Shown here: positions 1 to 64,000 of the stretch, one piece after another
Position numbering within the stretch: the stretch's first letter is position 1
How the letters are laid out: every line of letters begins with the position of its first letter
Source: Rhizobium sp. BT04
GTDB lineage: Bacteria; Pseudomonadota; Alphaproteobacteria; Rhizobiales; Rhizobiaceae
Length of the DNA stretch: 64,000 nucleotides
Direction of reading: 5' to 3'
Assembly: GCF_030053135.1 (NCBI RefSeq)
Contig: NZ_CP125649.1
Location: 1-64,000, forward strand
The notes under the pieces: generated by a model
Told to the model about the DNA's origin: nothing
The model's input: the letters and a program-made list of their open reading frames with translations, nothing else
Database searches by the model: none
Position numbers and translations under genes: made by a program

Positions 1-1209
1 ATGATAACAAACCAGCAGCAGATCCAACAAGCTGAATCGTCGGCGATGAAGATCAGGCGACAGTCACAGTTGTTGTCTTCGCAACTCCAGTCAATTCGCG
101 AACGACTTTATGAGCCTGAGGCTGCAAAATCCCTTAAAACATTTACGTCGCGCGAGGTTGCTGCGCTACTCGGCATTGCGGAATCCACGCTACGCCAGAT
201 GTCGCTTGACGGTGAGAGCGCTATCCCCGACCGACAGGACAACGGCCGGCGGATCTATACGCTTCACCAGGTAAATCAGATACGTGAGCATCTCGCCCAA
301 AAGCGTCCAAACGAAGCACTGGTGTTTTTGCCCCGACGCCGGGCGGGTGACAAGCTACAGGTTGTTGCCGTCGCAAACTTCAAGGGCGGCTCGGCTAAAA
401 CTACCACAACCGTGCATCTGGCGCACTATCTGGCAATCCGGGGGCTTCGGGTGCTTGCAATTGATCTAGACCCGCAAGCATCATTGTCGGCAATGTTCGG
501 ATACCAGCCCGAGTTCGACGTTGATGAAAACGAAACTGTCTATGCCGCGATTCGTTACGATGATCGTCGCAGGTCTGTTCACGAGGTAATCAGACGAACC
601 TATTTCGCAGGAATCGATTTGATCCCGGCAAACCTCGAGTTGATGGAGTACGAACACGAAACTCCGCATGCTATCGCGGATGGCTATGGGCGAGGAGACG
701 AGATCTTTTTTCGCAGGCTTTTGACGGTCATCAGCGAAGTTGAGGCGGACTACGATATAGTCCTTGTCGATGCCCCTCCCCAGCTCGGTTACCTTACGCT
801 CGGCGCCCTCTGTGCTGCCACCGCGCTGCTTATCACAATTCATCCAGCAATGATTGACGTTGCCAGTATGAATCAGTTTCTAGCTATGATGAGTGATCTC
901 ATGGGCGTGATCGAGAAACGCGGCGGTACACTCAGCCACGATTTCATCCGCTATGTGATCACGCGACACAACCCCAACGACGGTCCTCAAGTTAACGTCG
1001 TCACTTTGTTACGCTCCCTGTTTAAAGAGGATGTTTTGGCTCCGGCTGTTGCCGAGACTACTGCGATTGCAAGTGCCGGGCTTGAAAACAAGAGTCTTTA
1101 TGAATTGTCAAGGGGTGTCGGACGCGATACGCTTAGTCGCGCACTCGAGTCGGTGGATTCGGTCAATCGCGAGATTTTCCATCATATCAAAAACGTGTGG
1201 GGTAGATGA
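1..1209 (+). CDS. repA: RepA, ParA-type plasmid partition ATPase
   Basis: RepA is the Walker-type ATPase of repABC replicons; with RepB it segregates the plasmid and represses its own operon. The 402-aa protein has an N-terminal helix-turn-helix region (about residues 40-95, SREVAALLGIAESTLRQMS) and a deviant Walker A box (KGGSAKTTTT, about 129-138), followed by IDLDPQAS and LVDAPPQLG, the Walker A' and B strands of the ParA family. Length matches the family (about 400 aa). The window begins exactly at its ATG, so the promoter is not visible. The stop overlaps the repB start, as is usual for translationally coupled repAB. Confidence 0.96.
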   Translation: MITNQQQIQQAESSAMKIRRQSQLLSSQLQSIRERLYEPEAAKSLKTFTSREVAALLGIAESTLRQMSLDGESAIPDRQDNGRRIYTLHQVNQIREHLAQKRPNEALVFLPRRRAGDKLQVVAVANFKGGSAKTTTTVHLAHYLAIRGLRVLAIDLDPQASLSAMFGYQPEFDVDENETVYAAIRYDDRRRSVHEVIRRTYFAGIDLIPANLELMEYEHETPHAIADGYGRGDEIFFRRLLTVISEVEADYDIVLVDAPPQLGYLTLGALCAATALLITIHPAMIDVASMNQFLAMMSDLMGVIEKRGGTLSHDFIRYVITRHNPNDGPQVNVVTLLRSLFKEDVLAPAVAETTAIASAGLENKSLYELSRGVGRDTLSRALESVDSVNREIFHHIKNVWGR

Positions 1210-2247
1210 TGGTCAATCCCAAAGAGCGAAACCAGCGAATGAAGAGCCTGTTTGCTCAGGTCGATACGGAGGTCCTTGCTAAGCAATCGGCACCCTCACG
1301 CGCCGAGCAGGAAAAGCGGCGAGTCGGTTCGGTGGCTGTAAAATCAATGGATCGTGCCTTCGTCTCGATCGAAGATGAGAACAGGCGCCTTCATGATCAG
1401 TTGCTTTCGTGTGAATCGGTTATCGAACTCGATCCCGATCGAGTCGCCCCGTCGTTTATCAGCGACCGCTTGGATATAGAGGGCGATGGTACGTTTCAAG
1501 CGTTTGTCGAAGGGATTAGAGAGGCCGGGCAGAAACTTCCGATCCTCGTGCGTCCCTTGGCTGGGAGGCCAGGTCAATACCAGGCTGCATATGGCCACCG
1601 GCGTCTTCGCGCTTGCCAGATACTTAAACGCCCCGTCAAGGCGATCGTACGCGAGCTAAGCGACGAGGAGCTTGTTATCTCACGGGGTATTGAGAACTCG
1701 GAACGACTCAATCTATCCTTCATCGAGCAGGCCCTGTTTGCCTTTAATCTGAAGGAGCGGAAGTACTCGCGGGAATTAATATCGAACGCGCTTGGACGTA
1801 AAGAGGGCCAGCGCCTCGCCTCGATATCGATTCTTACAAATACCGCGGCCCTGATACCTGAGGGACTCATCCGGTGATCGGCCCGGCGCCGTCGGTTGGA
1901 CGTCCAAAATCGGAAAAGCTGGGCGCTCGCGTCCACAATCGAATCCTGAACGCCCGGCAAAGGGAAATCTTGGCGGAGCTGACTGCGTCTCCAGCATGGG
2001 CTCAGTGCCGAAGCGACCAGCGGTTCGCGCTCATCATGGAAGCGTTTGATCTTTCTGCAAAAAGCAAACCGGATATTGTAGAGTCGCCTTGGACGATGGC
2101 ATCGTCATAGTAACGAGGCGTACCGATAATTCGACTCGCTTTTCAATTCCTGACGATCGACTTCCGGGGCTTTCGGACTGGCTGCTGCAACGGCTACCCG
2201 ATCTCTTTCAGGAGTTCAAAGACGACAAGGGAAGGGTTCTGGAATGA
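1206..2247 (+). pseudogene. repB: RepB, ParB-type partition protein, frameshifted twice
   Basis: RepB binds the centromere-like parS sites and works with RepA. Residues 1-223 (1206-1877) contain the ParB nuclease-like core (GQKLPILVRPLAGRPGQYQAAYGHRRL) and ENSERLNLSFIEQA. The frame then breaks at about 1875: the continuation (IGPAPSVGRPKSEKLGARV) is in another frame at 1874-2110. It breaks again near 2095, where the C-terminus (IVIVTRRTDNSTRFSIPDDRLPGLSDWLLQRLPDLFQEF) continues in the third frame to 2247. The joined length, about 345 codons, fits intact RepB. Either this repB is a real pseudogene or the sequence has two indel errors. The DNA-binding part is cut in two, so partition would be affected if the breaks are real. 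Confidence 0.85.
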
Positions 2248-2261
2248 TCTAGAAACGAGAA

Positions 2262-2345
2262 ATGGAAAAAGGGCCTATCGACTGCAATCGACAGACCCTT
2301 CAATCACGGCCAACGGAGCATCTCGGCACCGTCAACGTCAGCTCT
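2262..2345 (-). ncRNA. Probable counter-transcribed RNA (incA/RepE type) between repB and repC
   Basis: repABC plasmids encode a small antisense RNA in the repB-repC gap that limits repC expression and sets incompatibility (family knowledge). This 240-bp gap contains, read on the minus strand, a 12-bp stem (2288-2299 pairing with 2270-2281, with two G-U type changes) followed by a T run, which is the expected 3' end of that RNA. The 5' end is a guess: I did not identify a promoter with certainty. Confidence 0.55.
2264..2299 (-). terminator. Rho-independent terminator of the antisense RNA
   Basis: On the minus strand AGGGTCTGTCGA pairs across a six-base loop with TCGATAGGCCCT and runs into TTTTT (plus-strand 2266-2270). 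The position just downstream of repB matches the ctRNA terminator of other repABC loci. Confidence 0.6.
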
Positions 2346-2488
2346 AGCGGGCTAATTCTAAGACGGATAAGGGTGTTAATCAAGTCGCTGTAACTGTCAG
2401 GGACGGTTTTTTTGCGCTTAGCTTCCGGCGGCTTCCTGAAAAATCGCATTATTGGGACTGCGATCGAGAGATCCGCAGCAGGATAGCT

Positions 2489-3751
2489 ATGACTGAAGCT
2501 TTGTCAGTGGCGTCGTTCCGACGCGTGACTCCTGGAATTGCCGCAAGTGCACGTCTTGCAATGGCAAACGACATACCAGATACGACAAAATCGGAAATGG
2601 CTTTGCTCCTGAAGAAGGCTGCTCCAGTTTTGGGCATAGATGGCACGACGTATCATGTAATGGATATCCTTCTCGGTCTTTCCCAGGCCGATGACTGGAA
2701 AGGCTCTGGGCGTCCAATCGTGGCCATATCTAATGCGAAACTCGCTGAGTATACGCTGCGCTCGCAGCGCACCGTAATGCGATGCATCCGACGGCTCGTA
2801 GAGGCGGGTGTTGCAGCCTACCGGGACAGTTCGACAGGTCGGCGCTTTGTATATCGCAACGATAAAGGCGAAGTGACGGCTGGCTTTGGAATTGACTTCA
2901 CACCATCCCGTGTAAGGGCTGGCGAACTTAAGCAGGCGGTGATCCAGTACCATCAGCAATTGAACGCCGAACTCGCTGCCAAACGCGACATCAGCCGCCT
3001 GTCGCGTGCGATTGAAGATCTCTGCCTGTCCAATCCCTCGCAGATGACGACTGAAAGATCCGAGCTCGAGTCCATACTGGCGGGTGGGGGCGGGTTGGTT
3101 GAACGCGCAAATCGTATAAGTTCGCTTCACGAACAGGCGTTGGCTGCATTGGCGCCGGAGGACATTCCGTTCCGTTTGTCATGCGAGGGTGACATTGATG
3201 ACAGCGCTAATATCAATACAACCCATGAATCAGAATCTGAAAGTAGAAAATTGCGGGCCCGCTCTACAGAGCGGGAACAAATTAGCAAGAACGACCGCTC
3301 CGCGGTCGAAATGGCTTTTAAAAGAAAGTCTCGCGAAGCGGAGGGGGTTAAGCAAGACAACGGAAGTTGCGATGGCCGCGACTCTTCCACGATCCAAGGG
3401 GAGGTTTTGGGCTCTGTGTCAGTTGGGCTCATTCGCGCGGCGTGCCCCGGTGCTCAATCAATGATAGGCCAAGAGTTCGAAAGTTGGTATGCGATCGGCC
3501 GGTCAGGCGAAACGCTGCGCAGGATGATAGGGTTGTCCGAAGCAGGTTGGGCAGATGGTCAGAAGAAAGTGGGCCAGTACGCGGCAGCGGCGATCTTAGC
3601 GACCGTGCTTGAAAAGTCAATTCGAGATCCGGAGCAGATTTCCAGGCCGGGGGGCTATTTCCGGGCCATGATAGATCGAGCGATCGACGGAAGGCTGAAC
3701 CTGGAGCGGAGCCTTTTCGGACTGGCAGACAGCAGGTATGAAAGTTCATGA
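2489..3751 (+). CDS. repC: RepC, replication initiator
   Basis: RepC is the initiator protein of repABC plasmids, and the origin usually lies inside its own coding sequence. The 420-aa product has the family features: an N-terminal winged-helix region (PIVAISNAKLAEYTLRSQRTVMRCIRRLVEAGVAAYRDSSTGRRFVYR, about residues 75-125), a central charged linker and a C-terminal domain ending PGGYFRAMIDRAIDGRLNLERSLFGL. Length is in the usual 400-440 aa range. The ATG at 2489 follows a GCAGGAT ribosome-binding site. Unlike repB, it reads through without a break. Confidence 0.95.
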   Translation: MTEALSVASFRRVTPGIAASARLAMANDIPDTTKSEMALLLKKAAPVLGIDGTTYHVMDILLGLSQADDWKGSGRPIVAISNAKLAEYTLRSQRTVMRCIRRLVEAGVAAYRDSSTGRRFVYRNDKGEVTAGFGIDFTPSRVRAGELKQAVIQYHQQLNAELAAKRDISRLSRAIEDLCLSNPSQMTTERSELESILAGGGGLVERANRISSLHEQALAALAPEDIPFRLSCEGDIDDSANINTTHESESESRKLRARSTEREQISKNDRSAVEMAFKRKSREAEGVKQDNGSCDGRDSSTIQGEVLGSVSVGLIRAACPGAQSMIGQEFESWYAIGRSGETLRRMIGLSEAGWADGQKKVGQYAAAAILATVLEKSIRDPEQISRPGGYFRAMIDRAIDGRLNLERSLFGLADSRYESS

Positions 3752-4226
3752 GAGGAGTAACAGCTGTTACCTGTCCGGCCGGCCCAACAACTGATCGCTT
3801 GCGTCCATATGTGCGGCCTGTTGTTGCGTTCGCACATGAACGCTGGCCAAGATGGTTTCCGCAACACAGGCCCAGACATCAAGTCGGCCTTGAGGGTCCA
3901 AAGGGATGCCCAGAGTATCCTGTGTCCCGGATCGATCGATCACACCATCTGCTATTATCTTGCAAGTTGTCGTATTACCAACACGTGGTGAAGATCACGT
4001 TTCTCCTCTCGAAACAGAGATTCATGCGACTTCAGGTCGCACTCCGGCGTCAAGGACGACGCGGTCTCCCCCAATTTTTCCGCCGCTGCGCTTCTCAGAA
4101 AAATCGGTTCCCCCGCTTGCCGCCGCTGGCGGTCGCGTTCCGCGATCCCTGGCCCCTCGCGGCTACGGTGCGGTCTCCTTTCGTCAGAGACAGAAAGGAG
4201 AAACTGATATGTCCGATGACTGGTAC
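3752..4226 (+). other. Intergenic stretch after repC, no gene recognised
   Basis: Short open frames here have no recognisable domains and overlap each other on both strands, so I treat them as noise. The stretch ends at the left inverted repeat of an IS66-family element (GTAAGCGTCCGAGGAGCG, from 4227). Confidence 0.5.
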
Positions 4227-4838
4227 GTAAGCGTCCGAGGAGCGCCGCCTTGAGCGCGTAGGATGAATCTGTCGTTTTGTGGCTATGGACAGGCATATGG
4301 ACAGTTTTCGGACAGCGGTGAGCCGGCTTGAAATCATCGACATGGGGCGTCGGCGGCGTTTTACCGCCGAAGCGAAGCTGAAGATGCGTTTTCTGGCCAT
4401 CGTCGCCAGGTTTCCGCGACGGCGGCGAAGCATGGGGTTTCCCGCTCGCAACTGTATCGCTGGCGTCAGTTGGTGCAGACCGGCAATCTGGGCAGCATTC
4501 GGATTGAGGGCTTCGTGCCGGCGTTGATCACGCCGGACGCCCCTGCGCCCGTGCCGGCTGCATCGAAGCCGGTGGCGGGTGGTGGTCGTATGGAGGTGCT
4601 GAGCGCGAACGGCCGGCGCGTGATCGTCGACCGTGACGTAGACGTCGCTGTGCTGCTGCGCATCCTGCGCGGGCTGGAGACGTTGCGATGATCCCGATCC
4701 CGACAGGCGTTCGGGTGTGGCTGGCGACGGGCCATACGGATATGCGGTGCGGGTTCCCGTCCTTGGCGCTGCGGGTGCAGGAGGTGCTGAAACATGACCC
4801 GCTGGGCGGTCATCTGTTCTGCTTCAGGGGCAAGCGCG
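4227..4838 (+). mobile_element. IS66-family relic, left part (tnpA and 5' tnpB)
   Basis: The left end GTAAGCG at 4227 is the typical IS66 terminus. tnpA (about 4279-4691) is frameshifted near 4395: RRRRFTAEAKLKM is in one frame, and SQLYRW plus LVQTGNLGSIRIEGFVPALI...RVIVDRDVDVAVLLRILRGLETLR in another. tnpB starts at 4688 with MIPIPTGVRVWLATGHTDMRCGFPSLALRVQEVLKHDPLGGHLFCFRGKRG and is then cut at about 4838 by the serine recombinase element. The rest of tnpB resumes at about 7440. tnpC is not present here. Confidence 0.85.
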
Positions 4839-5327
4839 GACAACTACCGACATTCTGCATACGTTTCCCGTTATTCGACGATTGCCTATCCTTGGCACCC
4901 GCTGTTCGGGAGGAAAGTGCAGGTCTCACCGTTCAGGCGTGGCAAAAGTTTAACCTGCATCTACACGGATGAGCGTCCAGATCTGTGCCGCGAGTTGCCG
5001 AATTGGATGTTCGATCAAAGCTATTGCACTACCATGGCGCTAGGGCTGCCTGAGATCAGCATTGCCGGTCTCAACGAATTGGCAGCGGCGCTGGCATCGT
5101 TCGGCGCGACTCACGCAATAGGAGCAAAATACCGTCCTTCGAGGAAGAAGGAGAAGGATGATGCGAAGCAGGCGACATCAAAATCGCGACCAACTCGTTC
5201 TGCAGTTGGAGCGCCAAAATCTACAGGTTCCGGCGGTCAAGAACGTCAAAGGGTTGGAGGAAGCGCTGGCGGATCTTCTGCTGGAAGCTTTGGACGCGAA
5301 CAGAATGACGAAGACGGGAGGCGTTGA
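4794..5327 (+). CDS. Small accessory protein of the serine recombinase element
   Basis: I do not recognise a named function. The informative part runs from about 4870 (IAYPWHPLFGRKVQVSPFRRGKSLTCIYTDERPDLCRELPNWMFDQSYC). It is clearly related to a second protein in this window at 34,831-35,226 on the other strand (LLYPWHPWSGQFVHVHEALTKGTAIFRCSLSG...EVPAWMFDRSV), which also lies near a recombinase relic. A small protein with this YPWHP...P.WM pattern upstream of a large serine recombinase suggests a recombination partner or DNA-binding accessory (inference). The C-terminal 50 residues are Gly/Ser/Arg rich. No in-frame ATG/GTG/TTG lies between the element's left end and the domain, so the true start is unclear; the ATG at 4794 is in the interrupted IS66 tnpB. 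Confidence 0.5.
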   Translation: MTRWAVICSASGASADNYRHSAYVSRYSTIAYPWHPLFGRKVQVSPFRRGKSLTCIYTDERPDLCRELPNWMFDQSYCTTMALGLPEISIAGLNELAAALASFGATHAIGAKYRPSRKKEKDDAKQATSKSRPTRSAVGAPKSTGSGGQERQRVGGSAGGSSAGSFGREQNDEDGRR

Positions 5328-5349
5328 TGAACACGAAGATCACGCCTGA
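5158..5349 (+). CDS. Second small ORF upstream of the recombinase
   Basis: A 63-aa ORF (DQLVLQLERQNLQVPAVKNVKGLEEALADLLLEALDAN...GGVDEHEDHA) overlaps the end of the preceding ORF and the first codons of the recombinase in a different frame. The tight overlap of three reading frames suggests a translationally coupled set. The ALADLLLEAL helix and acidic EHEDHA tail look like a small accessory subunit, but I cannot assign a family. Confidence 0.45.
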   Translation: MMRSRRHQNRDQLVLQLERQNLQVPAVKNVKGLEEALADLLLEALDANRMTKTGGVDEHEDHA

Positions 5350-7411
5350 CCATCTTGGCCGCGCCGCTGTGGTCGATGTCCGCCAGTCCACAATGACTCA
5401 GGTCACCGGCAATCTGGAAAGTCAGCGCCGGCAGTATGATCTGGCTGGAGCTGCCGCAACGACCGGCTTTGCATCGGTGACCGTAATCGATGACGATCTC
5501 GGCCGCTCCGGCTCAGGCAGCATGGAACGGCCTGGATTCGAACGGCTTGTGGCACAGGTTTGCTCCGGCGATGTGGGAGCGGTCTATTGCATCGAGGCAT
5601 CCCGCCTGGCGCGCAATGGCAGGGACTGGCATCATCTGATCGACCTTTGCGCCCTTGCCGGTACGCTGGTCATTGATCCGGATGGTGCCTATGACCCGCG
5701 GCTCGTCAACGATCGTCTGCTGCTTGGATTGAAAGGCACGATGTCGGAGTATGAGCTTAGCTTGATGCGTCAGCGCGGCATCGCAGCACGCGGTTCCAAG
5801 GCTGGACGCGGGGAACTGCGGTTCATGTTGCCGCCGGGCTTGTGCTGGAGCGAAGTGGGCAAGATCGAGATCGACCCGGACGAACATGTGGCTGAGACGA
5901 TCAGGCTTGTCTTTGCCAAATTCCGGGAGCTGGGAAGTGGACGACAGGTCTTTTTGTGGCTGCGGTCGGCCGATATCAAGATGCCGGTCGTTCTGCGCAA
6001 TGTGGACGTCTGCAAGCTCGTCTGGAAAGCGCCAGCGTACCACAGCGTCATGCAGATCCTCCACAACCCACTCTATGCAGGCGCCTATGCCTTCGGAAGA
6101 CGCGCACAGCGAACGCGGATCATCGATGGTCGCGCTCGCAAGGCCACCGGGGTGCGCAAACCCCGGGATGAATGGAGCGTGTTGCTGCGCGACAATCATC
6201 AAGGTTACATCAGTTGGCGGGAATACGAGGAGAACCACAAGCTCCTGGCCGAGAACGCGCACATGAAGAAGAACTGCGATCGCAAGTCAGCGCGTGGCGG
6301 CCGTGCCCTTTTGACCGGGCTGATGCGATGCGGTCGCTGTGGCCGAATGATGCGCGTCTTCTACGGCAGCGCGAAGGGCAACGCGCATCGCTATCAGTGC
6401 CGCGGCGACGATGCACACGTGGGTGTCGGCCTTTGTATCGGCATTGGCGGCGTCAGGGTCGATCGCGCCGTTGCGGTCCAGATTCTGGAAGCGGTGTCTG
6501 ATCGTGCCGTCGAAGCGGCAATCTTCGCCTCGGATCAAGTCGAGCGGTCCCGAAGAGATGGCATTGCGGCACTCGAGCGGGATCTCGAAGGCTCACGCTA
6601 CGAAGCGCTGTTGGCCAGTCGCAGGTATGAGCTTGTGGACCCGGCCAAGCGGCATGTTGCACGCGAACTGGAGGCCCGATGGAATGATGCCCTGGAGCGA
6701 GTGGGCGTGCTTGAGCGCAAGATCAAGGACCTGTCCGCGCTGTCAGCAGCGCGCCCCGTCATCGATCGTGGCCGACTCCTGCAGCTTGCCCAGGATCTCC
6801 CGACCGTCTGGAATGCGCCCTCCACTGAGACGAGAACAAAGCAGCGGCTCATTCACATCCTGGTTCAGGAGATTATTTGCGATCTCGACGATGCGACCAA
6901 CGAGGCGGTGCTGTTGATCCATTGGACCGGAGGTCGGCACACAGAGGTGCGTGTGGCGCGCGTCAAGACCGGAAGATATCCTGCTGAGCTCGCACCATCG
7001 GCCGTCGAAGCACTGCGCAAACTGGGCGGACATTGGCCAGATCGGGAACTCGCGGTCTCCCTCAATCGGATGCTTTGCAAGACAGGTAATGGCGAGAGCT
7101 GGACGGCCGTGCGTGTTCGTGACATGCGCGAGCGTCTGGGAATTCCCGAATATGATGCCACCAAAGTGGAGATACCGATGATCAGCTTGATGAAAGCGGC
7201 GGAGAAACTCGGTATTTGCGTGGGATCGGCCAAAAGCCTGGTGCAGAGGAATTCTTCCTGCAACGCAAATCCTTCCTGGCTCGCCGTGGATGGTTCCGGT
7301 AGATGCGTTAACCTCGGAAGCCGTCCAGGGGTGCAGGGTGTCGTCGATCGACGCCCCAAGTTTTATGAAGATTATCAATACGATAAAGTCGCCCGGTTGC
7401 CCGGAATTTGA
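5327..7411 (+). CDS. Large serine recombinase
   Basis: A 694-aa site-specific recombinase. The N-terminal resolvase catalytic domain (about residues 10-150) has the nucleophile Ser in VDVRQST (Ser-21), then SRLARNGRDWHHLIDLC and the helix LKGTMSEYELSLMRQR. A recombinase domain follows (ALGCRQVFLWL-type region, about 200-290), then a zinc ribbon (LMRCGRCGRMMRVFY...YQCRG, about 325-355), a coiled coil and a long C-terminal region. ATG 5327 is preferred because GGAGG sits at 5316-5320. The whole element (about 4838-7439) is inserted in tnpB of an IS66 element, and its right-end sequence occurs again in another IS66 tnpB at 49.3 kb, which implies site-specific integration. Confidence 0.9.
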   Translation: MNTKITPDHLGRAAVVDVRQSTMTQVTGNLESQRRQYDLAGAAATTGFASVTVIDDDLGRSGSGSMERPGFERLVAQVCSGDVGAVYCIEASRLARNGRDWHHLIDLCALAGTLVIDPDGAYDPRLVNDRLLLGLKGTMSEYELSLMRQRGIAARGSKAGRGELRFMLPPGLCWSEVGKIEIDPDEHVAETIRLVFAKFRELGSGRQVFLWLRSADIKMPVVLRNVDVCKLVWKAPAYHSVMQILHNPLYAGAYAFGRRAQRTRIIDGRARKATGVRKPRDEWSVLLRDNHQGYISWREYEENHKLLAENAHMKKNCDRKSARGGRALLTGLMRCGRCGRMMRVFYGSAKGNAHRYQCRGDDAHVGVGLCIGIGGVRVDRAVAVQILEAVSDRAVEAAIFASDQVERSRRDGIAALERDLEGSRYEALLASRRYELVDPAKRHVARELEARWNDALERVGVLERKIKDLSALSAARPVIDRGRLLQLAQDLPTVWNAPSTETRTKQRLIHILVQEIICDLDDATNEAVLLIHWTGGRHTEVRVARVKTGRYPAELAPSAVEALRKLGGHWPDRELAVSLNRMLCKTGNGESWTAVRVRDMRERLGIPEYDATKVEIPMISLMKAAEKLGICVGSAKSLVQRNSSCNANPSWLAVDGSGRCVNLGSRPGVQGVVDRRPKFYEDYQYDKVARLPGI

Positions 7412-7439
7412 TGGAGGGATGCATTATGAAGCGCACTGT

Positions 7440-7545
7440 GGTGATCTGATCAAGGTCGTTTGGCACGATGGCCAGGGAGCCTGCCTGTTCACAAAACGGC
7501 TCGAAAGAGGCAGGTTTAAATGGCCTTCGTACTACGTCCATCAAC
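7440..7545 (+). pseudogene. IS66 tnpB, 3' fragment beyond the recombinase insertion
   Basis: Translation GDLIKVVWHDGQGACLFTKRLERGRFKWPS is the direct continuation of the tnpB fragment ending at 4838 (FRGKRG|DLIKV is the family sequence). It stops matching after about 35 codons, so the IS66 copy was already truncated on this side. Confidence 0.8.
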
Positions 7546-7943
7546 TCGCAGTGCTTGCGGGTTTCAGGCTTATCGTCCTCGCCAATCGCATCGACTGCGC
7601 GGACGCATTCTTGCTGGAACTGCATGACGAGCTCGCCGAGGGTTGCGGCAGACAATGCAAAAGCATCGATGCGAAGCTTCAAGGATCTTGTTTCCCATTT
7701 GCTTTGTTCTCGACTGCCTACACGCACCTGGAATCCGGGTCTACTAAAGCCTTGGGCCGGGCGCCCCCCGGATTCCGCCATACCTTACTCCCAGCGCCTC
7801 CTGAGGAATGCGCGCCACTAACGATCAGTGAGTCTACGGCTTTTGTCTTGATCCCAACGAAGTGTTTCTAATGAAATACAAAATGCCTTGATGGATCGCG
7901 CCTGAGGGGTAATGTGATTGAAAGAAACAAGAGGAGCTCAATT
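7546..7943 (+). other. Relic DNA between the IS66 fragment and virF
   Basis: No intact gene. On the minus strand about 7560-7720 has a protein-like stretch (LKLRIDAFALSAATLGELVMQFQQECVRAVDAIGEDDKPETRKHCELMDV) of unknown origin that runs into the tnpB fragment, so it is probably a gene remnant. Confidence 0.4.
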
Positions 7944-8555
7944 ATGGATAGTTCCACTCTGCAAGGTGGCGGATCCGGAACTGTAGCCGCGCATGACGCC
8001 CGCGAGACACAATTGCTTGATCTACCCGACTCGCTGCTGACGGAAGTAGCGAAACGTTTGACTACAGAAAATCCAGTCGAGACAGCGGAAAATGTCGCAA
8101 ATTTTAACGAAACTCATGCCTTGACCAGCCTTTCGACTCGAACAGAACCTTTCGAGACGTTTAAATCGCGCCTCAAAATACTCAGCTATCATGCGAAACT
8201 GCTGCCTCACACGGTTAGGCACGCACCAACACTTCCAGACGGGGAACGGCTGACTGAAAACCAACTGGCACGCATGCAAAGCGAAGTTGCATATCGTCCA
8301 GTGTTGGGCACCGCGTATACCCATCACGCTGGCCAAGCTCCAGAACGGTTGGCAGGGACCGACTTGGCCCGTAGAATCGAGGGCATCTCTGACGAGGTCT
8401 TCGACGTGGCGGAACCCGTAATGTTTAGGGAGATCTCCGCTCATGAGTTGATGCCGAAGATTCGGCCGATCGCCAAATCAATTAAGGAAGCCCATGACGG
8501 TGCGCGAGCGGAATTGATGTCTGCGGATAGGCAGAGGGAAGGACGCGGTCGATAA
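7944..8555 (+). CDS. virF: VirF, exported F-box effector
   Basis: VirF is translocated by VirB/VirD4 into plant cells, where as an F-box protein it directs SCF-mediated breakdown of VirE2 and host VIP1. The 203-aa product has the F-box near the N-terminus (LLDLPDSLLTEVAKRLTTENPVETAENVANF, about residues 24-55) and the family core (FKSRLKILSYHAKLL...TVRHAPTLPDGERL). It ends in the arginine-rich export signal (ELMSADRQREGRGR). ATG 7944 follows AGAGGAGC at good spacing. VirF is a host-range factor of octopine-type and related plasmids, absent from some nopaline plasmids. Here it stands alone beside virA, away from virE and virD. Confidence 0.93.
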   Translation: MDSSTLQGGGSGTVAAHDARETQLLDLPDSLLTEVAKRLTTENPVETAENVANFNETHALTSLSTRTEPFETFKSRLKILSYHAKLLPHTVRHAPTLPDGERLTENQLARMQSEVAYRPVLGTAYTHHAGQAPERLAGTDLARRIEGISDEVFDVAEPVMFREISAHELMPKIRPIAKSIKEAHDGARAELMSADRQREGRGR

Positions 8556-8580
8556 TATTTCCCGCGCCGCTACAGTGCCT

Positions 8581-8687
8581 TAAAGCATGTCGCGCAAAAG
8601 TGTGCAGCGGTTTTGCGGCAACGACATGCGTTAAAACAAAGAGCTAAAGCGCGTCGCATGAATCAAGTTTGACGCGACGCGCTTTAG
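8581..8687 (+). repeat. RIME1-like Rhizobiaceae intergenic palindromic repeat
   Basis: Two consecutive palindromes: AAGCATGTCG... pairing with CGACATGCGTT (8583-8633), then TAAAGCGCGTCGC... pairing with GCGACGCGCTTTA (8645-8687). The pattern and bases match the RIME1 mosaic element scattered through Rhizobium genomes. Directly after virF it could also act as a transcription terminator. Confidence 0.75.
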
Positions 8688-9211
8688 TTGCAAACATTCC
8701 AATTGACGGGCTAATGCGTCCGTCGGAATCATACGAAGCTTCCCGGATAATGTCGTGTTCGAATTCTGATGAAAAGTCGGCGACGACGCTCTGTACGCAC
8801 GATTAAAAACGCGTCCCTAGTGAGGTATCCCATTACGATGGCTGGCGCAGCGGCTGATGGCCCGCTCAAAATGACAAAAGCGCCGAACCGGCAGCTGTTT
8901 AACGATTGAGTGTGGCTGGCAACGGACGACCGTACCCGCTACGCCTGCCATGTAACTCACTCGGAGATGCATGATCAACCGCTTTGCTTTCTTCAACGAC
9001 GGCATCTTCGGACGATGACGGCGACAACTCCTCTGTTTCTGGCAGACGCGCAAAAAATACTCCTGCGACCGGAATATTCTTCGGCATGCGGACCAATATT
9101 TCATTTGAAACCATTTCACGCGACCTTTGCACGTCGCGACCATTTACAAACCCTGCCATGCGGTAAGCGTCGCCCGGGTGGTCAATCGCCGGCGCGGGGA
9201 GGTATGTACGG
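8688..9211 (+). promoter_or_regulatory. Upstream region of virA
   Basis: No gene seen in 520 bp. TCCAATTGACGG at about 8699-8710 resembles the vir box bound by VirG (TNCAATTGAAAY), but it lies 500 bp from virA, so its role is uncertain. Confidence 0.35.
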
Positions 9212-11722
9212 ATGAATGAAAGATATTCACCGACTCGCCAGAATTTCAAAATGGGTGCAAGGTCGTGGTCTATCCCAGCCCTCACCGTTACTGCGGTGAT
9301 CTTTGGCGTGATGGCAGTTGTATGCTGGCAGGACAACGAAACCAATTGGGCAATCCTTACCCAGCTGCGAGCGATCAATATCGACAGCGCCTCGTTGCAG
9401 CGGGATGTCCTCCGCGCCCGTACCGGTATGGTTACGACCTACCGGCCCATCCTTTCCAGGTTAGGAAATTTGCGAAGAAATCTGGAAAATCTTAAGCTGC
9501 GGTTTCAACAATCTCCCCTTTTGAGCGGCGACGATTTCTCTCAAATGCTGAACCAGCTGAAGGTGTCCGTGGACACGACCGATGCTGCCGTCGCAACCTT
9601 TGGCGCGCAGAACGTCCTCCTGCAGGATTCGCTGGCCAGCTTCACCCGCGCGCTCAGCATTCTTCCAGGACCGTCGTCTACGGATCAAAGGGGCCAATTC
9701 CTGAAACTGGATAACCTGATGCTGCAGTATATACGTCAGCCAAGCCCAGCTCTTTCGGGGGCGATTAGCCTTGAACTTGACAGGATCCAAAACACCCGCG
9801 GTGCAGATGAAGCCACGTTGCGCATACTTTCGCGCGAGGGGCCAATTATTCTGTCGCTCTTGCCCCGGGTAAACGATGCGGTAAACGTGATTCAGATCTC
9901 CGATGCCACTGAAATCGCCGAAAGATTGCAGCGCAGATGTCTGGAGGCGTACAGCTTGGAAAGCGTGAGGGAGCAGCGTGCACGAACCTTCCTGGGTTTT
10001 GTTGCGGTTTGCCTCTGCATCTACATCATTTCACTGGTCTACCGGCTACGCCGCAAGACTGACTGGCTAGCGAGGCGGCTGGACCACGAGGAATTGATCA
10101 AGGAGATCGGCGTTTGTTTCGAAGCTGACGGAGTCTCGGCGCCATCGCTTGAGTCCTCGGCGCAAGTTGCGCTTGAAATTATCCAGCGCTTCTTTAATGC
10201 CGATGCATGCGCGCTGGCACTGGTGGACCACGGCGACAGGTGGGCTGTTGAAACTTTCGCCGCGACGCTTCCTTTGCCGGTATGGGAGGACCGGACGCTA
10301 CGCGAAATGGTCTCGCTTGCCAAGTCGAATGAACGGGCGTCGGTGTTTCGCGTCATGCCGACGCGCAAGACTGGCTGTTTTTCGCGGGAAATTCCGGGCC
10401 TCTCGATACTTCTGGCACATAAATCCACGGATCAGTTGATAGCAATTTGCTCCCTGGGCTACCAAAGCTATCATCTGCGAGCGAGTGCTGGTGAAATTCA
10501 GCTCCTCGAACTCGCTACGGCCTGTCTATGTCATCACATCGATGTGCGGCGCAAGCAAACCGAATGTGGTATTCTTGGGAGACGCCTGGAGCATGCGGAA
10601 CGCCTTCAGGCAGTCGGAACACTCGCCGGTGGAATAGCGCACGAATTCAACAACATCCTGGGCGCGATCATCGGGCACGCCGAAATGGCGCAAAATTCAT
10701 TGCGTCGATCTTCGGTCGCGCGAAAATACATCGAGCATATAATCTCTTCGGGCGACCGGGCCAGGCTCATCATCGACCAGATTCTGACGTTGAGCCGAAA
10801 GCGGGAACGCGTGATCACGCCGTTCAGTGTCTCGGAACTCGTGACGGAAATCGCGCCATTGTTACGCGTTGCGTTGCCACGCAACATCGACCTCAATTTC
10901 CGGTTTGACGACAAACGGACCGTGGTCGAGGGAAGTCCTCTTGAGCTTCAGCAGATGTTGATGAATCTATGCAAGAACGCGTCACAAGCCATTAATACTG
11001 ACGGTCGGATCGACATCGTCGTTGACCGGATTGTATCCGGACCGAAAGCACTGGCGCATGGTATCATGCCAGCCGGTGATTATGTTCTTCTATGTGTCAG
11101 TGATACCGGTGAAGGCATTTCCGAGGCTGTCCTGCCTCACATTTTCGAACCGTTCTTCACCACGCGCGCTCGTTGCGGTGGTACTGGCTTGGGGCTCGCC
11201 GCCGTCCACGGGCAAGTCAGCGGTTTTGCAGGATACATTGATGTTGCTTCAGCCGTTGGCGAGGGGACGCGTTTTGACATCTATCTGCCGCCATCCTCTA
11301 GGGAACCCGTCAGTCCCGACACATTTTTCGGCCGCTATGAAACGCCGCGCGGGAGGGGCGAGACAGTAGCACTCGTTGAGCCTGATCTCGTCTTGCGGGA
11401 GGTTTACGAGGACAATATCGCAGCTCTGGGCTATGAGCCTGCTGGTTTTAGAACATTTGGTCAGTTTCAAGACTGGATTTCGAAAGGCAAACAAGCCGAT
11501 CTGATTCTGATCGACTACTCGTCCCTTCCCAGAAATCAGGCTGCGATTGCCCTGCAGCCGGCTTTCAAGACCGCCGTCATCGTCATTGGAGAAAGTGGCC
11601 TGAACATGTCTTCCCTGGGGGACGACATGTTGAGCGCCCTGTTTCTGCCGAAGCCCTTATCTTCCAGAACCATGGCGTATGCAATTAGTCTCAAGATCAG
11701 GACACAGGGTGCTATCCGGTGA
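9212..11722 (+). CDS. virA: VirA, membrane sensor kinase for plant wound signals
   Basis: VirA senses phenolics, sugars (via ChvE) and acidity, then phosphorylates VirG. The 836-aa protein (usual length about 830) has TM1 at about residues 17-38, a periplasmic domain to about 258, TM2 about 259-280, a GAF-like linker, and a histidine kinase domain with the H-box [21 protein letters not shown] (phospho-acceptor His near 476). The ATP-lid motifs [10 protein letters not shown] and DTGEGI...GTGLGL follow, and a C-terminal receiver-like domain (about 715-836, [10 protein letters not shown]). Monocistronic, same strand as virB. It appears intact. Confidence 0.97.
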
Positions 11723-11921
11723 TTTCCCGCACCGGAGAGCTGTGTCTCCAAAGGGCGGGCTCTCAATGCCTATTGTGAGCCGGCCGCGCGCTTCATATGA
11801 CATCGAAAATAAAAAATCGAAAATCCTAGTGTAACCGAACTGCCGATAATCGTGAGCATCAAACTGCGGCATCTTTTCCAACGAAGAGGGCCCGCTTTGG
11901 TGACGATTTGAGGAGACTGGA

Positions 11922-12659
11922 ATGCTCAGGGAAACGGTACCGCTTTCGATCGTCATGCTGGTCTGGGTGTGCCCGCCGAGCGACGCGGCGCCGCTCTCTT
12001 TTGACGAGTTCAATCGTTTCGCTCGCGAATGCGCCCCCTCCGTTGCACCATCTACGCTCGCGGCGATCGCAAGGGTCGAGAGCCGCCTTGATCCGCTCAC
12101 TGTACATGACAATACCACGCGCGAAACGCTTCGCTGGAACAACCACGCACAGGCAGCACAGGCCGTGATGGAGCGCCTCAAGGCCCGGCACTCGCTCGAT
12201 GTCGGTCTCATGCAGATCAATTCTGGGAATTTCTCCGGTCTGAGCCTGTCAGCCGCCCTTGCCCTTGACGCATGTACCTCATTGTCCGTCGCGGCAAAAC
12301 TGCTTGGTCGCAGTTATGCAGGGGGCGAAACGCCCAGTATGAAGCAACTGGCGCTTCGCAAGGCAATCTCGGCCTACAACACCGGTGACTTCACGCACGG
12401 CTTTACGAACGGCTACGTCCGAAAGGTCGAACTCGCCGCTCAACAACTCGTCCCGCCGATCACCGGGCGAACAACGGATGATCGCGATAAGCCGCGATCC
12501 GAAGAAACATGGGATGTTTGGGGCTCATACAAACGTCTTTCTCCCGAGGGCAAGTCTGGCGGCGCGTCCGGTGCGCCAACTGTGCCTGACCGGGACACTC
12601 GCAGGATCGAAGACGACGATCGACTGCCGTTTGACTTGGATCAAGGAGGTCAGCAATGA
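11922..12659 (+). CDS. virB1: VirB1, periplasmic lytic transglycosylase
   Basis: VirB1 opens the peptidoglycan for type IV secretion assembly, and its cleaved C-terminus (VirB1*) is secreted. The 245-aa protein has a signal peptide (about 1-25), the SLT domain with catalytic Glu in IARVESRLDPLTVHDN, then GLMQINSGNFSGL and AISAYNTGDF, and a variable C-terminal part. First gene of the virB operon; its stop overlaps the virB2 start (ATGAG at 12656). Confidence 0.96.
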   Translation: MLRETVPLSIVMLVWVCPPSDAAPLSFDEFNRFARECAPSVAPSTLAAIARVESRLDPLTVHDNTTRETLRWNNHAQAAQAVMERLKARHSLDVGLMQINSGNFSGLSLSAALALDACTSLSVAAKLLGRSYAGGETPSMKQLALRKAISAYNTGDFTHGFTNGYVRKVELAAQQLVPPITGRTTDDRDKPRSEETWDVWGSYKRLSPEGKSGGASGAPTVPDRDTRRIEDDDRLPFDLDQGGQQ

Positions 12660-12799
12660 GGCAATGCATATATAGATGTCGGCTAAACCTGAATCGGGTC
12701 GCGCTCTCGAACGCCGTGATTCGCGCCGTATCCGGTTCTGCATCTAGCATGGGAGGGGCAATGTGGTGGAGCATTTTTTCCTCAAGCCCGGCCGGCTGA
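12656..12799 (+). pseudogene. virB2: VirB2 pilin remnant (signal-peptide stub, mature pilin deleted)
   Basis: VirB2 is the major T-pilus subunit, normally about 121 aa, with a leader of about 47 residues cut before a mature 74-residue cyclised pilin. Here only 47 codons remain, ending SSPAG then TGA. The encoded sequence (NLNRVALSNAVIRAV, GGAMWWSIFSSSPA) matches the VirB2 leader, so the whole mature pilin is missing. The reading frame and the overlap with virB3 (TGATG at 12797-12801) are preserved, which indicates a clean in-frame internal deletion of about 74 codons and not an indel error. Neighbouring virB1 and virB3 are complete. Confidence 0.9.
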
Positions 12800-13125
12800 T
12801 GAATGAGCGTCTCGAAGAAGCGACCCTTTACCTGGCAGCGACACGACCCGCTTTGTTTCTCGGGGTGCCGCTGACTCTGGCGGGGATATTCATGATGTTG
12901 GGCGGTTTCGTCATCGTTGTCGTCCAGAACCCGCTCTACGAAGTGGTTATCATACCCTTATGGTTCTCAGCACGACTTGTCGTGGAGCGAGATTACAACG
13001 CGGCAAGCGTCGTCCTGCTATTTTTGCAGACGGCCGGAAGGAATGTCGATGGTCTGGTTTGGGGTGGCGCAAGCGTCAGTCCGAATCCAATCAGGGTTCC
13101 CGCAAGAGGCAGAGGAATGGCGTAA
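12799..13125 (+). CDS. virB3: VirB3, inner-membrane T4SS component
   Basis: 108-aa protein, the usual VirB3 length, beginning MNERLEEATLYLAATRPALFLGVPL. It has one or two hydrophobic segments (about 19-55, including FMMLGGFVIVVVQNPLYEVVIIPLWF) and the conserved VERDYNAASVVLLFLQTAG. VirB3 associates with the VirB4 ATPase. I chose ATG 12799, not the in-frame upstream codon at 12763, because it overlaps the virB2 stop and gives the family N-terminus. Confidence 0.95.
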   Translation: MNERLEEATLYLAATRPALFLGVPLTLAGIFMMLGGFVIVVVQNPLYEVVIIPLWFSARLVVERDYNAASVVLLFLQTAGRNVDGLVWGGASVSPNPIRVPARGRGMA

Positions 13126-15494
13126 TGCTCGGCACAAGTGGCACGACCGAAAGATCCGGTGAAGTCTATCTACCCTACGTCGGACACCTCAGCGACCATA
13201 TCGTCCTTCTCGAAGACGGCTCGATCATGACCATGGCACATATCAGCGGCGTGGCGTTCGAACTCGAGGATGCCGAAATGCGCAATGCGCGTTGTCGTGC
13301 ATTCAACACGCTCCTGCGCAATATCGCCGATGATCATGTGTCGCTATATGCTCACCTAGTGCGTCACGACGATGTGTCGCCAGCACCGGCGCGACATTTT
13401 CGCAGCGCTTTTTCTGCCAGCCTGAGCGGAGCCTTCGAACAGCGGGTCCTGTGCGGCCAGCTTCTTCGCAACGACCACTTCCTCACGCTAATGGTCTTTC
13501 CGCGGACAGCGCTCGGGAAGGTGAAGAGGAAGTTCGCCAAACTCTACATGAAGAAGGAAAATGAACTCGCAGGCCAGATCAGGCACCTGGAAGACCTTTG
13601 GCATGCCGTTGCCGGTGCTCTTGAAGAATACGGCCTGCGACGCCTCGGCGTTCGCGAGAAGCAGGATGTAATTTTCTCGGAGGTTGGAGAGGCGCTGCGG
13701 CTCGTCATGACCGGTCGATTTGCACCGGTACCGGTCGTCAGCGGCTCACTGGGCGCCTCGATCTATACCGACCGTGTCATTTGCGGGAAGCGGGGGATCG
13801 AGATCCGGACGCCTAAAGAAAGTTACGTCGGATCGATCTACTCGTTTCGAGAATACCCCGCGCGAACGCGACCGGGTATGCTCAACACCTTGCTGTCCCT
13901 CGATTTTCCGATTGTTCTGACGCAGAGCTTTTCATTCCTGACCCGCGCGCAAGCGCATGCGAAGCTCAGCCTCAAGTCGCGCCAGATGCTAAGTTCCGGC
14001 GACAAGGCCGTTACCCAGATTAGCGAACTGGCCGAAGCGGAGGATGCATTGGCCAGCAACCAATTTGTTATGGGATCACACCATTTGAGCCTCTGCATAT
14101 ATGCGAAGGATCTTGAGAGCCTCGCCGACAAAGGAGCCCGGGCCCGGACGCGACTTGCGGATGCGGGAGCCGTCGTTGTCCAGGAGGGCATAGGCATGGA
14201 GGCGGCCTACTGGTCGCAGTTGCCGGGCAACTGCAGATGGCGCACACGCCCGGGAGCCATCAACTCGCGCAATTTCGCCGGCCTGGTCTCATTCGAAAAC
14301 TATCCCGAAGGTGCCCGCTCTGGACATTGGGGCGATGCGATCGCGCGCTTCCGCACCAACGGTGGAACTCCATTCGATTACATTCCCCATGAGCACGATG
14401 TCGGCATGACGGCGATATTCGGTCCGATCGGCAGGGGAAAGACGACGCTTATGACATTCATACTCGCCATGCTCGAGCAGAGCATGCTCGAGCGTGAGGG
14501 TGCGGTCGTCTTCTTCGATAAGGATCGTGGCGGTGAACTGCTCGTTCGCGCCACCGGAGGAACGTATCTCGCGCTTCGCAGAGGTGTGCCCAGTGGACTG
14601 GCCCCGTTGCGCGGCCTGGAAAATACAGCAGCCTCACGTGACTTTCTGCGGGAATGGCTTGTCGCGCTCATAGAGAGCGATGGGCGGGGCGGAATATCCC
14701 CCGAGGAGAACCGGCGGCTGGTGCGGGGTATCCATAGACAGCTGTCGTTCGATCCCCCTATGCGCTCGATCGCGGGGCTGCGCGAATTTCTGTTGCACGG
14801 GCCTGCCGAAGGGGCCGGAGCAAGACTGCAGCGCTGGTGCCGCGGCAATGCGCTGGGCTGGGCATTCGACGGCGAGCTTGACGACGTTAGGCTGGACCCT
14901 TCGATTACCGGTTTCGACATGACGCATCTGCTCGAATACGAGGAAGTATGCGCTCCCGCGGCAGCATATCTCCTGCACCGTATTGGAGCGCTGCTCGACG
15001 GGCGCCGGTTCGTGATGAGTTGCGACGAGTTTCGCGCCTATTTGCTGAATCCCAAGTTTTCAGCCGTCATCGACAAGTTCCTGCTGACCGTACGCAAAAA
15101 CAACGGGATGCTGATACTCGCGACACAGCAACCCGAACATGTTCTGGAATCGCAACTGGGCGCAAGCCTGGTTGCCCAGTGCATGACGAAGATCTTTTAT
15201 CCGTCGCCTACGGCAAATCGGTCGGCCTACATCGATGGACTGAAATGCACCGAAAAGGAATTCCAGGCGATCCGCGAAGAGATGGCTGTGGGCAATCGAA
15301 AATTTCTGCTCAAACGGGAGAGCGGAAGTGTCATCTGCGAATTTGATCTGCGCGAAATGCGAGAATATATCGCCGTACTTTCGGGACGTGCGAACACAGT
15401 GCGCTTTGCAGATCAACTGCGCGAGGCACGGGGAGAAGACCCCTCTGCCTGGCTGAGCGAATTCATGAACCGTTACCACGAGGCAAAAGACTGA
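13125..15494 (+). CDS. virB4: VirB4, T4SS ATPase
   Basis: VirB4 powers assembly of the secretion channel and pilus. The 789-aa product equals the canonical length. Walker A is GPIGRGKTT (about residues 433-441), Walker B is in RRFVMSCDEFRAYL (about 630-640), and the C-terminal NNGMLILATQQPEHVL motif follows. ATG 13125 shares one base with the virB3 stop (TAATG) and gives MLGTSGTTERSGEVYLPY, the family start; the longer open frame upstream is out of register with known VirB4. Intact. Confidence 0.97.
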   Translation: MLGTSGTTERSGEVYLPYVGHLSDHIVLLEDGSIMTMAHISGVAFELEDAEMRNARCRAFNTLLRNIADDHVSLYAHLVRHDDVSPAPARHFRSAFSASLSGAFEQRVLCGQLLRNDHFLTLMVFPRTALGKVKRKFAKLYMKKENELAGQIRHLEDLWHAVAGALEEYGLRRLGVREKQDVIFSEVGEALRLVMTGRFAPVPVVSGSLGASIYTDRVICGKRGIEIRTPKESYVGSIYSFREYPARTRPGMLNTLLSLDFPIVLTQSFSFLTRAQAHAKLSLKSRQMLSSGDKAVTQISELAEAEDALASNQFVMGSHHLSLCIYAKDLESLADKGARARTRLADAGAVVVQEGIGMEAAYWSQLPGNCRWRTRPGAINSRNFAGLVSFENYPEGARSGHWGDAIARFRTNGGTPFDYIPHEHDVGMTAIFGPIGRGKTTLMTFILAMLEQSMLEREGAVVFFDKDRGGELLVRATGGTYLALRRGVPSGLAPLRGLENTAASRDFLREWLVALIESDGRGGISPEENRRLVRGIHRQLSFDPPMRSIAGLREFLLHGPAEGAGARLQRWCRGNALGWAFDGELDDVRLDPSITGFDMTHLLEYEEVCAPAAAYLLHRIGALLDGRRFVMSCDEFRAYLLNPKFSAVIDKFLLTVRKNNGMLILATQQPEHVLESQLGASLVAQCMTKIFYPSPTANRSAYIDGLKCTEKEFQAIREEMAVGNRKFLLKRESGSVICEFDLREMREYIAVLSGRANTVRFADQLREARGEDPSAWLSEFMNRYHEAKD

Positions 15495-15510
15495 TCAAAG
15501 GTGGGAAACC

Positions 15511-16173
15511 ATGAAGATGTCGAGACTAGTTACTGCGGCTGTTGCCGGTAGCCTTCTTTCTGTCGTACCTGCCAGGGCGCAGATGGTTGTCAGTGACCCG
15601 GTGGCAGATGCCGAAACACTGGCGACGGCGCTCGCAACGGCAGATAATCTCGCCCAGACCATTGCGATGGTGACGATGCTGACGTCGGCCTATGGCGTGA
15701 CCGGCTTGCTGACCTTACTCAACCAGAAAAACCAGTATCCCGCCACGAGGGACCTGGATACCGAAATGTTCTCGGCGCAACGGCCCGCGTCGACCACGGC
15801 GCGTGCGATCGCCGGCGACGCCGACCGTACCGTGACTGGTAGTGACGCTGAAGCGGACCTGTTGCGGTCGCAGATCACCGGTGCTGCAAACAGCACGGGA
15901 ATTGCAGCCGACAACCTGGAAGCGATGGACAAACGACTGAAGGCGAATGCGGAAACTTCAGCACAGCTTTCCCGCTCCCGCAATATAATGCAGGCAACTG
16001 TCACCAATGGGCTGCTCCTGAAGCAGATCCACGATGCAGCGATTCAAAATGTCCAGGCGACCAGCTTGCTGACCATGACCACTGCGCAGGCGGGCCTTCA
16101 TGCGGCGGAAGAAGCGGCCGAACAACGCAAGGAGCACCAGAAGACCGCGGCCATCTTCGGGGCGCTGCCATGA
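15511..16173 (+). CDS. virB5: VirB5, minor T-pilus component
   Basis: 220-aa exported protein, the canonical size. It has a signal peptide MKMSRLVTAAVAGSLLSVVPARA with a clear A-x-A site, followed by a helical, alanine-rich mature part. VirB5 localises at the pilus tip and aids host attachment. It starts 16 bases after virB4 with a GGTGGGAA ribosome-binding site. Confidence 0.95.
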   Translation: MKMSRLVTAAVAGSLLSVVPARAQMVVSDPVADAETLATALATADNLAQTIAMVTMLTSAYGVTGLLTLLNQKNQYPATRDLDTEMFSAQRPASTTARAIAGDADRTVTGSDAEADLLRSQITGAANSTGIAADNLEAMDKRLKANAETSAQLSRSRNIMQATVTNGLLLKQIHDAAIQNVQATSLLTMTTAQAGLHAAEEAAEQRKEHQKTAAIFGALP

Positions 16174-16271
16174 GGACGCGCAACCTGTCAGTGTCGCCGA
16201 TTCGCGCGCCGGGGACGCCAACAGTCCTGCCCGATACTCCGTGACAAGACAGTCGAGATCAGGTGCAAGCG

Positions 16272-17159
16272 ATGAATTTCACCATTCCGGCGCCGTTTAC
16301 GGCCATCCATACGATCTTCGATCTGGCCTTCAAGACACGTCTTGATACAGTGCTGGAGGCGATCCAGGAGAAAGTGAGCGCTCCGCTGATCGCTTGTGTT
16401 ACCCTCTGGATTATCGTCCAGGGTGTTCTTGTGATGCGTGGTGAGGTCGACGTACGCGGTGGTATCACACGGGTGATCATGGTCAGTGTCGTCGTTGCCC
16501 TTGTCGTCGGGCAGGCCAACTACCACGATTATGTGGTTTCCGTGTTTGAAGAGACAATCCCGGATTTCATACAGCAGTTTAGTGGCAGCGGCCTTCCACT
16601 GCAGACGATCCCCACGCAACTGGACTCGATGTTCGCGCTCAGCCAGGCCGCATTCCAGAAAATCGCGTCCGAAATCGGACCTATGAACGACCAGGACATT
16701 CTTGCCTTTCAGGGGGCTCAGTGGGTCTTTTACGGCACGCTCTGGTCTGCCTTCGGAATCTATGATGCCGTCGGCATTCTCACGGAGGTGCTTTTGACGA
16801 TTGGTCCGCTAGTCCTCGTGGGATACATCTTTGATCGCACTCGCGATATCGCGGCCAAGTGGATCGGACAACTCATCACCTACGGTTTCCTGCTGCTGCT
16901 GCTCAACATTGTGGCGACGATAGTCATTCTGACCGAGGCGACTGCACTCGCCCTTATACTCGGTGTGATCACGCTTGCCGGTACGACCGCGGCTAAGATC
17001 ATTGGTCTTTATGAACTCGACATGTTCTTTCTCACCGGGGACGCACTCATCGTCGCCCTGCCGGCGATCGCCGGCAATATCGGTGGCAGCTACTGGAGCG
17101 GTGTAACCCAATCTGCCAACAGCCTGTACCGCCGCTTTGCACAGGTTGAACGACGCTAG
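16272..17159 (+). CDS. virB6: VirB6, polytopic inner-membrane channel protein
   Basis: 295-aa protein with several hydrophobic segments (LIACVTLWIIVQGVLVM, VIMVSVVVALVVGQA, LLTIGPLVLVGYIF, LLLLNIVATIVILTEATALALILGVITLAG). VirB6 contacts the T-strand during transfer. Start MNFTIPAPFTAIH at ATG 16272 matches the family; an upstream in-frame alternative at 16263 adds three residues. Intact. Confidence 0.95.
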   Translation: MNFTIPAPFTAIHTIFDLAFKTRLDTVLEAIQEKVSAPLIACVTLWIIVQGVLVMRGEVDVRGGITRVIMVSVVVALVVGQANYHDYVVSVFEETIPDFIQQFSGSGLPLQTIPTQLDSMFALSQAAFQKIASEIGPMNDQDILAFQGAQWVFYGTLWSAFGIYDAVGILTEVLLTIGPLVLVGYIFDRTRDIAAKWIGQLITYGFLLLLLNIVATIVILTEATALALILGVITLAGTTAAKIIGLYELDMFFLTGDALIVALPAIAGNIGGSYWSGVTQSANSLYRRFAQVERR

Positions 17160-17188
17160 GGTGAAACATTGCGCCAAAGGAGGACTCA

Positions 17189-17356
17189 ATGAAATATTGC
17201 TTGCTGTGCTTGGCTATCGTTTTGACCGGTTGCCAGACGAATGACAAACCGGCGAGTTGTAAAGGACCTATTTTCCCGCTGAATGTGGGACGATGGCAAC
17301 CTGCGCCGTCAGATCTTCACCCGGGTATGGCGGATGGACAGCATGAAAGGGTCTGA
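17189..17356 (+). CDS. virB7: VirB7, outer-membrane lipoprotein of the core complex
   Basis: A 55-aa lipoprotein: MKYCLLCLAIVLTGCQTNDKP. The lipobox LTGC places the acylated Cys at 15, and Cys-24 (ASCKGPIF) is the residue that forms a disulfide with VirB9 in the family. Length equals the canonical 55 aa. The ATG follows AAAGGAGG. The last 14 bases overlap virB8. Confidence 0.95.
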   Translation: MKYCLLCLAIVLTGCQTNDKPASCKGPIFPLNVGRWQPAPSDLHPGMADGQHERV

Positions 17357-18056
17357 CTATGCGCTGCTGGTAGGGCGGGAAAAGCTGGCCGAGCACTACA
17401 AGGAAGTGGAGGCTTTTCAAACCGCACGTGCGAAATCGGCGCGACGTCTCTCCAGAGTGGCTGCGGTTGTCGCAGCCGTCGCAACCTTGGGCAATGTCGC
17501 TCAAGCGTTCACGATTGCCACAATGGTACCGCTGACAAGGCTTGTGCCGGTGTATCTGTGGATCCGGCCGGACGGCACAGTGGACAGCGAGGTATCCGTC
17601 TCGCGCTTGCCTGCCACCCAGGAAAAAGCCGTCGTCAACGCCTCATTGTGGGAGTATGTCCGGATGCGCGAGAGTTACACCGCTGATACTGCCCAGTACG
17701 CCTATGATCTGGTCTCGAACTTCAGCGCCCCGGCGGTGCGCCAGGATTACCAGCAGTTCTTCAATTATCCCAATCCAGGTTCACCTCAGGTCGTCGTCGG
17801 AAAACGCGGCAGGCTGGAGGTTGAGCACATTGCTTCGAACGATGTAGCGCCGGGTGTGCAGGAAATTCGCTACAAACGGACCCTCGTCATCGACAGCAAA
17901 ATGCCGGTGGTGAGTACGTGGACCGCAACAATTCACTACGAAAAGGTGAACAGCCTGCCCGGCAGATTAAGGCTTACCAATCCGGGAGGTTTGGTCATCA
18001 CATCATACCAGACATCCGAAGATACCGTTTCCAACGCGGGCGCCGGCGAACCATGA
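17343..18056 (+). CDS. virB8: VirB8, inner-membrane assembly factor
   Basis: A 237-aa bitopic protein: short cytoplasmic N-terminus (MKGSDYALLVGREKLAEHYKEVEAF), one TM at about 42-64 and a large periplasmic domain with SVSRLPATQEKAVVNASLWEYVRMRESY. The periplasmic domain dimerises and nucleates VirB9/VirB10. ATG 17343 gives the family length; the open frame extends upstream within virB7 but does not match there. The stop overlaps the virB9 start. Confidence 0.95.
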   Translation: MKGSDYALLVGREKLAEHYKEVEAFQTARAKSARRLSRVAAVVAAVATLGNVAQAFTIATMVPLTRLVPVYLWIRPDGTVDSEVSVSRLPATQEKAVVNASLWEYVRMRESYTADTAQYAYDLVSNFSAPAVRQDYQQFFNYPNPGSPQVVVGKRGRLEVEHIASNDVAPGVQEIRYKRTLVIDSKMPVVSTWTATIHYEKVNSLPGRLRLTNPGGLVITSYQTSEDTVSNAGAGEP

Positions 18057-18934
18057 AAAAAAAAGAGCTTCTCACCTTGGCATGTCTGCTGTTTGCCGCG
18101 ACCGGCGTGATGGCCGAAGAAACGCCAACGCCAGGCAGACTGGACCCGCGTATGCGTTATCTGGCCTACAATCCCGATCAGGTGGTACACCTGTCGACGG
18201 CGGTTGGAGCCACTCTGGTTGTTTCGTTCGCAGCCAACGAAACGGTGACGGCAGTGGCCGTTTCCAACAGCAAGACTCTCGCGGCACTTCCACGCGGAAA
18301 CTATCTGTTCTTCAAAGCCAGTCAGGTTCTGCCGCCCGAGCCGGTGGTGGTGCTGACCGCAAGCGATGCCGGGATGCGGCGCTATGTCTTCAGCATCTCT
18401 TCCAGTACGCTGGCACATCTCGATAAGGAACAGCCTGATCTCTACTACAGCGTACAATTCGCCTATCCTGCCGATGAAGCGGCGGCCCGCCGAAAGGAGG
18501 CGCAGGACAAGGCAGCCGCAGACCGCTTGCGTGGGGAAGCGCAGTATCAACGCAGGGCGGCAGATTTGCTGGATCAGCCCGCCACAACAGGGGCCACCGG
18601 AGACAGGAACTGGCACTACGTGGCCCAGGGTGATCGTTCGCTGTTGCCGCTCGAAGTATTCGATAACGGATTTACAACTGTATTCCGCTTTCCCGGCAAT
18701 GTTCGCATACCCTCCATCTACACGATTGATCCTGACGGCAAGGAAGCGGTTGCGAACTATTCAGTCAAGGGGAGCTATGTCGAGATTTCTTCAGTTTCTA
18801 GTGGTTGGCGGCTGAGAGATGGTAACACCGTTTTGTGTGTCTGGAATACTGCCTACGATCCTGTTGGCCGAAGGCCGGATACGGGTACGGTCAGGCCGGA
18901 TGTGAAGCGCGTGCTGATGGAGGAGAGAGGGTGA
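18053..18934 (+). CDS. virB9: VirB9, core-complex outer ring protein
   Basis: A 293-aa secreted protein with a signal peptide ([23 protein letters not shown]) and the family regions [30 protein letters not shown] and [31 protein letters not shown]. It forms the outer-membrane ring with VirB7 and VirB10. ATG 18053 overlaps the virB8 stop (ATGA), and the length is canonical. Confidence 0.95.
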
Positions 18935-20034
18935 TCGGGGATGATCAGCAACCGTCCCACGATATCGATGCCGGCGGATCCCTTGTCTCCGGCACACATC
19001 ACCAGCGACTTTCGGGACCCCGCAAGCTGATCGTTGCAGGTCTTGTTCTTGTGCTTTCACTTGGTCTCATCTGGCTCGGCGGGCGACAGAAGAAGGCGGA
19101 TGCAAACCCGCCACCGTCTCCCATGATCTCCACGAACACGCAGCCGTTTCATCCGGCACCAATCGAGATTTCACCCGATGCCCCGCCGGCCGAGAGAGCC
19201 GTCCAGTTGCCTGCTCCGGAACCAGCACGCAGTGAGCCGCAGCCGGCGGAAACACCGATCTTCGCGTATACCGGTGGCGATGACCGCCCCGGTCATGGCG
19301 CCACCGGCCGGCAAGATGACAAGGACGAAGAGCGGACGCCGCCGAACGGTGAGGTGTCTGCAGGAAGCGATGTTTCGATACGCATGAAGCCCACCGAACT
19401 CCAGCCCAGCAAGGCAACGCTGTTGGCCCACCCGGATTTCATGATAACCCAGGGAACGATCATCCCGTGCATCCTGCAAACGGCAATCGACACGAATTTG
19501 GCTGGCTATGTAAAATGCGTATTGCCCAGGGATGTTCGCGGCACGACCAACAATGTTGTGCTACTTGATCGTGGTACCACAGTCGTCGGCGAAATCCAGC
19601 GTGGTCTGCAACAAGGAGATGCGCGGGTATTTGTTCTTTGGGACCGCGCGGAGACGCCCAATCATGCCATGATTTCGCTTTCATCGCCCGGCACGGATGA
19701 ACTCGGCCGCTCGGGATTGCCGGGCACCGTCGATAACCACTTCTGGCAGCGCTTTGGCGGCGCCATGCTCCTTAGTGTCGTTCAAGGGGCATTCCAGGCA
19801 GCGAGCACCTATGCCGGCAGCTCGGACGGCGGAACGAGCTTCAACAGTATCCAGAACAACGGTGAACAAACGGCGGATACTGCTCTCAAGGCAACCATCA
19901 ACATACCGCCGACCCTGAGGAAAAATCAGGGCGATACGGTCTCGATTTTCGTGGCTCGTGACCTTGATTTCTCCGACATTTACCAGCTTCGCGTGACGGG
20001 TGGCGCGACCCGATACCGGCAGCACCGCCGCTGA
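18931..20034 (+). CDS. virB10: VirB10, energy-sensing core-complex scaffold
   Basis: A 367-aa protein spanning both membranes. It has a cytoplasmic N-terminus, TM at about residues 31-50 ([19 protein letters not shown]), a proline-rich periplasmic linker (about 55-160) and the C-terminal beta-barrel domain ([27 protein letters not shown]...[11 protein letters not shown]). It starts with GTG at 18931, overlapping the virB9 stop (GTGA), and [11 protein letters not shown] aligns with the family start. About ten residues shorter than the octopine-type protein, with the difference in the linker. Confidence 0.95.
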
Positions 20035-20074
20035 CAAAGCCAACTTTTTCGCTCACAGAACGGGATGTGATACA

Positions 20075-21109
20075 ATGGAGGTCAATACGCAGCTGCGATT
20101 TCTTCTCAATCCGGTTTTGGAATGGCTCGACGACCCGAGGACCGAAGAGGTTGCGATAAATCGACCTGGCGAGGCATTTCTGCGCCAGGGCGGCATCTTC
20201 ACCAAAATGTCCCTGCCTCTGTCATACAACGATCTCGAAGATATCGCCATTCTGGCAGGCGCATTGAGAAAGCAGGATGTCGGACCACGAAATCCCCTTT
20301 GCGCCACTGAACTTCCGGGTGGTGAGCGGCTGCAAATTTGCCTGCCGCCCGCTGTCCTGGCGGGCACTGTGAGCTTGACGATTCGACGGCCAGCTTCCCA
20401 TGTTTCCGGTCTCAACGGGGTTACGGACCGTTACGATGTTTCAAGATGGAACCAGTGGGAGAGGCGAAAAAGGCGCCGGGATCAACAGGATGAAACTATC
20501 CTCAGGCACTACGACAGCGGCGATCTGGAGGCATTTCTGCATGCATGCGTCGTGGGTCGGTTGACGATGCTGCTTTGCGGCCCAACCGGGAGCGGCAAGA
20601 CGACGATGAGCAAGACTCTGATCAGTGCAATCCCGCCGCAGGAACGGCTGATCACAATCGAGGATACCCTCGAACTCGTCATTCCACATGAGAACCACGT
20701 CCGGCTGCTCTATGCAAAAAATGCGGGCGGACCGGACGCTGTAACCGCCGAGCACCTGCTGCAGGCCAGTCTGCGCATGCGGCCGGACCGGATTCTTCTC
20801 GGAGAGATGCGTGACGACGCGGCATGGGCCTATCTGAGTGAAGTCGTCTCAGGGCATCCGGGATCGATTTCCACCATACACGGCGCCAATCCTGTTCAGG
20901 GGTTCAAGAAACTGTTTTCACTGGTGAAAAGCAGCTCGCAGGGCGCTGGCCTGGAAGATAGAACACTGATCGACATGCTTTCGAGCGCGATTGATGTCAT
21001 CATACCCTTTCGAGCCTACGGCGACATTTACGAGGTGGAAGAAATCTGGCTCGCCGCTGATGCGCGCCGTCGGGGAGAGGCGATTGGCGATCTTCTGGAT
21101 CAGCACTAG
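20075..21109 (+). CDS. virB11: VirB11, hexameric secretion ATPase
   Basis: A 344-aa traffic ATPase, the canonical length, at the cytoplasmic face of the channel. Walker A CGPTGSGKTTMSKTL (about residues 168-181), Asp box TIEDTLEL, Walker B RMRPDRILLGEMRDDAAW and His box SGHPGSISTIHG are all present. ATG 20075 is chosen because MEVNTQLRFLLNPVLEWLDDP is the family N-terminus; the open frame runs upstream into the virB10 end. Last gene of the virB operon. Confidence 0.96.
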   Translation: MEVNTQLRFLLNPVLEWLDDPRTEEVAINRPGEAFLRQGGIFTKMSLPLSYNDLEDIAILAGALRKQDVGPRNPLCATELPGGERLQICLPPAVLAGTVSLTIRRPASHVSGLNGVTDRYDVSRWNQWERRKRRRDQQDETILRHYDSGDLEAFLHACVVGRLTMLLCGPTGSGKTTMSKTLISAIPPQERLITIEDTLELVIPHENHVRLLYAKNAGGPDAVTAEHLLQASLRMRPDRILLGEMRDDAAWAYLSEVVSGHPGSISTIHGANPVQGFKKLFSLVKSSSQGAGLEDRTLIDMLSSAIDVIIPFRAYGDIYEVEEIWLAADARRRGEAIGDLLDQH

Positions 21110-21221
21110 ATGTTGCTCAACTTTCAAGCAGGCGAGATATGTATCGGGTTATGTTTGTAACAAATCATTTTTATGCACGCTCAGCCTCAGCCGCTGGGAT
21201 CCTGGAATGAAAGGTGAACGG

Positions 21222-21947
21222 TTGAAACACGTTCTTGTCATTGATGACGACCTCGCGATGCGGCATCTTATCGTCGAATGTCTCACGGTTCATGCCTTGA
21301 AGGTGACTGCCGTAGCCGACAGCCAGCAGTTTAACCGCGTCCTCTCATCCGAGACCGTCGATGTTGTGGTCGTTGATCTCAATCTGGGACGTGAGGATGG
21401 GCTTGAAATCGTCCGCACGCTAGCAACAAAATCAGACGTTCCGATCATAATCATCAGCGGAGATCGCCTGGAAGAAGCGGACAAGGTCTTGGCTCTCGAA
21501 CTCGGAGCCACCGATTTTATCGCAAAACCCTTCGGAACGCGGGAGTTTCTGGCACGGATCCGCGTTGCCTTGCGTGTGCGTCCGACCGTCGCCCGCACCA
21601 AGGATCGGCGCACATTCTATTTCGACGGCTGGACACTTAATCTCAGACAACGCCGTTTGACTTCGGAAGGCGGCGCCGAGGTCAAGCTCACTGCAGGTGA
21701 GTTCAACCTTCTGGTCGCATTCCTCGAGAAACCGCGCGATGTGTTATCCCGCGAGCAGCTTCTGATTGCGAGCCGGGTGCGCGAAGAGGAGGTATATGAC
21801 CGAAGCATCGACGTCCTCATCCTGAGGCTTCGCCGCAAGCTCGAGCAAGATGCGGCGAACCCTCGGCTGATCAAGACTGCAAGAGGTGCCGGCTACTTCT
21901 TCGATATTGATGTGAATGTTTCCTACGGAGGAGTGATGGCTGCCTGA
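21222..21947 (+). CDS. virG: VirG, response regulator of the vir regulon
   Basis: VirG is activated by VirA and binds vir boxes. The receiver domain has Asp-8/Asp-9 (VIDDD), phospho-acceptor Asp-52 (VVVVDLNLG) and Lys-102 (FIAKPFG); the C-terminal winged helix ends IKTARGAGYFF. I prefer TTG 21222: it is preceded by AAGGTGA at good spacing, gives the canonical 241 aa, and a UUG start is established for octopine-type VirG. An in-frame ATG at 21207 (MKGERLKH) is the alternative. Confidence 0.93.
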   Translation: MKHVLVIDDDLAMRHLIVECLTVHALKVTAVADSQQFNRVLSSETVDVVVVDLNLGREDGLEIVRTLATKSDVPIIIISGDRLEEADKVLALELGATDFIAKPFGTREFLARIRVALRVRPTVARTKDRRTFYFDGWTLNLRQRRLTSEGGAEVKLTAGEFNLLVAFLEKPRDVLSREQLLIASRVREEEVYDRSIDVLILRLRRKLEQDAANPRLIKTARGAGYFFDIDVNVSYGGVMAA

Positions 21948-22028
21948 TCTGGCGTAGCAGCCATCCGGCGGTTCGATCCCGAACCAATTTTTCCCGCGTC
22001 CGGCAGGTGCTCGAATTGTTCGGGCATC

Positions 22029-22652
22029 TCACGTCCTCCGGCCGCGTCCCGGTGCCTTCGCCGCGTCAAAGAATGAAGCAAGCGCGGCGGTGGCGAGTTT
22101 AAGGCCAAACGCGCGCGAAGTCTCCAGTCCGGATGGATCGAAGTGATCGCGTGCGATTTTCAGCGCCGATACGGGGAGCATGCGGGATGTCTGAACAATG
22201 ACGCGTTTTTCGGAAGTTTCCTGAGGGATTGGATAGCTTTGGGAAGCCTTGCTAAACGATCCGTCCATCAGCATGGTTTCGAAATCGTCGAGCGCACGAC
22301 GCAGTATCATCTGCAGAGACTTGGAAGCGCTGTATTGCAGGATCAGACTGTCATATATTTCTGATACTCCAGGCGCGGGCGGCCGCGCTGAAAGAAAAAC
22401 CTGGACCTTTTCCGGCGCCGTGCTCGAATTGAGCGCATCCACAGTTCTTATCGATTGCGATTCGGGGCCGGAACGCTTGGCAAGAGCAGATGTCGTTCGT
22501 CGCTCTTCATGGCCGGCTCTTTGGGGCAACCGTGGCGCGGCTGCATCCCGGGAGAAATGTTGCAGGTCCGGATGAATAATCCCGGGTCGAGCTGCAGCAA
22601 GCCGCTTCGCTTCGTCGACGGACAGGGCCGGTTTGCGGATACCCATCTTCAA
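22029..22652 (-). CDS. virC2: VirC2, T-DNA processing accessory
   Basis: A 207-aa protein, close to the canonical 202, with the C-terminal ribbon-helix-helix-like domain ([25 protein letters not shown]). VirC2 with VirC1 binds the overdrive sequence next to right borders and raises T-strand yield. It overlaps the end of virC1 by four bases, in one operon on the minus strand. Confidence 0.93.
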
Positions 22653-23344
22653 CCCTCCAGGGCGTCGCCAATCAATTTTGAGATGACCACGAGTTCCTCC
22701 ATCGCAATCCTGATATTCCGCTCAAGCAGACGCATCGTTGAATCAGCTCTCATGTTCAACAATGTGAGATGCAACATGCCGCGTTCCTTCATTGCGGCAA
22801 AGGCATCCCTCTCGTGCATGGGAGCCTGCACAACCGGGAGGCTCGCGAGCATGTCCGACATCGCGCGCTGCGATGTGGTCAATCGGCCGACCGGAACACG
22901 TTGTCGCAATACGGTTGTGGGAACTGCGAGGTTCTCGCTCAGCAACAGCTCGATAACGTAGCGGTAGGTCGACAATGCCTCGTCAATATCGAGCGGGGTC
23001 AACATTGTAGGGATCAGAAGCATGTTTGAGCTGGCAATGATGGTGTTGTTGAGTTCGCTCGATCCTCCATGCGTATCTGCCAACGCATAATCAAATCCCT
23101 GAAGCTCGGCGTCCTCATAGGCTGCCTCGAGAAGGGCCATCTCCTCGGCGGCGTAAACCTCGCAGCAAGGGTCCCAGGTCCCGCTGCGTATTGCATTTTC
23201 CTTCCACCTCGGCAGCGGCCGGTTCTCGTCGGCATCGAAGAGAGCCACCCGTTTGCCGTCGTTTGCAAGGGCAGCGCAAACACCCATGAGCGCAGTCGTT
23301 TTGCCTGCACCTCCTTTGAAGGAGCAAAATGTCAGAAGTTTCAT
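22649..23344 (-). CDS. virC1: VirC1, ParA-like ATPase of T-DNA processing
   Basis: A 231-aa MinD/ParA-family ATPase with Walker [10 protein letters not shown] at residues 10-18 and [10 protein letters not shown]. VirC1 binds overdrive, stimulates border nicking and recruits the relaxosome to cell poles. Full length. In most Ti plasmids virD lies directly upstream on the opposite strand; here that place is taken by transposon debris and virD is 12 kb away. Confidence 0.95.
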
Positions 23345-24195
23345 TTTTTGTCCTGCCTGTGGTGTGACACTGAAATGGCGTCTGCCTGTTCGTATATTCC
23401 CGTGTTTCTTCGAGTATTCATGAGGGCATCTATTAATCGAATTTTATATTTCATTCCTGTTATATTGATCGCGAATGTAGCAATAGACGGCCGTTCCAGA
23501 AGTGTAATAGGCCTCGATCCGACAACGGTCAGCATGAATCGCACGCTTATGTCCGTGAGGCCAATACGGCGGTAGCTCGCCTCGTGCTGACGAGGACGGT
23601 ACGCGCAATGTAAAGGGAGATTCCGGTCCTCCTCGCTCACTAGCCGCGAGCGCAAACGGCCAAGAGACGCCCGGCGCGGCCCGCTCCAGGCGGCTTGAAC
23701 GACAAATCGTGCACGGCCCCATCCATCTCCATCCCTGCATGATCGATCGATGTTCAAGGAGATAGTAGGGACACCTCGATCCCAACTGGCATTTCAAGAT
23801 GGCCAAGTGCATGTCCGCGGCAGACGTCCCAGAAACATTGGCTTGTGGCCTGGAGCGTGTGTCGACCAATATTCAGACCGCAACGCCCAAATTTTTCGAC
23901 AGAACGAACTGAGGAGGGAGAACGGCGATTTCCCCACGACCATGTAGCACTTGTTCTAACTTGAACGGGAAAATCCCGGCAAGCGCGAGAGGTGAGCCGC
24001 TGCGTTTGCAAACTTTGCAACGGGGGGCACAATGCGACCACGCGAGATCCGCCATTCCTGGCAGTGCAGGCAAATCCCTTTGAAGGCTCGATCATCGACC
24101 GCGGAGGTCGAATGCGACTGACGAGATCGATGAATGGGCGGGGGAGCGCGGGTCTAAGAGCTGACCGGAAAAAGAGTTGAGTGAAATCAGCCAGT
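23345..24195. other. virC upstream region and unidentified DNA
   Basis: The first 150 bases (AT-rich around 23,430-23,500) must include the virC promoter and probably the old divergent virD promoter region, but I could not pick out a convincing vir box. From about 23,550 to 24,195 I see no gene; the open frames here have no recognisable domain. It may be relic DNA left by the rearrangement that separated virC from virD. Confidence 0.4.
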
Positions 24196-24235
24196 TGTGA
24201 TTCTGTTTGTTTGCTTAGGACGAACGGAGACCACA

Positions 24236-24943
24236 ATGGGCTGGACTGATTTCACCCGTCGGCAATATGCCCGACGCGCAGTGCGGTATGCAAGCGATCT
24301 GACGGACCGGGAATGGGGATTGATCTCGCCTTGCCTGCCTGGACCGAGGCGGTTGGGCAGACCGCGCAGCACCGATCTTCGCGAGGTCGTGAATGCGCTG
24401 CTTTACATCGCCACGACGGGGTGCCAGTGGCGGATGATGCCCAGAGATTTTCCACCTTTTACAACTGTGCGGTCCTATTTCTATGAATGGCGAGCGACAG
24501 GGTTATGGGGCCGGATCAACCATCATCTTGTGATGGAGGCGCGTGACTTGGAAGGTCGGGAGGCCTCGCCGTCTGCGGGCGTGATCGACAGTCAAAGCGT
24601 GAAAATCACGGAACGTGGGGGAATTTCGGGCTATGACGCGGGCAAGAAGATCAAGGGACGCAAGCGTCATAGTGTCGTCGACACGCTCGGACTGATGGTC
24701 GGCCTCATCGTTCACAGCGCCGATATTCAGGATCGCGACGGCGCGCCTGCCGTCCTCAAAACCATCAGGCGCTGGCCGTGGCTGAGGCATATCTTCGCCG
24801 ATGGTGTTTATGCCGGACCGAAGCTGAAGGGCGCACTGCAAAAGATCGCTGCGTTCACTCTCCAGATCGTCAAGCGGATCGATAAGGCCAAGGGGCCTCG
24901 AGGTTCTGCCGCGTCGCTGGGTCGTGGAGCGCACCTTCGCATG
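24236..24943 (+). pseudogene. IS5-family transposase, truncated and frameshifted
   Basis: It starts MGWTDFTRRQYARRAVRYASDLTDREWGLISPCLPGP and contains the IS5/IS1031-type DDE region (GVIDSQSVKITERGGISGYDAGKKIKGRKRH...RHIFADGVYAGPKL). Near 24,898 the frame slips: LEVLPRRWVVERTF continues in another frame. The gene is then cut at about 24,943 by IS630 sequence, before the usual C-terminus. Related to, but different from, the complete IS5 copy at 56 kb. Confidence 0.85.
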
Positions 24944-25196
24944 ACTTGGCAGATGCCATATCCAGCGGCCTTAAAGTAGTTTGCGCATTCTGCCGCAGTG
25001 AAGCGAGGCATCAAGGCCCCGACCGCATCCCATAGAGCATCGATCTCTCGCTCGGCTCGGCCTCGCAACATGGCTTTCAGCTTCGAAAATGCGTTCTCGA
25101 TTGGATTGAAGTCCGGGCTATAGGGCGGAAGGAACATGAGCTTGGCGCCGGCACGTTCGATGGCATCGCGGACACCGGCTATCTTGTGTGCAGGAG

Positions 25197-26490
25197 GGAC
25201 TGTCAGGAATCCTGTGCGTGAGGCCATGATGATGGAAAGGAGAGAATCATCACATGGCTATCGACAAGGAACTTCTGGACCAGCTTTTGGCTGGCCGCGA
25301 TCCGTCTGAGGTGTTCGGCAAGGATGGCTTGCTCGACGATCTGAGGAAGGCGCTTTCAGAGCGCATTCTCCATGCCGAGTTGGACGAGCATCTCGATGAC
25401 GAACAGGCGGAGGGCAACGCCAATCGTCGCAACGGCTCTTCGAAGAAGACGGTGCTGACAGGACGTCAAAGATGACGCTGTCGATCCCGCGCGATCGGGC
25501 CGGGACCTTTGATCCGAAGCTGATTGCGAAATACCAGCGTCGCTTCCCGGACTTTGATCACAAGATCATCTCGATGTATGCGCGCGGCATGACGGTGCGC
25601 GAGATCCAGGGTCATCTCGAAGAAATCTACGGTATCGAGGTGTCGCCGGATCTGATCGCTGCGGTCACCAATGCTGTTCTCGAGGAAGTTGGGGAATGGC
25701 AGAACCGGCCGCTCGAGCTTTGCTATCCGCTCGTGTTCTTCGATGCAATCCGGGTCAAGATCAGGGATGAGGGCTTCGTCCGCAACAAGGCCGTCTATAT
25801 CGCGCTTGCCGTTCTGGCGGACGGCACCAAGGAAATCCTCGGCCTGTGGATTGAGCAGACGGAAGACGCGAAGTTCTGGCTGCGGGTGATGAACGAACTG
25901 AAGAACCGGGGCTGCCAGGACATCCTGATTGCCGTCGTCGACGGGCTGAAAGGCTTTCCAGAGGCGATCACCGCTGCTTTCCCGCAGACGATCGTCCAGA
26001 CCTGCATCGTGCATCATCCGCCATTCGCTCGAATTCGTGTCATGGAAAGACCGAAAACCGGTTGTCCCGGCGCTGCGGGCAATCTACCGCGCCAAGGACG
26101 CCGAAGCCGGAATGAAGGCGCTAGAAGCGTTCGAAACCGGATACTGGGGTCAAAAATATCCTGCCATCGCTCAGAGCTGGCGACGCAATTGGGAACACGT
26201 CATTCCTTTCTTCGCCTTTCCCGAAAGCGTGCGTCGGATCATCTACACGACCAACGCCATCGAGGCGTTAAACTCCAAACCCCGGCGGGCAGTCCGCTCG
26301 CGGGGCCATTTCCCCAGTGACGATGCCGCCATGAAGCTGCTATATTTAGTTCTGAACCACGCGGCCGAAGACTGGAAACGTCCGCCTCGCGAATGGTTCG
26401 AGGCCAAAACCCAGTTCGCCGTCGTCTTTGGCGAACGGTTCTTCAACCAATGACGAACCGGCCTCACGCACAGAATTCCTGACAGTCCCG
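25197..26490 (+). mobile_element. IS256-family insertion sequence inside the IS630 gene
   Basis: The ends are inverted repeats: GGGACTGTCAGGAATCCTGT at the left matches, reversed, ACAGAATTCCTGACAGTCCC at the right, with one mismatch. It is flanked by GTGCAGGA and GTGCAGGC, an 8-bp target duplication with one difference. Removing it rejoins the IS630 reading frame (DNLPAHKIAG), which proves insertion into that gene. Confidence 0.9.
25254..26453 (+). pseudogene. IS256-family transposase, two frameshifts
   Basis: MAIDKELLDQLLAGRDPSEVFGKDGLLDDLRKALSERILHAELDEHL is the classic IS256 N-terminus. The frame shifts near 25,465 into LSIPRDRAGTFDPKLIAKYQRRFPDFDHKIISMYARGMTVREIQGHL...VFFDAIRVKIRDEG...IAVVDGLKGFPEAI, and again near 26,018 into AIYRAKDAEAGMKALEAFE...NAIEALNSKPRRAVRSRGHFPSDDAAMKLLYL. 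All catalytic regions are present but spread over three frames, so no full-length transposase is made. Confidence 0.9.
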
Positions 26491-26521
26491 TGCAGGCAGG
26501 TTATCCATAATGACCACGTCT

Positions 26522-26832
26522 CTAATCCGGCTCAATCATCTGCTTGACCACCATCTGCGCGATCCGATCACTGACCGTCGGCACACCCAAAACCCTTTCG
26601 CCTCCAGTCTTCTTTGGAATGGAGACGGCGCGCACCGGCGGCGGAAAGTAAGCCCCAGAAGACATCCGATTCCAGATCTTGTAGAGATTTCTCGCAAGGT
26701 CTTTGTCAAACATCTCCAGGGTCTCACCGTCCACCCGGCTGCACCACGGTTGGCTTTGACCGCTTTGTAAGCTTCGTACACTTGCCGCTTCTCAATCCGA
26801 AACGGCTTGTCTGTCGTACCTATCGAAGTCAT
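26522..26832 (-). pseudogene. Group II intron reverse transcriptase/maturase, N-terminal fragment
   Basis: MTSIGTTDKPFRIEKRQVYEAYKAVKANRGAAG is followed, after a one-base frameshift, by DGETLEMFDKDLARNLYKIWNRMSSGAYFPPPVRAVSIPKKTGGERVLGVPTVSDRIAQMVVKQMIEPD. This is RT domain 0 through part of domain 2 of RmInt1-type proteins. The YADD active site is missing, so it is inactive. Confidence 0.88.
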
Positions 26833-27346
26833 CCTGTTTCCAGTTGTTCCAAACAATACGACCACCTGATCCGATCCCTTTGCTCCGGCCCCATTACAGG
26901 GCCCTCAACGCTCATACGGATCGGTCCGCCCCAGTCTCCTGCATCGGTACTCTCGCCTTACGGTTTCTCCGCTTGGGCTTCTCCCTTGGCATCAGGAGCC
27001 TGGTTCCTGCAGTTCCGCGTGAAAGCCTGTGTCCAACTCACGCCCCTCTACGCCGGTCGCCGCCCGCCCAATCATCAGGCACCCGGCGGACTTGTCCCAG
27101 GATGACGAAACAGTCCTGGTTTCGACGACGCTTATATTCATAACGGCGCGTCTTCGGAGGGTTCACTTTTGTTCGTCTTTCGGACACGCACCTGCTCGGA
27201 TCTCGTCCGACTTTTCATCCGGCGCGCACCACCACGGCTCTTTGCCGCAGCAGCTCGGACTGGTTTGAGACCCGCTCCTGAAAGCCGATCCCGGAGGGCC
27301 ATCCTCCATCATTCACGCAGCTTCACGTTACGGGGTTAGCTCACAC
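26522..27346 (-). mobile_element. RmInt1-like group II intron, 5' half
   Basis: On the minus strand the intron starts GTGTGAGC at 27,346, the expected GUGYG-type 5' end, directly after exon sequence of the IS630 transposase. About 510 bases of structured intron RNA lead to the intron-encoded protein (start 26,832: MTSIGTTDKPFRIEKRQVYEAYKAVKANRGAAG). It is truncated after VPTVSDRIAQMVVKQMIEPD, early in the reverse transcriptase domain. RmInt1 of Sinorhizobium meliloti lives in ISRm2011-2, also an IS630-type element, so the host site is consistent. The 3' half, with most of RT, the maturase domain and domain VI, is deleted. Confidence 0.85.
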
Positions 27347-27910
27347 TGAACTCCTTCCGTGCCTCTGCAGCACACTTTCGTCGATGAAGATCAGTTTCTC
27401 CGGATCGAGGTCCAATTGACCATCGAACCAGGCGCGCCGGCGCTTCAGGACGTCCGGTCGGTCCTGCTCCAGTGCGTGTGCGGTCTTTTTTAAAGGTCCA
27501 CCCACGGCCTCGGAGCCAGGCGCCAAGTGCGCTGCGGCTGATCTTCACCTGCCGCTCGACGGACAAGCGCTCAACCATCTCACCGAGCGTCACATCCCTA
27601 CGCTCGTCGATCAACGCGACAACGAATTCCTCGTGTGCATCCACTGCCGAAGGTCGTCTCCAGCCCTGTGGCCGAGCAGTTAACTCACCCTCTTTCGCTC
27701 TTGCGATCCAGCGGATCGCTGTCGAAATCCCAACACCGAAACGAGCCGCAGCCTGCCGAGCCGACATGCCCGACGCAGACGCTTTCAAAACCCGTATTCG
27801 GAGATCATCACTCAGGGCCTGTCCCATCATCCACCTCTCCGCTGTGGATGTTGAATCAGCTTCGGTCGCTCTCGTCACCTCACAATCGATTCATCAATCG
27901 CAGGACATGC

Positions 27911-28356
27911 TCTAGCAAGAGTTTCAGATGAAGCGCGATAGTCGTTCCAAGACCGGGGCTCAAATGGTAGATTCCACACACATTCACTTCAATTCGGGAG
28001 GCAAAACTGTGTCCGAAGAGAGACTGCTGGCGCAGGAGCCTTGAAATTCAGAGCACGGCAAGAATGTTGATGCGGCTTACATCGCGCGCGGGGTTCCGAT
28101 TGGAGCCGCTGTCTGCCGACAGTCAAGCTGAAAAGGCGGCAATTCGGCGAACTCAAAGTGCGAGTTGTTCTGAACGATCTTCGGCCGGGAACGTGTGATG
28201 TCGACCTTGCGTCGGAAGAGCCGATTGCGGCCCGGCTCCCCAGCAAAACGGCTCCAAGTCTGAGGAAAGGGTCGCGCTTAGCGCCCTGCAATCGCTCAGG
28301 CCGTTCAAGGCCGCGGAGATGGAGAACGTCGCAAGTTTTGCAGGAGAAACAACGAC
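27911..28356 (+). promoter_or_regulatory. Upstream region of virE, with a possible virE0-like remnant
   Basis: The stretch between the IS630 end and virE1 must hold the virE promoter; CTTCAATTCGGG near 27,988 is a weak vir-box match. An open frame ending at 28,372, overlapping the virE1 start (APQQNGSKSEERVALSALQSLRPFKAAEMENVASFAGETTTWRSLN), looks protein-like and sits where some Ti plasmids have a small virE0. No start codon is evident and the frame is closed upstream at about 28,200, so it is probably a remnant. Confidence 0.35.
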
Positions 28357-28554
28357 ATGGCGATCATTAAACTAAATGCGAATAAAACCAGGCCCGTCTC
28401 CTTGCCTGAGGAGCCGCGAGAAATTCACACAGAAGCGTTCAGCATCAATCACCGCTCAAACGGTTTCACGAGTTTGGATCTCGAAATGATTGAACTGGAG
28501 AATTTTGTCCTCCGGTGCCCGCTGCCCGAAGAGAATCTCGCAGGAAGGATTTAA
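28357..28554 (+). CDS. virE1: VirE1, secretion chaperone of VirE2
   Basis: A 65-aa acidic protein, the canonical length: MAIIKLNANKTRP...NGFTSLDLEMIELENFVLRCPLPEENLAGRI. VirE1 binds VirE2 in the bacterium and prevents its aggregation and premature ssDNA binding. The acidic C-terminal helix that contacts VirE2 is present. It is preceded by GCAGGAG, and virE2 starts four bases after the stop. Confidence 0.93.
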   Translation: MAIIKLNANKTRPVSLPEEPREIHTEAFSINHRSNGFTSLDLEMIELENFVLRCPLPEENLAGRI

Positions 28555-28557
28555 ACG

Positions 28558-30225
28558 ATGGATCCGAAAAGCGAAGACAATGGGGAAAATATCCCTGTGA
28601 CTGGCGAGCGCGACTTCGAAAATGCTGTTGTCGTCGATCCCAAGCGTCAAAGGAAGGAAGCACTAGACTCAAGCACGACTCCTGATATCGAGATGACGGG
28701 TAGCCACGAAACTTTCGAGTTCGACATCCCCGGGACCCCAGCTCACACGGAAAATGTAAGCTCTCAGTTCGACGAGATGCTTAATTCCCAATCCAGTCAT
28801 GATTCCCATAGCGTCCACGGCAATCAGTCCGAAGTGGACAATGAGTTATCCAGCCTGTTCGCCAATATGGTTTTGCCTGGCCATGATCGGCGTGCAGACG
28901 AGTATATTCTGGTTCGGCAAACTGGACCGGATGCGTTTGCCGGTACGTCTAAAGGTGATCTTGAGCATCTACCCACCAAAGCGGAATTCAACGCAAGCTG
29001 CCGCCTCTATAGGGACGGGGCCGGCAATTATTATCCCCCGCCTCTCGCATTTGAAAGAATTGACGTCCCGGCGGAATTAAGCGCGAGATGGCATAACCTT
29101 GAGCCAAAAGACCAGGATAAGGCGCGTTTTCAATACAAGTTGGAAGTCTGGAATCGTGCTCACGCAGAGATGGGCGTCACGGGTACGAATATATTCTATC
29201 AAACAGATAAGAACATAAAGCTCGATCAAAATTACAGATTGAGGCCTCAAGACAGGTACATACAAACGAAATATGGCCCCCGAGAGGTTCAGAAGCGCTA
29301 CGAACACCAATTCCAGGCTGGCTCGCTTCTGCCTGATATTCTGATCAAGACCCCGGAAAATCATGTCCATCTAGTGTACAGGTCTGCCGGTGACAAGTTC
29401 GCCAATAAGTCCTTTGCGGAGTTCGAGCGGATAATAAAGACTAAGTATGGTAGTGACACCGAGATCAAGCTGAAATCGAAGTCGGGTATCATGCATGATT
29501 CCAGGTATCTGGAGTCATGGGAACGGGGAGCTGCGGATATCCGCTTCGCGGAATTCGCAGGAGAGAATCGAGCTCACAACAAAGCTTTGCCGCTTGCGAC
29601 CATCAATATGGGAGGGCAGCCGGATGGGCAGGGAGGAACGACTCGCGATCGCTTCGTTAGCGTCGATTTCCTAATGCAACACGCCCCCAACTCGCCCTGG
29701 TCGCAAGCTTTGAAAAAGGGCGAGCAATGGGATCGCGTTCAAGTCCTTGCCCGCGATGGTAATCGCTATATGACCCCTGCCAGATTGGAATATTCCGATC
29801 CGGAGCATTTCGCTCAGGTGATGAATCGAGTTGGACTACCCCACTCGATGGGCCGACAAAGCTATGCGAATTCCATAAAATTTGAGCAGTTTGCCGGGCA
29901 GGCGGCAGTGATTGTTGCGAACGGCGCAGATCTACGTGACATTCGAGATCTTTCTTCGGAAAAGCTGCAACAACAGCTGACCGAGAACAACGTTCTCATT
30001 GCGGACCGAAATGAGAAAGGCCAGCGAACCGGTACCTACACGAGTGCTGCGGAATATAAGCGGCTCTTAATTAAGTTACCAGACGACGCGGCCCAATTGC
30101 TTCGCGAACCGACCGATAAATATTCGCGTGATTTTGTCCGTCCGGATCCCGTGGTACGGCCAATCGTTGATAGTCGCCGGAACTACGAAAATCGACAGCG
30201 TGGTCAAAGCATAAACGGGCTGTGA
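28558..30225 (+). CDS. virE2: VirE2, ssDNA-binding effector coating the T-strand
   Basis: A 555-aa exported protein; family members are 533-556 aa. It coats the T-strand in the plant cell and helps nuclear import. The N-terminal 110 residues are variable and polar; the conserved core begins about 112 (DEYILVRQTGPDAFAGTSKGDLEHLPTKAEFNASCRLYRDGAGNYYPPPLAFERI). It continues through the DNA-binding and NLS-containing regions (ILIKTPENHVHLVYRSAGDKFANKS, KLKSKSGIMHDSRYLESWERGAADIRFAEFAGENRAHNKALPL). The C-terminus is arginine-rich (RPIVDSRRNYENRQRGQS), the VirD4-dependent export signal. Confidence 0.96.
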   Translation: MDPKSEDNGENIPVTGERDFENAVVVDPKRQRKEALDSSTTPDIEMTGSHETFEFDIPGTPAHTENVSSQFDEMLNSQSSHDSHSVHGNQSEVDNELSSLFANMVLPGHDRRADEYILVRQTGPDAFAGTSKGDLEHLPTKAEFNASCRLYRDGAGNYYPPPLAFERIDVPAELSARWHNLEPKDQDKARFQYKLEVWNRAHAEMGVTGTNIFYQTDKNIKLDQNYRLRPQDRYIQTKYGPREVQKRYEHQFQAGSLLPDILIKTPENHVHLVYRSAGDKFANKSFAEFERIIKTKYGSDTEIKLKSKSGIMHDSRYLESWERGAADIRFAEFAGENRAHNKALPLATINMGGQPDGQGGTTRDRFVSVDFLMQHAPNSPWSQALKKGEQWDRVQVLARDGNRYMTPARLEYSDPEHFAQVMNRVGLPHSMGRQSYANSIKFEQFAGQAAVIVANGADLRDIRDLSSEKLQQQLTENNVLIADRNEKGQRTGTYTSAAEYKRLLIKLPDDAAQLLREPTDKYSRDFVRPDPVVRPIVDSRRNYENRQRGQSINGL

Positions 30226-30290
30226 CGTTCCGCCACTGCGGGAGCGATGAGACCTGTACCGTCCGAAGTAGCTAGTGAAAGAGCTCAGCC

Positions 30291-32240
30291 GTGGTCAGCA
30301 TCACAAAAAAGACTGTCACCAAATCGCTTACAAGTGACATGCGTCGTGCCACCAAGCGCCTGTATGAGCAAATGTGTAAAGCGTTGCTTACGGAAGAGAA
30401 CGCAATGAGGCGGCAGGCACGGCTCGAGATGCCGAAAAAGAAGCGAAAATATACTGTCGATATGGAGATGGTCGACAAGCTGGACGCCGGCTTTCGAGGT
30501 GAAATAAGCTATAAAATTTTTGGAAATAAGCAGCTTCGAATCGACCGCCCAAAAGAACTAACCCGTGAGCACGGTATCTTTGAAAAAACGAAGAAAGTTC
30601 TAAAGCGCAACGCAGAAACGGGCGCAGTTTATTTGAGCCTTCACGAAAAGAAGAGTTGGGCTAGGGTTACGAGCCATCAGTACGCTGAGGACGGCACTCT
30701 TCGCACGAAGCATGTAAAATATCGAGACGGGCGCTTCGAGGAAAAGTGGGAGCGGGACGAAACCGGTTCCCTTGTCCGGACACGGTATGTCAACCGAGGC
30801 AGGCTCAGTGGTCGGCTGTTTCGGCCTGTTTCTGAGGAGCTGAGTGCGCCTGAGCCTGGCGGACCAGAGAACAGACTCTACCGCAAACTGACTCGTCAAG
30901 TAGGGTCCAGGCGGGAAACATTTGAGCGGGACGACAAAGGCGGCCTTGAGCTAGTCGGCTATAAACGCCCCGGCTTTTCCAGGAATACAACGAAATCGGA
31001 AGATCGCCATACCTCGCAAACGAAGATTCGGAAACTTGGTGGGACATTCAGCAAATCTTACAGGTCCCTCCTGGACAAGGAAGGCAACGAAGTAGGCCGA
31101 GATATCCTGAGTCACCGTCGGATGTTCAACAAGAGATCGGCCATCTACGATGAGTCCACAAAGCAATTGACAAGCATTAAACACACCTTCGGCAAAATTT
31201 ATAAGAGTGAGTCGCAATACCTGAGCGCTGAGATAAAGAAAGTCTCAAAAAAGATACTCGGAGTGACGGTTCGTCGGAAACTGACGGCATTGAGCGAACC
31301 TGAACTTTGCGCGCAGAGACTCCGTGTTTCGGAATCGGTCGAGCATAGGAAAGCCTGGCAGGAGCCCACCGCTATCACCAGATCTTCGCCAAGGGAGGAT
31401 CCTAGCATCCCTTTGGTGTCGAATCCGGACCGGACTGACCGAGTTCGAAACGGCCGTGGTGTCCAGACCGAAGCCAAACTCACGCTCGTGAACGACAAAC
31501 CAGTTGATCTTGCTTCACAAAACTCCCCCCTATTTCTCCAACAGGCATCAGAGCAGCAGTTTGGTTTGCAACCACAATCTCCGTCGTCAGCAGTGCATTT
31601 TTCGGATTCGGCTTCTAAGGCGGAAGGGGTTACACTAGGCAAAGGTCCAATATCGCAGAGTCCTCGTCGCGGCAATGAACGGGAGGTGCGATCGGAAGAA
31701 AATCTTGACAAGTATCTCGGACATTCCGTCTCGTCAAATGAGTCTCTGTCGGAGATCACGCTTCATGGATCGCCGCAAAAACCAACACTAACCGGCTTGC
31801 GGGAAACGCCACCACACTCATCCTTGGATCTGCAATCGTCTGACGCCATAAACGATGCTCAGGCTCCGCAGGTAACTTCTTCAGCGGTCAGTCATCAGTC
31901 TGCTCCGGAACAAGAGCTCTTGAGTTTTTTGAATGGTGTGCCAGCCCCAGTGCATAGTGGCGGAGAGCGTATTGCTGAGCACAACCGAGATGTTGCTGCA
32001 TCAAATGCGGCTTTTGATCCGCAGTCATTGTTCGGCGAACCAGACTTGTCACGCGCTTCGGAATTAAGGCTGGAATTTCCAGCGCAAGGCGACCTTCTAT
32101 CGGATGCGGAACAGCAAGCGTTGCTGAACGGGTTGCTGGCTATACCGCTACCGGCTCGTTCTGTGAATTCCGAACGATCGATGATTTTGGAAGGTTCACG
32201 GAGTCGAGAGCGGCCCGTGTCAGGAGGGCTTTCGCTATAG
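30291..32240 (+). CDS. virE3: VirE3, exported host-range effector
   Basis: A 649-aa protein (octopine-type about 672). VirE3 enters plant nuclei, can substitute for VIP1 in VirE2 import and activates host transcription including VBF. Residues 1-330 are the conserved part (MVSITKKTVTKSLTSDMRRATKRLYEQMCKALL...), with an SV40-like nuclear signal PKKKRK at 48-53. They contain repeats with conserved FE(E/R)...RD(E/D) and R(L/K)...KIRKLGGTFSKS modules. Residues 340-600 are variable, Ser/Gln-rich. The C-terminus SRSRERPVSGG is the basic export tail. It starts with GTG at 30291 by similarity; no alternative ATG fits. Confidence 0.93.
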   Translation: MVSITKKTVTKSLTSDMRRATKRLYEQMCKALLTEENAMRRQARLEMPKKKRKYTVDMEMVDKLDAGFRGEISYKIFGNKQLRIDRPKELTREHGIFEKTKKVLKRNAETGAVYLSLHEKKSWARVTSHQYAEDGTLRTKHVKYRDGRFEEKWERDETGSLVRTRYVNRGRLSGRLFRPVSEELSAPEPGGPENRLYRKLTRQVGSRRETFERDDKGGLELVGYKRPGFSRNTTKSEDRHTSQTKIRKLGGTFSKSYRSLLDKEGNEVGRDILSHRRMFNKRSAIYDESTKQLTSIKHTFGKIYKSESQYLSAEIKKVSKKILGVTVRRKLTALSEPELCAQRLRVSESVEHRKAWQEPTAITRSSPREDPSIPLVSNPDRTDRVRNGRGVQTEAKLTLVNDKPVDLASQNSPLFLQQASEQQFGLQPQSPSSAVHFSDSASKAEGVTLGKGPISQSPRRGNEREVRSEENLDKYLGHSVSSNESLSEITLHGSPQKPTLTGLRETPPHSSLDLQSSDAINDAQAPQVTSSAVSHQSAPEQELLSFLNGVPAPVHSGGERIAEHNRDVAASNAAFDPQSLFGEPDLSRASELRLEFPAQGDLLSDAEQQALLNGLLAIPLPARSVNSERSMILEGSRSRERPVSGGLSL

Positions 32241-32445
32241 AGTGGGAAATGAGACACCCCGGCAAGGCGCTTCACGCCCTCACCCTCGGCCACACAAAGT
32301 TATCGATGATTTGTAAACTCGGAACAAATTTCATCGATTCTGCGAAGGTCTTCTCCACTAGGATCGGGTTGTTCAAGACCAACCTGACGGAAAGACCACC
32401 GATGACCAATGACATGATGAGCGTGCGCTCCTCGGATTTTGCCGA

Positions 32446-33110
32446 ATGACGATCCGCTACGAAACCAGGCGCAGCGATGACCATGACCTTCGAGAGCGGA
32501 TGAAGGCGCTGGCGCATGAACGCCGCTGCTTTGGATATCGACGCCTTCATGTGCTGCTCATGCGTGAGGGTCGCCTTGTGAACCACAAGCGGCTCTTCCG
32601 GCTCTATCGGGAGGAGAAGCTGTCAGTGCGCAAACGTGGCGGCCGGAAGCGAGCGATCGGCACACCCGCGCCGATGCTGATCCCGATGGCAGCCACTGAT
32701 CGATGGTCGCTGGACTTCGTGTCGGATTAACTCACCGATGGTCGCAGGTTCCGGGTGTTTGCGGTCGTCGGCGATTGCACCAGGGAATGCCTGGGCCTCG
32801 TCGCCGATACGTCCCTTTCCGGCCTGCGGGTTGCCCTTGAGTTGGACCGGATCATCGAGGAACGAGGCAAGCCGAAGATGATCGTCAGCGACAAATGGCA
32901 GCGAGTTCACCAGCAACGCGATCCCGCAATGGACGGATTGGACCAAGGTGGAATGGCACTACATCGCACCGGGTAAGCCGATCCAAAATGCCTTCATCGA
33001 AAGCTTCAATGGGCGGCTGCGAGACGAATTCTTGAATGAACGCTAATCTCGGCACTGACCCATGTTGCTCGCTCAGCGCTTTCAAACTGGCGCAGCGATT
33101 ATAATCCTGT
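32446..33110 (+). pseudogene. IS3-family (IS407-like) orfB remnant
   Basis: MTIRYETRRSDDHDLRERMKALAHERRCFGYRRLHVLLMREG...RWSLDFVSD is followed by an in-frame TAA (32,728), then continues [54 protein letters not shown]. The frame shifts into [25 protein letters not shown] and decays. The DDE motif is split across frames, so the gene is dead. It begins about 200 bases downstream of virE3. Confidence 0.85.
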
Positions 33111-33127
33111 TTCATAACGCCCATCGT

Positions 33128-33546
33128 TTATGTTGTGGAAGAGATTAGGTTTTCCTGATCTGGATGCGATCCTGTGGGGTGTCGAGGGTTCTGCCGGGCG
33201 CGATCGAGGATCTGACGTGCTTGCGGGGTGGCGAGTTTGGAACGGCTGAAGATCCATGGGCCATCGGGTAGCGGATGAGCCCCCTCAATATCGCCAGCCT
33301 CGGCCGCCAGACGCGGCGTTCCCGACCAACTTCGCCGCACCGCCCAGATTAAGCCACGGCTCGACCCCGTCGACCTGGGGACGGAAGACCGGAATCTTGC
33401 GATATGACCTCAGCGCGGTGACCCGCTCCCGTGTCCACCGATTGCCATTGCCGGTCGTCAGTCCGTTGCGATTGAGGACACCGGCAATCACATCATCATT
33501 GGCGATAAGGACTAGCTGTCGTACGGCGTCGACGATATCCTCAGGC
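33128..33546 (-). pseudogene. Large serine recombinase, C-terminal relic
   Basis: Reading leftwards from 33,546: QPEDIVDAVRQLVLIANDDVIAGVLNRNGLTTGNGNRWTRERVTALRSYRKIPVFRPQVDGVEPWLNLGGAAKLVG. After a frameshift near 33,310 it continues AAEAGDIEGAHPLPDGPWIFSRSKLATPQARQILDRARQNPRHPTGSHPDQENLISSTT. This is the DNA-binding C-terminus of Rhizobiaceae recombinases of the same broad type as the one at 5.3 kb. The rest was removed where IS21 copy A is inserted. Confidence 0.75.
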
Positions 33547-34738
33547 TGTCAGTACCGGCGCAATACTCCCCAATAGTGCCGTTTGAGTCTTCCCCAGGTG
33601 CTGCGGCCATCGGTCTTCCGGGGCGCGCCCCGGAAGACCGATGGCCCGTCATCGCCGATACTCCTTCCGATGGTCGGAAGGGGATGTTGGTGATCAAGCT
33701 GAGGGAGACGATCATGATCCTGGATCTGCATCAGCAGGGGCTGACGGTGTCAGCTATTTCCAGAGAAACAGCCATCGATCGCAAGGCGGTGCGCAAGTAC
33801 ATAGAGCGAGGCCTCGAAGCTCCGGCCTATGGTCCAAGAAAGCCTCGGGCGACGGTCATCGACCCGTTCGCTTCATACCTGCGGGAACGGGTAAAATCCT
33901 ACCCTGGTCTGACGGCAGTCGATTATTTCGAGAACTGCGTGAACGAGGCTATACCGGCGGCTACACGGCTGTGACGGATTTTCTCCGCGAGGTTCTCGCC
34001 TTCTACGATGCCATCGGCAAGGTCCTGGCGCAGGAGGGCCGCCCATGAGCGCGACCCTTGATTCCATTCCGTCCATGATCGATCGTATCCCTCATGATCT
34101 CGTCGGCCTGAAGATGCCACGTGCACTCGAAGCTCTCGACCATGTCGTTCGACGCGTCGAGCACGGTGAGCTTTCCGCCCTGGAAGCCATTGATATCCTT
34201 CTCTCCGAGGAACTCACCTTACGCGAGAACAGCCGGATCAAGACCGCACTGCGAATGGGTAGGCTTGCCACGATCAAGACGCTCGCCGGCTTCGACTTCA
34301 CCTTCCAGCCTTCGCTCGATCGCGATCGTATCCTCACCCTGGCGCAGCTCGGCTTCGTCGATCGTCATGAAGCCGTTCATTTCCTTGGCCCACCGGGAAC
34401 AGGCAAAAGCCATCTCGCCACAGCGCTCGGCGTCGAAACCGTGAAGGCCGGAAAGAGCGTGTATTTTACGACGCTCGCCGATCTCATTGGTTCGCTTGCC
34501 CGTTCCGAACGAGAAGGCAGGCTTCAGGATCGCATTCGCTTCTTCTGCAGGCCAAGCTTGCTGATCGTCGACCAGATCGGCTACCTGCCGGTCGTCCAAG
34601 GCGGCGGCAATCTCTTCTTTCAGCTCGTCAACGCCCGATATGAACGCGGCGCGATGATCCTGACGTCAAACCGAGGCTTCGCGGAATGGGGCGATGTGTT
34701 CGGAGATCCCGTCGTCGCGACGGCGCTGCTCGACAGAT
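33547..34738 (+). mobile_element. IS21-family copy A, internally deleted
   Basis: The left end TGTCAGTACCGGCGCAATAC at 33,547 equals those of the copies at 42,890 and 54,527. A 42-bp perfect palindrome lies at 33,605-33,646. istA is reduced to its N-terminus (IKLRETIMILDLHQQGLTVSAISRETAIDRKAVRKYIERGLEAP...) fused after an internal deletion of about 900 bases to its last residues (FYDAIGKVLAQEGRP). istB is intact up to [12 protein letters not shown] and then cut at about 34,738. It is a sibling of, not identical to, copies B and C. Confidence 0.88.
34045..34738 (+). pseudogene. IstB helper ATPase, 3' truncated (IS21 copy A)
   Basis: [43 protein letters not shown] leads to Walker [16 protein letters not shown] and Walker B SLLIVDQIGYLPV; the usual acidic residue is Gln here where copies B and C have Glu (VDEIGYLPV). 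The gene ends in unrelated sequence after ATALLDRL, losing the last 60 residues. Both the Glu to Gln change and the truncation suggest an inactive copy. Confidence 0.88.
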
Positions 34739-34828
34739 TGATTCAGGAGATGCCGAACTCGCGGCACAGCGCCGCAATCTTCTCGCCATCCAGAGCCCGC
34801 GCAACGAATTTGAGACGCTCGTCCATGA
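34739..34828 (-). pseudogene. N-terminal fragment of an IS481/IS3-type transposase
   Basis: Reading leftwards: MDERLKFVARALDGEKIAALCREFGIS, the helix-turn-helix start typical of IS481-type transposases, cut by the IS21 relic junction. Only 29 codons remain. Confidence 0.55.
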
Positions 34829-34830
34829 GA

Positions 34831-35226
34831 TTACACTCCTGCCAAGGCACCTTTGCTCTCCTCGCAAAGGCCAAAAGTGTAACCCATGTCTCCGGTATGA
34901 ACTGTCACCCTTCTCTCGGGAAGGACACTCACGGATCGGTCGAACATCCACGCCGGGACTTCAAAAAGCCGATCAGAAGAAGCGCCAGAAAGGCTGCAGC
35001 GAAAAATAGCCGTTCCTTTGGTCAGCGCCTCATGGACGTGGACGAACTGACCGGACCAGGGATGCCACGGATACAAAAGCTCACGAACCTCCGTCCCGTG
35101 GGTGTTCTGTCGTCGTGTTGTACAATAATTTCCGGCCCTCGGCTGGATGACACCTGCCGAGTTCTTCAAACAATCAACCCGCGACTTGATGCGGTGCTGC
35201 GCAGCCGGAATGGCTCCGCACCGCAA
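34831..35226 (-). CDS. Relative of the recombinase accessory protein at 4.8 kb
   Basis: The informative core is LLYPWHPWSGQFVHVHEALTKGTAIFRCSLSGASSDRLFEVPAWMFDRSVSVLPERRVTVH, matching the protein upstream of the recombinase at 5.3 kb (YPWHPLFGRKV...LPNWMFDQS). It lies upstream, in the same orientation, of the recombinase relic at 33.1-33.5 kb, so this is probably the remaining front end of a second such element. The true start is uncertain; 35,226 is the longest frame. Confidence 0.5.
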   Translation of the reverse strand: MRCGAIPAAQHRIKSRVDCLKNSAGVIQPRAGNYCTTRRQNTHGTEVRELLYPWHPWSGQFVHVHEALTKGTAIFRCSLSGASSDRLFEVPAWMFDRSVSVLPERRVTVHTGDMGYTFGLCEESKGALAGV

Positions 35227-35233
35227 CCCGCCG

Positions 35234-35476
35234 TTACCGCCCCGAATACAGCAACCGCTGGAATGAATTCAAAATTGGATAAAACTTAGGGGCAAGGTCA
35301 ATCACCGAGTAAGCTCCCGGAAAGGGCCGCCTTCCAACGCTGATGTGAATATCGGAAGTCGTAGAACCGCTGCTGTTTGCGTCGGTGTCCAGTCCCAAGC
35401 CAGCAATCGCTCCAGTCTGCTGAACCGCAACCTGTCTCGGCTTTGGCGTCCCACAGACTGGCGTCTGCCCGCTCAT
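35234..35476 (-). CDS. Unidentified 80-aa protein divergent from virD1
   Basis: MSGQTPVCGTPKPRQVAVQQTGAIAGLGLDTDANSSGSTTSDIHISVGRRPFPGAYSVIDLAPKF... has a natural-looking composition but no domain I recognise. It is transcribed away from virD1 across a shared AT-rich region where virC normally stands. The C-terminus probably reads into relic DNA, so it may be a truncated gene. Confidence 0.4.
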   Translation of the reverse strand: MSGQTPVCGTPKPRQVAVQQTGAIAGLGLDTDANSSGSTTSDIHISVGRRPFPGAYSVIDLAPKFYPILNSFQRLLYSGR

Positions 35477-35676
35477 TTGTTTTCGTTCTTTTAATTTGCA
35501 AGCAGTTCAATGAAAGACGGTTTCGCTGTTGTTATAATGATTGCGATTGTAATAATATAAACTGAAATTGTGGAAGTATAATATTGATTTGGGATTTAAT
35601 AGGACTAGGCTTTCCATTGCTCCTGGCGGCGAAGCCCCGGACGGAACAAAATCGTTCCAATTCCATGGAGGAAGTC
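35477..35676 (+). promoter_or_regulatory. Probable virD promoter region with degenerate vir boxes
   Basis: Three sites near 35,505-35,575 resemble the VirG-binding vir box: GTTCAATGAAAG, TGCGATTGTAAT and, on the other strand, CACAATTTCAGT. The stretch is AT-rich and lies 100-170 bases upstream of virD1. The match is by eye only. Confidence 0.45.
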
Positions 35677-36123
35677 ATGGCGCAGGCCAAACCGGCTCCG
35701 TATGATACTGCTACCGACCAGCATAATCGCGTGTGTATCGACGGCTTTAAGGTCGTAAGCACGCGTTTGCGATCGGCTGAATATGAGACCTTCTCCCACC
35801 AAGCGCGCTCGCTGGGACTGTCTGACAGTATGGCCATGCGCGTTGCAGTGCGCCGCATTGGGGGCTTTCTCGAAATAGATGAAAAAACGCGTGGTAAGAT
35901 GGAAGGTATTCTTTTGTCCATGGGAACGCTTTCAGGCAATATTGCCGCCCTGTTGTCTGCTTACGCGGATAATCCGCGGCCGGATTTGGAGGCCCTGAGA
36001 GCCGAACGTATCGCTTTCGGCAAGGCGTTCGCCGACCTTGACGGCTTGCTCCGTTCTATTTTGTCCGTATCCCGCCGGCGTATAGATGGTTGCGCTATGC
36101 TGAAAGACACATTGCAGCGCTGA
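35677..36123 (+). CDS. virD1: VirD1, relaxase accessory protein
   Basis: A 148-aa protein (canonical 147-149) needed with VirD2 for nicking of double-stranded borders. The conserved region [43 protein letters not shown] includes a ribbon-helix-helix-like DNA-binding part. ATG 35,677 is chosen because GGAGGAAG precedes it at five bases and the protein length then matches; an in-frame ATG at 35,665 is part of that ribosome-binding site. virD2 starts 27 bases after the stop. Confidence 0.95.
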
Positions 36124-36150
36124 CGTGGCACCCGCCCGGGAGCATGTTCG

Positions 36151-37395
36151 ATGCCGGATCGACCTCAGGTTATCATTCGCATAGTACCTGATGGTGGAAC
36201 TAGGACCCTCCAGCAGATCATCAATCAGCTGGAGTATCTCTCCCGGAAGGGAAAACTCGAGTTGCAGCGTTCAGCCCGGCACCTCGATATCCCCGTGCCG
36301 CCGGATCAAATCGCTGAACTTGCCCGAAGCTGGGTGCAGGAGACCGGAGTTTATGACGAAAGTCAGCCGGATGAGCGAAGGGAACAGGAGTTGACCACGC
36401 ATATTATCGTAAGCTTCCCCCCGGGCACAGGTCGAGCAGATGCTTATGCGGCGAGCCGCGAGTGGGCAGCCGAGATGTTTGGGTCAGGCAACGGGGGCGG
36501 GCGATACAACTATCTTACGGCCTTCCACGTTGACCGCGATCACCCGCACCTGCATGTCGTGGTCAACCGCCGCGAACTTCTGGGACGTGAGTGGCTGAAG
36601 ATTTCGCGGCGCCACCCGCATCTGAATTACGAAGCCTTGCGCATGAAGATGGCCGAGATTTCGCTCCGCCACGGCATTGTCCTTGATGCCAGCTCACGAG
36701 CAGAACGTGGTATCCTTGAGCGTCCGATGACTTACGCCCAGTTCCGGCGCCTTGAGCGGCAGGCCAGCCGGGTCCGGTTCGACGATGCAGATACGGAACA
36801 GGGGTCACCGCGTGAAGATCATCCCTTGCAGGACCAACCTGTGGATACGTTGCCTCCTGCCGGGCCTTCGAGCAAATCGAAGGCCGCAGTTCAACCGTCC
36901 GTAGCACATAACGCGTCGCCCGTTCCCTTGTTGGAGAGCGCAGGATTCGTTCCGGCGGGCAACCTCGGTGATGACGCACCAAATGCTGTCCGGGACGGCG
37001 CATGCAAGCCAAGGGACAATTCCGGAGTTCCTGGCACAGCAAACCAGAATGCGGTGCAGTCGCCAGACACCGCGCAAGAGAATCGAAAACGACGACGCGA
37101 TGATGCTGGCGAGCCGAGTGGGGCAAAGGGCGGGAGATCAATTGCCACCGAGCCGGAGACAACCGCCCGGGAGCAGAACGATCGCAATAACCCCGCAACA
37201 TTGCTGGCCGCCCCCCCCAGGTCACTGTCGTTGAATGACACCGCCCGTAGCGGATCGGCGACTGATTCACTGCCTGCGGTTTTCGAAAGCCAGCAGCAGA
37301 GACGGCTTTCCTCGAAGCGGGCACTTGAGGACGAGGCACCGGGTGACCGAAAACGGGCAAGGGATGGGAGCAGCCAGGATCGTCGCCGGGATTAG
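36151..37395 (+). CDS. virD2: VirD2, T-DNA border relaxase and pilot protein
   Basis: VirD2 nicks borders, stays covalently bound to the 5' end of the T-strand and guides it through the T4SS into the plant nucleus. The 414-aa protein has nucleophile Tyr-29 (NQLEYLSRKG) and the metal-binding motif FHVDRDHPHLHVVVNRR with His-126, 131, 133 and 135. The MOB relaxase domain fills residues 1-210. The middle (220-390) is variable. The C-terminus has a bipartite nuclear signal (SSKRALEDEAPGDRKRARDG) and ends SSQDRRRD, in the position of the omega motif but without a clear DDGR. Confidence 0.95.
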   Translation: MPDRPQVIIRIVPDGGTRTLQQIINQLEYLSRKGKLELQRSARHLDIPVPPDQIAELARSWVQETGVYDESQPDERREQELTTHIIVSFPPGTGRADAYAASREWAAEMFGSGNGGGRYNYLTAFHVDRDHPHLHVVVNRRELLGREWLKISRRHPHLNYEALRMKMAEISLRHGIVLDASSRAERGILERPMTYAQFRRLERQASRVRFDDADTEQGSPREDHPLQDQPVDTLPPAGPSSKSKAAVQPSVAHNASPVPLLESAGFVPAGNLGDDAPNAVRDGACKPRDNSGVPGTANQNAVQSPDTAQENRKRRRDDAGEPSGAKGGRSIATEPETTAREQNDRNNPATLLAAPPRSLSLNDTARSGSATDSLPAVFESQQQRRLSSKRALEDEAPGDRKRARDGSSQDRRRD

Positions 37396-37416
37396 GACGC
37401 AGGTAAGGAGCCAATC

Positions 37417-39292
37417 ATGACCCATGGGCAGTTCACCGATTATCGCGCGCGTCCGGCGCTGACAGTCTCGGACGACGGCCATGGAACGGCAACAATCCCG
37501 GCGCTGGAGGGGCAGATCAAGGTACGGGGCGGCGGAGAGGGCGCGGCAGTCGCGGCCGATCTGCCGACACGACCGAATGAAGGAGTGCACCCACATATCA
37601 GGGAAATGCCGGCGAGTACTGCTGCCGGCCTCATCGAGGCCGCTGCGGACTCGCCTGGCGCATTCGAAGCGACTGCAAATGTACCCGCCATCCTGCACAA
37701 TAACAAAGGTGATTTCCGCGCCGCCATGCAGCACTTGCGCTCGCTTGAACCGGAACGATCAGACAGGCGCGCCGGTGAACCTGCCATGTCGCCGGAGCCG
37801 CCAGCACGGGCCGCGAAGCGACTGCGCGGAAACCAGTCCCCCGGCTGGACAGTCAAATCGGCCGTACAGCGGCAAAGCGCGCTCGGCAGTCTCTGCCAGC
37901 CGAGCAACGCCCATCCGAAGCGAGTGTATACAACATTCGGCCACCGACAGAAACAACACGGGGAAACTGGCAGGAAAGCTCATCAATTCCGGACGCCACT
38001 CCCGTCTACTTACCCCATTCGGGTCCACCCGCGCATTGGTTCGGGAGGGATACCGATACGGATAGAAACTCGGCTGATACCATTCCGCTTGCGAACTGGG
38101 GGGTGGAGGAGACCGTGAAGCCGAAAATCTTGCGGTTCATGCGAACACTCCAACTTCCGACACGATGAGAGGTTCTCGCAGCGTGACACATACCGAAGTT
38201 CTGGACGATGCCGGCAGTACCCGCACGAAAGAACTCCACAGTCGTTTCCGCGAAGAAACGACCCCCGGATCATCTCAGGGGTTATTTCCGGGTACGCAAA
38301 CCTCGCCACAAGGTCGCCACGAGGATATCCCCGACCTGAACGAAGCAGCTCTGGCCGAAATCGATGCGGCATACGACGCCCCGTTGAGAATGCCCGGGGG
38401 GACGACGAGTGTCATACCGGATATGCAGTCCGGATCAGGCGAGGCATTCCCCGGGGTCGTGGACGGGCCCTGCGTCGATCCGGAGATGCACGCTGTTAAA
38501 CGCCATGGACTCTTGCCGCAAGCACCGGAGTGCGCTGCAGCGGAGCCCTGTGGCTGGCCTGGCTTCACATCGGCCGATCTTGAAAAAATCGATGCAATCG
38601 TGAGTTTTCGCTCGGACGGTTGGTCCCCGACGCGAAACATTCCGCCGAAATTCACCGCGGCTGGTCCCGACAGCGTCTCCCGGAATGGGCGCGCTGTCAG
38701 AAATTCGCGCGGGATGCCGGCCTGCGACACGGCGCACGCCGGGAATTTTCCGATCTGTCCGGCGCTGAAACGGCTCACATCAAGAAGTGTGCGCGGCTCG
38801 CAACGACCACTGCTGAAAAGGGAAAGCAACAGATATCGTCTCCGGCTGACCTGCGGTCCGGTTCAGGCAACCCATATCCCGACGCAATCAGCCGCCGGTC
38901 ATCTGCCCACAATGTCCCACGATGCCAGTCAACTGACGTCATTGTGGCTCCGCGAGCCCGAGATGATCTGTAACGAACTAGTAGCAAGCGCTTGCCCGAC
39001 GCCGGTTGCCTGCATCGCCAGACCACGAAAAAACGTCGGGCACGCACCCGCTAGGTTTCATGATACCGCTCCTGTTCCCGGACACCATCGTCCTAGCAGA
39101 AGGGGTAGGTTCACGCCTTTTGATGATGTGATGCTGTCGGAAATCGACGGCTGGATGAACGGGACCGCGGGAGCCGGCCACCGGCCAGCCGACCGGAACC
39201 GCGATCGCGTGAAGGTTACGACCGTTGGGTTCTGTTCTGGCAGCGCCCGGACCTCAAACGCGATTTCCGATTTGTCCCGCAGTGTTTGGTGA
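37417..39292 (+). pseudogene. virD3: VirD3, probably one long gene broken by two frameshifts
   Basis: virD3 is the variable, poorly understood gene between virD2 and virD4. Frame 1 (37,417-38,118) begins MTHGQFTDYRARPALTVSDDG. From about 37,890 the natural-looking reading moves to another frame (AEQRPSEASVYNIRPPTETTRGNW...PLANWGVEETVKPKILRFMRTLQLP, stop at 38,166). From about 38,150 it moves to the third (38,165-39,292; MRGSRSVTHTEVLDDAGSTRTKELHS). Joined, they would give about 620 residues. A motif recurs three times in the last part: LNEAALAEIDAAY, FTSADLEKIDAIV and FDDVMLSEIDGWM. The alternative is two separate small genes with poor ends. Confidence 0.6.
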
Positions 39293-39296
39293 AGAG

Positions 39297-41297
39297 ATGA
39301 ACTCGAGCAAGAGCACGCCCCTACGTTTGGCCGTTAGTGTCGTATGCTCGCTGGCAGCCGGTCTTTGTGTTGCAAGCTTGTATGTAACGTTCCGCCAAGG
39401 CTTTAATGGCGAAGCGATGATGACCTTCAGTGTCTTCGCCATCTGGTACGAGTCGCCGCTCTATCTGGGGCATACGACCTCGGTATTCTACTACGCTCTG
39501 GCCATTGTCGTATCAACTTCAGCCGTCGTTCTACTCAGCCAACTGTTCGTGTCGCTGCGCAACCGCGAGCATCATGGAACGGCTCGCTGGGCGGAATTCG
39601 GGGAAATGCGACGTGCCGGCTACCTGCAGCGTTACACCAGTATCAATGGTGCGGTGTTTGGCAAGACCTGTGGTCCCCACTGGTTCGGCAGCTATCTGAC
39701 CAACGGCGAACAGCCCCATAGTCTGGTCGTCGCGCCGACGCGAGCCGGCAAGGGCGTCGGCGTCGTCATTCCGACGCTGCTGACCTTCAGGGGCTCGGTG
39801 ATAGCACTCGATGTCAAAGGTGAGCTTTTTGACCTGACGTCCAGGGCACGAAAGGCAAACGGCAACGTCGTTTTCAAGTTCGCGCCTCTGGATCCGGAGC
39901 GACGGACCCATTGCTACAATCCGGTTCTCGATATTGCGGCAATGCCTCCCGAGAGGCAGTTTACCGAGACACGCCGACTTGCTGCAAACCTTATCACTGC
40001 GAAAGGCAAGGGAGCGGAAGGCTTCATCGATGGCGCACGAGACCTTTTTGTTGCGGGTATCCTTGCTTGCATCGAGCGCGGCACTCCGACAATAGGCGCA
40101 GTCTACGACCTTTTTGCCCAGCCTGGCGAGAAGTACAAGCTTTTTGCGCAACTCGCGGAAGAAAGCCAGAATAAGGAGGCTCAGCGCATCTTTGACAACA
40201 TGGCGGGCAACGACACGAAAATCCTGACCTCCTATACGTCGGTGCTCGGCGACGGCGGTCTCAATCTTTGGGCTGATCCGCTGGTCAAGGCAGCGACCAG
40301 CCGATCCGACTTTTCCATCTACGACCTGCGTCGCAGGAAGACCTGCGTTTATCTTTGTGTAAGTCCCAACGATCTTGAGGTCGTTGCTCCGTTGATGCGC
40401 CTTCTTTTTCAGCAGGTCGTGTCGATTTTGCAGCGATCCCTGCCAGGGAAGGACGAGCGCTACGAAGTTCTGTTTCTCCTCGACGAATTCAGGCATCTGG
40501 GCAAACTTGAGGCCATCGAGACCGCGATCACCACCATCGCCGGATACAATGGCCGTTTCATGTTTATTATTCAGAGTCTCTCCGCGCTGACGGGTACCTA
40601 CGACGAGGCGGGCAAACAGAACTTTCTCAGCAATACCGGTGTGCAGGTATTTATGGCCACCGCTGACGACGAAACACCGACATATATCTCGAAGGCTATC
40701 GGGGAATATACGTTCAAGGCGCGCTCGACCTCCTATAATCAGACACGCATGTTCGACCAGAACATCCAGATCTCCGATCAGGGGGCACCGCTTTTGCGCC
40801 CCGAACAGGTGCGCTTGATCGACGACAGGAATGAAATCATCCTCATAAAGGGGCACCCGCCACTTAAACTGCGAAAAGTGCAATATTACTCGGATCGCGC
40901 GCTGAAGCGTATTTTCGAAGCCCAGACCGGTTCGCTCCCCGAGCCAGCGCCCCTTGTGCTGCCGGAGAACATCAATCGCGGAGACCTGGAACAGCCGACT
41001 GTCCTCGCGGCGGCGCGAGAGCCCGGCGACAAGGATTTTGTAGGCGACAATGCGGAAACCGATGGGTACAACGGCAACTGCAATCACGACAACGATGGGG
41101 CCATCGGATTTGATATCCCGTACGGCCCGATTGAAATCGACGATCTGGAGGAATACGCCAGCACAGCTTGTGTCACCGCCGATGCCGGCCCGTCTGCCGA
41201 AGTCGCTCCGGCTCTGGTTGCGCAAGAACAATTGCTGAAACGGATAATCGCGCTTCAGCAACGGTATAGGTCTGGCTCGTCAAACCCCGGGGATTGA
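39297..41297 (+). CDS. virD4: VirD4, T4SS coupling protein
   Basis: VirD4 recruits the VirD2-T-strand and effectors to the VirB channel. The 666-aa protein has two N-terminal TM segments (about residues 11-33 and 61-86), Walker A APTRAGKGVGVVIPTL (about 146-160), DVKGELF, Walker B YEVLFLLDEFRHLGKLE (about 390-405) and IIQSLSAL. I chose ATG 39,297 (MNSSKSTPLRLAVSVVCSLAAG), the family N-terminus, over the longer frame from 39,225 that overlaps virD3. The variable acidic C-terminus is normal. virD5, usually next, is absent: IS630 sequence begins 80 bases after the stop. Confidence 0.96.
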   Translation: MNSSKSTPLRLAVSVVCSLAAGLCVASLYVTFRQGFNGEAMMTFSVFAIWYESPLYLGHTTSVFYYALAIVVSTSAVVLLSQLFVSLRNREHHGTARWAEFGEMRRAGYLQRYTSINGAVFGKTCGPHWFGSYLTNGEQPHSLVVAPTRAGKGVGVVIPTLLTFRGSVIALDVKGELFDLTSRARKANGNVVFKFAPLDPERRTHCYNPVLDIAAMPPERQFTETRRLAANLITAKGKGAEGFIDGARDLFVAGILACIERGTPTIGAVYDLFAQPGEKYKLFAQLAEESQNKEAQRIFDNMAGNDTKILTSYTSVLGDGGLNLWADPLVKAATSRSDFSIYDLRRRKTCVYLCVSPNDLEVVAPLMRLLFQQVVSILQRSLPGKDERYEVLFLLDEFRHLGKLEAIETAITTIAGYNGRFMFIIQSLSALTGTYDEAGKQNFLSNTGVQVFMATADDETPTYISKAIGEYTFKARSTSYNQTRMFDQNIQISDQGAPLLRPEQVRLIDDRNEIILIKGHPPLKLRKVQYYSDRALKRIFEAQTGSLPEPAPLVLPENINRGDLEQPTVLAAAREPGDKDFVGDNAETDGYNGNCNHDNDGAIGFDIPYGPIEIDDLEEYASTACVTADAGPSAEVAPALVAQEQLLKRIIALQQRYRSGSSNPGD

Positions 41298-41377
41298 TTT
41301 GAAGCAGCGTCGTTCGGCATCATTCGATGCCGGAGTCGGTCAGATATTGCGGTTCGATCGATGCGGTGCCAGACCTA

Positions 41378-41618
41378 GAGCATGTCCTGCGATTGATGAA
41401 TCGATTGTGAGGTGACGAGAGCGACCGAAGCTGATTCAACATCCACAGCGGAGAGGTGGATGATGGGACAGGCCCTGAGTGATGATCTCCGAATACGGGT
41501 TTTGAAAGCGTCTGCGTCGGGCATGTCGGCTCGGCAGGCTGCGGCTCGTTTCGGTGTTGGGATTTCGACAGCGATCCGCTGGATCGCAAGAGCGAAAGAG
41601 GGTGAGTTAACTGCTCGG
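41378..41618 (+). mobile_element. IS630-family fragment (left end and transposase N-terminus)
   Basis: GAGCATGTCCTGCGATTGAT at 41,378 and the translation MGQALSDDLRIRVLKASASGMSARQAAARFGVGISTAIRWIARAKEGELTAR (from 41,463) are identical to the copy ending at 27,910. The match stops at 41,618, exactly where the IS3 left end CAGAGCTGGCTCGG begins. The remainder of IS630 is not found on the far side of the IS3 (46,494), so there was also a deletion. Confidence 0.9.
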
Positions 41619-41722
41619 CAGAGCTGGCTCGGGAAATCTACACAGCTAGGATAAGTGGAATTTCTGCCTGACTTCGGCTTAGATGCCGGGAACAGGAGCA
41701 CTGCTGTCCGGTTTAAATTGTG

Positions 41723-42868
41723 TCACCATTGGAGGCTCATCTGGCCGGGATTTCCGGGAGGGCTGTGGCGTGGCTTTAGCAGGCGGTCGATCCTTTTGCG
41801 GTGCATCAGGTTGGTGCGCACCAGGCGGGCGAAGGCCAGCGGGCTTATGATGGTGGCCTGGTCGGCCTTTGCCATCTGCAGCAGCAGATAGGCGATCAGA
41901 GCGACGGCCACCTGGATGCGCACGGCATTTTCGCTGTTGCCGAGGAAATGGCGGATCTTCAGCGTCTGCTTGACCCAACGGAAAAACAGCTCGATTTCCC
42001 AACGGCGCTTGTAAAGCGCGGCGATCTCCTCGGCCGGAGAGGTAAGATCGTTGGAGAAGATGCGCAGCACCTTGCCGGTCTCGATCTGCACGCCGATCTC
42101 GCGCACCGGCCGGTTCATCGGGTTGCGGCGGCTCTTGGCCTGACGCTGCGGCAACAGGCCGATGCGGTCGAACAGGATGCCGGCATCCTCGTTTGCCGCC
42201 TGCTCGGCGCTCACCGTCAGTTTCGTGTGGGACTTTAGGCGGCTGACGATGCGGCAGCCGGCGGCGTCCAGCTTCGCCCACCAGCCGAAGTCGTAATAGC
42301 CGAGGTCGAAGACATAGGTGGCGCCGGCCTCGATCGGCATCTCCTTGGCGGCGGTGATGTCGTTGACATTGGCCGCGGTGACGGCCGCATAGATCGGCCG
42401 TTCGGCATTGGCATCGTAGACGACGTGCATCTTGGCGCCGCAGGCCTGATCGGAAAAGCGGGCCCAGTGCGATCCCGCCCCGGAAAGGCGCAGGCTGCTG
42501 CCGTCGATCAGATAAACCGCCTCGCCGACGACCCGCTTGAGCCCGCGCCCGGCGCGAGCCACCATCTGCGTGAACAACTCTGCAAAAACGGCGCTCGGAC
42601 GCAGGCCGTTGGCATCGGCGAAGGTCGAGCGCGACACCGGGCGAGCGCCGAGATGGTAAAGGCGGGCAGTATGGCTTTCCAGGGAGCCGACGATCTCGCG
42701 CGGGCTGACGGCACCGGCAAGCTGGCCGTAAAGCAGCGCGATCAACTGGCTCTTCGTCGACAGCCGCCGAACGTGCTTGTCGGCCTGATGCTCCTCCACA
42801 AGTCTTTCGAACACCGTCCACGGAATCCGCTTCAACAGATCATGAAAGACGCTATTGTCATGCCGCAC
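41723..42868 (-). CDS. IS4-family transposase with DUF4372-type N-terminus
   Basis: A 381-aa transposase. The N-terminal region FHDLLKRIPWTVFERLVEEHQADKHVRRLSTKSQLIALLYGQLAGAVSPREIVGSLES is DUF4372-like. DDE motifs are in VYLIDGSSLRLS, YVFDLGYYDFGWWAKL and the YREK-like ALYKRRWEIELFFRWVKQTLKIRHFLG. Start GTG 42,868 (VRHDNSVFHDLL) is 21 bases from the IS21 insertion point, so the native promoter is separated from the gene. The reading frame is complete. Confidence 0.9.
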   Translation of the reverse strand: MRHDNSVFHDLLKRIPWTVFERLVEEHQADKHVRRLSTKSQLIALLYGQLAGAVSPREIVGSLESHTARLYHLGARPVSRSTFADANGLRPSAVFAELFTQMVARAGRGLKRVVGEAVYLIDGSSLRLSGAGSHWARFSDQACGAKMHVVYDANAERPIYAAVTAANVNDITAAKEMPIEAGATYVFDLGYYDFGWWAKLDAAGCRIVSRLKSHTKLTVSAEQAANEDAGILFDRIGLLPQRQAKSRRNPMNRPVREIGVQIETGKVLRIFSNDLTSPAEEIAALYKRRWEIELFFRWVKQTLKIRHFLGNSENAVRIQVAVALIAYLLLQMAKADQATIISPLAFARLVRTNLMHRKRIDRLLKPRHSPPGNPGQMSLQW

Positions 42869-42947
42869 GGTGTTGTTCCTCTTTCGTGTTGTCAGTACCG
42901 GAGCAATACTCCCCAATAGTGCCGTTTGAATCTTCCCAGGAGCTGCG

Positions 42948-42983
42948 GCGCTGGTCTTCCGGGGCGCGCCCCGGAAGACCAGC
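42948..42983 (+). repeat. Perfect 36-bp palindrome at the head of IS21 copy B
   Basis: The inner part is GGTCTTCCGGGGCGCGCCCC and its continuation; the arms end CGCTGG / CCAGCG. Copies A (33,605-33,646) and C (54,434-54,469) have the same structure, and in copy A both arms differ from B in a compensating way (CATCGG / CCGATG). It lies between the IS end and istA. Confidence 0.85.
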
Positions 42984-43010
42984 GGCGCGTCATCGCCGAT
43001 ACTCCTTCCG

Positions 43011-45168
<2,158 letters not shown>

Positions 45169-45319
45169 GTGGGGAATTTTACTTCGGCACTTCTGGGGAA
45201 AATTACGCGGCATTGACACGTGTCCGAGATCGTCGCGAAACGCTCGAACATGAGTAGAATCAACACCGTGCACCATGTCCACCAAATTTAAACCGGACAG
45301 CAGTGGAACAGGAGAGACC

Positions 45320-45627
45320 ATGACGAGAGACCGCGCCGGAACCATACCCGGCCTTCAAGGCAAAGGTGGCGCTTGCCGCCATCAGGGGCGAGCAGACGCT
45401 GGTGGAATTGTCCCAGCAGTTTGACGTGCACGCCAACCAGATCAAACAGTGGAAAGACCAGCTCCTTGAGGGGGCGACAGGCGTTTTCGGTGATGAAGCG
45501 AAGGCGGAACCGGCGGGTCCAACCGTGGATGTCAAAACACTGCACGCCAAGATCGGCGAGCTGACACTGGAGAACGATTTTTGTCCGGTGCGCTCGGCAA
45601 GGCGGGATTGCTGGGCGGAAAGAAATG
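45320..45627 (+). pseudogene. IS3-family orfA, frameshifted
   Basis: MTRDRAGT... shifts near 45,345 into FKAKVALAAIRGEQTLVELSQQFDVHANQIKQWKDQLLEGATGVF...DVKTLHAKIGELTLEND. A second shift at a T run near 45,582 gives LSGALGKAGLLGGKK. This is the HTH plus leucine-zipper protein of IS3 elements, with both ends out of register. Confidence 0.8.
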
Positions 45628-46431
45628 ATCGACCGCGCACACAAACTGTCGGTCGTGCGCCAGGCGAAGCTTCTCGGCTTCAGCCGTGGCAGCGTCTACT
45701 ATTCTCCACGTCCAGTGTCGGGTGGCGATCTTGCTCTGATGCGCCGATTTGATGAACTGCATCTCGAATACCCGTTTGCGGGAAGTCGGATGTTGCAGGG
45801 GCTTTTGAGGGGAGAAGGGCTGGAAGCTGGGCGATTGCACATTGCCACGCTGATGAAGAAGATGGGCATTGAGGCTATCTACCGCCGCCCAAACACTTCG
45901 AAACCGGCTCCCGGTCACAAGATCTATCCTTATCTCCTGCGAAAACTGGCGGTCATCGGCCCAACCAGGTATGGGCAATGGACCTGACTTACATCCCTAT
46001 GGCACGGGGCTTCGTCTATCTCTGCGCCGTCGTCGACTGGTTCAGTCGTCGGGTTCTGTCGTGGCGGTTGTCGATCACGATGGAAGCGGACTTTTGCATC
46101 GAAGCGGTCGAGGAAGCGCTTGCTCGTTACGGCAGGCCGGAAATCTTCAATACGGATCAGGGATCGCAGTTCACCTCCATCGACTTCACGGCGGTGTTGA
46201 AGAAGGCCGAAAGCGCCATCTCGATGGACAGCAAAGGCGCATGGCGGGACAACGTCTTTGTCGAGCGGCTCTGGCGGTCGATCAAATACGAGGAGGTTTA
46301 CCTCCACGCCTATAAAACCGTCTGAAGCTCGCGCTGGCATCGGCACCCGACGCCCACATTCATCCCTTGACCGGCAGACGCCGGATCAGGCTTACTTCAA
46401 CGCGCTGGCACCGATGATTGTGGCAGCATAA
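45625..46431 (+). pseudogene. IS3-family orfB transposase, frameshifted
   Basis: MIDRAHKLSVVRQAKLLGFSRGSVYYSPRPVSGGDLALMRRFDELHLEYPFAGSRMLQGLLR... shifts near 45,968 into WAMDLTYIPMARGFVYLCAVVDWFSRRVLSWRLSITMEADFC...IFNTDQGSQFTS...MDSKGAWRDNVFVERLWRSIKYEEVYL. It shifts again near 46,322 into PHSSLDRQTPDQAYFNALAPMIVAA. The DDE residues are all visible but split, so no complete transposase is made. Confidence 0.85.
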
Positions 46432-46493
46432 TCGAGGCGGAAATCCACTTAGAAAAACGCCCGAAGCTGTTCAGACAAACCGAGCCAGCTCTG

Positions 46494-46738
46494 ACAACAT
46501 TCTCGAACGCGACATCAGGGTTTTTGCGACGGGAAGAAAATCGTGACTGTTCAGCGACACTGCTGACAGAGCCAAGGTCAGCGCAGTGATCTATAGTTTG
46601 ATGCTGACCTGCCGCGCCTGTGGCGTCGACCCTCTGATCTGGCTGCGGCACGTGCTTACTGAGTTGCCGCAGCGAGACGACTACGCCGACATCGGCGACC
46701 TGCTACCGATCAACTTCTCGAAAACCTCCGCCGCCTAA
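46494..46738 (+). pseudogene. IS66 tnpC, C-terminal fragment
   Basis: The translation ending at 46,738, SAVIYSLMLTCRACGVDPLIWLRHVLTELPQRDDYADIGDLLPINFSKTSAA, is the last 50 residues of IS66-type TnpC. The rest is missing. It lies 86 bases before the first T-DNA border. Confidence 0.85.
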
Positions 46739-46824
46739 CGGAGCCGGATATCGCTACCGATGCGAGGCGGCTCCAGCGGTGCCGCAGCCGTCAATGCGCA
46801 TCGAAAATCGCGCTTACCAATCTT

Positions 46825-46849
46825 CGGCAGGATATATCCTGATGTATAT
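46825..46849 (+). other. T-DNA border repeat 1
   Basis: CGGCAGGATATATCCTGATG followed by TATAT fits the 25-bp border consensus (TGGCAGGATATAT, variable spacer, TGTA). Read on the plus strand, as a left border it would place T-DNA to its right. Confidence 0.85.
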
Positions 46850-47189
46850 GCCGTGCGGCTGGTGGCAACGCTTTAGGGAGATCAATTTCTTAATGGTAAG
46901 TCACGGGGTGCATATCCAAGCCCTCTTGCCCTCGAAAAGCCAACAAATGTCACCGTCAAATGGCGTGGAATGACCTTTGATATCACTATCCGTCGCTGTC
47001 GAGCTGCAGATATGCTTAAGCAAAGGGCCACACAATTATTCGATAGCGTTTCGATCGTAAAAATGCCATTATTCGTTTCGAGTTCCTTGATTAGTTAAGC
47101 TATATATATCACCTCACCTTTTATCATTGCTACAACGACGCATTCTTCATCATATAGAAAATTAAACAAATCTCTCCTATCTTGCAAGT
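46850..47189 (+). promoter_or_regulatory. T-DNA leader and plant-type promoter of the 104-aa gene
   Basis: No gene in the first 250 bases. TATATATATC at about 47,100 is followed 80 bases later by the first ATG (47,190). There is no Shine-Dalgarno sequence before that ATG (CTTGCAAGT), as expected for a gene expressed in plant cells. Confidence 0.65.
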
Positions 47190-47504
47190 ATGGTATGGCT
47201 AACCTACAAATTGATGGATAATGAAGGTTATCACATGCGGAATGCCCTGTTCGACGCTACTAGGAGCTACGCAGTTCATAAGAGAGGGACGGTTAGAGTC
47301 AAATACCTTTATCTTGAGAGTGCGGATGCAGAACGCTCTGTGGACGCTGGACGGTTGGTCGGAACCGGAACATATGAAGTTCAGACCTACCCTCCGTATG
47401 CCGCTCCTGTTGATGCAAAGCCCTGGTTCATCGTTGTTGACAGCAGCGCAAACCTGAATGGCGCGATTGATGTGATAGCATGGGGGAGAGCGATAAGGTC
47501 ATGA
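47190..47504 (+). CDS. T-DNA gene for a 104-aa protein, possibly RolA-like
   Basis: The protein is basic, with no signal peptide or TM segment. Its middle and C-terminus (KYLYLESADAERSVDAGRLVG...PWFIVVDSSANLNGAIDVIAWGRA) are clearly related to the second small gene at 57.8 kb (GYIYMSKAEVEECVSTRRLSG...SWYIAVDRNAPLTGSIDVVGYGPA). Size, charge and T-DNA context resemble RolA of Ri plasmids (about 100 aa), but I cannot confirm that by eye. It is the first ATG after a TATA box, between two borders, so I infer expression in the plant. Confidence 0.7.
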   Translation: MVWLTYKLMDNEGYHMRNALFDATRSYAVHKRGTVRVKYLYLESADAERSVDAGRLVGTGTYEVQTYPPYAAPVDAKPWFIVVDSSANLNGAIDVIAWGRAIRS

Positions 47505-48736
47505 TCGAAATCCCCGCTCATTGACCTGGCGCTTATGGAGTGTTTTGCGGTTTGTTGCTTTTTGCATGTGTTTGTTTCCCTTAAAGTCCTTGTATTTAAC
47601 CGTCATATGCGGCGGGTAATAGATTATTATCAATAAGTCAGGTCAACAATATGCTTGTGTTGATTATTTCTATGCTTCCGATGCTTGGCGACCGCTGATC
47701 GAGCAGCCACGGACGGGCGCGTCACGCCACTATTATACTATATTGCTATTTATCACCTCTTTACGATTATTTGGCGTCGTAAGTTTGAGACGATGAGTAT
47801 TTTCCTATTGCCTCTCGTTATTCTAATCAATTAACTCCAAGTAAGTTCAAGGAAATACTATTCTGGTATTGAACGACCAGGCCTTCTATCGAACCCGTGG
47901 AGTGCGAGGCGGGGACCGTTACCCGACTTGGCCAATCAGCAAATCAAGGCAGTCGGTCGTCGCCGGAAACTCTTATGCCTTAAGACATAAATAATACAGA
48001 TTATCCAAAAGATATATATAAAGAGTCGCATTCATTAATTCGAATAAGAACATAATAAAATTAACGTGAAAGCAGGCGTCAGCATAACACAGTACCCTCA
48101 TAAAAAACAATTAAATAAAAGTGGCGGCGCAAAAACAAAGGCGCACACGCCGCCATACATCTTGAAGATAACAGAAATACAACACGCACTCAATTGAGCC
48201 AACGGTGCGGAACCTCGATTTGGCCGTAAAAAGAACAATCATCCTGCTAAGCTCCCTGAAAGACGGCCGGCCATGATTGCAGTTGGTAATAAGTTTTTCC
48301 ACTTATGATCGCTAAAGAATGTCGGCGCCTCCCAACGAAGACGGCGCGATCGCTATAGTAACGTAACCAAGGGGAAAACTGGGTAAGGGCAGAATGCACG
48401 TTTTGACTCACACCAAAGGTTTACCGCATGACACTTGATGTCGTTTGCTAATTAGGTTTGCACTTATTTAATGGACATTGCGTTTGCCAGTTATCCGCGC
48501 TCTGCGTAGTTGCTTACGACAATAATGACGGATCAAAAATAGCCTCAAAATTAGCGGGCATTAAGAAAGTTGTAGTACTAAACAAGATAGAATTTTATTT
48601 CAACAATTGAAATATGATGCTCTGGCATCAACTTACAAGTACAAGAGCGATAAGAAACATAAGCGGGGATCCTAAACCCCTGACTGAAGAAAAACAAACT
48701 CGCCGGGCCCACATGGCAGCCTGCTTCGAGGCGCGT
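47505..48736 (+). other. AT-rich T-DNA interior, no convincing gene
   Basis: AATAAG near 47,632 could serve as a poly(A) signal for the upstream gene. A 63-codon minus-strand frame at 48,111-48,302 begins with GTG and shows no recognisable domain, so I do not call it. Confidence 0.4.
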
Positions 48737-48868
48737 CTACTCATGCGAAAGCTCTGCCGAGGAAATAGCAAGAACGAAAGCGATGAAGGCCAGAGCACCG
48801 CCTATAACATAAAGGCCTTTGCACAGCGCCACGAGCGCGCCAACTGCAACCATCAGCGCAAACGTCAT
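48737..48868 (-). CDS. Possible 43-aa two-helix membrane peptide in the T-DNA
   Basis: MTFALMVAVGALVALCKGLYVIGGALAFIAFVLAISSAELSHE consists of two hydrophobic helices (about 1-16 and 20-37) joined by a short CKGLY turn. On the minus strand TATATAAG (about 49,006-48,999) lies 133 bases upstream, and this ATG is the first one after it, which fits a plant promoter with a leader of about 100 bases. No Shine-Dalgarno sequence. I recognise no family. Short length makes chance possible, but the hydrophobic pattern plus TATA/first-ATG arrangement support it. Confidence 0.5.
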   Translation of the reverse strand: MTFALMVAVGALVALCKGLYVIGGALAFIAFVLAISSAELSHE

Positions 48869-48997
48869 GCCGGGGTTTGGTGATTTTAGGTAAGATTATG
48901 GTTGAGGGGAGAGAACCAAATTCGTTCTTCGAAAACGTTCGACGCTTAGTAGGCAGGGTAAGGATGGAGATTGTCTTGGAATGCCAGAACCAATGAG

Positions 48998-49008
48998 GCT
49001 TATATAGG
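48998..49008 (-). promoter_or_regulatory. TATA box for the 43-aa ORF
   Basis: The minus strand reads CCCCTATATAAGCCTC, a textbook plant TATA box, inside the border-delimited segment. Confidence 0.55.
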
Positions 49009-49129
49009 GGATTTCCGGGTGCGCGAGTGACTCCAGGCATTCTGGCTCTATGACCAAGGTTTGTCGCATGGCTGTTCGTGTCTGGAGAAGGGCGCCCTAC
49101 CTCATTGAGCCGCATTTTTAAAATTTTCA

Positions 49130-49395
49130 ATCGGCAGATATGCCGTTTCGGTGCAATGAGAAGGCATTTTGAATGCCTCTCGTACCTCGCGAAGAGCCGC
49201 AGCTTCTGTGCAGTCCTTGGATGACGCTGAAGGTAGAGATCGCAGCTTTAGGTTCTGCCATAGGGCTGCCCGAATAGAGGCAGACCCCTGACCCATCCCA
49301 CCAGACTATCTTGACCCGGTCTCCACAGTGCGCTTCATAATGCATCCCTCCATCAAATTCCGGGCAACCGGACGACTTTGATAATCTTCATAAAA
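49130..49395 (-). pseudogene. Second right-end scar of the recombinase element fused to IS66 tnpB
   Basis: Read leftwards from 49,391, the sequence matches the end of the recombinase gene and its right flank at 7,365-7,439 (MKIIK...PGI stop, then GATGGAGGGATGCATTATGA, AGCGCACTGTGG). It then continues as IS66 tnpB (GDRVKIVWWDGSGVCLYS), as at 7,440, but of a different IS66. The rest of that tnpB is replaced after about 20 codons. The right end of the same type of element therefore sits in a second tnpB at the same codon, next to border 2. Confidence 0.75.
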
Positions 49396-49399
49396 TGTT

Positions 49400-49424
49400 T
49401 GGCAGGATATATAGACATGTCAAT
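49400..49424 (+). other. T-DNA border repeat 2
   Basis: TGGCAGGATATATAGACATG followed by TCAAT matches the border consensus with a different spacer from borders 1 and 3. In the same orientation as border 1, it would act as the right border of a 2.6-kb T-DNA (46,825-49,424). No clear overdrive follows it. Confidence 0.85.
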
Positions 49425-49496
49425 TTCAATGGTTCCTACATTTCTAAGTTTCTGTGCATTGGAGCGTGTGTTTTGTAAGCCCCCCGGCCTGAGACG

Positions 49497-49765
49497 GTGA
49501 GCACATTGGTGCCCATGATCGTGTCGGAGGCCGCGCCGGCGGTCCAACCCGCCGTGACGGAAGCGCCGGCCCCGCCGCACCCCCGCCGGAAGCGCAGCGA
49601 CGTCACGATCGAACTGGGTCGCGACCGACGCGTCCGCATGGACGCCGACATCGACACAGAAGCGCTTCATCTGCGATGATCCCCATTCCGAGCGGCGTGA
49701 AGGTCTGGCTGGCGACGGACCATACCGACATGCGCGCAGGCTTTCCCGGATTGTCGCTCTTTGGC
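49497..49765 (+). pseudogene. IS66 tnpA C-terminus and tnpB N-terminus
   Basis: RRKRSDVTIELGRDRRVRMDADIDTEALHLR ending at 49,679 is the IS66 TnpA tail. MIPIPSGVKVWLATDHTDMRAGFPGLSLFGR from 49,676 is the TnpB start, with the usual four-base overlap. Both are truncated. It could be the left half of the IS66 whose tnpB part is in the scar at 49.1-49.4 kb. Confidence 0.8.
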
Positions 49766-50539
49766 CGTATGGGAGTTGCGCCGCGCCAAGCAGCTATTAG
49801 CGGGGCGGTAAATCTTCCAAGGCCACCTCCAACATTCAAGCTAATCTTAGCCCGGCCGCGCCGCAGACACCTCCGCCGGCTGTCAGCCGTTTCGACGATG
49901 GTCTGGGAAGGGAGCCGTCGTCAAAATGCCCTGTCTCCCTCGTTTGCTCAGTAGCTTCACGCTGTGCTTTCGTCGTCAAAGCCGGAAGGAAAAAGCATGA
50001 CTAAAGAACTGCATACGACATAAGAGAGATGCGACAGTCGCCGCCTCTTGGGATGCTGGCTAAACGTCAACGTTTTGAAGGAAGACTGGCGACGTGCACA
50101 TTCGATGTCGCCCCCGGCACTGGGGATCGTCTCATCTGGGTTGGCGCGCTGCACGTGGCCGCGTAAAAAACGGATTCTCTCAACGGTTTGGTGCTTTTTC
50201 AAGAACGACTGGCATCTATTGCTCGATCCATCTCCACCCTATTGCAGAAAAAGGTAAATGTCGCTCTGCATGCCTGATGGCCCCAGAGTGGCCGTGTAGG
50301 GCACACCATGGATACTGAAGTTGGTCTGGGGGTTGTCCGCGCTCGGCAGCAAGTCATCCCAGTACATTGCAAGCCGAAGGTCCTTCGGTGCCGGTTGATT
50401 GCCGTGTTGTTGCCAGCTCGAGAGTCTCCGTTGCGGCATCGACGTCTTGCTGCCCCGAACCCCTCTCCGGCGCCAGCGACTGCGGCGTCACTCGCATCGA
50501 ACCGCCCACGGAACTGCGACGCGGCACACGGTCGCCGGC
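49766..50539 (+). other. Relic DNA, no gene assigned
   Basis: About 770 bases without an intact gene. Open frames overlap on both strands and give no recognisable domain until istA sequence starts near 50,540. Confidence 0.45.
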
Positions 50540-50864
50540 GCTACTATCGTGCGAACCGCCGGTTCGAGAGCTGGGCGGCATTCGAAGCGCATCTGGACCG
50601 GTGGGTACGCGATGTTGCCGACCAGCGTGAACACGGCACGACTGGCATAGCGCCAGCGGAACGCTTTGCCGCGGAGGCTGGGGCGCTTCGCCCGCTGGCT
50701 GGCCGCGCGCCGTTCGGGCAGTTGCGGGATCTCATGCGCAAGGTTCAGGCCGATTGCGCAATCGACCTCGACACGAACAGCTACTCCGTGCCTTGGCGTC
50801 TGATCGGCGAGAGCGTTCAGGTCGTGGTACTGGCAGGCCGTGTGATCATCCGTCATGCGGGCCA
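50540..50864 (+). pseudogene. IstA fragment of a different IS21-family element
   Basis: NRRFESWAAFEAHLDRWVRDVADQREHGTTGIAPAERFAAEAGALRPLAGRAPFGQLRDLMRKVQADCAIDLDTNSYSVPWRLIGESVQVVVLAGRVIIRHAG is an IstA C-terminal region not closely related to copies A-C. It is interrupted after RHAG by IS21 copy C and an IS3, and resumes at 54,528 (QVVADHVLCQGRRQRIVDRSHFVGV...PLAEYEAVVGGGW). Confidence 0.82.
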
Positions 50865-50943
50865 TGTCAATGCTGAATTAGCCCCCGAAAGGCCCGGACA
50901 TGCTCCGCCACTTAGCTAAGTGGGTAGGAGTAATGTTGGTAAT

Positions 50944-51336
50944 ATGACTAGCAGCAATTTTAAGATGGAAGTCCTCGCCGGGCCGGAACGTCGGCGGCGT
51001 TGGAGCACGGCAGAGAAGCTGGCGATCATCCACGAAACCTATGAGGCGGACGCGACGGTGAGCATCGTCGCGCGTCGGCATGGCATCCAGCCGAACCAGT
51101 TGTTCGCCTGGCGCAAGCTGGCGTCCCAAGGGGCACTGACGGCGACGGCCGCCGAGGAGGAGGTCGTTCCGGCTTCCGAATACCGAGCACTTCAGGCCCA
51201 GGTGAAGGAGTTGCAACGCCTGTTGGGCAAGAAGACGATGGAGAGCGAAATCCTGAAGGAAGCTCTCGAAATCGCCGGTGGCCCAAAAAAACATCTGTTG
51301 CGCTCGCTCTCTCTTCCGAGGGGGATTTTGGAATGA
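50944..51336 (+). CDS. IS2-group OrfA, helix-turn-helix protein
   Basis: A 130-aa product: MTSSNFKMEVLAGPERRRRWSTAEKLAIIHETYEADATVSIVARRHGIQPNQLFAWRKL, followed by a leucine-zipper-like helix (ASEYRALQAQVKELQRLLGKKTMESEILKEALEI). The stop overlaps the orfB start (ATGA), where IS3 elements use frameshifting to make the OrfAB transposase. Confidence 0.88.
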   Translation: MTSSNFKMEVLAGPERRRRWSTAEKLAIIHETYEADATVSIVARRHGIQPNQLFAWRKLASQGALTATAAEEEVVPASEYRALQAQVKELQRLLGKKTMESEILKEALEIAGGPKKHLLRSLSLPRGILE

Positions 51337-52163
51337 AGACCGTCTGCGAAACTCTAGGTGTCGCCCGCTCGAATATCGCCGCGCGTGCCGCAAGCTCCCC
51401 TTCCAGAGCCAGAGGACGCCCGCCACTCCCGGATCGAGAACTGGTGGAGCACATCAAGGCCATCATCGCCGACATGCCCACCTACGGCTATCGGCGTGTC
51501 CATGCCATCCTGCGTCGGAATGCCCGGAAAGATGGGCGTTCGTGGCCCAATGCCAAGCGCGTCTACCGGGTGATGAAGCTGCACAATCTGCTGCTGGTGC
51601 GTCATACCGGAGCGGTCGATGATCGCCTTCACGACGGCCAAGTCGCCGTCGAGCGTTCGAACGTCAGATGGTGCTCCGACGGCTTCGAGATCGGCTGTGA
51701 CAACAAAGAGAAGGTCCGCGTCGCCTTCGCCCTCGACTGCTGCGACCGCGAGGCAATCGCCCATGTCGCCACCACGCAGGGCATCAAGAGCGAAGACGTG
51801 CAGGACCTCGTGATCACCGCTGTCGAGAACCGTTTCGGCCGCATCAACGTGCTATCCGAGCCCATCGAATGGCTCACCGACAACGGCTCCTGCTTCATCG
51901 CGAAGGACACCGCATCCTTGCTACGCGACATCGGCATGGAGCCGTGCACGACACCGGTGCGAAGCCCACAGTCGAACGGAATGGCGGAGGCGTTCGTCAA
52001 AACCTTCAAGCGCGACTACGTCTCGGTCAATCCAACCCCGGATGCTGAAACCGTCATCGCTCAACTGCCATTCTGGTTCGAGCATTACAACAATCTTCAT
52101 CCACACAGTGCTTTAGGATATCAATCGCCGCGCGAGTTCATCAGCTCGCGATCTCAAACCTGA
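51333..52163 (+). CDS. IS2-group OrfB, DDE transposase
   Basis: A 276-aa protein with the IS3 integrase core: RWCSDGFEIGCDNKEKVRVAFALDCCDREAI (first Asp), IEWLTDNGSCFIAKD (second Asp) and TTPVRSPQSNGMAEAFVKTFKRDYV (Glu), ending ALGYQSPREF. Full length and unbroken, so this copy may be active. Confidence 0.9.
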   Translation: MKTVCETLGVARSNIAARAASSPSRARGRPPLPDRELVEHIKAIIADMPTYGYRRVHAILRRNARKDGRSWPNAKRVYRVMKLHNLLLVRHTGAVDDRLHDGQVAVERSNVRWCSDGFEIGCDNKEKVRVAFALDCCDREAIAHVATTQGIKSEDVQDLVITAVENRFGRINVLSEPIEWLTDNGSCFIAKDTASLLRDIGMEPCTTPVRSPQSNGMAEAFVKTFKRDYVSVNPTPDAETVIAQLPFWFEHYNNLHPHSALGYQSPREFISSRSQT

Positions 52164-52249
52164 GCATGTCCGGTCTTTTGGGGGCAACTCCACGGGCCAT
52201 GTCAATGCCGCGTAATTTTCCCCAGAAGTGCCGAAGTAAAATTCCCCAC

Positions 52250-54407
<2,158 letters not shown>

Positions 54408-54433
54408 CGGAAGGAGTATCGGCGATGACGCGC

Positions 54434-54469
54434 CGCTGGTCTTCCGGGGCGCGCCCCGGAAGACCAGCG
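54434..54469 (-). repeat. Perfect 36-bp palindrome of IS21 copy C
   Basis: Identical to the palindrome in copy B, with arms CGCTGG / CCAGCG around a GC-rich core. Confidence 0.85.
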
Positions 54470-54527
54470 CCGCAGCTCCTGGGAAGATTCAAACGGCACT
54501 ATTGGGGAGTATGCTCCGGTACTGACA

Positions 54528-55322
54528 GGCCAGGTCGTGGCCGATCATGTCCTGTGCCAGGGCCGGCGGCAACGGATCGTGGACCGGTCCCATTTTGTCG
54601 GCGTGACCGGTGCCGAGGGATCCGTGCGTACAGCTCCCTTGGAAATGCCTCCGGCCACCTTGCTGCGGCCACTCGCGGAATACGAGGCGGTTGTTGGAGG
54701 AGGATGGTGATGGCGAACGTGGATCACGACCTACTCATCGCAACACTCGATCGACTGAAACTTGACGGCGATCCGCGATCAGCTCGACACTCTGCTTGAC
54801 GAGGCGGCCCGCTCGAAGATGAACTTGCGCGAAGCTCTGACATTCCTGGTATCGCGAGAGATCGCCCGGCGCGATGAGCGGCGCATCTCCATGTCGAGTA
54901 AAGTCGCACAGTTCCCGTTCGTGTGCGAACTCGACGGCTTTGAGTTCGAGGCGCAGCCGTCGCTTGATCATGGGCAAATCAGGGAACTGGCGACCTGTCG
55001 CTGGATCGCTCACGGCGATACGGTGCTATTCCTTGGGCCTCCTGGTACCGGTAAAACCCACCTTGCTGTCAGCCTTGGCCGCGAGGCGATCCGCCAGAAC
55101 TACAACGTGCAGTTCGTCACAGCCGCGACGCTGGTGGCGATGTTGGCCAAGGCCCACATCGACGGCTCGCTCGACAAGCAGTTGGCGATCCTGGCTCGTC
55201 CGAAATTGCTGATCATTGACGAGCTCGGCTATCTTCCCTTCGAGGCGAATGCAGCGCACCTGTTCTTCCAACTGGTGTCCCGGCGCGCTTTTCGCGAAGC
55301 CGATAGCTGTCTCCTCGGATGG
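54528..55322 (+). pseudogene. istA tail and istB of the disrupted IS21-family element
   Basis: The istA C-terminus continues to 54,711. istB starts at 54,717 (MANVDHDLLIATLDRLKL), shifts frame near 54,770, then reads IRDQLDTLLDEAARSKMNLREALTFLVSREIARRDERRISM...[22 protein letters not shown]...LLIIDELGYLPFEANAAHLFFQLVSRR. It ends abnormally at READSCLLGW, losing the sensor region and C-terminus. Dead element. Confidence 0.85.
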
Positions 55323-56040
55323 TGATCACCGTCGCTTGAAACAAGCGAAACGACCAATCAATGGAGGGGGTCAATTCCTCGCTTCGCTTGACACCTGGCG
55401 GGCATGTCGCCTTGATTTCTCATCGACGAAACCACGGTCGGACGCGAACTGAAAGCTCCCGGCTTTGCCAAGCTGTCGCCAGAAGGTCTAGCCTATTCCA
55501 ATCGGACTGCTTTCGTGTAGAAGGGCCCGGGTAAAATAGAACTGCAACGAAGCACGTTTACAGAGCCATAGTTCTTGTTGGCCTTGTTTCTGTCATAAAA
55601 CTCGCAACTTATGACGAGTGTTGCAAACACAAATGCAATAGTACAGCGCCAGGCCAAGTATGCCAGACTTGATCACTCGTCGACCTCGTCGTTGTCGCCC
55701 ATTGGAAGCGCCACATCAAGGACCGCAATTACGTCAAAGCTGTCGCCAGCCTTCCGTCTCTTTGTATGCCCGACCAGATTTCGAAGAGGCAACTTGGCGC
55801 TTGGATACAATGTGAGGTGAAAGGTGTATCAAACGGACCAAGCATTCCGTTCAGTGAAAAGGCGTTCTTTGACGAGTACGTCGTTTTCAATTCACTATCC
55901 TGAACAATTCTTGGCTCTCTCTGAGCCTCTGAGCTACCTAGCTTTCCGCGTATAAAAAATCCTTTATTGTTTTGCGTTCCGAAGAGCCACGCAACCTTTC
56001 CAAAGGTGAAAAGGCACCAGATTCTAAATAGGTTTCACTA
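55323..56040 (+). other. Relic DNA with a small IS630-like fragment
   Basis: At about 55,418-55,478 the translation LIDETTVGRELKAPGFAKLS resembles the central part of an IS630-type transposase. Otherwise no gene is recognisable. Confidence 0.45.
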
Positions 56041-56972
56041 AGAGCCCGATTCAAAAGTTCATTCGTATATCCAATACCTTGCGATGCGCCTTATGAGCAT
56101 TCTGATTGAAGCGATTTGCGCCCATGCGGTTGCGCTTTCGATCGATTTCTCCCAATCCTTGGCGAGACGGCGGCAGCGTCCAAGCCAGGCGAAAGTCCTT
56201 TCCACCACCCATCTCTTGGGCAGGACGACGAAGCCCTTGGCGTGATCCGAACGCTTGACGATTTCGATCGTCCAGTCACCATGGCCGCTCATTGCTCGCC
56301 TCAACTTGGCTCCGGCGTAGCCACCATCGGCGAAGATGTGGCGCAGCCACGGAAAACGGCGGCGGATCGCCTTGAGGACATGGGGTGCGCCGTCGCGATC
56401 CTGTATGTCGGCAGCATGGATGAACACGAAGATCAGAAATCCAAGCGTATCGGTGACAATCTGACGCTTGCGGCCCTTAATCTTCTTGCCTGCATCATAG
56501 CCGGATATTCCGCCGCTTTGCGTGGCCTTGACGCTTTGGCTGTCGATAATCCCTGCCGTCGGTTGCGCCTCCCGTCCCTCGATTTCCCGCGCCGCCATCA
56601 CCAGAAGCTGGTTGATGCTCTGCCACAGTCCGATCGCGCGCCAAGCATAAAAATAACCGCGCACTGTCGAAACCGGCGGAAAATCGCCCGGCAGTATGCG
56701 CCATTGGCAGCCGCTCGAGGCGATATAGAGGATCGCCTCCGCGACCGAGCGCATATTCGTCGTCCGACGCCGCCCGCCACGACGCGCTGGCGGGATCAGC
56801 GGTTTGATCAACGCCCATTCCCGGTCCTTCAAATCACTTGGAAAACGAAGCACGTCTCGGTTATGCTCACGGCGAGCGATAGCAGTCCAGCTCATCGAAA
56901 CCCCATTTGATTTAGCACCAATAGGGAATCACAACTGCCTGTTATCGCTCAACTTCTTTTAAATCGGGCTCT
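56041..56972 (-). mobile_element. IS5-family element adjacent to border 3
   Basis: Ends GAGCCCGATTCAAAAG (from 56,042) and, inverted, GAGCCCGATTTAAAAG (ending 56,971) are inverted repeats. I see no clear target duplication. It ends only eight bases before border 3. Confidence 0.85.
56059..56895 (-). CDS. IS5-family transposase
   Basis: A 278-aa DDE transposase: DLKDREWALIKPLIPPARRGGRRRTTNMRSVAEAILYIASSGCQWRILPGDFPP, then GIIDSQSVKATQSGGISGYDAGKKIKGRKRQIVTDTLGF, RHIFADGGYAGAKL and RWVVERTFAWLGRCRRLAKDWEKS. Complete and unbroken. Related to the damaged copy at 24.2 kb but clearly divergent. Confidence 0.92.
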   Translation of the reverse strand: MSWTAIARREHNRDVLRFPSDLKDREWALIKPLIPPARRGGRRRTTNMRSVAEAILYIASSGCQWRILPGDFPPVSTVRGYFYAWRAIGLWQSINQLLVMAAREIEGREAQPTAGIIDSQSVKATQSGGISGYDAGKKIKGRKRQIVTDTLGFLIFVFIHAADIQDRDGAPHVLKAIRRRFPWLRHIFADGGYAGAKLRRAMSGHGDWTIEIVKRSDHAKGFVVLPKRWVVERTFAWLGRCRRLAKDWEKSIESATAWAQIASIRMLIRRIARYWIYE

Positions 56973-56979
56973 CAGGCAT

Positions 56980-57004
56980 TGGCAGGATATATCCTGATGT
57001 AAAA
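56980..57004 (+). other. T-DNA border repeat 3
   Basis: TGGCAGGATATATCCTGATG followed by TAAAA is a near-perfect border. It has the same spacer as border 1 (CCTGA) and the same orientation, so both are candidate left borders. Confidence 0.88.
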
Positions 57005-57826
57005 CATCGTGTGAGTCTGGAAGGTCCACTTCCGGCTCATGTTTTACATCGGAGATGTCGCTTTCAGTCTATGTAACAAGGTTTTAAGTTCTTGCTAGAC
57101 AGTGATGCGCCCTCCACCTCGCCACCGGCCGCTTCCATCGTGAGATACGGCGGCCGTACCCTTTCCAACTGTCCTTCGGTGGTGAATCCAGTAACAGAAA
57201 GCGACAGCACAATGGCAACAACCTGGTAACTAAGTGGGCTTGCCGCCTATTCCGTTTGTAAACATTGGAAAATTTCATTATCAATAAAGAAAGATATCAA
57301 CGTGCCTGGCTTATATTAAACATTGAAAATAAAGACATCGCGCTAAACTTGCGAAATAACGTTAAATATGACAACTTCTACGAATAGCAATAAGAAGTCA
57401 CACAGTGGCACAGGATCGACCATTCGTGGTCGGTGAGTTCGTAGCGGCGACGCGTCATAGAGGCTCCCTCATTCGGAAGCCTTGAATCACGACACGCGAA
57501 AAACGCCAAGCAATTTATGAGTTCGCTGCCTGGAATTGTCTGGTTTGCAATACGGAATTATTAGATGATAAAGTTTGAGTTCGAATATCAAAAGTGCTCA
57601 GTGCATAAAAAATTGCGACGCAATTCATACAAATATAAATTCTTTTCATTAGCCTGACCTGGCTTATTCATAAAACGAAACACGTAGACGGACCTCGCCA
57701 CAAGGCCGAGACATAAACACGATAGCAAACGCTTACAAATCAAGGAAAAAATAACAACAGTCAAAAACTGACTGAACGAACACAACAATAGACCCAGGCC
57801 AACGTACGGCAACTTCGATCATGCGT
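57005..57826 (+). other. T-DNA interior without a recognised gene
   Basis: AT-rich DNA with only short overlapping frames on both strands; nothing I can support as a gene. Confidence 0.45.
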
Positions 57827-58147
57827 TTACCGCCGGCCTACGGCTGGCCCATATCCGACCACGTCGATCGAGCCCGTCAGAGGTGCGTTCCGATCAACAG
57901 CGATGTACCATGATGGCCCGGGGGGCGGGTTGGCCGGAGACTTGTCCGACAGAGACGGGCTTCCACTCAACCGTCTAGTGCTCACACATTCCTCAACCTC
58001 CGCTTTGCTCATATAGATGTATCCGAGGTCAATCGCGGGTATACCCTTTGCAATTGAGTAGTTCGTCTTGGCGTTATAGAGCGCAGAAGTCAGAAAACGA
58101 GCAGACGCATTTGTGAGTTGTAAGGGGGTCCACGACGACGACGACAT
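57827..58147 (-). CDS. T-DNA gene for a 106-aa protein, paralogue of the gene at 47.2 kb
   Basis: It aligns along its length with the 104-aa protein: SALYNAKTNYSIAKGIPAIDLGYIYMSKAEVEECVSTRRLSGSPSLSDKSPANPPPGPSWYIAVDRNAPLTGSIDVVGYGPAVGRR. ATG 58,147 is the first ATG after a TATA-type sequence (minus strand CCCCTATTTATATCC at 58,239-58,225), about 80 bases upstream, with no Shine-Dalgarno sequence. A RolA-like role is possible from size and context but unproven. Confidence 0.72.
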   Translation of the reverse strand: MSSSSWTPLQLTNASARFLTSALYNAKTNYSIAKGIPAIDLGYIYMSKAEVEECVSTRRLSGSPSLSDKSPANPPPGPSWYIAVDRNAPLTGSIDVVGYGPAVGRR

Positions 58148-58224
58148 CGTGAGGAGGCAGATGCTGCAAGTCTACGTTGTGTGATGGAAGGACAAGGAGT
58201 TGTGATGGCTAGAATGACGAGGAG

Positions 58225-58239
58225 GGATATAAATAGGGG
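58225..58239 (-). promoter_or_regulatory. TATA-type element for the 106-aa gene
   Basis: The minus strand reads CCCCTATTTATATCC, 78-92 bases before the ATG, with no other ATG between. Confidence 0.55.
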
Positions 58240-58656
58240 ACGGATTAAGTCCTTCCAGCCGTTGCAAAGTGGGTTTTTAGCCGGGCGAACAGAATAATGG
58301 CCTTTGCATGCGCGAAGCGCTAAAGAATAAAAAACTAGGGCCCTTCGCGAGACCCAAACATGGCTTACCGTTGGAGAACGACAGAAAGCGACAGCGTTAG
58401 GTTATTCTTATTGGCCACGCTTTGAGATGGCGACGCTTGATGGCTTTTCGCAAAAGACAAGAGGTCATTGATATCGCCCCGCGAAGAGCCGCCGCGAAAG
58501 CTCAAGGGATTGACCCTGAACACTTATGATGCGTGGATGTGGAGGCCCAATAAGGAAGAGCGCCCCGTGGCGCAAACAGCCCGGTTAGAATGCCCCGCAG
58601 TCGCAATCAAACTAGAGCCACCAAATCGATTGAAGAGGCACAATGCGTCACGCGCA
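58240..58656 (+). other. Spacer before the TTGGC repeats
   Basis: No gene supported. The 83-codon frame at 58,468-58,719 runs into the repeat tract and looks non-coding. Confidence 0.4.
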
Positions 58657-58700
58657 AGGCTTGGCTTGGCTTGGCAAGGTTTGGCTTGGCAAGGCTTGGC
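58657..58700 (+). repeat. TTGGC-type tandem repeat tract
   Basis: Repeated units of GCTTG/GCAAG type (AAGGCTTGGCTTGGCTTGGC, then AAGGTTTGGCTTGGCAAGGC) run directly into the border-like site, whose first bases TGGC are part of the repeat. Confidence 0.7.
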
Positions 58701-58721
58701 TGGATATATAGCTTTGTAGCC
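58697..58721 (+). other. Border-like site with an overdrive-like tail
   Basis: TGGCTGGATATATAGCTTTG followed by TAGCC matches the border consensus except for T in place of A at position 5. CTTTGTTTGTATG at 58,725-58,737 resembles the overdrive core (TGTTTGTTTG), which lies to the right of right borders. It could be the right border of the 106-aa gene's T-DNA or the left edge of the next one. Functionality is unproven. Confidence 0.5.
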
Positions 58722-58737
58722 TTTCTTTGTTTGTATG

Positions 58738-58813
58738 TATAAATAAGATTACGTATAATGCGAAATTGTGGCGAGCATTTTAATAGTAGGATTTCAATAA
58801 ATACATTTGAATT
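58738..58813 (+). promoter_or_regulatory. Plant-type promoter of the T6P synthase gene
   Basis: TATAAATAAG at 58,738-58,747 lies 67 bases before the ATG; no Shine-Dalgarno sequence (ATTTGAATT before ATG). A 19-codon upstream frame (58,758) overlaps the main ATG, but it would start upstream of the expected transcription start. Confidence 0.6.
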
Positions 58814-60292
58814 ATGAAGTGTGTGAGGCCGCAAAACACACTTGGTTCATCTACGGTAAATTGTTCAGAATGCTGTGCGCTGACGGAGCATGAGTTTCTA
58901 GGATGCCCGGTCGACCCAATCGACACGCAGGGTCGTCTGATCGTAGTTTCCAACAGAATTCGCCGTGATGCGTCTCCTGGTAACAATTCAGGCGGGTTGG
59001 CCGTCGCCGTGAATGCTGCTTTGAAGTTGAGGGGAGGCATCTGGATGGGCTGGTCCGGAAATACTGACGCCGAGGCTACATCAACGAAAATGACTCGAGA
59101 GGGAAATGTAACGTACGTCGAAGTTGACCTCACCACCGCCGACGTCCGGGACTACTACAACGGCTTTTCCAATCAGACCCTTTGGCCTCTTTTTCACTCG
59201 TTTAAGGATCGTGCGGTTCTTAGCGAAGATTACGAGGTGGCCTACCGGCGGGTGAACGCCACCTTTGCGGAAATACTTTTTCCTTTGTGGCGTCCGGATG
59301 ATGCAGTATGGGTGCATGATTACCACCTGATTCCACTGGCTGAAGAACTAAGGAAGCTAGGTTCCATAGGGCGTGTCGGTTTTTTTTTACATGTCCCGTG
59401 GCCGAAGTTCGAAGTGCTTCATGACGTGCCTGTACACAAGCTTTTGCTTAAAGCAATGTCCAGCTATGATGTGATAGGCTTTCAAACACGCAATGATTTG
59501 ACAAATTTTTATGAGGCTGTGAATTGCTGCAATGAGGGTGGAAAACTAGAGAATGACGTTGTTCTCTTGTTTGGGCGGCGGATCAAACTGGGTGCGTACG
59601 CTGTTTCCATTGAAACCCTGAATTTCGCGAAGTCCGCTGCGGCTGCGGCGAAGCAGCCGTCGATGCGTCAAATGGTGGAAAGCTTGCAGGGGCAGACGCT
59701 GATTATATCAGTTGATCGCCTTGACTACACGAAGGGCATCCTGGAGCGTGTGAGGGCTTACGAAACGTTCCTTAAAGGTAACCCCTCGTATCTCAGGAAA
59801 GTGACTTATCTCCAGATCGCTCCCATATCCCGCTCCGACGTTCTGGAATATCAACAATTGCAAGCGGCGGTCGCGGAAGCGGTCGGCAAGGCAAATGGCG
59901 CAATCGGGACGGCGGACTGGACGCCTCTTCGCTATATCAATTCTGGTTCGTCTAGAGATGAGCTTGGCGCTCTTTTTAGGTTGGCGAGGGTTGGATTCGT
60001 AACGCCGATCAGGGATGGCATGAACCTCGTGGCGAAGGAATATATTGCAGCGCAAGACGCGGCCAACCCTGGCGTTTTAATTATTTCTGGGTTTGCTGGC
60101 GCCGCGCAAGAGCTTTCTGCGGGTATTATTGTAGATCCCCGAAATATTCAAAGTATGGCTCAGGCAATTGCAGACGCCTTAGAAATGCCGCTTACTGAGC
60201 GTAAAGATCGTTGGAGGAATATGATGACCTGGCTGTTGGAACACGATATCAACTACTGGACCAATACGTATCTTAATGACTTATTTAGCTAA
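58814..60292 (+). CDS. otsA: Trehalose-6-phosphate synthase (OtsA type) in T-DNA context
   Basis: A GT20 enzyme: UDP-glucose plus glucose-6-phosphate to trehalose-6-phosphate. The 492-aa protein aligns over its length with bacterial OtsA after an extra 39 residues. Key sites are present: VVSNRIRR, NSGGLAVAV, WMGWSG, YYNGFSNQTLWPLFH, VWVHDYHLIPLA, FFLHVPWP, SVDRLDYTKGILERV (Arg and Lys for phosphate) and TPIRDGMNLVAKEYIAAQ (Asp, Glu for nucleotide-sugar). There is no phosphatase domain. It has a TATA box, no Shine-Dalgarno sequence, and lies right of the border sites beside an opine-synthase gene, so I infer a T-DNA gene expressed in plants. The N-terminal extension (Cys-rich) resembles no targeting signal I know. 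Confidence 0.88.
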   Translation: MKCVRPQNTLGSSTVNCSECCALTEHEFLGCPVDPIDTQGRLIVVSNRIRRDASPGNNSGGLAVAVNAALKLRGGIWMGWSGNTDAEATSTKMTREGNVTYVEVDLTTADVRDYYNGFSNQTLWPLFHSFKDRAVLSEDYEVAYRRVNATFAEILFPLWRPDDAVWVHDYHLIPLAEELRKLGSIGRVGFFLHVPWPKFEVLHDVPVHKLLLKAMSSYDVIGFQTRNDLTNFYEAVNCCNEGGKLENDVVLLFGRRIKLGAYAVSIETLNFAKSAAAAAKQPSMRQMVESLQGQTLIISVDRLDYTKGILERVRAYETFLKGNPSYLRKVTYLQIAPISRSDVLEYQQLQAAVAEAVGKANGAIGTADWTPLRYINSGSSRDELGALFRLARVGFVTPIRDGMNLVAKEYIAAQDAANPGVLIISGFAGAAQELSAGIIVDPRNIQSMAQAIADALEMPLTERKDRWRNMMTWLLEHDINYWTNTYLNDLFS

Positions 60293-60690
60293 AGCACTAC
60301 TGTCATGGGACGAATATTATTTATTTATACGTTCATATGTATAACTCGTTGTGCTGAAAAGGCGAGATCCATGTAAAGATCAATACAGTATACATCGTCT
60401 GCCTGAGTCAAATTATTGGTATGAATTAGTTTCGCTAACTAGCTTCGTAATTTTCTTTATCTCTAGTGTATGGCTTATTTAATCTGAAATAATGTAGCTA
60501 TATTATTTGTTGTATAAATGGCGCATTTTGTTTCCAAAAGGCGATCTAAAAGACCCATGACTGCCTCCAAAAGACAGTCTTGAATCTGATTTGCTCACTT
60601 TTGGGAATCCCAAGAGTCCACGGCTTCTAGATCGTATGGTTGTGCGCCATTGTGATTGATGGGCCACTCCAAGACTTTTGCTAGCGCATA
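60293..60690 (+). other. Spacer between the T6P synthase and opine synthase genes
   Basis: AT-rich, no gene. AATAAT near 60,489 could be a poly(A) signal. Confidence 0.45.
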
Positions 60691-60691
60691 A

Positions 60692-60737
60692 TGCGTAAGT
60701 GCTTACGTCAAAAATCCCTTTCATCGATTATAAATAC
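60692..60737 (+). promoter_or_regulatory. ocs-type enhancer palindrome and TATA box
   Basis: TGCGTAAGTGCTTACGTCA (60,692-60,710) matches the ocs element core ACGTAAGCGCTTACGT at 14 of 16 bases. This element is bound by plant TGA/OBF bZIP factors and is found in octopine synthase and other T-DNA promoters. TATAAATA follows at about 60,730, and the first ATG is 60 bases further on. Confidence 0.75.
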
Positions 60738-60792
60738 GGAGTTTGGCAAGGGGAAATTCACATCTCAATCCTACAATCAAATTTCTCTAAAT

Positions 60793-61848
60793 ATGAAAGT
60801 CCTTATTATCGGCGCCGGTAATCTTGGAAACGCGTTCGCCGCGGACTTATCCAGCCGAAATCATCGGGTTTCAATTTGGACTCACCCCAGTCATCCCGGC
60901 AACAGCATCAAGATTGCCAATGAAGGGCTAGAAGCAAAGGGGGCTGTTGTTGGGCATTTCTACCCCACCATTCTCCCAGACCTTGGCCATGCCGTATCCG
61001 AGGCAGAAGCAATCATTGTTACCATTCCCGCTAAGGCCGGCGTTAAGGAAGAGCTGAAGGTCAGGCTGGCTGAACATGACCTCGCAAGCAAGATCCTTAT
61101 ATGGGTTCCCGGACTTTTGGCGAGCCTGGTTGGGGTTAAGCTAAGCACTGCTGCCACGTTTGAGGCGTCCAACTCACCTTATGGCTGCCGTATCGATGAA
61201 GGTAAGGCTTTCATTAAGGCCTTTAAAAAGGTGATTGAGATTGCCGCTTTCGATGCTGACAGTGAGACGGAGTATCGAAGTCAAGTCGAAGCTCTCTTTC
61301 CAAGTAGGCTTGAATGGCGTGCAAACATACTGGATGTCGCCATGCACAACACCAATTTCATCACTCATCCGGTGACCGTGATAGAGAACGCCCAGCGCAT
61401 CCTGGCTGGTGAGAGCTTTCGCTTTTATAGGGACGGTATGACCCCCTCCGTCTGTGAGAAGATGGAGAAACTTGATGAACTCCGCATGTCCGTTATTGCG
61501 AAGTTCAATTTTGCAGGGATTAGCGACATCGGTCTGGTCAATCGTTGGTATGGAAGGAACGAGCCAAACTATCTCGCGTTTGCGCGCAATTCTCCCTCTC
61601 ACAATGCCACGCTTGGAGTTCCCTCCGACATGCAGCACCGTTACCTTACTGAAGACTGCCGGATGCTCCCCTTTTACAGAGGCCTTGCAGAAAAGTTCGG
61701 TATCAACGCCGAGATCGCGGACTGGGTTTTGGCTCAAGCACGGGCTTTAGCCGGAGAGGACTTCGAAGAAACCGGACTGACCCTAGCTAAACTGGATATG
61801 GAGGGTCTCTCTGGGGATGAAATCGTCGCGAAATGGGGTGCAAATTAA
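60793..61848 (+). CDS. Opine synthase (octopine/nopaline dehydrogenase family)
   Basis: Opine synthases reductively condense an amino acid with a keto acid or sugar in the transformed plant, giving a nutrient for the bacteria. The 351-aa protein has the Rossmann start MKVLIIGAGNLGNAFAADLSSRNHRVSIW, a central SNSPYGCRIDEGKAF and the C-terminal domain with MHNTNFITHPVTVIENAQRILAG, RFYRDGMTP, NRWYGRNEPN and MQHRYLTEDCRMLPFYRGLAEKFGI. Its ending LAKLDMEGLSGDEIVAKWG resembles octopine synthase. ATG 60,793 is the first after the TATA box, with no Shine-Dalgarno sequence. The substrate cannot be told from sequence by eye; octopine-, vitopine- or other-type are all possible. Confidence 0.88.
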   Translation: MKVLIIGAGNLGNAFAADLSSRNHRVSIWTHPSHPGNSIKIANEGLEAKGAVVGHFYPTILPDLGHAVSEAEAIIVTIPAKAGVKEELKVRLAEHDLASKILIWVPGLLASLVGVKLSTAATFEASNSPYGCRIDEGKAFIKAFKKVIEIAAFDADSETEYRSQVEALFPSRLEWRANILDVAMHNTNFITHPVTVIENAQRILAGESFRFYRDGMTPSVCEKMEKLDELRMSVIAKFNFAGISDIGLVNRWYGRNEPNYLAFARNSPSHNATLGVPSDMQHRYLTEDCRMLPFYRGLAEKFGINAEIADWVLAQARALAGEDFEETGLTLAKLDMEGLSGDEIVAKWGAN

Positions 61849-62120
61849 TCCAGAAGTACCGAAACACAATCTACGTTTGTGTTTTCGCGGAAGTTATAAG
61901 TGTTGTTATGCTCTACATTATGCGGTTATTGCCGCTCCCCGTAGTGTGATGATGGCGTTCAACCGAGCCCTAAGGCTCTAATGCATTATAAATGAAAGAA
62001 CGCTAAATCGGATTGTACGTGGTTGTGATGTATCTGCTCGCTCTTATGTATAAATAAAGCGGCCTTTGTTATCGTTTTTAATGTAAATCAACAAGATTGT
62101 GCGACTATCTTAAGTGTGAA

Positions 62121-62479
62121 TTACCATTCCGTGCTCCCCGTGAACTGCACCCTGATGCCGAAATTTTCGACTACGCGAAATCCGTTACCCTTAGAAAGCC
62201 AAATATTACGTAGATTTTGATAAAATAATTTCGGCAACGCTATTTCAATTTGAGCGGTTAAAGGTTGCGTGTTTGCAGCTGCCGACGGAGGGATACTGTA
62301 ATAAAAAATCAAACACAGCTATTTAAATCAAGTGGAATTACAAAAACGTGTTCAACCAAAGTACCATAATCCATATATTGTATTCTTTGATAAGCCGCGT
62401 AGACTACCATCCCGCGAATACACGCTTTTGATTTGAGAAGGGTTAGGCCGTCAATACAGTCGGCTTCGACGAAAATATG
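62121..62479 (-). pseudogene. Unidentified gene fragment with one frameshift
   Basis: Read leftwards: HIFVEADCIDGLTLLKSKACIRGMVVYAAYQRIQYMDYGTLVEHVFVIPLDLNSC, then after a shift near 62,311 IFYYSIPPSAAANTQPLTAQIEIALPKLFYQNLRNIWLSKGNGFRVVENFGIRVQFTGSTEW. Both halves look like one natural protein of about 118 residues whose 5' end is missing. The shift lies beside a run of six T. It is in the T-DNA-like region, but I recognise no known T-DNA protein. Confidence 0.5.
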
Positions 62480-62755
62480 CTAGGGATTACTTTGCTCCTG
62501 CAAACCGGACCTCACTGGGCATTTGAGCCCTGCCCTGACGTCATTCTCACGAAAATGGCTCGTCACCCGGTCTATAAATTCTTATCACTGACCAACATAT
62601 TTGCCAAAAAGGCCGAAATTTCTTGCAATGTCTAGCCAATTTCCCGAAGCACCGTATCCTATAATTCGCGAGATGTTGGGGCAGCAGATGGCTTTTTTTG
62701 TCTGCTTGAACTCCGAAAAGGTAGGCCTGTACTTTAAATTTTCTGCCGTTTGCAA

Positions 62756-63209
62756 TAGTGATTGAATATTTTGTACAGATCAAGTTCGCGGTCGATTGGG
62801 AACCTTTGGAGGAAAAACTGGCAAGCGAGAATAAAGATGCGCTCGTGGCAATGCAGAAGATCAAATCCATTGATATCGTCGAGTTGGCCGACAAGGGGTG
62901 GGGGTGGCTGACAACTTCAAGGAAAACGTAAAGGATGCCTATTCTATTGCTGAGCGGATTGCTCTGGGATATGAACCAGCGAGGGATAAGCCATTGCTTG
63001 ATGCAGTCGGCAAACGAATCATGATATCGAAAGCTGTGCCCAATTACCCCCATATTGAAAATCTCGATCAACTGAAGACGTTCTTTATCTGGTTTAAACA
63101 AATCAAGAGTTTTGACAACGAGCCCGGTTGCGCCAGCGGGATCGCAAATTGTTTTACTTTTAATCATTATCTTGACGCGACAACTACAGCACAATCACTA
63201 ACTCAATGA
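62756..63209 (+). pseudogene. Unidentified gene with a frameshift at a G-rich run
   Basis: IEYFVQIKFAVDWEPLEEKLASENKDALVAMQKIKSIDIVELADKGWG is followed, after a shift at a GGGGTGGGGG run (about 62,895), by VADNFKENVKDAYSIAERIALGYEPARDKPLLDAVGKRIMISKAVPNYPHIENLDQLKTFFIWFKQIKSFDNEPGCASGIANCFTFNHYLDATTTAQSLTQ. Charged, soluble, about 150 residues, no recognised domain. A start codon for the first part is unclear (GTG at 62,756 possible). The longer minus-strand frame over the same bases looks like an antisense artefact. Confidence 0.5.
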
Positions 63210-63710
63210 TGACCGGTCTTACAGGTGTCCCGTGAACAAAACTGCGCTGTCATTTTCAAGTGACGACAATAAGATAAGGCAAAAAGTCTTGCGCCACGTG
63301 ATTGTGCCCCACAAGCGTTTGGACGCGATAGGCGGGTTTCGTCCTGTGTGAGGTAAGCGCTGACGACAGAGCAGATAACCACTCCCCAATTGGTGCCTTT
63401 ATTCACTGATTTTTGTGCAATTAATTATAGGGGCAATTTTCAAGCCAGTATTCCGAAAGTCTTTGAGTCACGTGATGCTCAATAAAACGATGGATTTATG
63501 CGCACGGCGCTGTCAGTAAGTCTCGTAAGCCATGACGATAGCACAGTGGAAGGCGCATATTTCAAAACTGGCGGCTTATCTTCGCTGGCAATAAGTGGAC
63601 GTTCCATTTGCCGTCGCACCAAAGGGCCGCGTAACCCTGCCCTGTTTAACGAATGCGTGTTTGATCCTGATATGTCTAATTGGTTATAAAAGACGATCTT
63701 GGCGGGTGAT
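63210..63710 (+). other. No gene seen
   Basis: About 500 bases with short overlapping frames only; no border repeat found here, so the right end of the opine-synthase T-DNA is outside the window or lost. Confidence 0.4.
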
Positions 63711-64000
63711 CTGAACCCTTCAAACTGGACCAGTTTTGGTTAGAGTTTTCCGGTGCATTTTCCTGGCTGGGAAAGGGACCAGAAGACGATGAAAGCGTCG
63801 CAGTTTTCGGACGCTCAGAAGGCGTTCATTCTGAAGCAAGGTGATGAAGGCGTGTCGGTTGCTGAAATCTGCAGGAAGGCGGGGATCAGCCAGGCGACTT
63901 ATTTCAACTGGAAGAAAAAATACGCGGGCATGCTGCCACCGGAGATGAAGAGGCTGAAACAGCTCGAGGACGAGAATTCGCGCCTGAAGAAGATCGTCGC
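63711..64000 (+). mobile_element. IS3-family element, left end (runs off the window)
   Basis: TGATCTGAACCCTTCAAACT near 63,711 looks like the left terminus. orfA starts at 63,789 (MKASQFSDAQKAFILKQGDEGVSVAEICRKAGISQATYFNWKKKYAGMLPPEMKRLKQLEDENSRLKKIV), the IS407-group HTH protein, with an SD-like region upstream. It continues beyond the window. Confidence 0.85.

Follow-up and report, generated by a model that had tools for sequence, protein, structure and literature searches.

A trehalose-6-phosphate synthase-like gene in border-flanked segments of p42a-type Rhizobium plasmids and Agrobacterium larrymoorei Ti plasmids, with a possible role in an agrocinopine-like opine

The p42a-type plasmids of Rhizobium carry an intact, divergent otsA-like gene that is predicted to encode a trehalose-6-phosphate (T6P) synthase with a functional-looking active site, and the only close relative found lies on two Ti plasmids of Agrobacterium larrymoorei, pTiCFBP5473 (NZ_CP039694.1) and pTiAF3.44. 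Based on its sequence and surroundings, we tentatively propose, as a reading nearly balanced between right and wrong, that this gene is part of a lineage of T-DNAs destined for transfer to plant cells and supplies trehalose or T6P, instead of sucrose, to an agrocinopine-like phosphodiester opine. The broader claim, somewhat less likely than not, is that of an undescribed opine class, a trehalose-containing sugar phosphodiester made by a two-gene T-DNA (OtsA plus an Acs-clade synthetase) and served by its own traR-linked operon, with T6P perhaps also shifting host sugar signalling.

The window, that is the whole stretch of 64,000 nucleotides analysed, is part of a p42a-type Rhizobium plasmid (contig 3 of a 7-contig genome). 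Positions 57000-64000 match the R. etli CFN42 plasmid p42a (NC_007762.1) at 99.8%, and plasmids from R. sophoriradicis and from Rhizobium sp. K102 equally well. The features on which the analysis bears are the following:

46825..46847, + strand: T-border-like repeat, 2 mismatches
49400..49422, + strand: T-border-like repeat, 0 mismatches
56980..57002, + strand: T-border-like repeat (border 3), 0 mismatches
58697..58719, + strand: T-border-like repeat (border 4), 2 mismatches, its core ending 95 bp before the otsA ATG
58732..58765, + strand: promoter block of 34 bp, with TATAAATA at 58738, 27/34 identical to the region upstream of pTiCFBP5473 otsA
58814..60292, + strand: otsA-like gene, predicted trehalose-6-phosphate synthase (GT20), from PF00982, structure alignments and translations
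60691..60710, - strand: ocs-element-like palindrome preceding the dehydrogenase gene, with 1 mismatch to the ocs-element consensus
60729..60736, + strand: TATAAATA box of the dehydrogenase gene, 64 bp before its ATG
60793..61848, + strand: octopine/nopaline-dehydrogenase-family (opine-synthase-like) gene, 351 aa, PF02317 E 3.7e-27
Contig position 67613, outside the window, + strand: border 5, right-hand border of the otsA segment, 2 mismatches

Searches with the border pattern TGRCAGGATATATN6GTNA revealed four matches in the window at up to three mismatches, against 0.30 expected, and none of 100 shuffles reached four. The whole 7-Mb genome contains one further match with two mismatches elsewhere, and the reversed control pattern matches once. 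The p42a-type otsA is located between the borders at 58697 and contig 67613, which share one orientation and have two mismatches each. The original prediction had placed the gene next to border sites and beside an opine synthase. Border 4 and its right-hand counterpart, which mobilisation would require, are indeed recognisable at the level of sequence, and the PF02317 neighbour is 56-57% identical to opine dehydrogenases of Ti plasmids. The open reading frame of this neighbour spans 60691-61848, its true start is probably 60793, and a padloc scan of it gave no result. An overdrive-like motif after border 4 (TTTGTTTG) was considered and given no weight, as it adjoins the block common to pTiCFBP5473. 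The five border matches of contig 3 fit the five border-like sequences described for p42a in PMC8554961, which places a gene of the octopine/nopaline-dehydrogenase type between borders 4 and 5, crediting border 4 and this gene to Otten. The accessible part of PMC4788154 describes the p42a vir region as functional and its vir genes as moving the T-DNA of a binary vector, and states that no T-DNA sequences or borders were seen there.

A fuller version of this setting appears to be kept in A. larrymoorei, as a 6.3-kb border-flanked segment with otsA and a divergent acs-like synthetase gene. On pTiCFBP5473, otsA (L003:20001-21476) diverges from this GDPD-family gene (L003:18187-19437), whose product is 40-44% identical (best 43.7%) to Ti-plasmid proteins, several of them annotated as agrocinopine synthase; its matches in the plasmid collection are nearly all Agrobacterium or Rhizobium records. 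The AvrBs2 model NF041304 also detects it (E 4.7e-18), far under the model cut-off of 1000. Four border matches with at most two mismatches occur in the 404,101 bases of pTiCFBP5473 (114230, 120511, 182951 and 205533). All four lie on the same strand, the reversed pattern has no match, and pTiAF3.44 gives the same four. The pair around otsA, with one mismatch each, delimits a small T-DNA (114230-120533) holding the acs-like gene, otsA and one IS3 element, with no hormone genes. Among the genes of the large segment (182951-205555, 22.6 kb) are iaaH with an adjoining FAD oxidoreductase, one for an isopentenyl transferase and one of the opine-dehydrogenase type. Support for the predicted T-DNA gene with plant-type signals comes less from the window than from this otsA relative, which has a border on either side and an agrocinopine-synthase-like gene next to it. 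In the window, tblastn with the Acs-like protein retrieved no acs (best E 0.67).

In the accessible text of PMC8756689, pTiCFBP5473 and pTiAF3.44 represent the type X Ti plasmid, Table 2 lists '?' as opine type for pTiCFBP5473, and a single T-DNA of about 93 kb including the vir genes is reported, a translocated or unidentified border being suspected. The distance from 114230 to 205533 is 91 kb. Under the border motif printed in the same text, 114230 alone fits strictly and 205533 misses the last specified base. Judging from the pattern matches, the two inner sites would resolve this oddity, pTiCFBP5473 then being read as carrying two ordinary-sized T-DNAs instead of one of about 93 kb.

The regions upstream of both otsA copies point to plant-type promoter signals. 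In the window, TATAAATAAG begins at 58738, at a distance of 76 bp from the start codon of otsA, and across both copies the TATAAATA box precedes the ATG by 70-76 bp. Neither copy has a Shine-Dalgarno sequence, and AGGA, GGAG and GAGG are absent from the 22 bp before the ATG in the window; the box and the missing ribosome-binding site were thus as predicted. The 34-bp TATA block, 12 bp upstream of which border 4 ends in p42a, scored 33 between the two copies against a shuffled mean of 16.5 (0/1000 shuffles as high), and no likeness was detected from -300 to -110 (895/1000 shuffles as high). An ocs-element-like palindrome occurs in the acs/otsA intergenic region of pTiCFBP5473, with one mismatch to the ocs-element consensus. 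A weaker one (two mismatches) lies inside the large T-DNA of the same plasmid, and no ocs-like match with up to three mismatches was found close upstream of p42a otsA, 0.65 such matches being expected per window. Elsewhere in the window, a palindrome of this type with two mismatches is found at 63349-63368.

To the left of the small T-DNA, pTiCFBP5473 carries traR and genes for an aldose 1-epimerase, a Na/Pi cotransporter, an inositol-monophosphatase-type enzyme, a GDPD and an ABC transporter with its binding protein, together with a ROK gene in divergent orientation (L003:1714-12439). By its gene content, this traR-linked operon is predicted to serve phosphodiester uptake and cleavage. The same operon was identified in 10 other plasmid records (binding protein 69-75%, GDPD 78-86%), which are not independent, strain F2/5 being represented twice and the LBA plasmids being related. 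By tblastn, sucrose phosphorylase is present in 10/10 of them (in pieces in L106, L118 and L119); acs genes occur in 3/10 of the operon stretches and otsA in 0/10. Sucrose phosphorylase is absent from the whole pTiCFBP5473 record, which also gave no GH13, trehalase or ThuA match. This absence supports a non-sucrose opine in a suggestive way only, because the records are non-independent and F2/5 carries both epimerase and sucrose phosphorylase. In the two F2/5 records these genes stand together with an alpha-galactosidase, and the idea of a sucrose phosphorylase replaced by an aldose epimerase was softened for this reason. Elsewhere on pTiCFBP5473, at 327-334 kb (L123:42460-49710), a 3-keto-disaccharide hydrolase (PF06439), a GFO/IDH/MocA oxidoreductase and a sugar ABC transporter form a cluster that could, as a lead, use the disaccharide half of the opine.

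Agrocinopines A-D are phosphodiesters of arabinose or glucose joined to sucrose, glucose or fructose, according to the available text of PMC7356202. Like the agrocinopine system (T-DNA acs plus acc-type catabolism), pTiCFBP5473 has an Acs-clade synthetase, a GDPD, a phosphatase, a transporter and traR; it differs in the additional predicted disaccharide synthase of its T-DNA, in lacking sucrose phosphorylase, and in having a ROK gene and a solute-binding-protein transporter. AvrBs2, close to agrocinopine synthase in the tree of PMC12807533, turns UDP-galactose into a sugar phosphodiester with UMP as side product, and agrocinopine biosynthesis is described as still unknown in the part of that paper available. 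In the xanthosan system (AvrBs2-XanT-XanP) of the same source, the plant-made phosphodiester of a GDE-derived synthetase is likewise taken up and cleaved, with a ROK gene in the cluster. It differs in relying on an injected protein, not T-DNA, and on UDP-galactose as substrate, and the accessible sections report no disaccharide synthase (PMC12807533).

From this gene content we infer the following route. The plant cell would express the transferred otsA from its plant-type promoter, and OtsA would convert plant UDP-glucose and glucose-6-phosphate into T6P. Either T6P, or trehalose after the action of plant phosphatases, would replace sucrose as the disaccharide, which the Acs-like synthetase would join to a second sugar via a phosphodiester bond. 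The bacterium would then import the opine by the neighbouring ABC transporter; the GDPD would split it, the inositol-monophosphatase-type enzyme would remove the phosphate, and the opine would induce traR. Sucrose is abundant in plants and trehalose is scarce; the T-DNA would bring its own disaccharide synthase because of this scarcity, since sucrose needs no extra gene. The proposal draws on the intact active site, the border-flanked pairing with acs, the TATA block and ocs-like element, the lack of a Shine-Dalgarno sequence, the low GC3 and dN/dS of 0.36 (see below), the traR-linked phosphodiester operon, the sucrose phosphorylase absence, AvrBs2 chemistry and the 3-keto-disaccharide hydrolase cluster. 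Against it stand the missing trehalase, ThuA and GH13 matches on pTiCFBP5473, a sucrose phosphorylase absence that may be simple loss, an OtsA score below the equivalog cut-off, and the lack of acs in p42a, which leaves a single lineage to support the pairing. Sucrose could also still be the substrate of the Acs-like protein.

T6P is an established plant sugar signal, and the predicted product of the transferred gene would in this sense be central to the host. It has therefore to be considered that T6P itself is the effector, OtsA raising T6P levels, which would act on SnRK1 and steer carbon into the tumour, with the Acs-like protein working separately, for example with sucrose. An intact predicted T6P synthase with plant-type signals agrees with this explanation, as does the presence of otsA without acs in p42a, but otsA is closely paired with an opine synthetase, the segment they share is devoid of hormone genes and adjoins a catabolic operon, and nothing was found for signalling beyond the predicted enzyme itself, making it unlikely. 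Of the two roles first suggested for the gene, the supply of trehalose-type compounds fits the A. larrymoorei context better than T6P/SnRK1 signalling, which could be a side effect of the opine route.

The otsA frame is intact (492 aa) and matches PF00982 over residues 56-490, nearly the full GT20 length (E 1.5e-114), with an N-terminal extension of about 39 residues common to the A. larrymoorei copy. Solved OtsA structures align over residues 40-490 (5hxa, E 4.7e-131; E. coli 2wtx, E 8.3e-119). By alignment with 2wtx, the residues R48, G60/G61, W80, Y115, W124, D169, H193, R302, K307, R340, D401, M403-V406 and E409, which correspond to those binding UDP-glucose and glucose-6-phosphate in E. 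coli OtsA, are present; on this list, the complete OtsA with all substrate residues of the original prediction was recovered. In RefSeq, the model of p42a otsA begins 48 codons later than the ATG adopted in this analysis (L004:15001-15145) and drops R48, the first substrate-contact residue; the A. larrymoorei annotation uses the homologous ATG. Among the 117 positions invariant in 119 other OtsAs, 107 are kept in the p42a-type protein, the ten losses including R130 and L133, which closely follow the conserved motif YYNGFSN..LW. Scores with TIGR02400, the curated OtsA equivalog, were 538.9 for p42a and 538.2 for pTiCFBP5473, both below the cut-off of 564.85, hence the label OtsA-like. In a midpoint-rooted tree of 62 of 121 rows with bootstrap not fully settled, the T-DNA otsA pair was recovered in 100/100 replicates, with a stem length of 2.65 changes per column. 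This very long stem, the sub-threshold score and the changes at R130 and L133, two positions invariant in the other OtsAs, would suit a GT20 enzyme that changed substrate and makes another glucoside phosphate for the same opine pathway, which is nonetheless quite unlikely given the retention of the substrate-contact residues and the far lower score of the glucosylglycerol-phosphate synthase model (262 bits, vs 539 bits for OtsA).

OtsA matched 360 of 72,556 plasmid records, only five at 80% or more and 355 under 60%; the five comprise three p42a-type plasmids (99.8%) and the two A. larrymoorei Ti plasmids (87.8% aa), pTiCFBP5473 otsA being 91.2% identical to the p42a-type gene in DNA. A protein search of about 5.8 billion sequences, in which the best 8000 candidates by common words were scored, returned the p42a-type and A. 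larrymoorei clusters and then, among the matches listed, nothing above 52%. The genome contig collection gave 52% at best (best 80 of 593), and 141 of 394 Rhizobiaceae genomes matched otsA by DNA, with 72% over 262 bp as the best other match. A wider family of T-DNA otsA was sought and not found in these protein, plasmid, contig and Rhizobiaceae genome searches. The comparison advised at the outset set the gene, among the matches listed, at no more than 52% identity to chromosomal rhizobial otsA and at 88% to the Ti-plasmid copies. Chromosomal and plasmid OtsAs of Rhizobiaceae share the GT20 family and active-site residues with T-DNA otsA, which differs by this low identity, its N-terminal extension, low GC3, lack of a Shine-Dalgarno sequence and T-DNA setting. 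GC3 is 0.54-0.55 in both otsA genes, 0.56 in the dehydrogenase gene and 0.47 in acs, against 0.75 in the open frame of a second, chromosomal otsA on contig 6 of the same genome.

Comparison of the p42a-type and pTiCFBP5473 copies over 491 codons gave dN 0.064, dS 0.176 and dN/dS 0.36, and the OtsA protein has therefore been constrained by purifying selection. For virC1, virE2 and virD4 of the same plasmids, dS is 1.5-2.6 (virG, whose frame held 12 stops, was left out), a difference which implies that otsA was exchanged between the two plasmid lineages at a comparatively recent time and the vir genes were not. Homology at the 3' end runs about 110 bp past the stop. That otsA is an ordinary bacterial plasmid gene for osmoprotection, lying between border-like repeats by chance, is very improbable: plasmid-borne otsA is common, as the 360 records attest, and a two-mismatch border match in p42a could be chance, but against this speak the location of the A. 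larrymoorei copy within a clean pair of borders and next to an acs-like gene, the deep lineage that the T-DNA copies form, the conserved TATA block without Shine-Dalgarno sequence, the low GC3 and the chromosomal otsA already present in this genome.

Consistent with the original prediction, which knew of no standard T-DNA gene of this function, no mention of a T-DNA-borne otsA or trehalose-6-phosphate synthase was found in the searchable literature, a body that does not cover the Otten 2021 survey, and the word 'trehalose' is absent from the main text of PMC4788154 and PMC8554961. The p42a borders and dehydrogenase neighbour are already published. The A. larrymoorei relative, beside its opine-making type of gene, suggests an unrecognised bacterial food made by the plant. 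Opines define the crown-gall niche, and the trehalose-phosphodiester reading gives a testable structure class for one opine of pTiCFBP5473. Where R. etli CFN42 is used to transform plants, otsA joins the published opine-synthase-like gene as a further native gene in a border-flanked segment.

The p42a and A. larrymoorei segments have in common the otsA lineage, the TATA block and border flanks, and differ in the company of otsA, which in the latter is an acs-like gene together with an ocs-like element and in p42a an opine-dehydrogenase gene. With no synthetase, a truncated promoter and this different neighbour, p42a otsA looks like an orphan remnant, its reading frame still open, and would probably make only T6P if transferred. 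In p42a, ISRel21 separates the dehydrogenase gene from border 5, immediately to the right of which lies ISRel20. The border 4-5 segment measures 6.3 kb in p42a vs 8.9 kb in this assembly, with about 2.6 kb extra between ISRel21 and border 5 (contig 64000-67613 vs L004:20182-21173). Positions 62700-63230 contain broken reading frames, partly annotated as a hypothetical protein in p42a, and a 215-aa minus-strand ORF (62547-63194) has no Pfam match. Between borders 3 and 4, the stretch 57531-58661 has DNA matches of 84-90% at several places on Bradyrhizobium plasmids and is perhaps a mobile element. On the Ti plasmid side, pTiCFBP5473 is annotated with a dndABCDE DNA phosphorothioation set (L125:33656-39876). 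Positions 50896-51467 of the window are 73% identical in DNA to a part of pTiCFBP5473 (L013:19662-20231) that adjoins the large T-DNA on the outer side of its right border, a match that hints that the borders at 46825 and 49400 may have bounded an older T-DNA.
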